Source of the DNA: a virus
Length of the DNA stretch: 38,112 nucleotides
IMG/VR virus record: IMGVR_UViG_3300008266_000313
Location: 1-38,112 of that record
Strand: one strand, 5' to 3'
Position numbers and translations under genes: made by a program. Positions 1 to 38,112 of the stretch are shown here, one piece after another. Positions within the stretch are counted from its first letter, which is position 1; each line of letters begins with the position of its first letter. The notes under the pieces were generated by a model. It saw nothing but the letters and a program-made list of their open reading frames with translations, was not told the origin of the DNA and made no database searches.

Positions 1-259
1 ATAATCCATACTTCACATCACCAAATAATAATGTAATCATCTTATTACTTTTAGATATTAGCATCTCTTGTTTCCACAAATTCAGGATAACTTGAGTCTT
101 GCGATGGATCTTATTAATTCTCTTGAGTTTCTCATTACTCATCTCATCAATTTGTTGTTTATCATAAACACCCACACCAATCAGGGCGCGCTTATACAAG
201 AAATTTTGTCTTGAGTTGTAAGGATCTTGCTCGTATACTTGATTTACATTTGTTTTCAT
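1..259 (-). CDS. Hypothetical protein, 3' part outside the window
   Basis: An open frame begins with ATG at 259 and reads leftward without a stop to the edge of the window, giving 86 visible residues beginning MKTNVNQVYEQDPYNSRQ. The visible part is charged and probably helical, with many Lys and Glu residues (positions 40-65), and no known motif. The start is supported by the leader motif TAAAACCAA a few bases upstream, which precedes many other starts here. It lies just beyond the hairpin terminator of the neighbouring gene, so it either uses read-through or a promoter I cannot see. Function unknown. Confidence 0.75.
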   Translation of the reverse strand, partial: MKTNVNQVYEQDPYNSRQNFLYKRALIGVGVYDKQQIDEMSNEKLKRINKIHRKTQVILNLWKQEMLISKSNKMITLLFGDVKYGL

Positions 260-283
260 AAGAGTTGGTTTTAGAGTTAAAAT

Positions 284-315
284 AAAAAGGGGAGTTGTTA
301 GCTCCCCCTTTATTA
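284..315 (-). terminator. Hairpin terminator after the 332-790 gene
   Basis: On the minus strand a GC-rich stem (GGGGGAGC pairing with the CTCCCC arm across a short loop) is followed by a T-rich run. It lies directly after the stop codon of the 332-790 gene. Only about 25 bases separate it from the next start at 259, so it may be leaky. Confidence 0.7.
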
Positions 316-331
316 TCTACATAATTTAAGT

Positions 332-790
332 TTAGAATCGACCTTGAGCTTCATTCAAAGTTTCAGTCATAACTTGCTGAGCTGCGCGGATCTCATCCAC
401 ATTGTCATGCTTAACAAATGTATCTGCTGTATTAGCATCTTGACTATATACAGTTTTACGATAGATAGGATTACCATCTACAGTACAAATTACACCTGTA
501 TCACCAGCAATTTTAAGATCACGTGAAGGATCTTGCTCATTGAATGGAGTCAAAGACTCAATTACAACTACCTTACCTTGAACTACTTCACCTGCAGACC
601 AATCAAAGCCTTGCAAATCTTCTACTTTACCTGGGATCAAAGCACTTACTGTTTTCTTACGAGCCCAACCGCGGTCATCAACAAGCATACGAGATTGTTC
701 TACGCGGATAAACCCATACTCAGGATTGTTTTTTGATGTAACAATTACATTACCTGCTGCATCACCTGTTACTACTACTTGATTTTTCAT
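332..790 (-). CDS. Small abundant phage protein, function unknown
   Basis: This 152-residue protein starts MKNQVVVTGDAAGNVIVTSK and appears to be a beta-rich globular fold with no membrane segment. I have an unverified impression that proteins of this type (a segment like NNPEYGFIRVEQ, then DLKIAGDTGVIC) recur in crAss-like and related Bacteroidota phages. Its Arg codons are mostly CGT or CGC, whereas most neighbours use AGA; the major capsid gene has the same bias, so I infer high expression. Its own terminator at 284-315 makes it a possible single-gene unit. A DNA-binding or replication-support role is a guess only. Confidence 0.8.
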   Translation of the reverse strand: MKNQVVVTGDAAGNVIVTSKNNPEYGFIRVEQSRMLVDDRGWARKKTVSALIPGKVEDLQGFDWSAGEVVQGKVVVIESLTPFNEQDPSRDLKIAGDTGVICTVDGNPIYRKTVYSQDANTADTFVKHDNVDEIRAAQQVMTETLNEAQGRF

Positions 791-830
791 TGGATTGATT
801 TTTAAATTGATTTTGTTGAGTCGTAGTTAT

Positions 831-867
831 AAAAAGAAAAAGAGAGCCGACTCAATTAGTCTCTCTC
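831..867 (-). terminator. Hairpin terminator after the 904-1194 gene
   Basis: Read on the minus strand, AGAGAG pairs with CTCTCT across a 14-base loop and is followed by TTTTTCTTTTT. It lies 40 bases after the stop codon at 904 and about 40 bases before the start at 790. Confidence 0.65.
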
Positions 868-903
868 TTCCTTATCTAAAGCACCTTATCTAGAATAGCG
901 CTA

Positions 904-1194
904 TTATTCTGAAAAACTTGGGTCTGGAGCTTCTAGGTTATCTATTATCTCCTGATCTGACATAGGTTGCTCTTCTCCTTTAGAGAGCTCATCAGATTCA
1001 AATTCAAAGTCTATTGACTTATCTTCTTCCTCAACTTGTTTACTATTATCAATTACCGCAGACTCTGTCCAAGGAGAGTGAATTACACTCCCATAATCTA
1101 GACTAACTAAGTACTGCACATCTTCGTCAGTGAGATTCAGATATTGGTCTAAGGTAAGGTGAACAACCTTCCCATTTGGTAATTGATATAACAT
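904..1194 (-). CDS. Hypothetical acidic protein
   Basis: The protein of 96 residues begins MLYQLPNGKVVHLTLDQYLN. The C-terminal half is strongly acidic (runs such as VEEEDKSIDFEFESDE), as seen in small phage proteins that bind basic partners, but no family is recognised. I chose the ATG at 1194; a TTG four codons upstream is in frame but would lie almost on the presumed transcription start. A TATATTTG element 19 bases upstream of the ATG suggests that transcription begins here. Confidence 0.7.
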   Translation of the reverse strand: MLYQLPNGKVVHLTLDQYLNLTDEDVQYLVSLDYGSVIHSPWTESAVIDNSKQVEEEDKSIDFEFESDELSKGEEQPMSDQEIIDNLEAPDPSFSE

Positions 1195-1213
1195 ATTGAG
1201 AAACAAACATGTA

Positions 1214-1221
1214 CAAATATA
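1214..1221 (-). promoter_or_regulatory. Candidate -7 promoter element (TATATTTG)
   Basis: The minus strand reads TATATTTG, a match to the Bacteroidota -7 consensus TAnnTTTG, 19 bases before the ATG at 1194. No TTTG is seen at the ideal -33 spacing, so the call rests on one element and its position. Confidence 0.4.
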
Positions 1222-1239
1222 GATAAATTCAAATATCTA

Positions 1240-1404
1240 CTACATAAATATATTCGAAAGACACATTAAAAATGTACAAACTGTTACAAATCCTAACCAG
1301 AATATTACTTTACCTAATAAATTCATTCTGTCATTTACTTGTTTCTTGTACTCTTCATACTTGTCTAGGTATACGTACCTTTTCTTATTCTTATTTACTT
1401 CCAT
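1240..1404 (-). CDS. Small single-pass membrane protein
   Basis: A 54-residue open frame from ATG at 1404 to TAG at 1240. The N-terminal half is basic and hydrophilic (KNKKRYVYLDKYEEYKKQ); residues 31-53 form one hydrophobic segment (VIFWLGFVTVCTFLMCL), predicting an inner-membrane protein with its N-terminus inside. The start is one base from the stop of the upstream gene (1406), so translational coupling is likely. Function unknown; early phage membrane peptides often act on the host envelope or on superinfection, but nothing specific is visible. Confidence 0.65.
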   Translation of the reverse strand: MEVNKNKKRYVYLDKYEEYKKQVNDRMNLLGKVIFWLGFVTVCTFLMCLSNIFM

Positions 1405-1405
1405 T

Positions 1406-1849
1406 TTAAAAATCTATTACGCCACTATCTGAGGCATTTGCTTGTTCTTGAGTTATAGTATAGGTACTTGTAGTCTCTGTACCATCAGAGTCTATTATAG
1501 TATACTCTATACTTAGAGGAGAATGTGTATACAAATCTATCTCTAATATAGTACACTCAACACAATCCTGAAAGATCATACCTTTTTCTTTCATAGCCCC
1601 TAGGTTCATCCTCCAACTTGGAAGATGCTTTACATTTACCCAAACTTTATCTCCCGCATTAAAGAGAACTTTGGGTTCTATACCCAAAAAACTTTTGATC
1701 AATTGATCTATACCTACAGGACTCTTAGCCAGATTTTCTACAATTATTCTGGCTATTACATCACACTGAGGGTGCCTGGATAAAGCACCCTCAAGTGATT
1801 GTATTAACTCCTTCTTAGATATAGATCCTGTATAGCTTACAGTATCCAT
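1406..1849 (-). CDS. Hypothetical protein with possible SH3-like C-terminal half
   Basis: This 147-residue protein has a helical N-terminal half (SKKELIQSLEGALSRHPQ, then a second helix around residues 35-60). From about residue 65 the pattern GDKVWV, short strands, IEYTIIDSDG and YTITQEQA resembles a small SH3-like beta barrel; this is inference from strand pattern only. It is followed by a small membrane protein gene one base away and is tightly packed with its upstream neighbour (1852-2079), so the three genes probably share a transcript. Function unknown. Confidence 0.75.
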   Translation of the reverse strand: MDTVSYTGSISKKELIQSLEGALSRHPQCDVIARIIVENLAKSPVGIDQLIKSFLGIEPKVLFNAGDKVWVNVKHLPSWRMNLGAMKEKGMIFQDCVECTILEIDLYTHSPLSIEYTIIDSDGTETTSTYTITQEQANASDSGVIDF

Positions 1850-1851
1850 AT

Positions 1852-2079
1852 CTAGTATCCATTATCTCCATGCTCCCATTCACTGTACCTGTCTGCTTCA
1901 TTACTTAGATAAGTAAGATAAGCATCATAATCTTCAAGCACTCCATCTCCATGTTTTGTAACCCACTCATTAATAATTACTACAGTTTCATTATCAATAG
2001 GCTGGTTTTGCACTGATTCTTCATACTTCTGAAGAGTCATTACTAATAAATCTTTTAGTTCACTTGCAGTATAGAACAT
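1852..2079 (-). CDS. Hypothetical protein
   Basis: A 75-residue, strongly acidic, probably helical protein starting MFYTASELKDLLVMTLQKYE and ending in SEWEHGDNGY. There is no signal peptide or membrane segment. It sits two bases upstream of the 1406-1849 gene and three bases downstream of a lipoprotein gene, so it belongs to the same compact run of small left-arm genes. I do not recognise it. Confidence 0.7.
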   Translation of the reverse strand: MFYTASELKDLLVMTLQKYEESVQNQPIDNETVVIINEWVTKHGDGVLEDYDAYLTYLSNEADRYSEWEHGDNGY

Positions 2080-2082
2080 AGC

Positions 2083-2379
2083 TTATTTGGTTTTAGTGGT
2101 ATCTGTAAGTCTATTGATAGAGTCATAGTAGAAACCTTTAGGTCTGATCTGTTTGCACTTTTGACAAGCCTCTTCTTTTGAAGCACCAGCCAAAAGCAAT
2201 CTCATTTCACAATCAAGATAGGGTAGTAGTTCCTTATTAACTTTCTCAATAGAGTCTCGCACTCTTTCTGCTTTGATACGCTCTTCTTTTAACTTACGCT
2301 GTTCTTCTGTCTCACATGATCCTAAAGAGATAATTGCTAATACACTCATAGCAATAATTAATTTTTCCATTGTTTTCAT
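2083..2379 (-). CDS. Predicted small lipoprotein
   Basis: The 98-residue product begins with a type II signal peptide: charged start (MKTMEK), hydrophobic core (LIIAMSVLAIISL) and lipobox GSC, with the acylated Cys at about residue 22. The mature part is a charged helix followed by a domain with three Cys residues (around 57, 71 and 74; CQKC). I chose ATG at 2379 over an in-frame ATG at 2418 because 2379 carries the leader motif TAAAACCAA and directly yields the signal peptide. A surface lipoprotein from a phage suggests superinfection exclusion or envelope modification, which is inference. Confidence 0.75.
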   Translation of the reverse strand: MKTMEKLIIAMSVLAIISLGSCETEEQRKLKEERIKAERVRDSIEKVNKELLPYLDCEMRLLLAGASKEEACQKCKQIRPKGFYYDSINRLTDTTKTK

Positions 2380-2380
2380 A

Positions 2381-2521
2381 TTACTTGGTTTTAGATACCC
2401 ACGTAGGGCAGTTATCAATTGATTTAGAATAAACTGTTGTTTTCTTTGAACAACTTGTTACTGATGCAGCAATCACAAAGAGAGCTGCAATAAATAGAAT
2501 TGCATAGAGTGTTTGTTTCAT
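2381..2521 (-). CDS. Predicted tiny lipoprotein
   Basis: An open frame of 46 residues from ATG at 2521 to TAA at 2381. It has an N-terminal hydrophobic stretch (TLYAILFIAALFVIAAS) followed by VTSCS, a plausible lipobox with Cys at residue 24, and a mature tail of only about 23 residues. Its stop lies one base from the start of the next lipoprotein gene, so the two are probably translated together. Function unknown; tiny phage lipoproteins such as Llp of T5 block receptor function, and this is a possible analogy only. Confidence 0.6.
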   Translation of the reverse strand: MKQTLYAILFIAALFVIAASVTSCSKKTTVYSKSIDNCPTWVSKTK

Positions 2522-2552
2522 AGCTTTAGTTTTAAATTGTTAATTGATTTAG

Positions 2553-2592
2553 TGATCCTGAAGGGAATCGAACCCCTATGAGCTACAGGATC
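2553..2592 (-). tRNA. tRNA remnant: acceptor stem and T-arm with the middle deleted
   Basis: On the minus strand a perfect 7-base acceptor pair (GATCCTG and CAGGATC) encloses only TAGCTCAT and a good T-arm (AGGGG, loop TTCGATT, CCCTT). TAGCTCA is the usual tRNA segment at positions 8-14, so the D-loop, anticodon arm and variable region seem to have been lost in one deletion of about 33 bases. It cannot decode. It is either a dead tRNA or a tRNA-like RNA element. Confidence 0.5.
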
Positions 2593-2839
2593 ATGTGCAC
2601 CACTTGAGATTACAGTGGCTAAATATTTTAGGTTCTTTCATTAGCTAAAGTACCTCAAGGTCTTACCCTCATAACCTTGGCTGCAGTTACATGGGCTACC
2701 TGCTTCATAGCTTATCCATGGGAATCCTTAATCTAGTGTGCTCGGGATATACCCTGGTTCCAACCCCACTGTTAGTTTTACTAGTCTAACTATGAAGGAT
2801 TGCTAACTTCCTATAGGTATCTCTTACCTAATATCATAG
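2593..2839 (-). other. Non-coding stretch between tRNA remnants
   Basis: No convincing gene is found in these 247 bases on either strand. Several short hairpins are visible on the minus strand, for example CTAT-GAAG pairing with CTTC-ATAG near 2790, GTTAG with CTAAC near 2775, and CAAGG with CCTTG near 2670. Pieces resembling tRNA D-arms also occur, so it may hold further decayed tRNA genes, but none can be folded into a complete cloverleaf by eye. Confidence 0.4.
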
Positions 2840-2943
2840 GCACCTCTGTGGGATTCGAACCCACATCTCTCCACATAATATGGAGATGCTAACCTCTGCA
2901 TTACTGCAGCCTCATATTCATTTTGAGTTACACCAAGAGATGC
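2840..2943 (-). tRNA. tRNA-like sequence with an oversized D-arm region
   Basis: Minus strand: acceptor GCATCTCT pairs with AGAGGTGC over eight positions (one G-T wobble), and the T-arm is perfect (GTGGG, TTCGAAT, CCCAC). Nearer the T-arm, ATGC-AGAGGTTA-GCAT makes a D-arm and CTCCA-TATTATG-TGGAG an anticodon arm, but about 26-28 extra bases separate the 5' acceptor strand from the D-arm. The 7-base loop reads TATTATG and lacks the near-universal T33, so any anticodon call (formally TTA) is unsafe. Probably a damaged tRNA gene. Confidence 0.45.
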
Positions 2944-2954
2944 TTTGTTAATAG

Positions 2955-3018
2955 TATCCAAGGAGGGAGTTGAACCCACATTATCACAGCTATCACACAA
3001 GTAAAGTGCTACTTGGAT
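2955..3018 (-). tRNA. tRNA remnant lacking a proper D-arm (64 bases)
   Basis: The acceptor strands ATCCAAG and CTTGGAT pair perfectly on the minus strand and a T-arm (GTGGG, TTCAACT, CCCTC; one mismatch) is present. After the 5' acceptor strand the sequence goes straight to TAGCAC, which normally is the 3' part of a D-arm, so about 12 bases seem to be missing. No clean 5-pair anticodon stem can be drawn; a short direct repeat TGTGATA-GC-TGTGATA fills that place. Confidence 0.45.
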
Positions 3019-3022
3019 ATTC

Positions 3023-3162
3023 AAGTCGAGGACAGGATTCGAACCTGTATAAGAGATACTATCCTTCACTCTTCCATTTAGTTATTATCAGACTTTTAAT
3101 GAGGTCGTATCTCGTGTTGAACTGTTTTACCTAAATAGCGTCTACCATTCCGCCACCTGACT
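3023..3162 (-). tRNA. tRNA-Leu-like sequence, about 140 bases, interrupted
   Basis: The minus strand begins like a leucine tRNA (AGTCAGG, then TGGCGGAATGGTAGACGC) and ends with a perfect T-arm (ACAGG, TTCGAAT, CCTGT) and an acceptor strand CTCGACT pairing with AGTCAGG except for one mismatch and one wobble. A class II tRNA should be 85-90 bases, so roughly 50 bases are extra in the anticodon to variable region. Two alternative foldings are possible (CTATTTAG with CTAAATGG, or GAGATAC with GTATCTC). It could be two fused tRNA remnants or one tRNA with an insertion. Confidence 0.45.
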
Positions 3163-3189
3163 ATGCAAATGTACTAATAGATAAGTAAA

Positions 3190-3220
3190 ATAGAAAAGGG
3201 GAAGATTACTCCTCCCCTTA
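3190..3220 (-). terminator. Hairpin terminator after the 3261-3431 gene
   Basis: On the minus strand AAGGGGA pairs with TCCCCTT and is followed by TTCTATTTT. It lies 40 bases past the stop at 3261 and before the tRNA-like cluster. Confidence 0.65.
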
Positions 3221-3260
3221 ATCTACTCATCTAAAACCAGGTACTATGAAACCCAGATTC

Positions 3261-3431
3261 TTAAAGGTCATCGAAGTCAAAATCCACTGTATAGGATCTT
3301 TCTATAGCTTCTTCTCTTTGAGCTATAGCTTCGTTGTAGAACTCTTCAATAAAAAGATGATCTACTTGTTCAGCTGATACTTGTTTGTGATAATCAGCTA
3401 ATAGCGCAAAAATTTCTACTTTTTCTAACAT
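3261..3431 (-). CDS. Hypothetical small acidic protein
   Basis: With the start at 3431 the product has 56 residues, beginning MLEKVEIFALLADYHKQVSA and ending VDFDFDDL. It looks like two or three amphipathic helices with many Glu residues. The ATG at 3431 is preferred over an in-frame ATG at 3482 because it carries the AAAAACCAA leader and because the longer form would run into the lipoprotein gene just upstream. Function unknown. Confidence 0.65.
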   Translation of the reverse strand: MLEKVEIFALLADYHKQVSAEQVDHLFIEEFYNEAIAQREEAIERSYTVDFDFDDL

Positions 3432-3453
3432 GTTGATTTGGTTTTTGAGTTGA

Positions 3454-3567
3454 TTAATAAGTGATAATTGGATAACCTTCACATCTTGTTTTAGGCTTGG
3501 TTGATTTCTTCTGGGAGCTACATGCTACCAGAGTACTGAGACTGATAATAAAGAGCATTACTTTCAT
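3454..3567 (-). CDS. Predicted tiny lipoprotein
   Basis: An open frame of 37 residues from ATG at 3567 to TAA at 3454. It has a short charged start, a hydrophobic segment (VMLFIISLSTLVA) and lipobox LVAC with Cys at residue 16, then SSQKKSTKPK and a short tail ending EGYPIITY. The mature peptide is only about 22 residues. It is the third such lipoprotein in the left arm. Its leader (CTAAATAACCTATG type) matches the leader of the next upstream gene. Function unknown; envelope or receptor masking is the likeliest class of role. Confidence 0.55.
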   Translation of the reverse strand: MKVMLFIISLSTLVACSSQKKSTKPKTRCEGYPIITY

Positions 3568-3588
3568 AGGTTATTTAGATTAAATAAG

Positions 3589-3765
3589 TTAATTATTATG
3601 TACTTCAAGCCACCGTTTAAGAGGTATAAAGTATGCAGAGTTACCAAACTTATAAAAGTCTGCTAAACTTGTTTCTTCATCAAACCAATCATAGTCCATA
3701 AGAACTTGTGATTCAGGCCATTGAACTAATACATACTCATAATCTGTTGGATCATCTGTTTTCAT
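3589..3765 (-). CDS. Hypothetical small protein
   Basis: This 58-residue open frame runs from ATG at 3765 to TAA at 3589. The product (MKTDDPTDYEYVLVQWPESQ...) is acidic and rich in aromatic residues, with a compact alpha-beta look: a strand near residues 9-16 (YEYVLVQW), then a helix and a closing strand-helix pair. There is no signal or membrane segment. It lies directly downstream of the candidate structured RNA at 3799-3914. Not recognised. Confidence 0.65.
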   Translation of the reverse strand: MKTDDPTDYEYVLVQWPESQVLMDYDWFDEETSLADFYKFGNSAYFIPLKRWLEVHNN

Positions 3766-3798
3766 AGGTTATTTAGATTTAGATTAGATACATAAAAT

Positions 3799-3914
3799 AA
3801 GAGAGGGTATTACCCCTCTCTTCACCCCTCTGCAACTCAGTTGTAATGAAGTGATTTAGCTTAGCTACTAAAAGCACTGCACAATGTTCATTACAACTGC
3901 TCACCCTTGCGGGT
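3799..3914 (-). ncRNA. Candidate structured small RNA with its own terminator
   Basis: Between the stop at 3945 and the start at 3765 there is no gene but strong RNA structure. On the minus strand, in order: hairpin ACCC-GCAA-GGGT with a GNRA loop (3903-3914), a perfect 13-base inverted repeat (arms 3838-3850 and 3887-3899) enclosing 36 bases, and a terminator hairpin (arms 3799-3807 and 3814-3822) followed by TATTTTATG. A terminator at the 3' end and a tetraloop at the 5' end suggest a discrete RNA of about 120 bases. No known family is recognised. Confidence 0.5.
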
Positions 3915-3944
3915 TAGTGCATTAGGTTTTACTTTATATATCTA

Positions 3945-4165
3945 TTAGTAATTAAACTTAAAGTCTGCGGGTTTAACCGCATCAAATAGTCTATGTGTAT
4001 ACACAGACCAGTTAATCCTAAGATTAGCATAGCACCAGAGCATATACTGAGGATGACCATTAATAGCATCCACCACAGTTAGCTTAATGATATGCGGTTT
4101 GTTACTAAACCAACAATTATCCCAGGGCCTGGCTTAAGATTTTTAATATAGAGAGTTGTTTCCAT
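3945..4165 (-). pseudogene. Small phage gene with an apparent -1 frameshift
   Basis: ATG at 4165, with a perfect TAAAACCAA leader, opens a frame (METTLYIKNLKPGPG...) that stops after 28 codons. The adjacent frame stays open from about 4128 to the stop at 3945 and encodes FSNKPHIIKLTVVDAINGHP followed by QYMLWCYANLRINWS. Adding one base in the GGGCC/GGCCC run at 4121-4132 would join both into one 73-residue protein. The HPQYMLWCYANL part resembles the small DUF3820-like domains (pattern like NPxYLxWCxxNL) of phages; this is from memory. Sequencing error, true mutation or programmed shift are all possible. Confidence 0.55.
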
Positions 4166-4195
4166 AGTTTAATTGGTTTTAGATAGTTCAATTGC

Positions 4196-4369
4196 TTATT
4201 CTACTTCTATTTTTCTAATAGAATAGGTAATATCAAAATAAATACCATCTTGAGTTGGCGCGGTGGAGATATACTCTTCAGCCTTATTAAGAGAAGAGAA
4301 TACCTTAGATACATTATTAAGGATCTCTCCTCCTAAATGAATGTGATCAAAAACTACATATACTTCCAT
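4196..4369 (-). CDS. Hypothetical small protein
   Basis: This 57-residue protein runs from ATG at 4369 to TAA at 4196, beginning MEVYVVFDHIHLGGEILNNV. Its strand-helix-strand pattern (EVYVVFDH, then KVFSSLNKAEEYIST, then IYFDITYSIRKIEVE) matches a common type of small phage protein of unknown role. It carries the CTAAAACTAA leader. The 365 bases upstream are non-coding and contain a long inverted repeat, so this may be the first gene of its transcript. Confidence 0.7.
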   Translation of the reverse strand: MEVYVVFDHIHLGGEILNNVSKVFSSLNKAEEYISTAPTQDGIYFDITYSIRKIEVE

Positions 4370-4734
4370 AGTTATTAGTTTTAGATTAGTGAATTAATAG
4401 TTAATAGCTATATAGTGGAGCGCTGTCTCTATTTTGGGGTAATTTTGAGCAAATTAGAATAAATAAGAAAAGGGGAAAGATGGTCTCTCACATCCTTTAA
4501 CTCACTTATACTCAATTAGTTAGATCATCTCACTTAAAGTAAAACTTGAACTAATTCTTTTGCTTTTTATAACTCTATATTGATCTGAATCACTAAAGAT
4601 ATAGATCAATATATGCAAAGTTTATAGTGTTTTACCTACATTGAGTATCAAATATTCCCGATCAGAGACAAAGTTCTTTGCAGATATTGATATTTAGAGT
4701 GGACATTGTAATGGATTTAATCTTAAGCTCAGCT
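4370..4734. other. Non-coding region with an inverted repeat
   Basis: No open frame of credible size exists on either strand. The region is very AT-rich. Its main feature is a perfect 11-base inverted repeat (arms TATATTGATCT at 4575-4585 and AGATCAATATA at 4602-4612). I found no full Bacteroidota-type promoter. It may hold an operator or a small RNA. Confidence 0.5.
4575..4612. repeat. Perfect 11-base inverted repeat, 16-base spacer
   Basis: TATATTGATCT at 4575-4585 and AGATCAATATA at 4602-4612 are exact reverse complements. A run of T residues does not follow either arm closely, so it is not a typical terminator; a protein-binding site or an RNA hairpin are both possible. Confidence 0.7.
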
Positions 4735-4776
4735 AAAAAAAGAAAAACCACACACAGGTTTACCCTATGTGTGGTT
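4735..4776 (-). terminator. Strong terminator after the 4793-5230 gene
   Basis: On the minus strand a perfect 9-base stem (AACCACACA with TGTGTGGTT, arms 4768-4776 and 4746-4754) is followed by TTTTTCTTTTTTT. It begins 16 bases after the stop at 4793. Confidence 0.85.
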
Positions 4777-4792
4777 ATAAAGAGGTGGAAGT

Positions 4793-5230
4793 TTATTCTT
4801 CCACCTTAGCACCTAATCCAAACTCTGCAAGCAGGTTCTCTGCAAGCACCTTTTCAGCTTGGCGCAATACACCTTTGCTGATACCCTTAGCTTTGGTCAA
4901 GAGTTTTTCTTCCTTAGTAGGTTCAGGAATAATGTTACCCTTGGAACTAATGGTTACATTGAATGTACCTTCGCGCACCAAAGACCACGGATACCACAAA
5001 ACATTACCTGTTTCAGAGTCAACCAAAGTATCCCAACGCTTAGCATTTGCTGCGCGATATGCATCTAATGCTTCCGCGTGCTCTGCGTTGGTTTCATCAA
5101 ACTCGAGGATATACTTCGCAGATTTGATTACTTCACCGTTTGCATCAAGCAATGGGGGACGCTTACCGTTAGCATTTTCTTTGCCTGTGCGTGTGAATTC
5201 ATTCACGAATGTTGCTTTAATAGCTTTCAT
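4793..5230 (-). CDS. Small abundant phage protein, function unknown
   Basis: The protein has 145 residues (MKAIKATFVNEFTRTGKENA...). The N-terminal two thirds alternate strands and a helix (KYILEFDETNAEHAEALDAY), then VLWYPWSLVREGTFNVTISS, and the C-terminus is a Lys/Ala-rich helix. Essentially all Arg codons are CGT or CGC, unlike most neighbours, so I infer strong expression. It has a strong terminator and sits behind one of four repeated hairpin elements. From memory, proteins of this layout are frequent in the left arm of Bacteroidota phages; no function is established that I know of. Confidence 0.8.
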   Translation of the reverse strand: MKAIKATFVNEFTRTGKENANGKRPPLLDANGEVIKSAKYILEFDETNAEHAEALDAYRAANAKRWDTLVDSETGNVLWYPWSLVREGTFNVTISSKGNIIPEPTKEEKLLTKAKGISKGVLRQAEKVLAENLLAEFGLGAKVEE

Positions 5231-5287
5231 AAGTTGTTGGTTTTTAATTGTTTATAAATGATTAATTGATTTACACACATTAAATAA

Positions 5288-5306
5288 TGGGATGAAAAAA
5301 GTCCCC
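5288..5306 (-). promoter_or_regulatory. Repeated hairpin element, copy 1
   Basis: GGGA-(9 bases)-TCCC around the core TGGGATGAA (TTCATCCCA on the minus strand), in a context AATAATGGGATGAAAAAAG. It lies about 60 bases upstream of the ATG at 5230. Three further copies precede other minus-strand units at 5397, 5618 and 5871. Confidence 0.5.
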
Positions 5307-5310
5307 TTAT

Positions 5311-5390
5311 TAAAAAAAGAGAGAATGTGTTATCCTATCCTTATAATCCACTCAAGGAAAAGGCTTTGATAACACACTCTACTCAATATA
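5311..5390 (-). ncRNA. Candidate short RNA: long hairpin ending in a T run
   Basis: On the minus strand TGTGTTATC (5376-5368 side) pairs exactly with GATAACACA (5334-5326 side), extended outward by AGAG/CTCT with a small bulge, and TTTTTTTA follows. No start codon fits. A copy of the repeated hairpin element (5397-5414) lies just upstream, as it does before the genes, so this could be an independent RNA of about 70 bases. It could equally be only an elaborate terminator for the 5433-5591 gene. Confidence 0.35.
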
Positions 5391-5396
5391 AATAGT

Positions 5397-5414
5397 GGGA
5401 TGAAAAAAGTCTTT
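5397..5414 (-). promoter_or_regulatory. Repeated hairpin element, copy 2
   Basis: Core TAGTGGGATGAAAAAAGTC, nearly identical to copy 1 over about 20 bases. The pairing of the two arms is weaker here (GGGA with TCTT). It precedes the candidate short RNA rather than an open frame. Confidence 0.45.
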
Positions 5415-5420
5415 TTATTT

Positions 5421-5444
5421 AAAAAAAGGGGATTACTCCCTTTT
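5421..5444 (-). terminator. Hairpin terminator overlapping the stop of the 5433-5591 gene
   Basis: AAAAGGG at 5424-5430 pairs with CCCTTTT at 5438-5444; on the minus strand a T run follows. The stop codon at 5433-5435 lies in the loop. Confidence 0.55.
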
Positions 5445-5591
5445 ATATTTGCGGATCTTTATATCTGCAAACTCTGCTTGTAAGGTAAATACCTTATTTA
5501 CTTCAAGCATTATCAGTGCTATCTCAGCACTGGGTTTATCTGCAATTAATATCTCAATTGCAGATATAATATCTTTAAGTTCTTGATTCAT
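5433..5591 (-). CDS. Hypothetical small helical protein
   Basis: Product of 52 residues from ATG at 5591 to TAA at 5433, starting MNQELKDIISAIEILIADKP. It reads as two amphipathic helices with a Lys/Arg-rich end (IKIRKYKRE), compatible with a small dimeric or DNA-contacting protein, but no family is recognised. Its leader CTTAAAAACCAATACTATG follows the local pattern, and a copy of the hairpin element (5618-5632) is about 30 bases upstream. Confidence 0.65.
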   Translation of the reverse strand: MNQELKDIISAIEILIADKPSAEIALIMLEVNKVFTLQAEFADIKIRKYKRE

Positions 5592-5617
5592 AGTATTGGT
5601 TTTTAAGATTAAATAGT

Positions 5618-5632
5618 GGGATGAAATATCCC
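5618..5632 (-). promoter_or_regulatory. Repeated hairpin element, copy 3
   Basis: GGGAT-GAAAT-ATCCC around the common core TAGTGGGATGAAA. It lies about 27 bases upstream of the ATG at 5591. The right arm differs from copies 1 and 4 but still pairs with its own left arm, which suggests that the stem itself is conserved. Confidence 0.5.
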
Positions 5633-5663
5633 TTTATATATAAGGTATAAGCCAATTAAAAAA

Positions 5664-5692
5664 AAAGAACAGGGTTATTCACCCTGTTCTTT
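5664..5692 (-). terminator. Perfect 12-base terminator hairpin
   Basis: AAAGAACAGGGT at 5664-5675 and ACCCTGTTCTTT at 5681-5692 pair perfectly around a 5-base loop, and the minus strand continues with TTTTTAATTGG. It overlaps the stop codon (5675) of the upstream gene. Confidence 0.8.
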
Positions 5693-5848
5693 AAGTCTGC
5701 AAACAACAAACACAATATGTGTATTTGTTGTGTAGGTCTTGAATTTCTTCATAGTACCCGCAGTTAGCCACTGATTGATGCGTGTCTGCATCTTTGTAAG
5801 TTCTTTTGCATCAGTGGCTTCGATGCTGAACAAGTCAAATCTGTACAT
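5675..5848 (-). CDS. Hypothetical small protein
   Basis: This 57-residue protein from ATG at 5848 to TAA at 5675 begins MYRFDLFSIEATDAKELTKM and looks like a strand-helix-strand-strand fold (last strand THIVFVVCRL). It is the first gene of the leftward arm, next to the divergent gap, and so is likely transcribed from there. Leader CTCTAAAACCATAGCTATG; repeated hairpin element 23 bases upstream; own terminator overlapping the stop codon. Function unknown. Confidence 0.7.
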   Translation of the reverse strand: MYRFDLFSIEATDAKELTKMQTRINQWLTAGTMKKFKTYTTNTHIVFVVCRLKEQGE

Positions 5849-5870
5849 AGCTATGGTTTTAGAGATAAGC

Positions 5871-5890
5871 TATGGGATGAATAACCCATA
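5871..5890 (-). promoter_or_regulatory. Repeated hairpin element, copy 4
   Basis: TATGGG-ATGAATAA-CCCATA; the stem is longer than in the other copies and the core TGGGATGAA is kept. It lies 23 bases upstream of the ATG at 5848. Confidence 0.5.
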
Positions 5891-5960
5891 ACTTTTTCCC
5901 TGACAAAAAGAATGCTTTTGATTTATCCTGGTAAATATCAGCACTCTGTTCTGAATAGGT

Positions 5961-5970
5961 GGGGTACCCC
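5961..5970. repeat. Palindrome GGGGTACCCC
   Basis: A perfect 10-base palindrome in an otherwise AT-rich gap. It may be an operator half of the divergent region; no known regulator site is recognised. Confidence 0.5.
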
Positions 5971-6007
5971 TTGCCTTAGCTAAGTGGTGGGGGTGATTTG
6001 GTTATTA

Positions 6008-6150
6008 CCCCTCACATTGTAACACACAGATTAGTTTTGCACCCCTCACAACCTAATACATATACTATTCTTATATCCCCTCATATTCTATTACCCATAT
6101 ATTTCTTATACCCTTTTATCTTCTCACAATCTAACACATACTATTGCTTA
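6008..6150. repeat. Four imperfect direct repeats, period about 34-35 bases
   Basis: Units begin CCCCTCACA at 6008, CCCCTCACA at 6042, CCCCTCATA at 6077 and CCCTTTTAT at 6111 (the last with a shifted CTCACA at 6123). Each continues with a segment like TAACACA or TAATACA and then TATACTATTCTTATA. The phase of about three helical turns would put the sites on one face of the DNA, as expected for a regulator array or initiator iterons. Confidence 0.6.
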
Positions 6151-6159
6151 TATATTCTT

Positions 6160-6167
6160 TATATTTG
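6160..6167 (+). promoter_or_regulatory. Candidate -7 promoter element (TATATTTG)
   Basis: TATATTTG matches TAnnTTTG and lies 16 bases before the ATG at 6184. The -33 element is not clear. It supports ATG 6184 as the start of the first rightward gene. Confidence 0.45.
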
Positions 6168-6183
6168 TGTATATTATATAGGT

Positions 6184-6693
6184 ATGCCTACTTATCCGCT
6201 TAATTATCCAATGTATCCTTATTTTCCTACTGCTTTTAAGTATAGGACTCTTTCTAACTTAACCGCGGGGGATTTTGTTGTGCTCTTTAATGATGGAGCT
6301 AATGAGCTAGTAGTAGATAAGCAGGTTATTGACGCGTTTAATCCTTACTTTGGGTTTGTGGTTAATAACTATACCGCGGGTCAAACTGCTGAGATATACC
6401 AACTTAGAGTTGTTAATAATCAGTTAAGTGGATTAATACCCACTGCTACTTATTATGCAGATCCTACAACCCCAGGCGCAGTTACTAATATATTACCCAC
6501 AGGTACTTCTATTATACAGATAATAGGTATAGCAATTAATACTACTGACTTAGATACTCAGTATTATAGATCTATAGAAGGATCTGGTGGAGGTGGTGGA
6601 GGATTAGTGTGTCCTACTTCAGATACACTAATAGATGGAGGAACTTTTTTATCTCCATGTTCTAACACACTAATAGATGCAGGTAGTTTTTAA
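6184..6693 (+). CDS. Putative tail-fibre or tail-associated protein
   Basis: With the start at 6184 the protein has 169 residues. The N-terminus (MPTYPLNYPMYPYFPTAFKY) is rich in Pro and Tyr, the middle is beta-rich, and the C-terminus has a Gly run followed by two copies of a short motif (SDTLIDGGTF and SNTLIDAGSF). Short C-terminal repeats after a glycine linker are common in fibre-associated proteins. It is directly followed by a fibre gene, which supports a tail role; the exact function is unknown. A longer reading from 5998 would start upstream of the promoter element and through repeats and is rejected. Confidence 0.65.
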   Translation: MPTYPLNYPMYPYFPTAFKYRTLSNLTAGDFVVLFNDGANELVVDKQVIDAFNPYFGFVVNNYTAGQTAEIYQLRVVNNQLSGLIPTATYYADPTTPGAVTNILPTGTSIIQIIGIAINTTDLDTQYYRSIEGSGGGGGGLVCPTSDTLIDGGTFLSPCSNTLIDAGSF

Positions 6694-6705
6694 TATCTTT
6701 GTACT

Positions 6706-8132
6706 ATGGCAATAAGAATAAGAAGAGGTACTGATGCTCAGAGACTTACAGTTGTTCTCCAGGATGGAGAAATAGCTTGGACTACAGATACCCAGGAATT
6801 TTATGTAGGTGATGGAGTTACCCTGGGGGGAGTATTTATAGGTCCTAGTACTGGGGCTTTTGTACCTCTTACTAGGAACCTCACTATAAATGGTGTAACT
6901 TTTGACTTATCTGCAGATAGAACTTGGTCAGTAGGTACTGTTACTAGTGTTGGATTTACTGCAGGAACAGGAATATCTTTAGCTGGTACTAATCCTATTA
7001 TAGGATCAGGTACAGTTACAATAACCAACTCCGCACCTGATCAGACTGTGGTACTAACTGCAGGCACAGGTATTGGGGTAGCGGGAGCTTATCCAAACTT
7101 CACAATAAGTAATACAGATCCTACATCAGGAGTTACTTTAGCTTCTGCTGGGGGTACAGAAACTCTTGTAAATGATGGCACAGGTCCTGCTCTAGCAAAC
7201 AAAGGGTTGACTGCGGGTACAGGTATATCTTTATCAAGCACTGCTACTGATGTAACAGTTACCAATTCAGCACCTGACCAGGTAGTAGCTCTTACCGCAG
7301 GAACAGGAATAGGTATCACAGGTACATATCCTAACTTCACTATTACTAATAGTTCACCTTCTAGTGGTGGCACAGTTACTAGTCACCTGACCAGGTAGTA
7401 GCTCTTACCGCGGGAACAGGTATAGGTATCACAGGTGCATATCCTAACTTCACTATTACTAATAGCTCACCTTCTAGTGGTGGCACAGTTACTAGTGTAG
7501 GCTTAGCTCTTCCTACAGAGTTCGCTATTTCTGGATCTCCTGTAACAGGAGCAGGTACACTAACAGGATCTTGGAATGCTCAATCTGCTAACACAGTACT
7601 TTCAGGTCCTACATCTGGTGGTGCAGCAACTCCTACATTTAGAGCTCTTGTGTCAGGAGATATTCCTGATATATCAGCTACCTATCTTACTGTAGCTAAC
7701 GCAGCTCTTAACTATCAACCACTAGACTCAGACCTTACAACTATAGCAGGGTTAACTCCTGCTAATGATGATATTATTCAAAGAAAAGCAGGAGCTTGGA
7801 CAAATAGGACTATTGCTCAGTATTATGCAGATCTTCAACCTAGTGTAAAGGATGATGTATATTTTACATTCTTGTGCTTGTATGGAACAGCGGGAACTGG
7901 TGAGCTTGTTACATTTGCACTAAGAAACACAACTCAAAACACAACAACTACCATAGGCACAACCGCTGCAAATGGAGGAAGTGCAACAGTTGTTACAAAT
8001 GCAACAGTTACTGGACTCAACATTGCAATAGGTGCTTCTGACTTTTTTACTTTGAGGATAACTAATCCAGTTTGGGTGACTAATCCAGTAGGGGCAATTT
8101 ATCGTGTTTTATTAACCTTCAAACGAGCATAG
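6706..8132 (+). CDS. Tail-fibre or receptor-binding protein, frame broken by a duplication
   Basis: Residues 1-50 (RIRRGTDAQR...LQDGEIAWTTDTQEFYVGDG) match the N-terminal domain seen in phage tail fibres and tropism determinants. Glycine/threonine-rich repeats follow (LTAGTGIGV, LTAGTGISL, LTAGTGIGI). The first frame ends with TAG at 7396. A 113-base tandem repeat (7271-7383 and 7384-7496) shifts the frame: the second copy and everything to 8132 are open in another frame that continues the same repeat pattern and ends with a beta-rich tip domain. One missing base at 7383/7384 would restore a protein of about 475 residues. Real inactivation, programmed shift and assembly error are all possible. 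Confidence 0.75.
7271..7496 (+). repeat. 113-base tandem duplication inside the fibre gene
   Basis: Copy 1 at 7271-7383 and copy 2 at 7384-7496 differ at four positions by eye. In the shared protein frame three of the four differences are silent and one changes Thr to Ala. 113 is not a multiple of three, so the duplication as sequenced shifts the frame by one base. Confidence 0.9.
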
Positions 8133-8134
8133 TG

Positions 8135-8341
8135 ATGAAGAGCTATAAATACAAATTACAAGGCGATGGAAGAGATTCTTGGATATGCACTGAAACAGAT
8201 GATTTAGGTAATCTCATAGATGAATACATGGTGTATGAAGATCCTAATACATCAGTACAGAACACAACTCGTGTCCTTGATTTTTTTGCTAATGCTACCC
8301 CAGAAGAGATAGCTGAGATCAAAAGAATATTAAGTTTATAA
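8135..8341 (+). CDS. Small fibre-associated hypothetical protein
   Basis: This 68-residue protein starts at the ATG three bases after the fibre stop codon (a GTG at 8132 is also in frame). It begins MKSYKYKLQGDGRDSWICTE and ends in a helix (ATPEEIAEIKRILSL). Small proteins ending in a helix of the form TPEEIAEIKxIL commonly follow phage fibre genes and may be chaperones or tail-assembly aids; this is a family-level impression. Tight spacing on both sides indicates one operon. Confidence 0.65.
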   Translation: MKSYKYKLQGDGRDSWICTETDDLGNLIDEYMVYEDPNTSVQNTTRVLDFFANATPEEIAEIKRILSL

Positions 8342-9070
8342 ATGAAAAAACTACTTATTGTTACAGCAGTCTATGGTAGACCAGAGCTTACAAAAGTAGT
8401 TCTTGAATATTATAACAAACTTAAACAGGATAGTGGTCTGAGTATCAGTCTATTAGCTGTTGGAAGTGAAGGATTAGTTTCTAAAAAACTATGTGAAGAA
8501 AGCGGTTGGGATTATGTAGAATATCCTAACTCTCCCCTATCTCAAAAGTGGAACCACTTAATTGAAGCATCTAGTAAGTATCAATATGACATGCTTGTTA
8601 TTGTAGGTAGTGATGACCTAGTTAGTAAACAAATACTAGAATATTACTCCTACAACTATAATGAGAATGCCAATTATTACCTAGGCTTTGATCAGTTATA
8701 CTTCCACTGGCTAGACAAAGAAGAAACCTATTTTCTAGAAAACTACTTAACAAAAAGTTTTATTAAGACTATGGGTGCAGGTAGATGCTTCTCAAGATAT
8801 ATTATGACTAGATGTGGGTACAAACCCTGGAACATATTCAAGATTGATAAAGGATTAGATAGCCTTTGTACAAGAAATTTAAAGGTCCTAGGAATAAAAG
8901 AAAAAGTAGTAACCTTTAAAGACACGGGGGGTATCATAGTAGATATTAAGTCGGAGGGGTGTAATATTACTAGTTATGATAAGTTAAAGCCAAGTTTAAC
9001 AAAGGTAGAAAGTGACATTTTAGATAAGCATTTTCCAGAAGAAATGCAAAAGCTTAGGATAATTTCCTAA
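8342..9070 (+). CDS. Glycosyltransferase-like protein (GT-A fold)
   Basis: The 242-residue protein has the start of a GT-A glycosyltransferase: strand-loop MKKLLIVTAVYGRPELTKVV, a following helix, then an acidic sugar-nucleotide motif GSDD (about residues 93-96, after DMLVIV) that would coordinate a metal. Later motifs (MGAGRCFSR near 140-150, KIDKGLDS near 170) fit acceptor-side loops. No membrane segment. It sits among tail-fibre genes in a tight operon, so it may modify virion fibres or a host surface sugar. The donor and acceptor cannot be named. Confidence 0.65.
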   Translation: MKKLLIVTAVYGRPELTKVVLEYYNKLKQDSGLSISLLAVGSEGLVSKKLCEESGWDYVEYPNSPLSQKWNHLIEASSKYQYDMLVIVGSDDLVSKQILEYYSYNYNENANYYLGFDQLYFHWLDKEETYFLENYLTKSFIKTMGAGRCFSRYIMTRCGYKPWNIFKIDKGLDSLCTRNLKVLGIKEKVVTFKDTGGIIVDIKSEGCNITSYDKLKPSLTKVESDILDKHFPEEMQKLRIIS

Positions 9071-9118
9071 TTTAGATTATATTTAGTATATTATTACTAA
9101 CCTATAAATCTGTTTGTC

Positions 9119-9526
9119 ATGAATGAATTTAACCTTCCTAAACAATATAATTGGCAGAAAGGATCTACACCAATTGTAAAAAAATATGTGGCTGATCTTT
9201 ATCAGACTGGTACTTCTGCACCTGTAGTTACAGAATTGTTTAATGATACAGGCTTGTATTTTGAATATGAGTATGTTTCACCAGGAGTATATTCTGTAAC
9301 AGCAAGTGAAAATATTTTTACTGGTCCTACTGGTCAAAAAGTACAAGTTGCTATTAGCAATAATACTTATGTTGATGATGTAGCTGGTCCAGATGGGTTT
9401 AGCATCCTTGCTGTACCTTTCTTTTTCAATGTAATCTTTATTATTACTACAGATCTTTCTGTAGCTGCTAATGGGATTCTTGGAAACAATGTTCAAAATA
9501 CTATTGAAATTACATTTTATTCCTAA
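9119..9526 (+). CDS. Putative tail-associated structural protein
   Basis: The 135-residue product begins MNEFNLPKQYNWQKGSTPIV and is beta-rich throughout with few charged residues, as in virion proteins of the immunoglobulin or fibre type. A hydrophobic stretch near residues 95-110 (ILAVPFFFNVIFIITTDLSV) is more likely buried beta structure than a membrane segment, but the latter cannot be excluded. Its place between fibre genes supports a tail role. No family recognised. Confidence 0.6.
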   Translation: MNEFNLPKQYNWQKGSTPIVKKYVADLYQTGTSAPVVTELFNDTGLYFEYEYVSPGVYSVTASENIFTGPTGQKVQVAISNNTYVDDVAGPDGFSILAVPFFFNVIFIITTDLSVAANGILGNNVQNTIEITFYS

Positions 9527-9544
9527 CCTTTAAAACATATAGTC

Positions 9545-9655
9545 ATGCCACAAGTAGTTGATCAAACACTTTTAGATGCTCTTATTGCAAAATTTGGTAT
9601 AGAAAAAGGAGCAGAGGCTTATGCTGCAATCATGAAAGCTAGAGGTAAAAAATAA
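9545..9655 (+). CDS. Tiny hypothetical protein (36 residues)
   Basis: ATG at 9545 to TAA at 9655 encodes MPQVVDQTLLDALIAKFGIE followed by KGAEAYAAIMKARGKK, a clean amphipathic helical peptide with a basic tail. It fills the space between two structural genes with normal spacing (18 and 8 bases), which supports translation. Role unknown; a virion-associated or assembly peptide is plausible. Confidence 0.5.
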   Translation: MPQVVDQTLLDALIAKFGIEKGAEAYAAIMKARGKK

Positions 9656-9663
9656 GTTTATAT

Positions 9664-10983
9664 ATGAGCATAGGTAACCTAAAAGATTATGGTAATAAGG
9701 GGAATAATTTCCCCTACCAACTTAGAAATCTACAGTTGCTAGGTGAGATCAATCAAGGAATTGATGATCTTGTAGCATCTACTGGAGGACCTATGTCTAC
9801 AGATGCCTTTGGTAGACAAAGAGTATCTAGTCCACTTACTTTATTTGATTCTTCTCATAGATACCGTGATAATGGATTATGGGCTACAGCTACTGCTAGT
9901 GGTGGTACTGCAGTTTTTAGTGCTAATGAAGGACTGGTAAATCTTAATGTAAATACTACTAATGGATCAGAAGTAATTCGTGAGACTTATAAAGTATTTC
10001 CTTATCAACCAGGTAAGTCTTTGCTTGTGCTTAACACCTTTGTGATGGCTCCTGCTCAAACTAATCTTAGACAAAGAGTAGGATACTTTGGTGATGATAA
10101 TGGTATTTATATACAACTTGATAATAACACAGTAAGTTTTGTAGAGAGAAGTTTGGTTACTGGATTAGTTACTGAAACCGTAGTACCTCAATCTTCTTGG
10201 AATGCTGATAAGTTAGATGGTACAGGTCCTTCTAGAGTAACATTAGATATTACTAAAGCTCAAATCCTATTTATGGATATTGAGTGGTTAGGTGAAGGAA
10301 CTGTAAGAGTAGGCTTTATTATAGATGGAGTATTTATAATCTGTCATAGATTTAACCACGCTAATCTTATTACCTCTACTTATATAACCACAGCTTCTCT
10401 ACCATTAAGATATGAGATTACCAATACAGGAGTTACAGCTAGCACTAGCACATTAAAACAAGTATGCTCTACTGTTATCTCTGAAGGAGGTTATGAGCTT
10501 AGAGGAGCGCAACAAGCTGTAGGTACCCCTATTACTACCCCTAGAACTTTTGCTGTAGCAGGTACCTATTATCCTATTATAGGATTAAAGCTTACTGCCA
10601 CAGCTCTAGATGCTATAGTTATAGCTACAGCAATATCTATATTAGGATTAGGTAATGGTAAAAACTATGCTTGGAGAGTAGTACAAGGTGCTACTATAAC
10701 TGGTGGAGCATGGGTACCTGCAGGTGTAGATTCTGCAGTAGAATACAATATTACAGGAACTTCTGTAACAGGTGGTAGAGTACTTGCTCTGGGTTATATA
10801 AACTCTTCTAACCAAGCATCACCTAGTATAAACATACTTAAGGAAGCACTTTTTGCTAACCAGCTAGAAAGAAATGGTTTAACAGGTGTAGCTTTTGAAC
10901 TAATAGTAGAAGCAGCTATAGATACTATAGGAGGAACCCTAGGTATGTATGCTTCTGTTGACTGGGAAGAAGTAAGTAGATAA
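9664..10983 (+). CDS. Large tail or fibre structural protein
   Basis: The 439-residue protein begins with an anchor-like segment (MSIGNLKDYGNKGNNFPYQL) that also starts the next gene. Residues 45-70 (STDAFGRQRVSSPLTLFDSSHRY) match a motif common in virion proteins of large phages (DAFGRLRVSxPxTLFD). The rest is beta-rich with few Lys or Cys. I infer a base, fibre-shaft or adsorption protein. The shared N-terminus suggests that the two products dock at the same site on the virion. Confidence 0.65.
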   Translation: MSIGNLKDYGNKGNNFPYQLRNLQLLGEINQGIDDLVASTGGPMSTDAFGRQRVSSPLTLFDSSHRYRDNGLWATATASGGTAVFSANEGLVNLNVNTTNGSEVIRETYKVFPYQPGKSLLVLNTFVMAPAQTNLRQRVGYFGDDNGIYIQLDNNTVSFVERSLVTGLVTETVVPQSSWNADKLDGTGPSRVTLDITKAQILFMDIEWLGEGTVRVGFIIDGVFIICHRFNHANLITSTYITTASLPLRYEITNTGVTASTSTLKQVCSTVISEGGYELRGAQQAVGTPITTPRTFAVAGTYYPIIGLKLTATALDAIVIATAISILGLGNGKNYAWRVVQGATITGGAWVPAGVDSAVEYNITGTSVTGGRVLALGYINSSNQASPSINILKEALFANQLERNGLTGVAFELIVEAAIDTIGGTLGMYASVDWEEVSR

Positions 10984-11001
10984 TATTAAAATAATAAAGA
11001 T

Positions 11002-11256
11002 ATGTCAGTAGGTAATTTAAAAGACTATGGTAATAAAGGAAATAACTTTCCTTACCAGCTTCAAGCTCTCCAACTTTTAGGAATGAGCCAAAACTTGTTT
11101 CTTAGAGAAACACAAGTTAGTGCTGCAAGCGCAGGCCTTTTAGAAACAGCAATTAATACAGTATTATCTAATAGTACTACTAAGTTTTTAGTATCTAAAA
11201 GCGTAGTATATGATGGTACTACTTGGTATGCTTTTCTTACACTAGCTACTCTTTAA
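11002..11256 (+). CDS. Short protein sharing the virion anchor of its neighbour
   Basis: This 84-residue protein repeats the N-terminus of the previous gene almost exactly for 20 residues (MSVGNLKDYGNKGNNFPYQL), followed by LQALQLLG and a short unrelated C-terminal domain ending DGTTWYAFLTLATL. It may be an alternative or truncated tip that uses the same attachment point, or a remnant of a duplicated fibre gene. It closes the fibre block before the lysis genes. Confidence 0.7.
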   Translation: MSVGNLKDYGNKGNNFPYQLQALQLLGMSQNLFLRETQVSAASAGLLETAINTVLSNSTTKFLVSKSVVYDGTTWYAFLTLATL

Positions 11257-11265
11257 TAGGTTTAA

Positions 11266-11281
11266 TTTGTTTGTTTGTTTG
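11266..11281 (+). repeat. (TTTG)4 simple repeat before a start codon
   Basis: Four exact TTTG units lie five bases before the ATG at 11286. Such tracts can slip during replication; because it is outside the coding frame, slippage would change leader length rather than the protein. Confidence 0.8.
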
Positions 11282-11285
11282 TGTC

Positions 11286-11534
11286 ATGGAGAATGTATCT
11301 AAACTTGAGGATATTGAAAAAAAGATATCCTGCTTAACTGATAAAATAGATGATATTCATAAAGCTCTTGTAGGAGATGCTTATGATAAAGACAAAGGTA
11401 TAGTCCCTAGACTTAAGAAAGTAGAGAGATATGTTGAAGTTGATAAAAAAGTCAAGTGGATTGGTGGAGGCTTTGCTTTAGCAATAGGTGGGGGACTTAA
11501 GACTTTTTGGGATTGGATGTCTAATCACTTTTAA
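11286..11534 (+). CDS. Lysis-block membrane protein
   Basis: With the start at 11286 the product has 82 residues: an N-terminal coiled-coil-like part (SKLEDIEKKISCLTDKIDDI), a charged middle, and one C-terminal hydrophobic segment (KWIGGGFALAIGGGLKTFW). This layout resembles haemolysin-XhlA-like or holin-associated proteins of phages. It is the first of four membrane-linked genes before the endolysin. A longer reading from 11223 would overlap the TTTG tract and the previous gene and is not favoured. Confidence 0.6.
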   Translation: MENVSKLEDIEKKISCLTDKIDDIHKALVGDAYDKDKGIVPRLKKVERYVEVDKKVKWIGGGFALAIGGGLKTFWDWMSNHF

Positions 11535-11547
11535 ATAAAAATATAAA

Positions 11548-11847
11548 ATGAGTACTATACTTTTATCTGCAGATGCATCAGGTGTACCAAGCCTTGGTGT
11601 ATTTGAAACACTTACTCAGTATGGCGCACTGGGTGTAGTAGTACTAGGTTTAGGAGCTGTTCTTTGGTTTATGCTTAAAAGACAGATTGCTTCTGAAGAT
11701 AGATTAAAAGCACGTGTAGATGAGCTTGAAAAGGAGCTTAAAGAGTACATAAAAAATGATCAGAATCAGTTGCGCAGTATTATTGAAAATAATACAAGAA
11801 CTGTAGAAAGCTTTAAGGAACTTTTGCTTACTAGAAAAAGCAAATAA
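11548..11847 (+). CDS. Holin-like or lysis-associated membrane protein
   Basis: The 99-residue product has an extracytoplasmic-type start (MSTILLSADASGVPSLGVFE), one strong membrane segment at about residues 27-45 (GALGVVVLGLGAVLWFML), then a long charged coiled coil (EDRLKARVDELEKELKEYIK) and a basic tail. One-segment proteins with a cytoplasmic coiled coil beside an endolysin gene are typical of BhlA-like holins. The last codons are part of a 14-base direct repeat (11835-11848 and 11867-11880). Confidence 0.6.
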   Translation: MSTILLSADASGVPSLGVFETLTQYGALGVVVLGLGAVLWFMLKRQIASEDRLKARVDELEKELKEYIKNDQNQLRSIIENNTRTVESFKELLLTRKSK

Positions 11848-11880
11848 AGCAGTTTTTGCTTATTGTAAAAAGCAAATAAA
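11835..11880 (+). repeat. 14-base direct repeat flanking a gene junction
   Basis: AAAAAGCAAATAAA occurs at 11835-11848 (containing the stop codon of the upstream gene) and again at 11867-11880, immediately before the next ATG. The segment between also contains TTTGCTT, complementary to AAGCAAA, so a small hairpin is possible. Confidence 0.8.
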
Positions 11881-12384
11881 ATGAAAAAATCTTTATTACC
11901 AGTACTTTTATTGGCTGTTGTAGCACTTGTGCTCTTTGGAATTTTTTCTGCTGGAGATAAACATGTTACAGTAGTAGATAAAAATGTTACCCTGGCTCAG
12001 CAAAATACTCAGCTTAAATCTGAAAACACTCAACTAAAAACTGAAAATACAGAGCTTGTTACTCAAAATAAACAGTTAGTAGAAAAAGTTGAAGAGGTAA
12101 CTATGATGGCAGATAGCCTTGTAGAAGCAACAGAAGAAAAACCAGTACAAGTTGTGGTTCAGGATAAGATTGAAACAAAGTATGGTTGGGCAACACCTGA
12201 TTATGTATTTGAGTTACTTATATTTCAATTAGATAATGGTCCAACCAAACAAGAATATAAAGCCAGTTTACTTGAGGTTTTAAATAATAAGGCGCTGTTT
12301 TACCCCTCAAAAGAAGACCCTGAATCTCCAGGTATTCCAGTAAAGCGCTCTGAAATAGATAGTTTAGTTAATCTTAAATTCTAA
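11881..12384 (+). CDS. Membrane-anchored coiled-coil protein (spanin-like candidate)
   Basis: This 167-residue protein starts with MKKS and a hydrophobic segment (LLPVLLLAVVALVLFGIFSA), giving one N-terminal anchor. Residues 38-78 are heptad-type repeats (NTQLKSENTQLKTENTELVT). A globular C-terminal part follows. An anchored coiled coil placed between holin and endolysin genes is typical of an inner-membrane spanin that spans the periplasm at lysis. No lipobox is present, so it would be the i-spanin; an o-spanin partner is not identified. Confidence 0.55.
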   Translation: MKKSLLPVLLLAVVALVLFGIFSAGDKHVTVVDKNVTLAQQNTQLKSENTQLKTENTELVTQNKQLVEKVEEVTMMADSLVEATEEKPVQVVVQDKIETKYGWATPDYVFELLIFQLDNGPTKQEYKASLLEVLNNKALFYPSKEDPESPGIPVKRSEIDSLVNLKF

Positions 12385-12388
12385 AGAA

Positions 12389-12667
12389 ATGAAAAAGTTT
12401 TTTAATCAGTTGTTCTGTGATAGCAACTCTATAAATGAGAAGTCAGTAGTGGGATTCATGGCTTTTGTAATGATGATTTTGTTTGCAATAGCAGATATTA
12501 TCACAGGCTTCATGGGAACTTCACTTATAGTTAATGAGTTCATATTCAATTCTTTTCTTATACTTGTACTCGGATCCTTTGCAATAGGGTCTGTTGATAA
12601 GTATACAAATAAGAAACATCAGTCAACTAACACAGAAGCTGAAACTGAGACAGAACAAGCTTCTTAA
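12389..12667 (+). CDS. Two-segment membrane protein, probable holin
   Basis: Of 92 residues, about 22-45 (VVGFMAFVMMILFAIADIIT) and 50-68 (VNEFIFNSFLILVLGSFAIG) form two membrane segments separated by a short loop, with a charged C-terminal tail rich in Thr and Glu. This two-helix hairpin is typical of class II holins and lies directly before the endolysin gene, with four-base spacing to the upstream gene. Which of the membrane proteins in this block actually forms the lesion cannot be decided from sequence. Confidence 0.6.
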   Translation: MKKFFNQLFCDSNSINEKSVVGFMAFVMMILFAIADIITGFMGTSLIVNEFIFNSFLILVLGSFAIGSVDKYTNKKHQSTNTEAETETEQAS

Positions 12668-12678
12668 AAACTTACAGT

Positions 12679-13224
12679 ATGAAAAAGTATACAATAGGTG
12701 AACTGCAGTTTGAGTTCAAAAGACTGGGATACCAGTGGTTTGACTTTATGATTGTAGGTATTAGATCTGCAGCTAACAAGCCCAATGAGTTTGATGATCT
12801 TATTGGATTAGTAGCTAATGGAAAAATTTCTTGGTTTACAGGTACTACAAATCCAGGGACTCACTGGCTTAAAAATATTATGAACCCAAAAGGTACAGCA
12901 CTTCTCAAACCAGGTCAGTATATTGATACTTGGGAGATAGGTTTACACCAGGGTAAGTATGAAGCTTTTAAGCAGGTGAAACCTGTAACAGTATTTAGAG
13001 ATAAAGATCTTGATGATATTGCTGAAGAAACAGCAGTTACAGATACTGGCTTATTTGGTATCAATATTCACAGAGCAAATGAAAAGGCTATTAGTAGACT
13101 TATTGATAAATGGTCTGCTGGATGTCAGGTATTAAATAACCCTGCAGATTTCAAGACTCTTCTTGATGAAGCTAAGGCTAGTAAGAAAAAAGCCTTTACT
13201 TACACTCTGCTTAAAGAGTTTTAA
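12679..13224 (+). CDS. Endolysin-like peptidoglycan enzyme
   Basis: The 181-residue protein has the pattern of a family of phage lysins related to L,D-transpeptidase or YkuD-like folds: FGINIHRAN (about residues 127-135) followed by KWSAGCQVLNNPADF (about 145-160), giving a His and an S-x-GC motif with a candidate catalytic Cys. The N-terminal part (HWLKNIMNPKGTALLKPGQY) is also typical. There is no signal peptide, so release by holins is expected. It closes the lysis block. Confidence 0.7.
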   Translation: MKKYTIGELQFEFKRLGYQWFDFMIVGIRSAANKPNEFDDLIGLVANGKISWFTGTTNPGTHWLKNIMNPKGTALLKPGQYIDTWEIGLHQGKYEAFKQVKPVTVFRDKDLDDIAEETAVTDTGLFGINIHRANEKAISRLIDKWSAGCQVLNNPADFKTLLDEAKASKKKAFTYTLLKEF

Positions 13225-13226
13225 TC

Positions 13227-14246
13227 ATGGCTGCAAATAATGCTAAATATTATTCTATAATCAAGAGGTATATTACCAAATTTCCAAATTCACCAAAAAA
13301 AGCTTTAGCTAGAAAAATCTTTAGTGAAAATAAATTGGTTTTTGGAAAGTTAGATAATGCTTATAAAAGCTTAAGATATTATACTGGAGCTAATGGTAAT
13401 AAAAGTAGAGCTACGTTAAATAAAGAAAAAAAACTTACTACTCTTAAATATGGTAATGATTGTAAAGCAATAAATCCTTTTGAATTACCACAATCAGATT
13501 ATTCTCCAACAGAACCTTTTGTTATCCCTACATCTATAACAAAGCTTGGTATTTTATCAGACATACACATTCCTGAGCATGACATAGATGCACTTACAGT
13601 TGCAATTCGCGATTTGCAAAATGAGAATATAGATGGGTTGCTTTTAAATGGTGATATATTAGATATGCACCAAGTATCAAGACACTTTAAAGACCCAGGG
13701 AGAGCCAGAATTAAAAAGGAGTTTGAACTGGGCCTTCAGTTTATAGAAGCAATTAAAAGAGCTTTCCCTGAAATACCTATCTATTTTAAAGAGGGTAATC
13801 ATGAAAAGCGCTGGCCTGTGTGGCTTAGATCCAGAGCTATTGAGATTTGGGATGATGAAGAATACACAATACCATCTAAACTAAGATTAGGTGAACATGG
13901 TATTACATGGATTCCTAATATTCAACCAATTAAATATGGTAATCTATGGATAATTCATGGTAATGAAATATCAGGAAATTCCAGAGTTTCTCCAGCACAT
14001 GCTGTATCTTTAAAAACACATGAGAGCACACTTACTGGGGATAAACACAGACCTGATAAAAAGCATGCTAAACATCAGCTTTCTGGTAATATTAGTTCTT
14101 ATTATACAGTAGGTTGTCTTTGTGGATTAAGAGCAGACTATCTTCCTAATAATGATTGGATGCATGGATTTGCCATAGCTTATGTAAACTCTCAGGGTAA
14201 TATAAGTGTTCATAATAAGGAAATACATAATGGCAGAATCCTATAA
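13227..14246 (+). CDS. Calcineurin-like metallophosphatase with N-terminal extension
   Basis: All motifs of the metallophosphatase family are visible in the 339-residue product: SDIHIP (D112, H114), NGDILD (D143), GNHEKR (N191, H192), IIHGNE (H244) and TGDKHR (H274, where many relatives have GHTH). The first 85 residues form a basic helical extension that may bind nucleic acid. Phage enzymes of this class act on nucleotides, RNA ends or protein phosphates; the substrate cannot be named. The start is two bases after the endolysin stop. Confidence 0.8.
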   Translation: MAANNAKYYSIIKRYITKFPNSPKKALARKIFSENKLVFGKLDNAYKSLRYYTGANGNKSRATLNKEKKLTTLKYGNDCKAINPFELPQSDYSPTEPFVIPTSITKLGILSDIHIPEHDIDALTVAIRDLQNENIDGLLLNGDILDMHQVSRHFKDPGRARIKKEFELGLQFIEAIKRAFPEIPIYFKEGNHEKRWPVWLRSRAIEIWDDEEYTIPSKLRLGEHGITWIPNIQPIKYGNLWIIHGNEISGNSRVSPAHAVSLKTHESTLTGDKHRPDKKHAKHQLSGNISSYYTVGCLCGLRADYLPNNDWMHGFAIAYVNSQGNISVHNKEIHNGRIL

Positions 14247-14598
14247 ATTTAGAATCATGAATCCAGAAATAAAGAAACCTGAGACTTGGCCCTTCTTGGA
14301 ACTTGATGTTTATATAGAGGATGAATCTGCAGCTTTAGTGGAGAAATCTACTTTATTTTTGGATTATGATCAGATTGAGATTATGTATTTCTGGGAAAGC
14401 ACTCTTAGACTTACTAATGGTGAGAGCAAGTCTATAACTGTAATAAGACTATCAGATGACACTAACTTTAAAGTAGCTTTAAGCTATAACAGATTTAAAA
14501 AGGTGATTATGGAGTGGTTTAAATATTATAACTACTTGATAGACAGCGGAGTATATGAGCTTACCTTAAATACAGAAGAAGAAAAAGAATCTGAGTAA
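14230..14598 (+). CDS. Hypothetical protein
   Basis: From ATG at 14230, inside the end of the phosphatase gene, the product has 122 residues (MAESYKFRIMNPEIKKPETW...). It is acidic and beta-rich at first (FLELDVYIEDESAAL), with a C-terminal Glu-rich tail. An upstream ATG at 14206 would add eight residues and more overlap; the shorter form fits the spacing better. A terminator follows 27 bases after the stop. Function unknown. Confidence 0.65.
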   Translation: MAESYKFRIMNPEIKKPETWPFLELDVYIEDESAALVEKSTLFLDYDQIEIMYFWESTLRLTNGESKSITVIRLSDDTNFKVALSYNRFKKVIMEWFKYYNYLIDSGVYELTLNTEEEKESE

Positions 14599-14625
14599 CT
14601 TCCCTTCCCAGTTACTCCATCAGAG

Positions 14626-14651
14626 ACCTAGTCCCGTAAGACTAGGTTTCT
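14626..14651 (+). terminator. Rho-independent terminator
   Basis: ACCTAGTC (14626-14633) pairs perfectly with GACTAGGT (14640-14647) around a 6-base loop and is followed by a T-rich stretch. It ends the fibre, lysis and phosphatase block. Confidence 0.85.
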
Positions 14652-14664
14652 TTATTTATAACTA

Positions 14665-14695
14665 TTTGATATTTAAACATTTCATATTATATTTG
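14665..14695 (+). promoter_or_regulatory. Full Bacteroidota-type promoter
   Basis: TTTG at 14665-14668, exactly 19 bases, then TATATTTG at 14688-14695. This matches the housekeeping consensus of Bacteroidota (TTTG at -33 and TAnnTTTG at -7). It follows a terminator and precedes the 14725 gene with the leader CCTAAAAACCAATAAACATG, so it opens the packaging and capsid block and implies use of the host RNA polymerase. Confidence 0.8.
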
Positions 14696-14724
14696 CTAAA
14701 TGTTTAACCTAAAAACCAATAAAC

Positions 14725-15015
14725 ATGTCAAAAGAAACAATTGAAAATCAAGAACAGGAACTTAGTCCTGAACAGATTGCAGCTCTTAAAGCTAACATGA
14801 CTGAGTACTACAATGATCAGATTCCTATGCTTAAGTTACAGCTTGAAGCAGAAGGACTTGCTGCTGATCTAGAAGAAGCTAGACTTAGAAGACTTGTAGC
14901 TTCTATGCGTATTGCACAAATCATGGCTGGACCACAAGCTGATCCTGAAGCAAAGCAATCTCAAGAAGAACTTGCTGAATTTAAAAAAGAAAGAAAGCTT
15001 AAAACACAAGCATAA
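14725..15015 (+). CDS. Hypothetical coiled-coil protein
   Basis: The 96-residue product is almost fully helical and strongly charged (ELSPEQIAALKANMTEYYND, then LKLQLEAEGLAADLEEARLR). It has no membrane or signal segment. It is the first gene behind the consensus promoter and is separated by two bases from a winged-helix gene. Its length and composition would suit a small structural or regulatory adaptor; function not established. Confidence 0.7.
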   Translation: MSKETIENQEQELSPEQIAALKANMTEYYNDQIPMLKLQLEAEGLAADLEEARLRRLVASMRIAQIMAGPQADPEAKQSQEELAEFKKERKLKTQA

Positions 15016-15017
15016 TC

Positions 15018-15428
15018 ATGGCTAAAGTAAATCTTGTAACAAAGCGGGTAACAATGGACAACTGGAATATTATAAAGTTCCAGCTTGTTTCACACTGCTA
15101 TATTCAAGGTTTGGCTTTGTCTGATTCTGAATTAAACTGTTTGACTCTTCTAGGAATAAACAAGGAAGCTGAGCTTGCAGAGTTTTGCAATGCTTCTTGT
15201 GCAGAAGACCAAAGAGATAAAGAACCTGCTTTAGTTTATAAGTCTCACATATTCAAGAATCCACAAACAGTAAGAAACTGTTTGACTAAACTTGAAAAAA
15301 TGGGACTTATAACTAAGGAGGGTAAGAATAGAAAGAAGATATTCCTTTCAGATTCTCTAAAAGTTCAGACAACAGGTAACATAGTTCTTGATTATAAAAT
15401 AGTGTACGTTGAACCCGAAAAAGTCTAA
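15018..15428 (+). CDS. Winged-helix-like DNA-binding protein
   Basis: In this 136-residue protein the segment FKNPQTVRNCLTKLEKMGLI followed by TKEGKNRKKIFLSD (about residues 75-110) reads as recognition helix plus wing of a winged helix-turn-helix domain. An N-terminal part with several Cys residues (SHCYIQGLALSDSELNCLTL; CNASC) may stabilise it. A regulator of the late block or a DNA-packaging accessory protein is possible. The next gene starts inside its last 20 bases. Confidence 0.55.
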   Translation: MAKVNLVTKRVTMDNWNIIKFQLVSHCYIQGLALSDSELNCLTLLGINKEAELAEFCNASCAEDQRDKEPALVYKSHIFKNPQTVRNCLTKLEKMGLITKEGKNRKKIFLSDSLKVQTTGNIVLDYKIVYVEPEKV

Positions 15429-15816
15429 AGCAATAGTAGATATCACAGCTAAAGAGTTGGATGTCACTTCTGATCTTGTAAAAGACATAACCTCATTCTA
15501 CTGGAGTAGAATAAGAAAAGCTTTAACAGGATTAGAATTTCCAACTATAACACTGCATGGATTAGGAGAAATGTCAATAAGACCTATCAAGCTTAAGGAG
15601 TTTACAGAAGAACATGTCAATCTAAAAAAGTATGTAAACCCTAAGAAGTTTGGTGGCTTTCAGAGAATGAAAGTAATAGAGAGCAGACTTGACAGACTAG
15701 TAAACATGCAGTTGATGTTAGATATTCAATACATTAAAAAAGAAAGCTCAAAAACCAAAAAAGATGAATATCAAAAAAATCTGGAAAGACAAAGCCCTGA
15801 TTCTGGAGGGGATTAA
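15409..15816 (+). CDS. IHF/HU-like DNA-binding protein, TTG start
   Basis: The frame opens with TTG at 15409 because a stop lies three codons upstream and no ATG precedes the conserved part. The product has 135 residues: VDITAKELDVTSDLVKDITS (helical arm), then FPTITLHGLGEMSIRPIKLK, which fits the strand and GxG turn of the HU/IHF body, followed by a basic C-terminal tail (KKESSKTKKDEYQ). IHF-like subunits are known from crAss-like phages. It overlaps both neighbours, consistent with translational coupling. Likely DNA bending or packaging support. Confidence 0.55.
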   Translation: MNPKKSKAIVDITAKELDVTSDLVKDITSFYWSRIRKALTGLEFPTITLHGLGEMSIRPIKLKEFTEEHVNLKKYVNPKKFGGFQRMKVIESRLDRLVNMQLMLDIQYIKKESSKTKKDEYQKNLERQSPDSGGD

Positions 15817-16078
15817 GAATAGCATCTTTAAAAAAGAACATGTTGAACTTATAGCTGCAGAAAGACAAGCTATCTGTGATAAGTGCGATCTTATTGATCT
15901 TAAAGGTGATAAGTGTTTGGTATCTGGTACTAAGCCTTGTTGTGGAGAATGTGGATGTAGTTTAGAATTTAAAACCAGATCTCTTTCATCAGAGTGTCCT
16001 CATCCTAAAGGACCTAAATGGGAAGCATATATGGATGAGGATGATGAAGATAAGCTCAACTTAGAATTAGGAATCTAA
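15764..16078 (+). CDS. Small zinc-ribbon-like protein
   Basis: Eight Cys residues lie in 104 residues: C38-x2-C41, C51, C59, C60, C63, C65 and C78 (CDKCDLIDLKGDKC, PCCGECGC, SECPH). This arrangement fits one or two zinc-binding ribbons. The N-terminus is a basic helix (MNIKKIWKDKALILEGIKNS) and the C-terminus is very acidic (DEDDEDK). It starts inside the IHF-like gene, a 53-base overlap. From memory, similar Cys-rich proteins occur beside terminase genes of Bacteroidota phages; function unknown. Confidence 0.65.
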   Translation: MNIKKIWKDKALILEGIKNSIFKKEHVELIAAERQAICDKCDLIDLKGDKCLVSGTKPCCGECGCSLEFKTRSLSSECPHPKGPKWEAYMDEDDEDKLNLELGI

Positions 16079-16089
16079 TACCAACTCAA

Positions 16090-16920
16090 ATGACACTCAT
16101 ATTCAAATCAGAGACCCACTCCTACACCAGCAAAGATCCAAATGAACAAATAAATTGGATTAGCGTAACCAGCTTTGTAAGCTTGTTTAAAGATAAGTTT
16201 GATGCTAAAAAAATAGCAGAGAAATCATCTAAAAATAAGAGATCAAAATGGTATGGTATTCCACCTGAAGAGATTCAGGAAATATGGAATGCTGAGGCTA
16301 AGAGAGCAACTGATTTGGGTACATGGTATCATAACCAGAGAGAAACAGATATTACTGGTATAGATACTATTGAGAGACAAGGTATTGCAATTCCTATTAT
16401 AAAACCAATTATTCAAGATGGTGTAAAGCATGCACCAGATCAAAAACTTACTGAAGGGATATATCCAGAACACTTGGTATATCTTAAATCAGCAGGTTTA
16501 TGTGGACAATCAGATCTTGTAGAAATAGTAAAGAATACTGTCAATATCATTGATTACAAAACCAACAAAGAAATTAAGACAGAATCTTACAAGAACTGGG
16601 AAGGGCTATCTCAAAAAATGAGTGGCCCTTGTTCACACTTAGATGATTGCAATTTCTACCACTATGCTTTACAACTGAGTACTTATATGTATATTATACT
16701 AAAGCATAATCCTCAGTTTAAACCTGGTAAACTTACTCTTCACCATATTATTTTTGAAGAAGAAAGCAAAGATAAGTATGGTAATCCAGTAGCTAAAAGA
16801 GATAATGATGGCAACCCTATTGTAAAAGAAGTTGTACCTTATGAGTTACCTTATCTTAAATCTGAGGTAATTGCAATGATTAACTGGTTAAAAGACAATA
16901 AAGACACAATTAAAAAATGA
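16090..16920 (+). CDS. PD-(D/E)XK nuclease (RecB/Cas4-like)
   Basis: The 276-residue protein has the RecB-type nuclease core: HNQRE near residue 81, the EHLVY segment near 127, SDLVE (D142), then VNIIDYKTNK (D155, K157 of D-x-K), and YHYALQLSTYMYIIL (the Q-x3-Y helix that follows the active site). Such enzymes process DNA ends in phage recombination, replication or packaging. It lies upstream of the terminase genes and its TGA overlaps the ATG of the next small gene (ATGA), so the two are coupled. Confidence 0.75.
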   Translation: MTLIFKSETHSYTSKDPNEQINWISVTSFVSLFKDKFDAKKIAEKSSKNKRSKWYGIPPEEIQEIWNAEAKRATDLGTWYHNQRETDITGIDTIERQGIAIPIIKPIIQDGVKHAPDQKLTEGIYPEHLVYLKSAGLCGQSDLVEIVKNTVNIIDYKTNKEIKTESYKNWEGLSQKMSGPCSHLDDCNFYHYALQLSTYMYIILKHNPQFKPGKLTLHHIIFEEESKDKYGNPVAKRDNDGNPIVKEVVPYELPYLKSEVIAMINWLKDNKDTIKK

Positions 16921-17063
16921 GTAATGATCAATACCAACAAAAAAGTTTTTGGAATAAGAAAGTAAAAAAGAAAGCTTCACCTAAATGTGAGTCAGGTAAA
17001 AAAATAATTAAAGAGATTAAAGATGACAACAAGATTATTCGACATAGAGAATGGGGAGGTTAA
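16917..17063 (+). CDS. Tiny basic protein (48 residues)
   Basis: The ATG at 16917 overlaps the stop of the nuclease gene and the frame runs to TAA at 17063, overlapping the next gene by 41 bases. The peptide (MSNDQYQQKSFWNKKVKKKA...) is very rich in Lys and hydrophilic, suggesting nucleic-acid contact. The ATGA junction favours coupled translation. No family recognised; it is short enough that chance cannot be excluded. Confidence 0.45.
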   Translation: MSNDQYQQKSFWNKKVKKKASPKCESGKKIIKEIKDDNKIIRHREWGG

Positions 17064-17541
17064 ACCTACAGAGCACTGCTATGCTTTGAAGTTTTTAAAA
17101 GATATCATGGATGAATTTCCTGATAACTACATAAAGATCTACAAGTATCTCTTCTACATGACATGTCCTAATCCAGATATGAATCCTTACTTTCATATGA
17201 GTGAGGTAGAGAAAGAAGAAGTTATTCTAGAAGATATTGAAGCAGACTTCTCTACTGATGAGGATCTTGTACAGATAGCTCTTAAAAAATGTGAGAAGAT
17301 GTATGAAACTCCTACATCTAGAGCATATAAAGGTCTTAAATCTATGTTAGATAGATTAGCTGTCTATATGGAAAATACACCTATTACACATGGTAGAGAT
17401 GGAAACATCAACTCTTTAGTAGCTGCAGCTAAGAACTTTGATGGTATAAGAGCTTCCTTTAAAGGAGCATATAAAGATTTAAAAGAAGAACAACAATCAC
17501 ATGTGCGAGGTGGAGCAGGTCTTGCATATGATCAAATGTAA
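17023..17541 (+). CDS. Hypothetical protein upstream of terminase (small terminase candidate by position)
   Basis: A 172-residue, mostly helical, acidic protein. Noticeable segments are DFSTDEDLVQIALKKCEKMY (about 75-95), YKGLKSMLDRLAVYMENTPI (about 102-122) and a C-terminal RGGAGLAYDQM. Proteins with this helical part and C-terminus recur, as far as I recall, before the terminase of large Bacteroidota phages. The position two genes before the large terminase makes a small-terminase role possible, but no DNA-binding domain is clear. Confidence 0.6.
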   Translation: MTTRLFDIENGEVKPTEHCYALKFLKDIMDEFPDNYIKIYKYLFYMTCPNPDMNPYFHMSEVEKEEVILEDIEADFSTDEDLVQIALKKCEKMYETPTSRAYKGLKSMLDRLAVYMENTPITHGRDGNINSLVAAAKNFDGIRASFKGAYKDLKEEQQSHVRGGAGLAYDQM

Positions 17542-17545
17542 AATC

Positions 17546-17755
17546 ATGGAAAAAGAATTCTTTAATGACTGGTTATTTCACTATAACCCCTATTCAAAAA
17601 TTTGGTCAGCTTTTGAAAGACAAGATCTGGTACCTTACTTTAATGGATTAAATTGTAAAACTTTGATTCAATCTAGTAAACATTCTACCCTTGTAGACAT
17701 AATCAATAAAGGGGAAGGTAAGTTAGCTAAGATGAAAAAAATAATCAATGAGTAG
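17546..17755 (+). CDS. Small hypothetical protein with an aromatic motif
   Basis: From ATG at 17546 the product has 69 residues (MEKEFFNDWLFHYNPYSKIW...). The pattern NPYSKIWSAFERQDLVPYFN, followed later by STLVDIINKGEG, matches a type of small protein I recall from many Bacteroidota phages and that has no assigned function. An in-frame ATG at 17501 would overlap the previous gene more deeply. Its end overlaps the start of the large terminase by eight bases. Confidence 0.6.
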   Translation: MEKEFFNDWLFHYNPYSKIWSAFERQDLVPYFNGLNCKTLIQSSKHSTLVDIINKGEGKLAKMKKIINE

Positions 17756-19943
17756 TTACATTAAAATACCTACTTGGAATAAAGGTGTTTGGGAATACAC
17801 TGAATTTGCTACTCGTGATGAGTACAAAGACTTTGTACTTTCTGTATTTAAAGAACCTGGAAAATATGATTTTAATGAAGTTTCTCTATACTTTAATGAA
17901 GAAGCTCAAAAATTTAGGAATCAGGGTTACTATTTCTCTGGACCTATGGGTAGCAAGGATTATAGAAAATATTGGGATGCAGAAAAAGAAAAATGCAGAT
18001 ATGGAGCAATCTTTACAGATGGTAAACTCACATGGTACCTTCCCAGAGAATACTACATGTGGCTCAATTTCTTACCAATCAATGACAAAGAAAAAAGAAA
18101 GTTTGACTTTCCAAGTGTCAGGGATGCACAATACCACATGGCATTATACGAGCTCCTTGCAGAACTCAACTATCAACATGCAGCTATCCTCAAAAAGCGA
18201 CAAATAGCATCTTCTTATTTCCACTGTGCTAAGATGATAAATCTTATATGGTTTGAAGAAACACCTATTGTAAAGATGGGTGCAAGCCTTAAAGATTATA
18301 TCAATGAAAAAGGATCTTGGAAATTTCTAAATGAGTACAAGTCTTTCCTGGATTTGCATACTGCTTGGTATAGACCTATGAATCCTAATAAGGTTCTTTT
18401 GTGGCAACAGCAGATTGAGCAAGTTATAGGTGGTAGAAAAAGTATGACTGGTCTAAAAGGTGTGCTTCAAGGAGTTACTTTTGAGAAAGATCCTACATCT
18501 GGTGTAGGTGGACCATGTACTTTCTTCTTTCATGAGGAAGCTGGTATTGCACCTAAGATGGATGTAACAGTGGAATTCTTGTTTCCTGCTATGCAATCAG
18601 GTATGCTTACTACAGGTTTATTTGTTGCTGCAGGATCTGTGGGTGACTTAGATCAGTGTCAACCTCTAAAGCAAATGATACTCTACCCAGAGTCTAATAG
18701 TATTTACTCAGTAGAATCTGATCTATTAGATGACAAAGGTACTATAGGTAAGACAGGTTTATTTATACCTGAGCAATGGTCTATGCCTCCATTTATAGAT
18801 CAGTATGGTAATTCTCTAGTAAAAGAATCAGTAGAAGCTATTGATAATCAAAGACTTAAGTGGAAAAAAGATCTTACACCTGAGCAATATCAGCTTAGAA
18901 TATCCCAGCATCCTAAGAATATAGCTGAAGCATTTGCCTTTAGAAAAGTATCTAAATTCCCTATGAGTCTAGTTGCAGCTCAAAAAAGAAGGATTGATGA
19001 AAAAGAATATCCTTATGAGTTTATAAATCTGGAGAGGGATGCTACTGGTAAGATAGAACCTAAGCTTACAAACAAGCTACCTATCTTAGAATTCCCTATA
19101 ACTAAGAACACTGAAGATAAAACAGGAGTATTAGTAGTATGGGAAAGACCACAAGCTAACTCAGAATGGGGTACCTATTATGCATCTATTGACCCCGTTG
19201 GTGAGGGTAAAACAACTACTTCAGAATCACTCTGTTCTATCTATGTCTATAAAAACCCAGTAGAGGTAACCAGAGTAGATAAACATGAGACTACTAATCA
19301 TATAGAAAATGATAGAATAGTAGCTGCATGGTGTGGTAGATTTGATGATATTAACAAAACCCATGAAAGACTAGAACTTATAATAGAGTGGTATAATGCA
19401 TGGACCATTGTGGAAAATAACATATCCCACTTTATTAACTACATGATACAAAGGAAGAAACAGAAGTATTTAGTACCTAAAAATCAAATTCTATTCCTTA
19501 AGGATCTGGGTAGTAATACTAACGTGTTCCAGGAGTATGGGTGGAAAAACACAGGTACTCTCTTCAAAAGTCACATGCTTAGCTACCTGATTGAGTTCTT
19601 AAAAGAAGAACTAACTCATGAAACTAAGGATGATGGTACCATAGTAAAGACTACTTATGGGGTAGAAAGAATACCAGATCCTATGGCTTTTACAGAAATG
19701 GAAGCATATGATGATGATGTAAACGTGGATAGATTAGTATCTTTAGCAGCGCTTATTGCCTTTGCTAAAGTTCAGCAGGCTAATAGAGGATACAAGAAAA
19801 GAGTAGACCAGGTAAACACTAATAACTTGCAAAAGTCTGATAATTTATATAAATTAAATACAAGCCCTTTTAGGCACATGGGAAAGATGAGGAAAGTTCC
19901 TGGTATGAGCTTTCCTAAATCTCCATTTAAAAACATGAGATAA
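17748..19943 (+). CDS. terL: Terminase large subunit (ATPase and nuclease)
   Basis: The 731-residue protein has the two-domain terminase layout. N-terminal ATPase: adenine-side residues near 120-130, the KKRQIASSYFH segment (149-159) in place of a classical Walker A, and a Walker B-like TFFFHEEAG (E263, E264). C-terminal RNase H-like nuclease: YYASIDPVGEG (D482), IVENN (E556) and DDDVNVDRLVSLAAL (D655-D661). It packages DNA through the portal, encoded two bases downstream. The ATPase loop lacks the textbook GxxxxGKT, as in several phage terminases. Confidence 0.85.
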   Translation: MSSYIKIPTWNKGVWEYTEFATRDEYKDFVLSVFKEPGKYDFNEVSLYFNEEAQKFRNQGYYFSGPMGSKDYRKYWDAEKEKCRYGAIFTDGKLTWYLPREYYMWLNFLPINDKEKRKFDFPSVRDAQYHMALYELLAELNYQHAAILKKRQIASSYFHCAKMINLIWFEETPIVKMGASLKDYINEKGSWKFLNEYKSFLDLHTAWYRPMNPNKVLLWQQQIEQVIGGRKSMTGLKGVLQGVTFEKDPTSGVGGPCTFFFHEEAGIAPKMDVTVEFLFPAMQSGMLTTGLFVAAGSVGDLDQCQPLKQMILYPESNSIYSVESDLLDDKGTIGKTGLFIPEQWSMPPFIDQYGNSLVKESVEAIDNQRLKWKKDLTPEQYQLRISQHPKNIAEAFAFRKVSKFPMSLVAAQKRRIDEKEYPYEFINLERDATGKIEPKLTNKLPILEFPITKNTEDKTGVLVVWERPQANSEWGTYYASIDPVGEGKTTTSESLCSIYVYKNPVEVTRVDKHETTNHIENDRIVAAWCGRFDDINKTHERLELIIEWYNAWTIVENNISHFINYMIQRKKQKYLVPKNQILFLKDLGSNTNVFQEYGWKNTGTLFKSHMLSYLIEFLKEELTHETKDDGTIVKTTYGVERIPDPMAFTEMEAYDDDVNVDRLVSLAALIAFAKVQQANRGYKKRVDQVNTNNLQKSDNLYKLNTSPFRHMGKMRKVPGMSFPKSPFKNMR

Positions 19944-19944
19944 C

Positions 19945-22719
19945 ATGAAGGTTTTAAATGCAATGCAGTTAAAGAGTGGAGCTAAGGCGGAATATAACCG
20001 CATGGGCTCAATCACTCAACCTATACAATTTCTACCAAGAAAAGAAAAAGATGAAGATTGGACTGCTTGGAATTTAGATTGGCTAGAATGGCAAGGTCTT
20101 AAGCAAATCAGAAGAAATGCTAGAAGACTTATGAAGAACTATAAGCTAGCTAAAGGTATTATAGATAAAACAGATTACCTTGTTTCTGAGGATAATGAGA
20201 ATAGAGATCTTCTTGAAACATTAACCCAAGAAGATTTCAGCGCATTAGAACTTAAGTTCTACCCAATTATTCCAAATGTTATTAATGTAATGGTATCTGA
20301 GTTTGCAAAGCGCAATACAAAAGTTACCTTTAAAGCTGTAGATGAGTTCACATATAATGAACTCATGGAACAAAAAAGACAAGCTGTAGAGCAGGTTCTT
20401 CTTTCTCAAGCTGAGCAAAAGCTCATTACTAATATGATTGAGATGGGAGTTGATCCCAATGATCCTGAGATTCAAGAAAAATTACAACAGCAGCTTGCTC
20501 CTGAAAATCTTAAAACTCTTCCAGAAATTGAAGATTTCTTTACTAAAAACTACAGATCTATGGGTGAGCAATGGGCTCAACACCAGTTCAAAGTAGATGA
20601 AGAGCGCTTCAAAATGGATGAGCTTGAGGAGAGAGCTTTCAGAGATATGTTAATTACAGATAGAGAGTTCTGGCACTTCCGCATGATGGATGATGACTAT
20701 GATATTGAACTCTGGAATCCTGTAATGACTTTCTACCACAAATCACCTGAAGTAAGATATATTTCTCAGGGTAACTGGGTAGGAAAAATTGAGATGATGA
20801 CTGTGGCTGATGTTATAGATAAGTATGGTTATCTTATGACTCAAGAACAGCTTGAATCTCTTGAAGCTATTTATCCAGTAAGATCTGCAGGTTATCCTCT
20901 ACAGGGATACCAAAATGATGGTAGTTACTATGATGCTACTAAGGGTCATGATTGGAATACTAACATGCCTTCTTTACAATACAGACAATTTGTATCCATG
21001 TATGATAACTTCATCTATAATGGTGGAGATATTGTAAACTGGGTAATGGGTGAGTCTGAAGATTATAAAGACATGGGTATGGCTTTCATGCTCAGAACAA
21101 CTACAGCTTATTGGAAATCACAACGCAAAGTAGGTCACCTTACAAAGATTACAGAGTCAGGTGAAGTAATTGTAGATATCATTGATGAAGACTACAAGAT
21201 TACTGACAAACCTATTTACAACACAGCATTATTTAAAAATAAGACTAAAGACAATCTTATTTTTGGAGAGCATATCGAGTGGATCTGGATCAATGAAGTT
21301 TGGGGAGGTGTAAAAATTGGTCCTAACCACCCATCCTTCTGGGGTATGAATAACCCAGGAGGTATCAATCCTATGTATCTTGGAATAGATCAAAACCGCA
21401 TTGGTAAGCTTAGATTCCAGTTTAAAGGAGATAATACACTCTATGGATGCAAACTTCCAGTAGAGGGTTCAGTGTTCTCAGATAGAAATACAAGATCTAC
21501 AGCAATGGTAGATCTTATGAAACCTTTCCAGATTGGCTATAATATTGTCAACAATCAAATTGCTGACATCCTAGTAGATGAGTTGGGGACCGTAATTTTG
21601 TTGGATCAAAATGCGCTACCCCGACATTCTCTGGGTGAAGATTGGGGTAAGAACAATCTTGCTAAGGCTTATGTAGCTATGAAGAATTTCCAGATGTTAC
21701 CTCTGGATACAAGTATTACCAATACAGAAAACCCACTTGCTTTCCAACATTTCCAGGTTATGAACCTAGAACAGACTCAGCGTATGATGTCTAGGATTAA
21801 CTTGGCTAATTACTTTAAGCAGCAATGCTTTGAAGTAATAGGTATTACACCACAAAGACTTGGTCAGCAGATTGGTCAAACTAATACAGCTACTGGAGTA
21901 GAGCAAGCTGTGGCAGGATCTTATGCACAAACAGAGATGTACTTTGTACAACACTCTGATTATTTGATGCCTAGAGTTCACCAAATGAGAACTGATCTTG
22001 CTCAGTATTATCACTCTAAGAAACCTTCTTTGAGACTTCAGTACATGACTACTCTTGATGAGAAGGTAAACTTTGAGATTAATGGTACAGATCTATTGCT
22101 CAGAGACATCAATGTATTCTGCACTACTAAAGCTAATCACAGAGCTATGGTAGAACAAATGAAGCAATTGGCTCTTTCTAATAATACATCAGGTGCAAGT
22201 ATCTATGACCTGGGTAATATCATGACTGCAGAATCTATGGCTGAGCTTACTCATAGTCTTAAGAAGATTGAAGATAAAGCGAATCAACAAAGACAAGAGC
22301 AAATGCAGCATGAGCAGCAAATGCAACAAGCTCAACTTGAACAACAAGCAAAAGAGAAGCAGCTTGAGCTTGATCATGAGTCTATGGAGAAAGAAAAAGA
22401 CCGCAGAGTTAAACTTCTTGAAGCTCAGATTAAAGCTGCAGGTTATGGTTCTATGCAAGACATTAACCAGAATCTACAATCTGATTATGCAGATCAAATG
22501 GATATTATCCGCAAATCTGATGAGTTCCAACAAACTATGGGTCTAAAACAGCAGGTTCAATCTAACAAAGAAATGAATGCTAGAGAAAAACTTGCTATTG
22601 AAAGAGAAAAGATTCAGGCTCAGAGAGATATGAAGAATACTGAGTTACAGATAGCTAAAGAGAACAAAAACAAGTATGATCAACCAAAGTCTAGAGAAAA
22701 TAAGAACAAGAAAAAGTAA
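19945..22719 (+). CDS. Portal protein
   Basis: The 924-residue protein directly follows the terminase. Features of large portals are visible: a helical N-terminal part (NARRLMKNYKLAKGIIDKTD), the segment FYPIIPNVINVMVSEFAKRN (about 108-127), a long wing and stem region, and a C-terminal Gln/Glu/Lys-rich coiled coil of about 170 residues (for example QMQHEQQMQQAQLEQQAKEK). Such a long coiled-coil barrel extension is seen in other very large portals. It forms the twelve-subunit ring through which DNA enters. Confidence comes from position, size and layout. Confidence 0.8.
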   Translation: MKVLNAMQLKSGAKAEYNRMGSITQPIQFLPRKEKDEDWTAWNLDWLEWQGLKQIRRNARRLMKNYKLAKGIIDKTDYLVSEDNENRDLLETLTQEDFSALELKFYPIIPNVINVMVSEFAKRNTKVTFKAVDEFTYNELMEQKRQAVEQVLLSQAEQKLITNMIEMGVDPNDPEIQEKLQQQLAPENLKTLPEIEDFFTKNYRSMGEQWAQHQFKVDEERFKMDELEERAFRDMLITDREFWHFRMMDDDYDIELWNPVMTFYHKSPEVRYISQGNWVGKIEMMTVADVIDKYGYLMTQEQLESLEAIYPVRSAGYPLQGYQNDGSYYDATKGHDWNTNMPSLQYRQFVSMYDNFIYNGGDIVNWVMGESEDYKDMGMAFMLRTTTAYWKSQRKVGHLTKITESGEVIVDIIDEDYKITDKPIYNTALFKNKTKDNLIFGEHIEWIWINEVWGGVKIGPNHPSFWGMNNPGGINPMYLGIDQNRIGKLRFQFKGDNTLYGCKLPVEGSVFSDRNTRSTAMVDLMKPFQIGYNIVNNQIADILVDELGTVILLDQNALPRHSLGEDWGKNNLAKAYVAMKNFQMLPLDTSITNTENPLAFQHFQVMNLEQTQRMMSRINLANYFKQQCFEVIGITPQRLGQQIGQTNTATGVEQAVAGSYAQTEMYFVQHSDYLMPRVHQMRTDLAQYYHSKKPSLRLQYMTTLDEKVNFEINGTDLLLRDINVFCTTKANHRAMVEQMKQLALSNNTSGASIYDLGNIMTAESMAELTHSLKKIEDKANQQRQEQMQHEQQMQQAQLEQQAKEKQLELDHESMEKEKDRRVKLLEAQIKAAGYGSMQDINQNLQSDYADQMDIIRKSDEFQQTMGLKQQVQSNKEMNAREKLAIEREKIQAQRDMKNTELQIAKENKNKYDQPKSRENKNKKK

Positions 22720-22778
22720 ACTTAGCTATCTAGTGGAAAATTTGTTTTAGCTACCTAAACTTAAAATGTTTATTTACA

Positions 22779-22786
22779 TAAATTTG
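22779..22786 (+). promoter_or_regulatory. Candidate -7 promoter element (TAAATTTG)
   Basis: TAAATTTG fits TAnnTTTG and lies 45 bases before the ATG at 22832 in a non-coding gap; a TTTG at 22741 is too far for the -33 place. The leader carries AAACCAAAACCAG before the start. Likely a promoter for the scaffold and capsid genes. Confidence 0.45.
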
Positions 22787-22831
22787 CTTATATTATAAAT
22801 AAGTATTAGAGAATAAACCAAAACCAGCAAT

Positions 22832-24070
22832 ATGTCTGATACCAAAACCAACACAGCATCTACCACTGTACAAGAGGTAGAAATGGATCTAGATAATCTT
22901 CTAGGTTCACCTGGTGCAGAGAATGTAATGTTACCTGCAGCAGAAGAGAAGAAACCAAGTGTATTTGCACAACCAACTGTAGATACCTCGTTCCTTGACA
23001 AAGATGAAGATATTCCAGAAGAAGGCACAACTCCACCTCCTGCTGTAGTTTCTAAAGCTCTTGATGAGATTGTAAAAGAGGACATGGGTATGGAGGAGAC
23101 TGAGGATGAAGATTCTAAGTCTACTGGAAGACCTAAAATGTCTAAAGATGCAATGATTGAGCTTGCAAAGAAGCTTATTGAAAAAGGACAACTTATTCCT
23201 TTTGATGATGATAAGCCTATTGAAAAGTATTCAGCTCAAGATTTTGAAGAGTTGTTTGAAGCTAACATGCAAGAGAAGGAGCGCAAGCTTAGAGAACAAA
23301 CCCCAGTGGAGTTCTTTGAAGCTCTTCCTGAAGAACTTCAGTATGCTGCTAAGTATGTAGCTGATGGAGGACAAGATCTTAGAGGTCTGTTTAAAGTTCT
23401 GGCTCAAGTAGAAGAAGTAAGATCATTAGATCCTTCTACTGAAGATGGACAAGAGACTATTGTAAGATCTTACCTGCAAGCAACAAACTTTGGTACAACT
23501 GAAGAAATTGAGGAAGAGATTGAAGCTTGGAAAGATAGAGGAGATCTAGAGTCAAAAGCTAATAAGTTTAAGCCAAAGTTGGATGCTATGCAAGAGCAGG
23601 TAGTTCAACAGAGATTGGCTCAGCAAGAAAAGCTGCGTCACCAACAACATGCTCAGGCTCAAGCTTATATGGAGAATGTATACAATGTATTATCTCCAGG
23701 AGAGCTTAATGGACTCAAGGTGGATAAGAAAGTACAAAGCATGCTTTATACTGGTCTTGTTCAACCTAACTATCCTTCAGTAAGTGGAAGACCTACTAAT
23801 ATGTTGGGGCACCTTCTTGAGAAATATCAATATGTAGAACCTAGACATGATCTAATTGCAGAAGCACTTTGGCTTCTTGCAGATCCTGATGGGTACAAAG
23901 CTAAAGTTAGAGAAGTAGCTGTTAAAGACACAGTAGCTAAAACAGTAAGACAACTCAAAACTGAGCAAGCAAGTAAGAATGTATCCTCTGTAGCAGATGA
24001 TAATGATGAACCAAGAAGAACATCACCTCAAAAGCTTCAGAGAGCACAGAATAGTTTTTTTAAACGCTAA
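22832..24070 (+). CDS. Probable capsid scaffolding protein
   Basis: The 412-residue protein lies between portal and major capsid genes. Its first 110 residues are acidic and low-complexity (DKDEDIPEEGTTPPPA; EETEDEDSKSTGRPK), the centre is a long Glu/Gln-rich coiled coil (EEIEEEIEAWKDRGDLESKA; QEQVVQQRLAQQEKLRHQQH), and the C-terminus is short and basic (SPQKLQRAQNSFFKR). This composition and a basic C-terminal capsid-contact tail are typical of internal scaffolds. No protease domain is visible here or nearby. Confidence 0.7.
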   Translation: MSDTKTNTASTTVQEVEMDLDNLLGSPGAENVMLPAAEEKKPSVFAQPTVDTSFLDKDEDIPEEGTTPPPAVVSKALDEIVKEDMGMEETEDEDSKSTGRPKMSKDAMIELAKKLIEKGQLIPFDDDKPIEKYSAQDFEELFEANMQEKERKLREQTPVEFFEALPEELQYAAKYVADGGQDLRGLFKVLAQVEEVRSLDPSTEDGQETIVRSYLQATNFGTTEEIEEEIEAWKDRGDLESKANKFKPKLDAMQEQVVQQRLAQQEKLRHQQHAQAQAYMENVYNVLSPGELNGLKVDKKVQSMLYTGLVQPNYPSVSGRPTNMLGHLLEKYQYVEPRHDLIAEALWLLADPDGYKAKVREVAVKDTVAKTVRQLKTEQASKNVSSVADDNDEPRRTSPQKLQRAQNSFFKR

Positions 24071-24091
24071 TTAACAATTAACAATTAACAA
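24071..24091 (+). repeat. (TTAACAA)3 in the major capsid leader
   Basis: Three exact TTAACAA units directly follow the scaffold stop codon, followed by the degenerate ATCAATAATTAACC and the start leader. It may be a leader element for very strong expression, or a simple tandem repeat. Confidence 0.85.
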
Positions 24092-24117
24092 TCAATAATT
24101 AACCTAAATCAAATCAA

Positions 24118-25743
24118 ATGGCAACTCCAGTTTTAAATAATGGTATTTTCCTGCGCGATACCAATTATCAAGCAAGTTCCCATGTGGATTCATACCACTT
24201 GGTAAACATGCTTAAGAATGCAGAACCTATGGACTTAGGTCCAGTAGATATCTGGGCTATGGCTCAGAAAGTAGAAATGCCTCTTTACCAGCTTTCTAGC
24301 TTTGGTGGTAAGAACATCATCATGGTAGACAATGCTCGTGGTGAGTATAAGTGGCAGACTCCTGTATCTCAGGATCTTCCTTATATCATTGAGGATATTG
24401 AACCAAACAACCAGAACAAAGGTATTGATGGTACTACCTTCAAAATCAAAATCAACCGTAGAGAGTTTGGACATGGTGATATCATCACTTATGACAAGTA
24501 CAATGGTTGTGAAATGTACATCACTGCTGATGACATTCTTCCTATGGGAGATGGTTTCATCTACACTGTACAATTAGTAAACAATGACAACTACAAGTTC
24601 TTAGATAACAAGTATTTGTCAAATGGTACTAAGATCTTCAGAAAAGGTTCTGCGCGTGGTGAGTATGGTGAGAGATTCTCTGACATCATGACCCGCTCTG
24701 GTTTCCGTGAGTTCTACAACTTCGTAGGTGGAGCTGAAGCACATGTACACTATTCAGTATCTTCTCGCGCTGACCTTATGGTTAAGGGTGGATTAAATGC
24801 TGATGGCACTGTACCTGTAACTGAGATCTGGAGAAACTTTGACAAGCAAATGGATCCATCAATCACTAAGATTGAAGACATGGTATCTGTAATGGGTAAA
24901 GATTATGTGAAGAAAGCAGTATCTAATGGTACATTGACTCGCACATTCTTGACTACTATGGAATCTGCACACTTGACTAAAATTGCTACTGACATTGAAA
25001 CTTACTTGATGTGGGGTCATGGTGGTCGCATTAAGCAAGATGGTCCAGATGATATGCGTCTTTCTGTAGGTTTGTGGAAGCAGTTGGATAACTCCTTCAA
25101 GCGTGTTTACAACAAGAATAACTTCTCTTTGGAATTATTCCGTGGTGAGCTTTACAACTTCTATGCAGGTCGCGTTGAGTTCCAAGGTCCAGATCCTAAG
25201 CGTCAGCTTATTGTACAAACTGGTATGGGTGGTATGCGCATGGTTAATGAAGCTATTAAGCGTGAAGCAGTTAACTCAGGTTTGGTTATCCAGGCTGCAG
25301 ACAACAATGGTATTGGAGCAATCACTGGTAAAGGAATGGATCTGAACTACGGATTTGCATTCACTAGCTATGTGATCCCATTCTTGGCAAATGTTAAGTT
25401 TGTCTTGAACCCTGCTTTTGATAACTTGCATACAAATGACATTGAAAACCCAATCATTGATGGTAACCCATTGTCATCTTATAGCTTTGTTATCTTTGAT
25501 ATCACTGACACAGGTAATGACAACATCTTCATGTTGAAGTTATCTTGGGATAATCAATTGAAGTGGTGGTATCAGAACGGTACTATGGATTACATGGGTA
25601 GAACTCAAGGGTTCCAAAGCTCAGGTCAATTCAATGGTTACCGTGTAATGATGACTCAAACAATGCCAGCAATCTGGGTAAAAGACCCAACCAAAGTGTT
25701 GAAAATTGTTATGAGAAACCCAATCACTGGTGGATCATTCTAA
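24118..25743 (+). CDS. Major capsid protein
   Basis: The 541-residue protein follows portal and scaffold in the usual order and is the best candidate for the capsid subunit. About 16 of 22 Arg codons are CGT or CGC, and C-ending AAC/TTC codons are frequent, while flanking genes use AGA; this marks very high expression. The N-terminal arm (about residues 1-60) is followed by mixed alpha-beta segments with no known enzyme motif. A strong terminator lies directly behind it. An HK97-like fold is expected from family knowledge, not shown by the sequence. Confidence 0.75.
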   Translation: MATPVLNNGIFLRDTNYQASSHVDSYHLVNMLKNAEPMDLGPVDIWAMAQKVEMPLYQLSSFGGKNIIMVDNARGEYKWQTPVSQDLPYIIEDIEPNNQNKGIDGTTFKIKINRREFGHGDIITYDKYNGCEMYITADDILPMGDGFIYTVQLVNNDNYKFLDNKYLSNGTKIFRKGSARGEYGERFSDIMTRSGFREFYNFVGGAEAHVHYSVSSRADLMVKGGLNADGTVPVTEIWRNFDKQMDPSITKIEDMVSVMGKDYVKKAVSNGTLTRTFLTTMESAHLTKIATDIETYLMWGHGGRIKQDGPDDMRLSVGLWKQLDNSFKRVYNKNNFSLELFRGELYNFYAGRVEFQGPDPKRQLIVQTGMGGMRMVNEAIKREAVNSGLVIQAADNNGIGAITGKGMDLNYGFAFTSYVIPFLANVKFVLNPAFDNLHTNDIENPIIDGNPLSSYSFVIFDITDTGNDNIFMLKLSWDNQLKWWYQNGTMDYMGRTQGFQSSGQFNGYRVMMTQTMPAIWVKDPTKVLKIVMRNPITGGSF

Positions 25744-25762
25744 TTACTAATTATGTAAACCT

Positions 25763-25793
25763 AAAAAGGGAGGGGGAAACTCCTCCCTTTTTT
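25763..25793 (+). terminator. Terminator after the major capsid gene
   Basis: AAAAGGGAGG pairs with CCTCCCTTTT around a short loop and TTTTTT follows. It lies 20 bases after the stop codon and may attenuate transcription so that capsid message exceeds downstream message. Confidence 0.85.
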
Positions 25794-25807
25794 AATAAAA
25801 AATAAAA

Positions 25808-26302
25808 ATGGCTATCAAACTCCTTCAGAAATTATTTCCTGCGTCACCTGACCCAGTAATTGCTTCACATCAGATTAGAGAAGCAGCTATTCCCCGCTTT
25901 GCTCACCTTAATGAGGTGGTAGCTGATATCAATGATATTGCTTACTATACTTTAGATTATTCTGTATCACAAGTTGCTAATGTAACTACAAGTAAGGGTA
26001 TTATAGAGATTATTAATTTTGACACAGCACTTTCATTACCTGATCCAGCATTTGCTACTTCAGCGCCTTTGTATATCTACAATTTAGATATTTCAATAAA
26101 CTCAGATGATAACTATGTTCAAATAACTCCTTATTACAATCAAGTAATTAATGACAATTCTATTCCATACTTACTTGTTACTGGAGCTTTATTAAATCAA
26201 GTTACTCTTCAGATTTACAATGCAAGCCCTGCAGTTGCAGGAGCTAATCAGTGGACATCTCCATTCTATGTTTTCTATGAAATCAAGAATATAGCACAGT
26301 AA
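25808..26302 (+). CDS. Putative head-associated protein
   Basis: A 164-residue protein that starts MAIKLLQKLFPASPDPVIAS. After a short helical N-terminus (residues 20-45) the rest is beta-rich with few charges (DYSVSQVANVTTSKGIIEII; NDNSIPYLLVTGALLNQVTL), as in capsid decoration or head-fibre proteins. It directly follows the capsid gene and its terminator. There is no Cys and no membrane segment. A decoration protein is the favoured guess. Confidence 0.6.
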   Translation: MAIKLLQKLFPASPDPVIASHQIREAAIPRFAHLNEVVADINDIAYYTLDYSVSQVANVTTSKGIIEIINFDTALSLPDPAFATSAPLYIYNLDISINSDDNYVQITPYYNQVINDNSIPYLLVTGALLNQVTLQIYNASPAVAGANQWTSPFYVFYEIKNIAQ

Positions 26303-26333
26303 TTTGTTTTTTAGTTAATAATAAATAAATTTG
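26303..26333 (+). promoter_or_regulatory. Full Bacteroidota-type promoter
   Basis: TTTG at 26303-26306, exactly 19 bases, then TAAATTTG at 26326-26333: a full consensus match. It sits just after the stop codon of the previous gene and 21 bases before the next ATG, with AAAACCAAAACCAAAAC between. Confidence 0.8.
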
Positions 26334-26354
26334 TAAAAACCAAAACCAAAACAA

Positions 26355-27368
26355 ATGAGTTACACTATGGTAGAATTACCCACAGTTAAGTCGGGTAATA
26401 TTTCAATCAAGCCTTATTTTGAACCAGAGAAATCCAATCTAGGTTTAGAAAAGTATGGTCTTTCTCTTTTTGATGGAGTATTCCATGAAGAACAACTTGC
26501 TTGTCTTGAGCAAAATGGTATTAAGCGCTACATTACAGGGCTTAATGAATTTGCTCCTGATATCAAGAATCTTAAGGATCCTGATCTAAGAGAAGCAAAA
26601 ATTACTGAGATTAGAAATGTTGTAGCAAAACTTGAATCTGAGTTAGCTGCTAACATTATTGATCCTGCTGATCCAGAGTTTTGGAATAAAGTAAAATTAC
26701 TTAAGCCAAACAATGATGAATTTTGGAACAGAATCACTATACGCTGTGGTAATGAACCAGTATTCTTAGATCCAGCTAAAGATCCTTATGATCTCATTAA
26801 GCTTTATGGCATTGAAGCAGGTGGATTCTCTATTGTAGCTAGAAGCTATGAAGATGCTAGATCAAGAGCAGTAGCTCCTAAGTTTTACCTAGATAAAACA
26901 GTTGACACTGTATCTACTAAAACTGAGGTTAAAAAGCTTAAAAACAAAGCTCTTTCTGAACTTCAGAAACTTTATGACAAGAATGCTAACAAGCTTTTGT
27001 ATGTAGCTAAAGTAGTAGATGCTAATAGTGTACAATACAAAAAATCCACACCTAATGATATCATCTATGACAACATGGATAAATTCATTAATGGTGAGGG
27101 TGTAGAGTCAAACTTAAAGAGAGCAGCAGCATCATTCCTTGATACAGCAGCTCTTGATATGGAGACTCTTAAACTTAAGGCTATTATTAGAGATGCAACC
27201 TTCTATAAGATGATTGCTACCAAAACAGATGGCTTTATTTATCACATAGAATCTTCTGCAATGATGGGAAGAACTCCATCAGATTGTGTAGAATTCTTGC
27301 GAAATCCATTAAATGAGAGTATATTAATATCACTGACTAAGTCAGTTGAAAAATTCTGGAATCAGTAA
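26355..27368 (+). CDS. Structural protein of unknown role
   Basis: The 337-residue product has an N-terminal part with repeated Asp/Pro phrases (DPADPEFWNKVKLL, then FLDPAKDPYDLIKLYGIEAG at about 135-160) and a mainly helical C-terminal half (LKNKALSELQKLYDKNANKL). It has its own consensus promoter and is followed 21 bases later by the basic-peptide cluster. I recall the DPKNDPYDLIK type of motif from virion-gene blocks of large Bacteroidota phages. Its place in the capsid module suggests a head or internal protein. Confidence 0.6.
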   Translation: MSYTMVELPTVKSGNISIKPYFEPEKSNLGLEKYGLSLFDGVFHEEQLACLEQNGIKRYITGLNEFAPDIKNLKDPDLREAKITEIRNVVAKLESELAANIIDPADPEFWNKVKLLKPNNDEFWNRITIRCGNEPVFLDPAKDPYDLIKLYGIEAGGFSIVARSYEDARSRAVAPKFYLDKTVDTVSTKTEVKKLKNKALSELQKLYDKNANKLLYVAKVVDANSVQYKKSTPNDIIYDNMDKFINGEGVESNLKRAAASFLDTAALDMETLKLKAIIRDATFYKMIATKTDGFIYHIESSAMMGRTPSDCVEFLRNPLNESILISLTKSVEKFWNQ

Positions 27369-27389
27369 ACCTTTAAACACTATAAAAAA

Positions 27390-27722
27390 ATGAAAAAAGT
27401 TGCAGTTAAAAAATCCACTAAGCCAATGAAAAAATACATGACTGGTGGTATGGCAAATCCTAACAGTGCTAGTGAATTCATGTCTCCTAGCAAAGTTGCA
27501 GGAAAAGGTACTAAGTCTCGCGCTACTTCTTCTGGTGGAGTAAACACTCCTCCAACAGGTGCTACCCCTGGTAAAAAGATTAGCTCATCTACTACCTTTT
27601 CTAAGTCACCTACAAACCAAGCAAACCGTGGTTTGATGAAAAAAGGTGGATCTATGCCTAAAGCAATGTATGGCAAGACCATGATGAAAAAGGGTGGTGC
27701 AACCAAAGCTAAAAAGAAATAA
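27390..27722 (+). CDS. Very basic small virion-type protein, KKGG tail
   Basis: Lys and Arg dominate this 110-residue, low-complexity protein. The C-terminal 35 residues (LMKKGGSMPKAMYGKTMMKK and onward to the stop) are nearly repeated at the end of the next gene. MKKGG phrases recur across this cluster. Such proteins have no fold expected by composition and would bind DNA or RNA. It is the first of nine genes in a row with the same character, all in the capsid block, so I infer a packaged DNA-condensing role. Confidence 0.65.
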   Translation: MKKVAVKKSTKPMKKYMTGGMANPNSASEFMSPSKVAGKGTKSRATSSGGVNTPPTGATPGKKISSSTTFSKSPTNQANRGLMKKGGSMPKAMYGKTMMKKGGATKAKKK

Positions 27723-27724
27723 TT

Positions 27725-28267
27725 ATGAGCTCTCACATGAAGAAAGCAAAACTTAAGAAGGCTAATGCGGGTATGGTTGTTAAATCAACAGCCACCCCTA
27801 AGCCTACTGTAGATAGTGCTAAACCAAAGGTTTACACACCTAAAACATATGTAGATAAGTTTGGTAGAACTATGAAAGGAGTTCCTCCAAAACCTACTAC
27901 ATTTAAAAAAGGTGGATCTATGAAAACTCTTAAGAAAGCACAAAAAGGAGCTACTGTAAAAGCTACACCTGATAGCACTTCTTATTATAGAAATAAAGCT
28001 ATTCAAGCAACTAGCGATCAGGATTTTGCCATAGAGGCAGGTAATTTAGCTGCTTACTCTAGATATTTGGAAGCTGAAAAAAAAGCTAAACAAGCTCAAG
28101 CTAGACAAGCTAATAAAGGAAAACCAGGATATGACAAAAATGGATTTCCAATTTCAAAAGCTAAACCTGTAAGTAAAGCACCAGCTAAAAAAACAGGTGG
28201 TACTTTATCTAAAGCTATGTATGGTAAATCTATGATGAAAAAAGGTGGAAGCACCAAAAAGAAGTAA
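27725..28267 (+). CDS. Basic protein sharing a C-terminal tail with its neighbour
   Basis: Of 180 residues the C-terminal part (GGTLSKAMYGKSMMKKGGST) repeats the tail of the previous gene. A phrase FKKGGSMKTLKKAQKGATVK lies at about residue 60-80. The rest is rich in Lys, Ala, Pro and Thr with one Ala/Gln/Lys helical region (EAEKKAKQAQARQANKG). The shared tail may be a binding or virion-targeting signal. Start two bases after the previous stop. Confidence 0.65.
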   Translation: MSSHMKKAKLKKANAGMVVKSTATPKPTVDSAKPKVYTPKTYVDKFGRTMKGVPPKPTTFKKGGSMKTLKKAQKGATVKATPDSTSYYRNKAIQATSDQDFAIEAGNLAAYSRYLEAEKKAKQAQARQANKGKPGYDKNGFPISKAKPVSKAPAKKTGGTLSKAMYGKSMMKKGGSTKKK

Positions 28268-28269
28268 TC

Positions 28270-28455
28270 ATGGCTAAGAAAGCTAAATCAAAAGTCAATG
28301 CTGCGGGCAATTATACTAAACCTAGTATGAGAGCCCGCATCGTGGCTTCAGTTAAAGCAGGTAGTAAAGGTGGTGATCCAGGTCAGTGGTCAGCAAGAAA
28401 AGCACAAATTGTAGCTAAAAAATATAAAGCTGCTGGTGGAGGATATAAGAACTAA
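28270..28455 (+). CDS. DUF5872-like basic protein
   Basis: The 61-residue product contains NYTKPSMRARIVASVKAGSK followed by GGDPGQWSARKAQIVAKKYK and GGGYKN. I recognise this as the DUF5872 type of small protein, found in phages and large viruses: a short basic helix, then the invariant phrase KxGxPGQWSARKAQ. Its biochemical role is unknown to me. Its stop overlaps the ATG of the next gene (TAATG). Confidence 0.7.
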   Translation: MAKKAKSKVNAAGNYTKPSMRARIVASVKAGSKGGDPGQWSARKAQIVAKKYKAAGGGYKN

Positions 28456-28586
28456 TGGCTTGGTCTAATAAATATAAGAAGACTATAGATTGTAAAAATC
28501 CTAAAGGGTTTTCACAAAAAGCACATTGTTAAGCTAGAAAGCTGAGAAAAGCTGGTAAACCAACTAAGTCAAAACCTGTAAAGTAA
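28455..28586 (+). pseudogene. Conserved basic peptide gene with an in-frame TAA
   Basis: From ATG at 28455 the frame gives MAWSNKYKKTIDCKNPKGFS then QKAHC, a TAA at 28530-28532, and continues open as ARKLRKAGKPTKSKPVK to TAA at 28584. The phrase NPKGFSQKAHC followed by a basic tail is a peptide type I recall from phages and large viruses, usually with an uninterrupted frame and often Gln at this place (CAA to TAA is one change). It is therefore either a mutated gene, a read-through gene, or a truncated but functional 25-residue peptide. Start and stop are both tightly coupled to neighbours. Confidence 0.6.
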
Positions 28587-28856
28587 ATGGCACTCTCTAA
28601 GTCACAACAAAGTCTAAAGAATTGGACTAAGCAAAATTGGATGACTTCTGGTACCCATGCTAATAAAAAGAAGGGTTCCTCTAAAGAAGTAAAATCTAGT
28701 GGTAAGAAAAGATACTTACCAGAAGCTGCTTGGAGTTCTTTGTCTGCAGGAGAAAAAGCTGCTACCAATAAAGCTAAAGCTGAGGGTAACAGAAAAGGTA
28801 AACAATTTGTAAAACAACCTAAGAGCATAGCTCAAAAGGCAAAAAGATTTAGATAA
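28587..28856 (+). CDS. Basic protein of the LSKSQQSLKNWTKQ type
   Basis: The 89-residue product begins MALSKSQQSLKNWTKQNWMT and continues with KRYLPEAAWSSLSAGEKAAT and KGKQFVKQPKSIAQKAKRFR. These three phrases define a small protein type I have seen in phages and large DNA viruses; no function is established that I know of. It is followed by an ATG overlapping its stop codon (TAATG). Confidence 0.7.
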   Translation: MALSKSQQSLKNWTKQNWMTSGTHANKKKGSSKEVKSSGKKRYLPEAAWSSLSAGEKAATNKAKAEGNRKGKQFVKQPKSIAQKAKRFR

Positions 28857-29110
28857 TGAAAAAGACTTCTAAAAAAGTTGATGTGCTTAAGCACTTTAAT
28901 GATAAGCGTGACTCTAAAGTTAAAGAGGTTATGGCTACTAGAACTGCAGCTAAAAAGAAATTTATGGATGGTGGCACTGCTGGTGTTGCTAATAGTTATA
29001 ATCCTGTAGAAGGTTATAAAGTAAACAAAGGTGTAGGTAAATCTTACATGTCACCTAATCCAGCACCTGCTTTTAAAAAAGGTGGAGTAAAAAAATCTAA
29101 AAAGAAATAA
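28856..29110 (+). CDS. Basic small protein with KKGG tail
   Basis: In these 84 residues the first half is a charged helix (KTSKKVDVLKHFNDKRDSKV; MATRTAAKKKFMDGG) and the second ends AFKKGGVKKSKKK. The phrase KSYMSPNPAPAFKKGG recalls the tail motif of the first gene in the cluster. Start overlaps the upstream stop. Probably intrinsically disordered and DNA-binding; inference from composition. Confidence 0.65.
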   Translation: MKKTSKKVDVLKHFNDKRDSKVKEVMATRTAAKKKFMDGGTAGVANSYNPVEGYKVNKGVGKSYMSPNPAPAFKKGGVKKSKKK

Positions 29111-29112
29111 CC

Positions 29113-29322
29113 ATGGCTAAATCTAAAACACTTAAAATAGATAAAGAATATCAAGCTAAATGGGATCTTGATACTTTAAAGCAAGCTAAGGAAATTCAAA
29201 ATAATGCAGCTAGAATGAGAGCTGCTCAAAACTATGCTAAAGAACAAGTTAAAATGTTAGGTGGTATAGTATCTGGTTCTGGTAAAGCTCCTGCTAAAAA
29301 ATCAACAACTAAAAGAAAATAA
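29113..29322 (+). CDS. Small basic helical protein
   Basis: A 69-residue product starting MAKSKTLKIDKEYQAKWDLD with a helix (LKQAKEIQNNAARMRAAQNY, about residues 22-45) and a disordered basic tail ending KKSTTKRK. No family recognised. It is spaced two bases from its neighbours on both sides. Confidence 0.65.
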   Translation: MAKSKTLKIDKEYQAKWDLDTLKQAKEIQNNAARMRAAQNYAKEQVKMLGGIVSGSGKAPAKKSTTKRK

Positions 29323-29324
29323 CC

Positions 29325-29579
29325 ATGGCTAAGAGTCCTGCATGGCAGCGCAAAGAAGGCAAGTCTCCTAGTGGAGGTTTAAATGCTAAAGGTAGAGCTT
29401 CTTATAATAGAGCTAACCCAGGTAAACCTGGACTTAAAGCTCCTCAACCAGAAGGTGGATCTAGAAAGAAAAGCTTTTGTGCAAGAATGTCAGGTATGAA
29501 GAAAAAGCTTACTTCTGCTAAAACAGCTAATGATCCTAACTCTAGGATCAATAAGTCTCTTAGAAAATGGAAATGTTAA
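29325..29579 (+). CDS. DUF6321-like basic protein
   Basis: The 84 residues show a highly conserved pattern: PAWQRKEGKSPSGGLNAKGR, then PGLKAPQPEGGSRKKSFCAR, and the end NSRINKSLRKWKC. This is the DUF6321 type known from cyanophages, other marine phages and some large viruses. Two Cys residues (SFCAR, KWKC) are conserved in the type. Function unknown. The next gene begins 18 bases later. Confidence 0.75.
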   Translation: MAKSPAWQRKEGKSPSGGLNAKGRASYNRANPGKPGLKAPQPEGGSRKKSFCARMSGMKKKLTSAKTANDPNSRINKSLRKWKC

Positions 29580-29597
29580 TTAATAAACTTATACACA

Positions 29598-29960
29598 ATG
29601 GCTAAGAAATGTATGCAGTGTGGAGGAGCTATGAAATCTCTCCCTAGAAAAGCAAAAGGTGGTAGCTTCCCAGATCTTACAGGAGATGGTAAAGTAACCA
29701 AAGCAGATGTACTCAAAGGTCGTGGGGTTATTAAAAAAGGTGGTGCAACTAAAGCTACACCTGAAATGAAAAAGGGTGGTAACTGGATTCAAGGTGCTAT
29801 CAAAAGACCTGGAGCTTTTTCTGCTAAAGCTAAAGCAGCAGGTAAATCAACAGCAGCATATGCTAAAAGTGTATTGAAAGAAGGTTCTAAGGCTAGTACT
29901 AGAACTAAGAAACAAGCAGCTCTTGCTCAAACACTGGGTAAAATGCGTAAGAAGAAATAA
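29598..29960 (+). CDS. Basic protein with a Ca-binding-like loop and a conserved C-terminal domain
   Basis: The 120-residue product begins with a CxxC (MAKKCMQCGG). Residues about 24-38 read FPDLTGDGKVTKADV, a D-x-T-G-D-G-x-V pattern as in EF-hand or dockerin calcium loops. KKGG phrases follow, then a conserved part (NWIQGAIKRPGAFSAKAKAA...) that I recall from other large phages and viruses, ending KMRKKK. It is the last of the nine basic genes. A calcium-binding loop in a condensing-type protein is unusual. Confidence 0.65.
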   Translation: MAKKCMQCGGAMKSLPRKAKGGSFPDLTGDGKVTKADVLKGRGVIKKGGATKATPEMKKGGNWIQGAIKRPGAFSAKAKAAGKSTAAYAKSVLKEGSKASTRTKKQAALAQTLGKMRKKK

Positions 29961-29962
29961 CC

Positions 29963-30670
29963 ATGAATAACGCAACCATACAGCTTAAGATTAAGCAAAG
30001 ACTCAACAAACTTGCTAGTAATGACTATGACAACATAGAATGCTGGCAAATGGTTGAAGCATTTAATAAGGGTCAAGCTGATTGGTGCCGCAGAAATCTT
30101 CATGGTATTAACTTACCTAAAGAGGGTGATGAAGCATCTACTAGTAGGATTGATGATTTACAAGTGTTAATTACTGAGTATACTCCAAATCTTGTTAGTA
30201 CTGATACCTATTATGAAACTGCTACTGCTATCCCAGTAGAGTATCTTAGATATAAGAGAATTTCAGCAAAAGCTAAAAATGATTGCTGTAAAGACTCTAG
30301 ACCTATGGTAGTTTATCTTGCAGAACAAGGAAATGTAGATCTCTTGTTAAGAGATGTTAATAAGAAGCCTAGTTTTGATTGGGCTGAGACCTTTGCTACA
30401 TTTATGGACAACAAGATGCAGATCTATACTAATGGAGAGTTTACAATTGAATCTGTAAACTTTACTTATTATAGACAACCTAGAAAAATTCAAATAGCTG
30501 GATGCGTAGATCCATATACCCAAGTAGCTTCTACAGTAGATGTAGAATGTGAATTTAAAGATGATCTTGTAGAGCTTTTAATAGATGAAGCTGTTAAGAT
30601 TATTGCTGGAGATATAGAATCTACAATCCAGATGGAAAGAGCAAGTAATTCAGTAGAACAAAACAACTAA
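29963..30670 (+). CDS. Head-tail connector-like protein
   Basis: The 235-residue protein begins with helices (QLKIKQRLNKLASNDYDNIE; WQMVEAFNKGQADWCRRNLH), has a beta middle (YLRYKRISAKAKNDCC; FTIESVNFTYYRQPRKI) and ends with a helix (DDLVELLIDEAVKIIAGDIE). This order resembles tail tubular or head-completion proteins of podovirus-like and crAss-like phages. The phrase RLNKLASNDYDNIECWQ is, as I recall, typical. It lies between capsid and tail genes as expected for a ring or connector protein. Confidence 0.6.
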   Translation: MNNATIQLKIKQRLNKLASNDYDNIECWQMVEAFNKGQADWCRRNLHGINLPKEGDEASTSRIDDLQVLITEYTPNLVSTDTYYETATAIPVEYLRYKRISAKAKNDCCKDSRPMVVYLAEQGNVDLLLRDVNKKPSFDWAETFATFMDNKMQIYTNGEFTIESVNFTYYRQPRKIQIAGCVDPYTQVASTVDVECEFKDDLVELLIDEAVKIIAGDIESTIQMERASNSVEQNN

Positions 30671-30676
30671 TAAATC

Positions 30677-31273
30677 ATGGAAAATCCTTCACCTAACATG
30701 TTAAAAAGAACTCTCAAAACAGAATTTAAAGCTGTTTCTACACCAACTATACAGAAAAAGCCTTCTAGTAAAAAGCATAATCCTTTAATTACTGAAGAAT
30801 GTATTAAGTACTTAAACTATAGAATAGAGCAGGAAGAATACTCAGCTAGAGTATATCTTGCTATGTCTATGTGGTTAGAAGATAATGGCTACTTAAATGC
30901 TGGAAAACTTTGGAGAAAATACTCTGATGAAGAGATGTTACACGCTAATGATGCTAGAACTTATCTTTTGGCTATGGGTGTGCAACCTTTAACTCCAAGC
31001 TTAGAATCTCCTGAACAGACTTTTACAGGGTTACCTCAAATTATTGAAAAGTCTTATGAACATGAAATTGAGGTAACTACACAAATTAAAGACCTTTCTA
31101 CCCATGCTATTAAGATAGGAGATCATATGTTATATCAGCTTGGTCTTGCTTATCTGAAAGAACAGTTAGAAGAGCATGGTAAAATGCAGGATCTTATGGA
31201 TCAGTTAGAAGCTTTTGGTACAGACAAGATTGCTATGCGTTTGTTTGACCATGAGTTAAAAGACTATCTATAA
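30677..31273 (+). CDS. Ferritin (FtnA-like) with intact ferroxidase centre
   Basis: The 198-residue protein aligns without gaps to E. coli FtnA with an offset of 36 residues. All ferroxidase ligands are kept: E53 (FtnA E17), E86 (E50), H89 (H53), E130 (E94), Q163 (Q127), E166 (E130), plus the core Tyr Y60 (Y24). It should oxidise Fe(II) and store iron as a 24-subunit shell. The first 37 residues are an extra basic, Lys/Ser/Thr-rich tail (LKRTLKTEFKAVSTPTIQKK), absent from cellular ferritins, that could anchor it to DNA or the virion. It is six bases from the connector gene, well inside the structural operon. Confidence 0.85.
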   Translation: MENPSPNMLKRTLKTEFKAVSTPTIQKKPSSKKHNPLITEECIKYLNYRIEQEEYSARVYLAMSMWLEDNGYLNAGKLWRKYSDEEMLHANDARTYLLAMGVQPLTPSLESPEQTFTGLPQIIEKSYEHEIEVTTQIKDLSTHAIKIGDHMLYQLGLAYLKEQLEEHGKMQDLMDQLEAFGTDKIAMRLFDHELKDYL

Positions 31274-31359
31274 ATTAATTTCTTAAAATAATTTGGTAAT
31301 CCTAAAAAGATTATCTATATTAATAAATAAATGTTTGTCTAACTTAAATCTTAAACACA

Positions 31360-32709
31360 ATGGCTTATTTTAATCATGCCTTTACAAAGGTGTTTTTGGG
31401 AACAGGTACTACCTTGAACCCACAAGTACCTAGTGTAACTAACCCTGCTTCAACTGCTGGTTATATTACAACTAATGGCACAACTACAGCTACTCTGTCT
31501 ACTCTTGGACCAGGGTATTTCAGTCTTTTTAACAAAGACACTTATGAGAAAGTAAACTTCTCTTCTCTTCCAGGACCTTGTTGTCCACTTGTTTTGGCTT
31601 CATCTTCTCTTTATCAGAAAGATAAGATCAGCCCTTACATTGGTGGTTACCAAGAGACTAACAAGTCTAAGTACATTAACCCTAAGTACATCCACCAGTT
31701 CTACTATGTAGATACTTGTACTCCTCAACAGGCTGTTGTATCTGTAGGTAATACTCCTGGTACTTCAGGTCCTACAAATCCTGATCAATATCAGGGTGGA
31801 ACTACTGCTGCTACTTGCTGCTTTGAGTTCTTGTGTGGAGAAACTTACTACTTGCGCTTAGATCTTAAAGGATCTCCTTTGTTGCGTTTCTTGAACCACA
31901 ACTCTTACCACACACTTTCTGCTTACACAGGATGCTGCCCTGGTCCTACTCCTACTCCAGTAGATTCTACATTGGTAATGATTTCTTGGGCAAATGAGAT
32001 CATCACTTCTGAATACACTAAGAGCTTTGTTCTTCCAGTTGTATTTGATGAAGCAGGTGTTGCTTGGTATGCTCCAGGAACTACAGTAGATCCTATCTCT
32101 GGTCTTCCTGTAACTCCAGCTCAGTGGTGGTCTGCATATGTGTCTCCAGGACACGTAGTAGGTGAGTGCGCTGGTCTGCGCTTATTTGGTGCTTATGTAG
32201 AAACTAAGTTTGGTAACTGTTCTTTCCAGATCACTGATTTCTTTGAGAAAGAATTAGTACGCATCTATGCTTCTCTTGTTGATTACAATGGTGATCCATG
32301 TGTATTTGAAAGCATCTGTGTATACACTGAGTGCTATGGTCTTCAGGGTATGGGCTTTGGTGAGCAAGTTCTTCGTGACTTGATCTTGTCTGAGTCTTAC
32401 TTGCAGAACTACTTCCATACTGATATCCGTATCCGTGAAATCACTCAGGGATCTGATATCATTGCAAATGTTAACCGCAATGCATTATATGGAAGATACT
32501 TCATCTTGCACAGTGTGCCACGTTACAATAACCCAACAGGTGTATTTGACAATGATCAGTACATGCTTGAAATTATTGTAAATGGTCAAATTGCTCCATT
32601 TGAAGCAAACATGACTACATGGTTGACTTCTTGTGGTAATGGCTGCACAGCTCTTGAGGTTAAAACTTGCGAGCCTTGTGAAGTAGTACCTAATGAGCCT
32701 TTGACCTAA
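31360..32709 (+). CDS. Highly expressed structural protein, probable major tail protein
   Basis: The 449-residue protein is beta-rich and contains about 20 Cys, several adjacent (PGPCCPL, ATCCFEFLCGETYYL, TGCCPGP). Most Arg codons are CGT or CGC and C-ending codons are common, a bias shared only with the major capsid gene nearby, so it should be one of the most abundant virion proteins. Its place after connector genes and its own terminator suggest the major tail tube or sheath-type protein. ISWANEIITSEYTKSF and FFEKELVRIYASLVDYNGDP look like core strands. Confidence 0.65.
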   Translation: MAYFNHAFTKVFLGTGTTLNPQVPSVTNPASTAGYITTNGTTTATLSTLGPGYFSLFNKDTYEKVNFSSLPGPCCPLVLASSSLYQKDKISPYIGGYQETNKSKYINPKYIHQFYYVDTCTPQQAVVSVGNTPGTSGPTNPDQYQGGTTAATCCFEFLCGETYYLRLDLKGSPLLRFLNHNSYHTLSAYTGCCPGPTPTPVDSTLVMISWANEIITSEYTKSFVLPVVFDEAGVAWYAPGTTVDPISGLPVTPAQWWSAYVSPGHVVGECAGLRLFGAYVETKFGNCSFQITDFFEKELVRIYASLVDYNGDPCVFESICVYTECYGLQGMGFGEQVLRDLILSESYLQNYFHTDIRIREITQGSDIIANVNRNALYGRYFILHSVPRYNNPTGVFDNDQYMLEIIVNGQIAPFEANMTTWLTSCGNGCTALEVKTCEPCEVVPNEPLT

Positions 32710-32730
32710 TATCTAGGCTGCGATTCAAAA

Positions 32731-32769
32731 AAAGGGAGGAGAGTAATAAAAACTCCCTCCTTTTTTTTA
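32731..32769 (+). terminator. Terminator after the abundant tail gene
   Basis: AAAGGGAGGAG (32731-32741) pairs with CTCCCTCCTTT (32753-32763), with one wobble and one mismatch, and a run of eight T follows. Like the capsid gene, this highly expressed gene ends with a strong terminator. Confidence 0.8.
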
Positions 32770-32776
32770 TTAATTT

Positions 32777-32784
32777 TATATTTG
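32777..32784 (+). promoter_or_regulatory. Candidate -7 promoter element (TATATTTG)
   Basis: TATATTTG follows the terminator and lies 14 bases before the ATG at 32799. No TTTG is present at the ideal -33 place, which is occupied by the terminator stem. Confidence 0.45.
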
Positions 32785-32798
32785 TTTGTTTATATACC

Positions 32799-33353
32799 AT
32801 GGCGCAACACATTTTAAGTCTTGAAGCACCAGATACCATGAACCTTGGTATCTTACGCATTGTTGATACAAGCGTATATTCTCCACTTATTCCTGTAACT
32901 TGTCCTAAGTTAGCAGTAACTCTTCCAGGGTTTAATTATAGTGTAGAATTTACAGAGCCTGCTATTTCTGCAGGATTTATAGTAAATCTTACAGCTTGTG
33001 ATCTACAAGTACAGACTGCTCAGTGTGGCACAGTATTAAACAATCTACCTGATGGTGTATACATTATTAAGTATAGTGTGTCACCTAATGATCAAGTATA
33101 TGTAGAATATAATCACCTGCGTATTACTTATGCTATGACACAATACCAGAAGATTCTTTGTGAATTAGATCTTGGTACTTGTGATCCTCCAGTTATGATT
33201 AAAGAAAAACTTAATAAGCTTAGGATGATCAGGATGTATCTTGAGGCAGCTAAAGCTAAAGTTGAAGTTTGTCATGAACCTCAAGAAGGCATGCAACTTT
33301 ATAATTATGCGTTAAAACTCCTTAATAAAATGGAGTGCAGAACTTGTAAGTAA
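32799..33353 (+). CDS. Tail protein with conserved C-terminal Cys helices
   Basis: The N-terminal 115 of 184 residues are beta-rich (FNYSVEFTEPAISAGFIVNL). The C-terminal part starts ELDLGTCDPPVMIKEKLNKL and continues as a helical pair with VCHEPQEGMQLYNYALKLLN and a final KMECRTCK. Cys at about 148, 162 and 179-182 with His could bind metal or crosslink. I recall this C-terminal domain from tail-gene blocks of other Bacteroidota phages. A tail completion or adaptor role is likely. Confidence 0.6.
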   Translation: MAQHILSLEAPDTMNLGILRIVDTSVYSPLIPVTCPKLAVTLPGFNYSVEFTEPAISAGFIVNLTACDLQVQTAQCGTVLNNLPDGVYIIKYSVSPNDQVYVEYNHLRITYAMTQYQKILCELDLGTCDPPVMIKEKLNKLRMIRMYLEAAKAKVEVCHEPQEGMQLYNYALKLLNKMECRTCK

Positions 33354-33373
33354 AACCAATAAAACCAATAAAT

Positions 33374-33553
33374 ATGACTTGCAAAAATTGCGGAACTAAA
33401 ATGAGTTGTGGGTGCCAAAAGAGAGTAGCATCTAATGGAACACATGTATGCACTAATTGTGTACACCAGTATGAAGCTTCTTTAAAAAACCAGGCAAGCA
33501 CAAGTCCACAGCAAATAAACATAACTGCTGTAAATGCACAGCTTAATAAATAA
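33374..33553 (+). CDS. 59-residue zinc-ribbon protein
   Basis: ATG at 33374 to TAA at 33553. The protein has C3-x2-C6, C12-x-C14 and C26-x2-C29 (MTCKNCGTKMSCGCQKRVAS, then HVCTNCVHQYE), three Cys pairs fitting a small zinc ribbon or knuckle, followed by a Gln/Asn-rich tail. Its leader has a doubled AAAACCAAT motif. The next gene begins four bases after the stop. Small CxxC proteins of this type between tail genes are, as I recall, frequent in Bacteroidota phages; function unknown. Confidence 0.7.
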   Translation: MTCKNCGTKMSCGCQKRVASNGTHVCTNCVHQYEASLKNQASTSPQQINITAVNAQLNK

Positions 33554-33556
33554 AAA

Positions 33557-35689
33557 ATGTCTACAATAACATACCATGTAGGTAATGCAGGATACATAAG
33601 GAAACTTATTAATAACACTACTCCTTGGAGTAATGTGAGTTTTTCTTTTTTATCAGGTTCTACTCCTCCTGTTTATCATGATGTGATGACAGACCCCACT
33701 GATGGGGATAAGGTATTTGTTGTAGGTCAAGCCCTTTTAGGTAATTCTCCCAGCTTCTATGGAGTATTAGTATCATCTAATGGTGGTACAAACTGGAGTA
33801 TACCTACAGGTACTTATCAAGCTACTGCGAATCAATTTAACTTTAGATTATATGAAGTTTGGGTTGTAGATAGCTTAAATTCTTATGCTTGTGGTGAATA
33901 TGGTACAGTAATTAAGAGCACTGATGGAGGTGTTACTTATAATACTTGTACTCAACTTCCTCCAGCATCTCCAGTACTTGGTGCAGATTCTATTACTCTA
34001 GCAGCTTACTCATTACATTTTATTAATGCTACTACAGGAGTTGTAGGTTGTAGAAACAATATCTTTAAAACTACAGATAGCGGTACAACTTGGACTAGTA
34101 TATTTAGTCCAGGTGCTACACAACAGCTACCACAAAATATTGTAGGTATTCACATATCTGCAGATGAGCAAACAATTGTAGCTTGTGGTACTCAGTATAT
34201 TGTAAGATCTACTAATGGTGGTACTACGTGGAGCATTGTTTATGCATGGGTTTCTATTACTGAATTTGCAGGTAAACATCTTACTTGGATTGATGATAAC
34301 AACTTATGGGCTACAGGTGCAAGAAATGTAGTTATTCAATCTACAGATGCAGGTGCTTCTTGGACTCAAATTCAAGCTACTACAGCTTCTGGAGATAATA
34401 GACTAGCAGGTCATTTCTACAATATTAATGATGGTTATCTAGGAATAAATACTACAGAACAAGTAACTAGTAACTCAGGTAATACTGTAGCTACTAGTGA
34501 AGTTATACCTGGAGCTAAAACTCTTGAGGCAGTATGGACTTACTATGAAGCACCTCCTTGTTATTTATTAACAAACTGTTGTGATATAGAATGTACATTT
34601 GTAGTAAGTAATGACTTAGCTGCTTATGTAGGTCAGACAATTAATCTACCTATTCTTCCAAGTGGTGATTGTCCTAGTTGCTGCGATACTAGTCAACTTA
34701 CTGGTTATAAAAACTGTTTTACTGTAGAGCTTTCTCAAGATTGTACTCAAGTAATTCAGATTGATACAACTGGTCTTACCTCTTTTCAAGATTGCGATGA
34801 ATGCTTACCGACATATTATACACTTACTAATTGTGCTGATAATACGGATATCATTAACACTTCTACTGATTTCAGTCAGTATGTAGGACAAGTAGTAAAC
34901 CTTAGTAATTGTGGAAAAGCTTGCTATCAAGTTACTTCTGATACAAGCTGTACTTTATATTTTCCTACAGATAATACTGTAACTAAAGTATTTGCTACAT
35001 GTGAAGCATGTTCTTATGTGCCTCCAATACCAAGAGAACTTAAGAAAAGATCTGTAAAACCAGGGTATGATACCCCAGCTTGTTCACCTGAATACTACTA
35101 TAGAGTAACTTGTGGTTATGCTACTGCAGTATATGATGAAATGGTAAAAGCAAGATATGGAGTTACTATTTGCTGTGATAGAGATATAAACTATTGGGAT
35201 GTTAAAAAAGAACTTTTGGACCTCCAAGCTATTCTGGATCCTGATCCTGTGCTTGTGGATATTCCTTGTACTTGCTGGACAATTACTCAAACTCTGGGTT
35301 CTGGTACATATACTTACTTGTCTTGTGTAGGGGAAGGGTCTGTTGTAACTCTATTACAGGGTCAATCAACAACAGTATGCTCTAAGTATATACCTTGCTT
35401 GTCTGTATCTACTCAAGGAGCAACTTATAGTGTAGCAGGATTAGGTACACAATGTACTAATAATCAAAGCTGTATACCTTCACCTTGTTATTGCTATGAA
35501 GTATTTAATACTAATAGAGTACCTATAACTATAGATTATATAAACTGTGAAACAGGATTACCTGCTCAATATCAATTAGATCCAGATGCTGCTGTATTCT
35601 TATGTGCACAAGAAGGTAGTGTTGTAGGTGGTACTGTAGGTGGAGGTACTGTACAATGTAGTACAGGGAATGAGTGTCAACCTATTTAA
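33557..35689 (+). CDS. Tail protein with a BNR beta-propeller and Cys-rich repeats
   Basis: Residues 60-330 of this 710-residue protein carry five Asp-box (BNR) motifs: SSNGGTNW (73), STDGGVTY (121), TTDSGTTW (172), STNGGTTW (208), STDAGASW (252), typical of sialidase or Ycf48-like propellers. Residues 340-490 hold two related Cys-rich units (YLLTNCCDIECTFVV and YTLTNCADNTDII, each followed by YVGQ), and two further Cys-rich units end the protein (CWTITQTLGSGTYTYLSCVG; CYCYEVFNTNRVPITIDYIN). No catalytic sialidase residues can be assigned, so carbohydrate or protein binding at the tail is favoured. Confidence 0.7.
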   Translation: MSTITYHVGNAGYIRKLINNTTPWSNVSFSFLSGSTPPVYHDVMTDPTDGDKVFVVGQALLGNSPSFYGVLVSSNGGTNWSIPTGTYQATANQFNFRLYEVWVVDSLNSYACGEYGTVIKSTDGGVTYNTCTQLPPASPVLGADSITLAAYSLHFINATTGVVGCRNNIFKTTDSGTTWTSIFSPGATQQLPQNIVGIHISADEQTIVACGTQYIVRSTNGGTTWSIVYAWVSITEFAGKHLTWIDDNNLWATGARNVVIQSTDAGASWTQIQATTASGDNRLAGHFYNINDGYLGINTTEQVTSNSGNTVATSEVIPGAKTLEAVWTYYEAPPCYLLTNCCDIECTFVVSNDLAAYVGQTINLPILPSGDCPSCCDTSQLTGYKNCFTVELSQDCTQVIQIDTTGLTSFQDCDECLPTYYTLTNCADNTDIINTSTDFSQYVGQVVNLSNCGKACYQVTSDTSCTLYFPTDNTVTKVFATCEACSYVPPIPRELKKRSVKPGYDTPACSPEYYYRVTCGYATAVYDEMVKARYGVTICCDRDINYWDVKKELLDLQAILDPDPVLVDIPCTCWTITQTLGSGTYTYLSCVGEGSVVTLLQGQSTTVCSKYIPCLSVSTQGATYSVAGLGTQCTNNQSCIPSPCYCYEVFNTNRVPITIDYINCETGLPAQYQLDPDAAVFLCAQEGSVVGGTVGGGTVQCSTGNECQPI

Positions 35690-35738
35690 TTTGTAAAAAT
35701 TCTTAAAAAACTGTATATTAATATATTCTGAAGATCAC

Positions 35739-37229
35739 ATGAAACCTATCAACTATGACAATGCTTCTTGCAACCCGATCTCCTCTAATTGTGTGATCTG
35801 GCAAGGACCTGATATTCCCTGCATTAATCTATGTAAAGGGGATACAGTAAGTGATGTAGTATTCAAATTGGCAACAGAGCTCTGCGGAGTTCTTGAACAA
35901 ATTGATGTTACTACATTAGATCTTTCATGTTTTAATTTAGCTGGTTGTGAGCCTAAAGATCTTCAGGCTTTCTTGCAGTTTTTAATAGATAAGATCTGTG
36001 CTCTTGAAGAATGTTGTAATCAAAATGCAAATCCTGCTAGAGAGGGTTGTCCTGATTGTGTAGTAAATATTGCACCTTGCTTCTATTACTTAGATCCTTT
36101 TGGTAACCAGATTACTACTATGCAGCTTACAGACTATGTAACTGCTATTGGTAATAAGGTATGTGATATTCTTAATCAGATTGATATTATCAACCAAACT
36201 TTGGTTCAGTATAATATCAGAATCACAACTCTTGAGAATGCACCTCCTCCAGTATTTGTAATTCCTACAGTAACTCCTAATTGTGTATTACCTTCTGTAC
36301 CTACTGAAGTTCAGATAGTAGTAGATGCTTTAGAAGCAGAATTTTGTTTGCTTCAGGGAGCTACAGGAACTCCTACAGATATTTATACAGCTATTGCACA
36401 AGAGTGTCCTAATCTTTCTACTTCACCAATCCTTGGACCAGGTGGTGGAAACTTAGGATCTTTACCAGGATGGGTAAATCCTGTAACTAATCTTGCAGAT
36501 AGTATTAATAACATGTGGCTTGTGATTTGTGATCTTAGAGCTGCTGTAAGAAATATTCAAGAAAATTGCTGTCCTTCAGGTTGTGATGGTATTACACTTA
36601 GTGTAAGTGCTGTAATAACAGGAGGTACAGGATTAAGAATTTATATAAATGGTACAATACCTGCAGGATTTGTTCAGTGCAATCCTTTAGGTACTTTGTT
36701 TACTATTTCTGATACACTTGGTAACTCGTTTACTCAATACATAGATGTAGTAACTAATCTTAATAATGCTGCAGGTGTGTTAATTGATTTATCAGCTACA
36801 CCTGTAAATCCTGCATCTAATCTTGAAATTGAAGCAAATATCTGTTTATGTAATGCTACAACAAATGCAGAATGTTGCACTTATATTTGCTATGATCTTA
36901 ATAATGAAGCTGCGTGTCCTACAGTTGTATTAACACCTGATATCACAAGCATAGCTTATACTGTAACACCTGTAGTATCAGGTACTTATACAATCCAGTT
37001 ATATAATAATGCTGGTACTGTATTAATTGCTCAGAACATTACAGCAGGTATAGCTCTTACACCATTTAGTGGATCATTTACTGGATTAACAGCATCTACA
37101 CCTTATAAAGTAAGAGTGCTTGTAACAGTAGGTGCATCAACTACTACATGTCCATTTGAAGCAACAAATACACTTCCTGGACCATGTCCTCCACCAACTA
37201 GTGTAACAGCAGTAATAGCAACTATCTAA
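35739..37229 (+). CDS. Cys-rich tail or fibre protein with a fibronectin-like C-terminus
   Basis: The N-terminus of the 496-residue protein (SSNCVIWQGPDIPCINLCKG, then a helix ending ATELC) resembles that of the next gene (SSDCIVYTGPELLCGDNPLT) and probably is an attachment domain. The middle has helical parts with Cys pairs (ALEECCNQNAN; GCPDCVVN). The C-terminal 95 residues (SIAYTVTPVVSGTYTIQLYN; SFTGLTASTPYKVRVLVTVG) look like a fibronectin type III domain, where the TxLTASTPYxVRV phrase is typical. Likely a fibre or receptor-binding component. Confidence 0.65.
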   Translation: MKPINYDNASCNPISSNCVIWQGPDIPCINLCKGDTVSDVVFKLATELCGVLEQIDVTTLDLSCFNLAGCEPKDLQAFLQFLIDKICALEECCNQNANPAREGCPDCVVNIAPCFYYLDPFGNQITTMQLTDYVTAIGNKVCDILNQIDIINQTLVQYNIRITTLENAPPPVFVIPTVTPNCVLPSVPTEVQIVVDALEAEFCLLQGATGTPTDIYTAIAQECPNLSTSPILGPGGGNLGSLPGWVNPVTNLADSINNMWLVICDLRAAVRNIQENCCPSGCDGITLSVSAVITGGTGLRIYINGTIPAGFVQCNPLGTLFTISDTLGNSFTQYIDVVTNLNNAAGVLIDLSATPVNPASNLEIEANICLCNATTNAECCTYICYDLNNEAACPTVVLTPDITSIAYTVTPVVSGTYTIQLYNNAGTVLIAQNITAGIALTPFSGSFTGLTASTPYKVRVLVTVGASTTTCPFEATNTLPGPCPPPTSVTAVIATI

Positions 37230-37242
37230 AACTTAAAATACA

Positions 37243-37782
37243 ATGGCTTGCAATACTTGTAATTGTCAAACAACACCATGTGGATGTGAGAAGGGGTTAA
37301 CTACCCCTCCTCCATGCTCAGTTAATACAGCATTTTGTCCAGTACCTAATCCTTGTGCAGAAGAGTTTAGCTCTGATTGCATTGTATATACTGGACCTGA
37401 ATTATTATGTGGAGATAATCCTCTTACTGTACTAACTAGTATTATACCAACTGGTATAAGTGTATCAGAAGCTCTTCAGATTTTGGTAAACTATGTATGT
37501 AATGGTGCAACAGATCAAGGTAATGTATACCTGAGACTTAATGGTACTGTAACTTCTAGCTCTATTCCTCTTACATGGGATAGCATTACTGGTAATACCA
37601 GCTATGAGATCTACATGAAGTTGTCTTCAGCACCTGTAGGAAGTTTTGCATTGGTATCTACAGTTTTAACTACCTATGCTACAATTACAGGATTGTTGCC
37701 TAATACTAGTTATGACTTCTATATTGAAGGCGCTACTACTAATCAGAAATCAATGTACATTAGAATAACAACCCTTGCTTAA
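37243..37782 (+). CDS. Cys-rich protein with a fibronectin type III domain
   Basis: This 179-residue protein has a very Cys-rich start (MACNTCNCQTTPCGCEKG; 12 Cys in the first 70 residues), then the segment SSDCIVYTGPELLC shared with the previous gene, a helix (SVSEALQILVNYVC), and a fibronectin type III domain at about residues 98-179 (IPLTWDSITGNTSYEIYMKL; ITGLLPNTSYDFYIEG). It is probably a short fibre or accessory protein using the same docking domain as its neighbour. Confidence 0.65.
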   Translation: MACNTCNCQTTPCGCEKGLTTPPPCSVNTAFCPVPNPCAEEFSSDCIVYTGPELLCGDNPLTVLTSIIPTGISVSEALQILVNYVCNGATDQGNVYLRLNGTVTSSSIPLTWDSITGNTSYEIYMKLSSAPVGSFALVSTVLTTYATITGLLPNTSYDFYIEGATTNQKSMYIRITTLA

Positions 37783-37793
37783 AACCAAATAAA

Positions 37794-38112
37794 ATGGCAC
37801 TAGTACCAGCAACAATTACCGTAAACTTTACCAGTAACTATACTGGAAATCACCGAGTTTGTTATAGACTTGGTGGTGTAGGACCATATGATTGTACTAC
37901 TATTGTAGCATGTCTTGGTGGTGGATCACCTTGCTCAACAACTATTAATGTTATAGTTGATGATGAAGGATGTGATGATTATGTATATGATGGATATGTA
38001 CAAGCTGTTTGTGAAGATGAGTCATCTCTTACAGGTAGAGTAGCTTGGACAGCTACCTATACTCCTACAAATGCTTGTATATCAATCTTATTTACAGCAG
38101 GAGGAGGTGGAT
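37794..38112 (+). CDS. Cys-containing beta-rich tail protein, 3' part outside the window
   Basis: The frame opens with ATG at 37794, after the leader AAAACCAAATAAA, and stays open to the window edge (106 residues). The visible part (MALVPATITVNFTSNYTGNH, then VCYRLGG and DDEGCDDYVYDGYVQAVCED) is a beta-sandwich-like domain with about seven Cys, ending in a Gly run as often seen before a linker. It continues the Cys-rich tail block. Confidence 0.65.
   Translation, partial: MALVPATITVNFTSNYTGNHRVCYRLGGVGPYDCTTIVACLGGGSPCSTTINVIVDDEGCDDYVYDGYVQAVCEDESSLTGRVAWTATYTPTNACISILFTAGGGG

What the first reader, a model, noticed from the sequence alone, without database searches (positions are those of the whole stretch)
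5288..5890. Hairpin element repeated four times upstream of leftward genes
The core TGGGATGAA (TTCATCCCA on the minus strand) occurs at 5289, 5397, 5618 and 5873. In three copies the flanking bases differ but still form a stem (GGGA/TCCC, GGGAT/ATCCC, TATGGG/CCCATA), i.e. covariation. Three copies lie 20-60 bases before a start codon. This suggests a phage-specific promoter or RNA operator; phages such as N4 use hairpin promoters for their own virion polymerase, and crAss-like phages carry a virion polymerase too.
Basis: partly seen in the sequence, partly recalled or inferred. Interest (0 to 1): 0.65.

Follow-up and report, generated by a model that had tools for sequence, protein, structure and literature searches.

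The report
Early promoter array in crAss-like phage

Summary
The repeat is real. TTCATCCCA occurs four times, all on the minus strand, at 5288, 5396, 5617 and 5873, against 0.44 expected by chance. The full element is about 16 nt (TTCATCCCAYTATTTA). Three copies follow an intrinsic-terminator-like sequence. Three precede an ORF by 17, 18 and 50 nt. The copy at 5396 precedes a ~75-nt hairpin RNA with no ORF.

Relatives settle what it is. Most of 45 viral-contig loci with a homologue of the first gene carry a genome-specific version (e.g. ACAACTTTTATTG, AACATCTTATTAC, AAAGTCCTTAATG). Each has 7-16 copies on one strand, mostly after terminators and 14-40 nt before ATG. In five near-complete genomes nearly all copies lie in one 2.5-5 kb block.

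The hairpin fails. It is strong in one copy, weak in two, absent in one, and absent from 146 copies in relatives.

Best reading: one promoter per gene for the phage's earliest genes, read by a phage-encoded polymerase, probably the giant virion RNA polymerase that relatives encode (5e-37 to phi14:2 RNAP 6VR4). No transcription start or polymerase contact is shown. I found no published crAss-like early promoter.

The parts
5866..5881 (-). Promoter-like element, copy A (TTCATCCCATAGCTTA), 17 nt before the ATG of ORF 5675-5848; the only copy with a strong local hairpin
5675..5848 (-). 57-aa early-gene candidate; homologues in 45 viral contigs, most with such an element upstream; predicted beta-alpha-beta-beta fold, no known family
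5664..5692 (-). Intrinsic-terminator-like hairpin (12 bp) with T run, ending the first unit
5610..5625 (-). Promoter-like element, copy B (TTCATCCCACTATTTA), 18 nt before the ATG of ORF 5433-5591
5433..5591 (-). 52-aa ORF, second unit, no known family
5421..5444 (-). Weak terminator-like hairpin AAAAGGG...CCCTTTTTTT overlapping the stop codon of ORF 5433-5591 (energy not clearly better than shuffles)
5389..5404 (-). Promoter-like element, copy C (TTCATCCCACTATTTA), not followed by an ATG ORF and without any hairpin of its own
5314..5388 (-). Predicted ~75-nt non-coding RNA closed by a long stem ending in a T run (-27.9 kcal/mol, z -5.5); probably also the terminator before copy D
   Evidence: no Rfam match in the window
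5281..5296 (-). Promoter-like element, copy D (TTCATCCCATTATTTA), 50 nt before the ATG of ORF 4793-5230; orthologous copy TGCTTCCCATTGTTTA in the closest relative
4793..5230 (-). 145-aa ORF, last unit of the array; 70% identical homologue in the contig of L134/L264
4746..4776 (-). Intrinsic-terminator-like hairpin (13 bp) plus T run, ending the last unit
6160..6167 (+). Host-type -7 element TATATTTG 16 nt before the first rightward ORF (6184), i.e. a different promoter class on the other side of the divergent junction

Best explanation
The repeated element is a phage-specific DNA promoter, a single conserved block of about 13-16 bp. It drives, one unit at a time, the first genes of the leftward strand next to the divergent junction. 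Each unit is promoter, short leader, one tiny gene or a non-coding hairpin RNA, intrinsic terminator, then the next promoter. The sequence has diverged in step across all copies within each phage lineage, as expected if a fast-evolving phage-encoded polymerase reads it. The most likely reader is the giant two-barrel virion RNA polymerase of crAss-like phages, injected with the DNA. Shown here: the repeat, its clustering, strand bias, terminator and start-codon context, its lineage-specific versions, and the polymerase gene in relatives.
For: Motif and clustering: four copies against 0.44 expected. In 17 related loci a genome-specific motif recurs 7-16 times on the gene strand with 0-5 hits on the other strand (0 in most loci), mostly after terminators and 14-40 nt before ATG. 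EM log-likelihoods reach 75-118 against roughly 33-46 for shuffles in the clear cases. In whole records the clustered hits are 10 of 11, 14 of 17, 13 of 15, 12 of 12 and 9 of 11, inside 2.5-5 kb of 114-126 kb genomes, with 0, 1, 0, 0 and 1 hits on the other strand. Promoter rather than RNA leader: some copies stand before non-coding hairpin RNAs; one ncRNA is strongly conserved in four genomes while the element in front of it differs between two pairs; information is confined to one block with nothing conserved 20-35 nt upstream. Reader: relatives with 66-75% terminase identity encode proteins of about 3,500-4,300 aa with DFDxD, and a three-sequence profile finds phi14:2 RNAP 6VR4 at 5e-37 and no other PDB chain. 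Literature: the crAss001 genes expressed at 0-10 min lie at the end of the leftward block, adjoining the rightward late genes (PMC8375218), as here; phi14:2 vRNAP drives rifampicin-resistant early transcription (review PMC10136315); crAss RNAPs evolve unusually fast (PMC7886860).
Against: No transcript 5' end is known for this phage or any relative. The window's own RNA polymerase gene lies outside the 38 kb contig. The experimentally studied crAss001 and phi14:2 show no such repeated array, so the link to their virion polymerase is by analogy. A strongly divergent set of promoters could also reflect a phage sigma-like factor acting on host polymerase. Several relatives (e.g. L214, L225, L250, L254) gave no motif clearly above shuffles.
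Confidence: 0.62

Rival explanations
1. A promoter read by host RNA polymerase redirected by a phage-encoded sigma-like factor or activator, not by the virion polymerase.
For: Late transcription in crAss-like phages is thought to use host polymerase (PMC8375218, PMC10136315). Lineage-specific divergence only requires some phage-encoded recognition factor.
Against: The element is a single block with no second conserved box 20-35 nt upstream. It rarely coincides with the Bacteroidota -7 element TANNTTTG (2 of 109 motif-bearing genes). The first genes must be transcribed before a phage factor can be made, unless it is carried in the virion.
Confidence: 0.2
2. An RNA-level element in the 5' leader (ribosome recruitment, RNA processing, or binding site of an RNA-binding regulator) shared by these short messages.
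For: Spacing to the start codon is narrow within many genomes (e.g. 16-19 or 24-28 nt).
Against: Copies stand before non-coding RNAs. The window's spacings are 17, 18 and 50 nt and none. One ncRNA keeps its sequence while the element in front of it differs. Copies follow terminators and have no folded structure.
Confidence: 0.1
3. An N4-type hairpin promoter, extruded as a cruciform and read by a T7-like virion polymerase.
For: Copy 5873 has a 10-bp hairpin; copies 5617 and 5288 can form 4-5 bp stems.
Against: Copy 5396 has no stem. L138's five clustered copies and 146 copies in 12 relatives have none (mean z +0.14). Loops here are 5-9 nt. Relatives encode a two-barrel RNA polymerase.
Confidence: 0.03
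4. Repeats left by duplication or recombination of a gene cassette, without a function of their own.
For: Copies at 5288 and 5396 share flanking sequence (34-47 nt repeats at about 81-85%), so some copies arose by duplication.
Against: Many lineages keep the block while the flanks diverge and the genes differ. The block occurs mainly between terminators and starts and on one strand.
Confidence: 0.05

Closest known systems
Early (virion-polymerase) promoters of phiKZ-related phages, e.g. AR9 AAATATATATTAT-N6-G(+1) (PMC5312081)
   Same: One extended, conserved, AT-rich block repeated before early units; no -35/-10 pair; start site expected a few nt downstream.
   Different: AR9 has 41 early starts with one shared motif; here copies sit in one 2.5-5 kb cluster with a terminator between units, and the block differs between lineages. 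The polymerase class differs, and starts are unmapped here.
Virion-polymerase promoters of Thermus phage P23-45 (PMC10770324)
   Same: [quoted passage not shown] present in relatives that encode the polymerase and absent in those that do not.
   Different: P23-45 is a Thermus phage with the polymerase fused to its tape measure; its motif is shared among relatives rather than lineage-specific. It was mapped by ONT-cappable-seq and ChIP-seq, which is lacking here.
N4 early promoters (PMC4496689)
   Same: Phage-specific promoters of the first genes, read by an injected polymerase.
   Different: N4 promoters need a conserved inverted repeat forming a hairpin. That is not met here.
Early regions of crAss001 and phi14:2 (Crassvirales, Steigviridae)
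   Same: Similar genome layout (crAss001: early genes beside the divergent junction on the replication strand); virion RNA polymerase.
   Different: No repeated promoter block is detectable in either genome with the same test.

Membership tests
N4-type hairpin promoter | Inverted repeat forming a stem-loop at every promoter | tested here: not met
   absent in copy 5396, in L138's array and in 146 relatives' copies
N4-type hairpin promoter | T7-like virion RNA polymerase | tested here: inconclusive
   relatives encode the phi14:2-type polymerase; the window's own gene is outside the contig
Virion-polymerase early promoter of the AR9/P23-45 kind | Single conserved block repeated before early units | tested here: met
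Virion-polymerase early promoter of the AR9/P23-45 kind | Transcription start a fixed short distance downstream | not testable with these tools
   no RNA data for this clade
Virion-polymerase early promoter of the AR9/P23-45 kind | Phage encodes a virion RNA polymerase | tested here: inconclusive
   met in relatives G002, G007 and G014; not visible in the 38 kb window; packaging in virions not testable
Virion-polymerase early promoter of the AR9/P23-45 kind | Genes behind it are expressed first and independently of host polymerase | not testable with these tools
   only the position matches the crAss001 early block (PMC8375218)
Bacteroidota primary sigma promoter | -7 element TANNTTTG upstream of the gene | tested here: not met
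   2 of 109 motif-bearing genes in relatives; none at the four window copies
Crassvirales (the phage itself) | crAss-type terminase, portal and capsid, and giant DFDxD RNA polymerase | tested here: met
   terminase 23-25% to crAss and Flavobacterium phages; PHROG terminase, portal and major head hits; polymerase seen in relatives only

The most novel reading that the evidence does not exclude
A large uncultured, probably aquatic clade of crAss-like phages launches infection from a dense array of one-gene transcription units, each with its own virion-polymerase promoter and terminator, including several non-coding RNAs. The promoter sequence changes in concert across the array from lineage to lineage, giving a co-evolving polymerase-promoter code for the two-barrel virion RNA polymerases.
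Probability: 0.5. Interest if true: 0.75.

Novelty: new variant of a known kind. Interest (0 to 1): 0.62.

Why it matters
I found no published promoter for the giant polymerase of crAss-like phages in the papers searched: the 2023 Crassvirales review and the 2021 genome survey do not use the word promoter, and two further literature searches found none; subscription papers, including the phi14:2 polymerase paper itself, were not held. The finding gives ready-made candidate sequences from dozens of lineages, in some cases with the polymerase gene in the same genome. That makes promoter recognition by this enzyme class directly testable and marks out the first genes and RNAs these phages probably make.

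Tried and rejected
(1) Hairpin promoter or RNA operator: rejected on relatives. (2) Scanning the whole viral collection for the exact window motif: six isolated hits, apparently unrelated contigs, so the exact letters are specific to this lineage. (3) Nucleotide similarity of the region to known phages: none. The three proteins tested have no match in INPHARED, and the array proteins have no PHROG or Pfam family. (4) EM on the window alone finds the leader AAACC box, not the motif, because only three of ten upstream regions carry it. (5) Same test on crAss001 and phi14:2: no repeated block. (6) Structure of the 57-aa protein: confident small beta-alpha-beta-beta fold, no significant match. (7) Search for closer relatives through the 145-aa ORF: only the contig already known. 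(8) Rfam: no family for the ncRNAs at gathering threshold.

Full report
What was checked. TTCATCCCA (minus strand) occurs exactly four times, at 5288, 5396, 5617 and 5873; 0.44 are expected and no shuffle reached four. Aligned, the element is TTCATCCCAYTATTTA in three copies and TTCATCCCATAGCTTA in the fourth. It is not found elsewhere in the window. The record is a 38.1 kb linear virus contig, so most of the genome is missing.

Anatomy in the window. Reading leftward: copy 5873, 57-aa ORF (5848-5675), 12-bp terminator (5692-5664), copy 5617, 52-aa ORF (5591-5433), terminator-like hairpin overlapping its stop (5444-5421), copy 5396, a ~75-nt stem-loop RNA without an ATG ORF that ends in a T run (5388-5314; -27.9 kcal/mol, z -5.5), copy 5288, 145-aa ORF (5230-4793), 13-bp terminator (4776-4746). 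So each copy opens a short, separately terminated unit. One weak point is the 5444-5421 hairpin, which folds little better than shuffles.

What phage it is. PHROGs give portal, terminase and head proteins. The terminase is 23-25% identical to crAss and Flavobacterium phages and 66% or more identical to a large set of IMG/VR contigs. Several of these relatives carry giant proteins with the DFDxD polymerase motif. A profile of three of them finds PDB 6VR4, the phi14:2 RNA polymerase, at 5e-37 and nothing else.

The element in relatives. A homologue of the 57-aa protein was first seen in the 117-kb relative G014, sitting in an array of GCAACTTYTATT copies, each after a terminator and about 20 nt before an ATG. 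A search with the two proteins gave 45 loci. Upstream of the homologue, most show a recognisable block, often after a T run: ACAACTTTTATTA, GCAACTTCTATTG, AACATCTTATTAC, GAATCTTTAGTAA, CACTCTTTATAA, AAACTCCTTACTT, AAAGTCCTTAATG and others. The window's CATCCCATTA differs from L232's CATCTTATTA only by CC for TT. L138, whose conserved early-region protein (homologue of window 332-790) is 60% identical to the window's, has five clustered copies of TATTATTCCATCCT, the last before an ORF in the same position as the window's 145-aa ORF. The closest relative has the orthologous copy TGCTTCCCATTGTTTA before a 70% identical protein.

How specific is it. Within 17 related loci the genome's own block has 7-16 hits on the gene strand. 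Most are upstream of ATGs by 14-40 nt, most directly after a terminator. The opposite strand has none in most loci and 1-5 in the others, and reversed-motif controls give few or none, the A+T-rich L243 and L248 versions being the worst. In whole records the hits are confined to one block: G045 10 of 11 in 22.4-25.1 kb, G046 14 of 17 in 8.6-13.3 kb, G043 13 of 15 in 119.2-123.0 kb, G033 12 of 12 in 56.8-59.8 kb, and G014 9 of 11 in 97.6-100.1 kb. Loci are not all independent, since several contigs are near-identical. 44 of 121 loci tested passed a repeated 9-mer test, but that tally includes some A/T-rich chance words, and many loci do not cover the array.

Why a promoter. Column information is confined to one block of about 13-15 nt, with a weak A-rich position 17-20 nt from its start and nothing 20-35 nt upstream. 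Copies without an ORF precede hairpin RNAs. Four genomes share an ncRNA that is strongly conserved, while the element in front of it is ACAGCT-type in two and TATTTATAAG-type in the other two. An RNA-leader function predicts neither. The narrow gap to the ATG in many genomes fits a short constant leader but does not by itself separate promoter from leader.

Why probably the virion polymerase. The cluster lies at the same place as the early block of crAss001, transcribed at 0-10 min (PMC8375218). phi14:2 virion polymerase drives rifampicin-resistant early transcription (PMC10136315). The polymerases are unusually fast-evolving (PMC7886860), which fits a block that is uniform within a genome and different between genomes. 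Two comparable systems, AR9 (PMC5312081) and P23-45 (PMC10770324), also use a single AT-rich block. In the window, rightward ORFs are instead preceded by TANNTTTG, the host-type -7 element (the consensus is from my own knowledge of Bacteroidota promoters), 14-29 nt before four ORFs (6160, 14688, 26326, 32777). This is weak support, since several matches would be expected by chance in 6.3 kb of A+T-rich non-coding DNA.

Why not a hairpin. MFEs are -13.8, -6.2, 0 and -5.7 for the copies at 5873, 5617, 5396 and 5288, and only the first clearly beats shuffles. 146 copies in 12 related loci have mean z +0.14, with 1% below -2. L138's five clustered copies have 0 to -2.8 kcal/mol. A stem that contributes in this one lineage is possible but cannot be the general recognition feature. 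N4 promoters require it (PMC4496689).

Limits. No RNA data, no polymerase gene in the window itself, and no cultured relative with the array. Confidence: the element is real, about 0.97; it is a promoter, about 0.85; it is read by the virion polymerase, about 0.6.

Noticed in passing
L213 5461, L233 5607, L236 5391, L248 6261 (+ strand): A conserved ~95-nt non-coding RNA (..AATAGTGTATGAGTTAACTCCAATAACACAGATTATCTGAGCCAAGTAAGTTGATTGGC..) between an early-promoter element and a terminator; no Rfam hit in L233 or L248 at gathering threshold.
   Followed up: partly
L216 5489, L226 8042, L229 8834, L239 7136, L244 9548: The last promoter-like copy of several arrays precedes a second conserved non-coding stretch; most share CGGTCA words and several share TGCATACT and a CCCGG box. 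Function unknown, possibly another RNA or a replication or regulatory site.
   Followed up: no
window 5960-5985 (minus strand) and junctions of G012, G014, G022: The divergent junction carries a GGGGTACCCC-like palindrome that recurs in the junctions of relatives.
   Followed up: no
window 3180-2560 (minus strand); L134 2120-4560 and 13648-13943: tRNA-like 3' halves separated by long inserts, with no tRNA called by ARAGORN or Rfam in the window. The relative L134 has a GIY-YIG-like ORF in its corresponding region and a group I intron elsewhere, suggesting intron-interrupted tRNA genes.
   Followed up: partly
window 6934-7504: Degenerate 113-nt and 42-nt direct repeats in a rightward ORF region, tail-fibre-like.
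   Followed up: no
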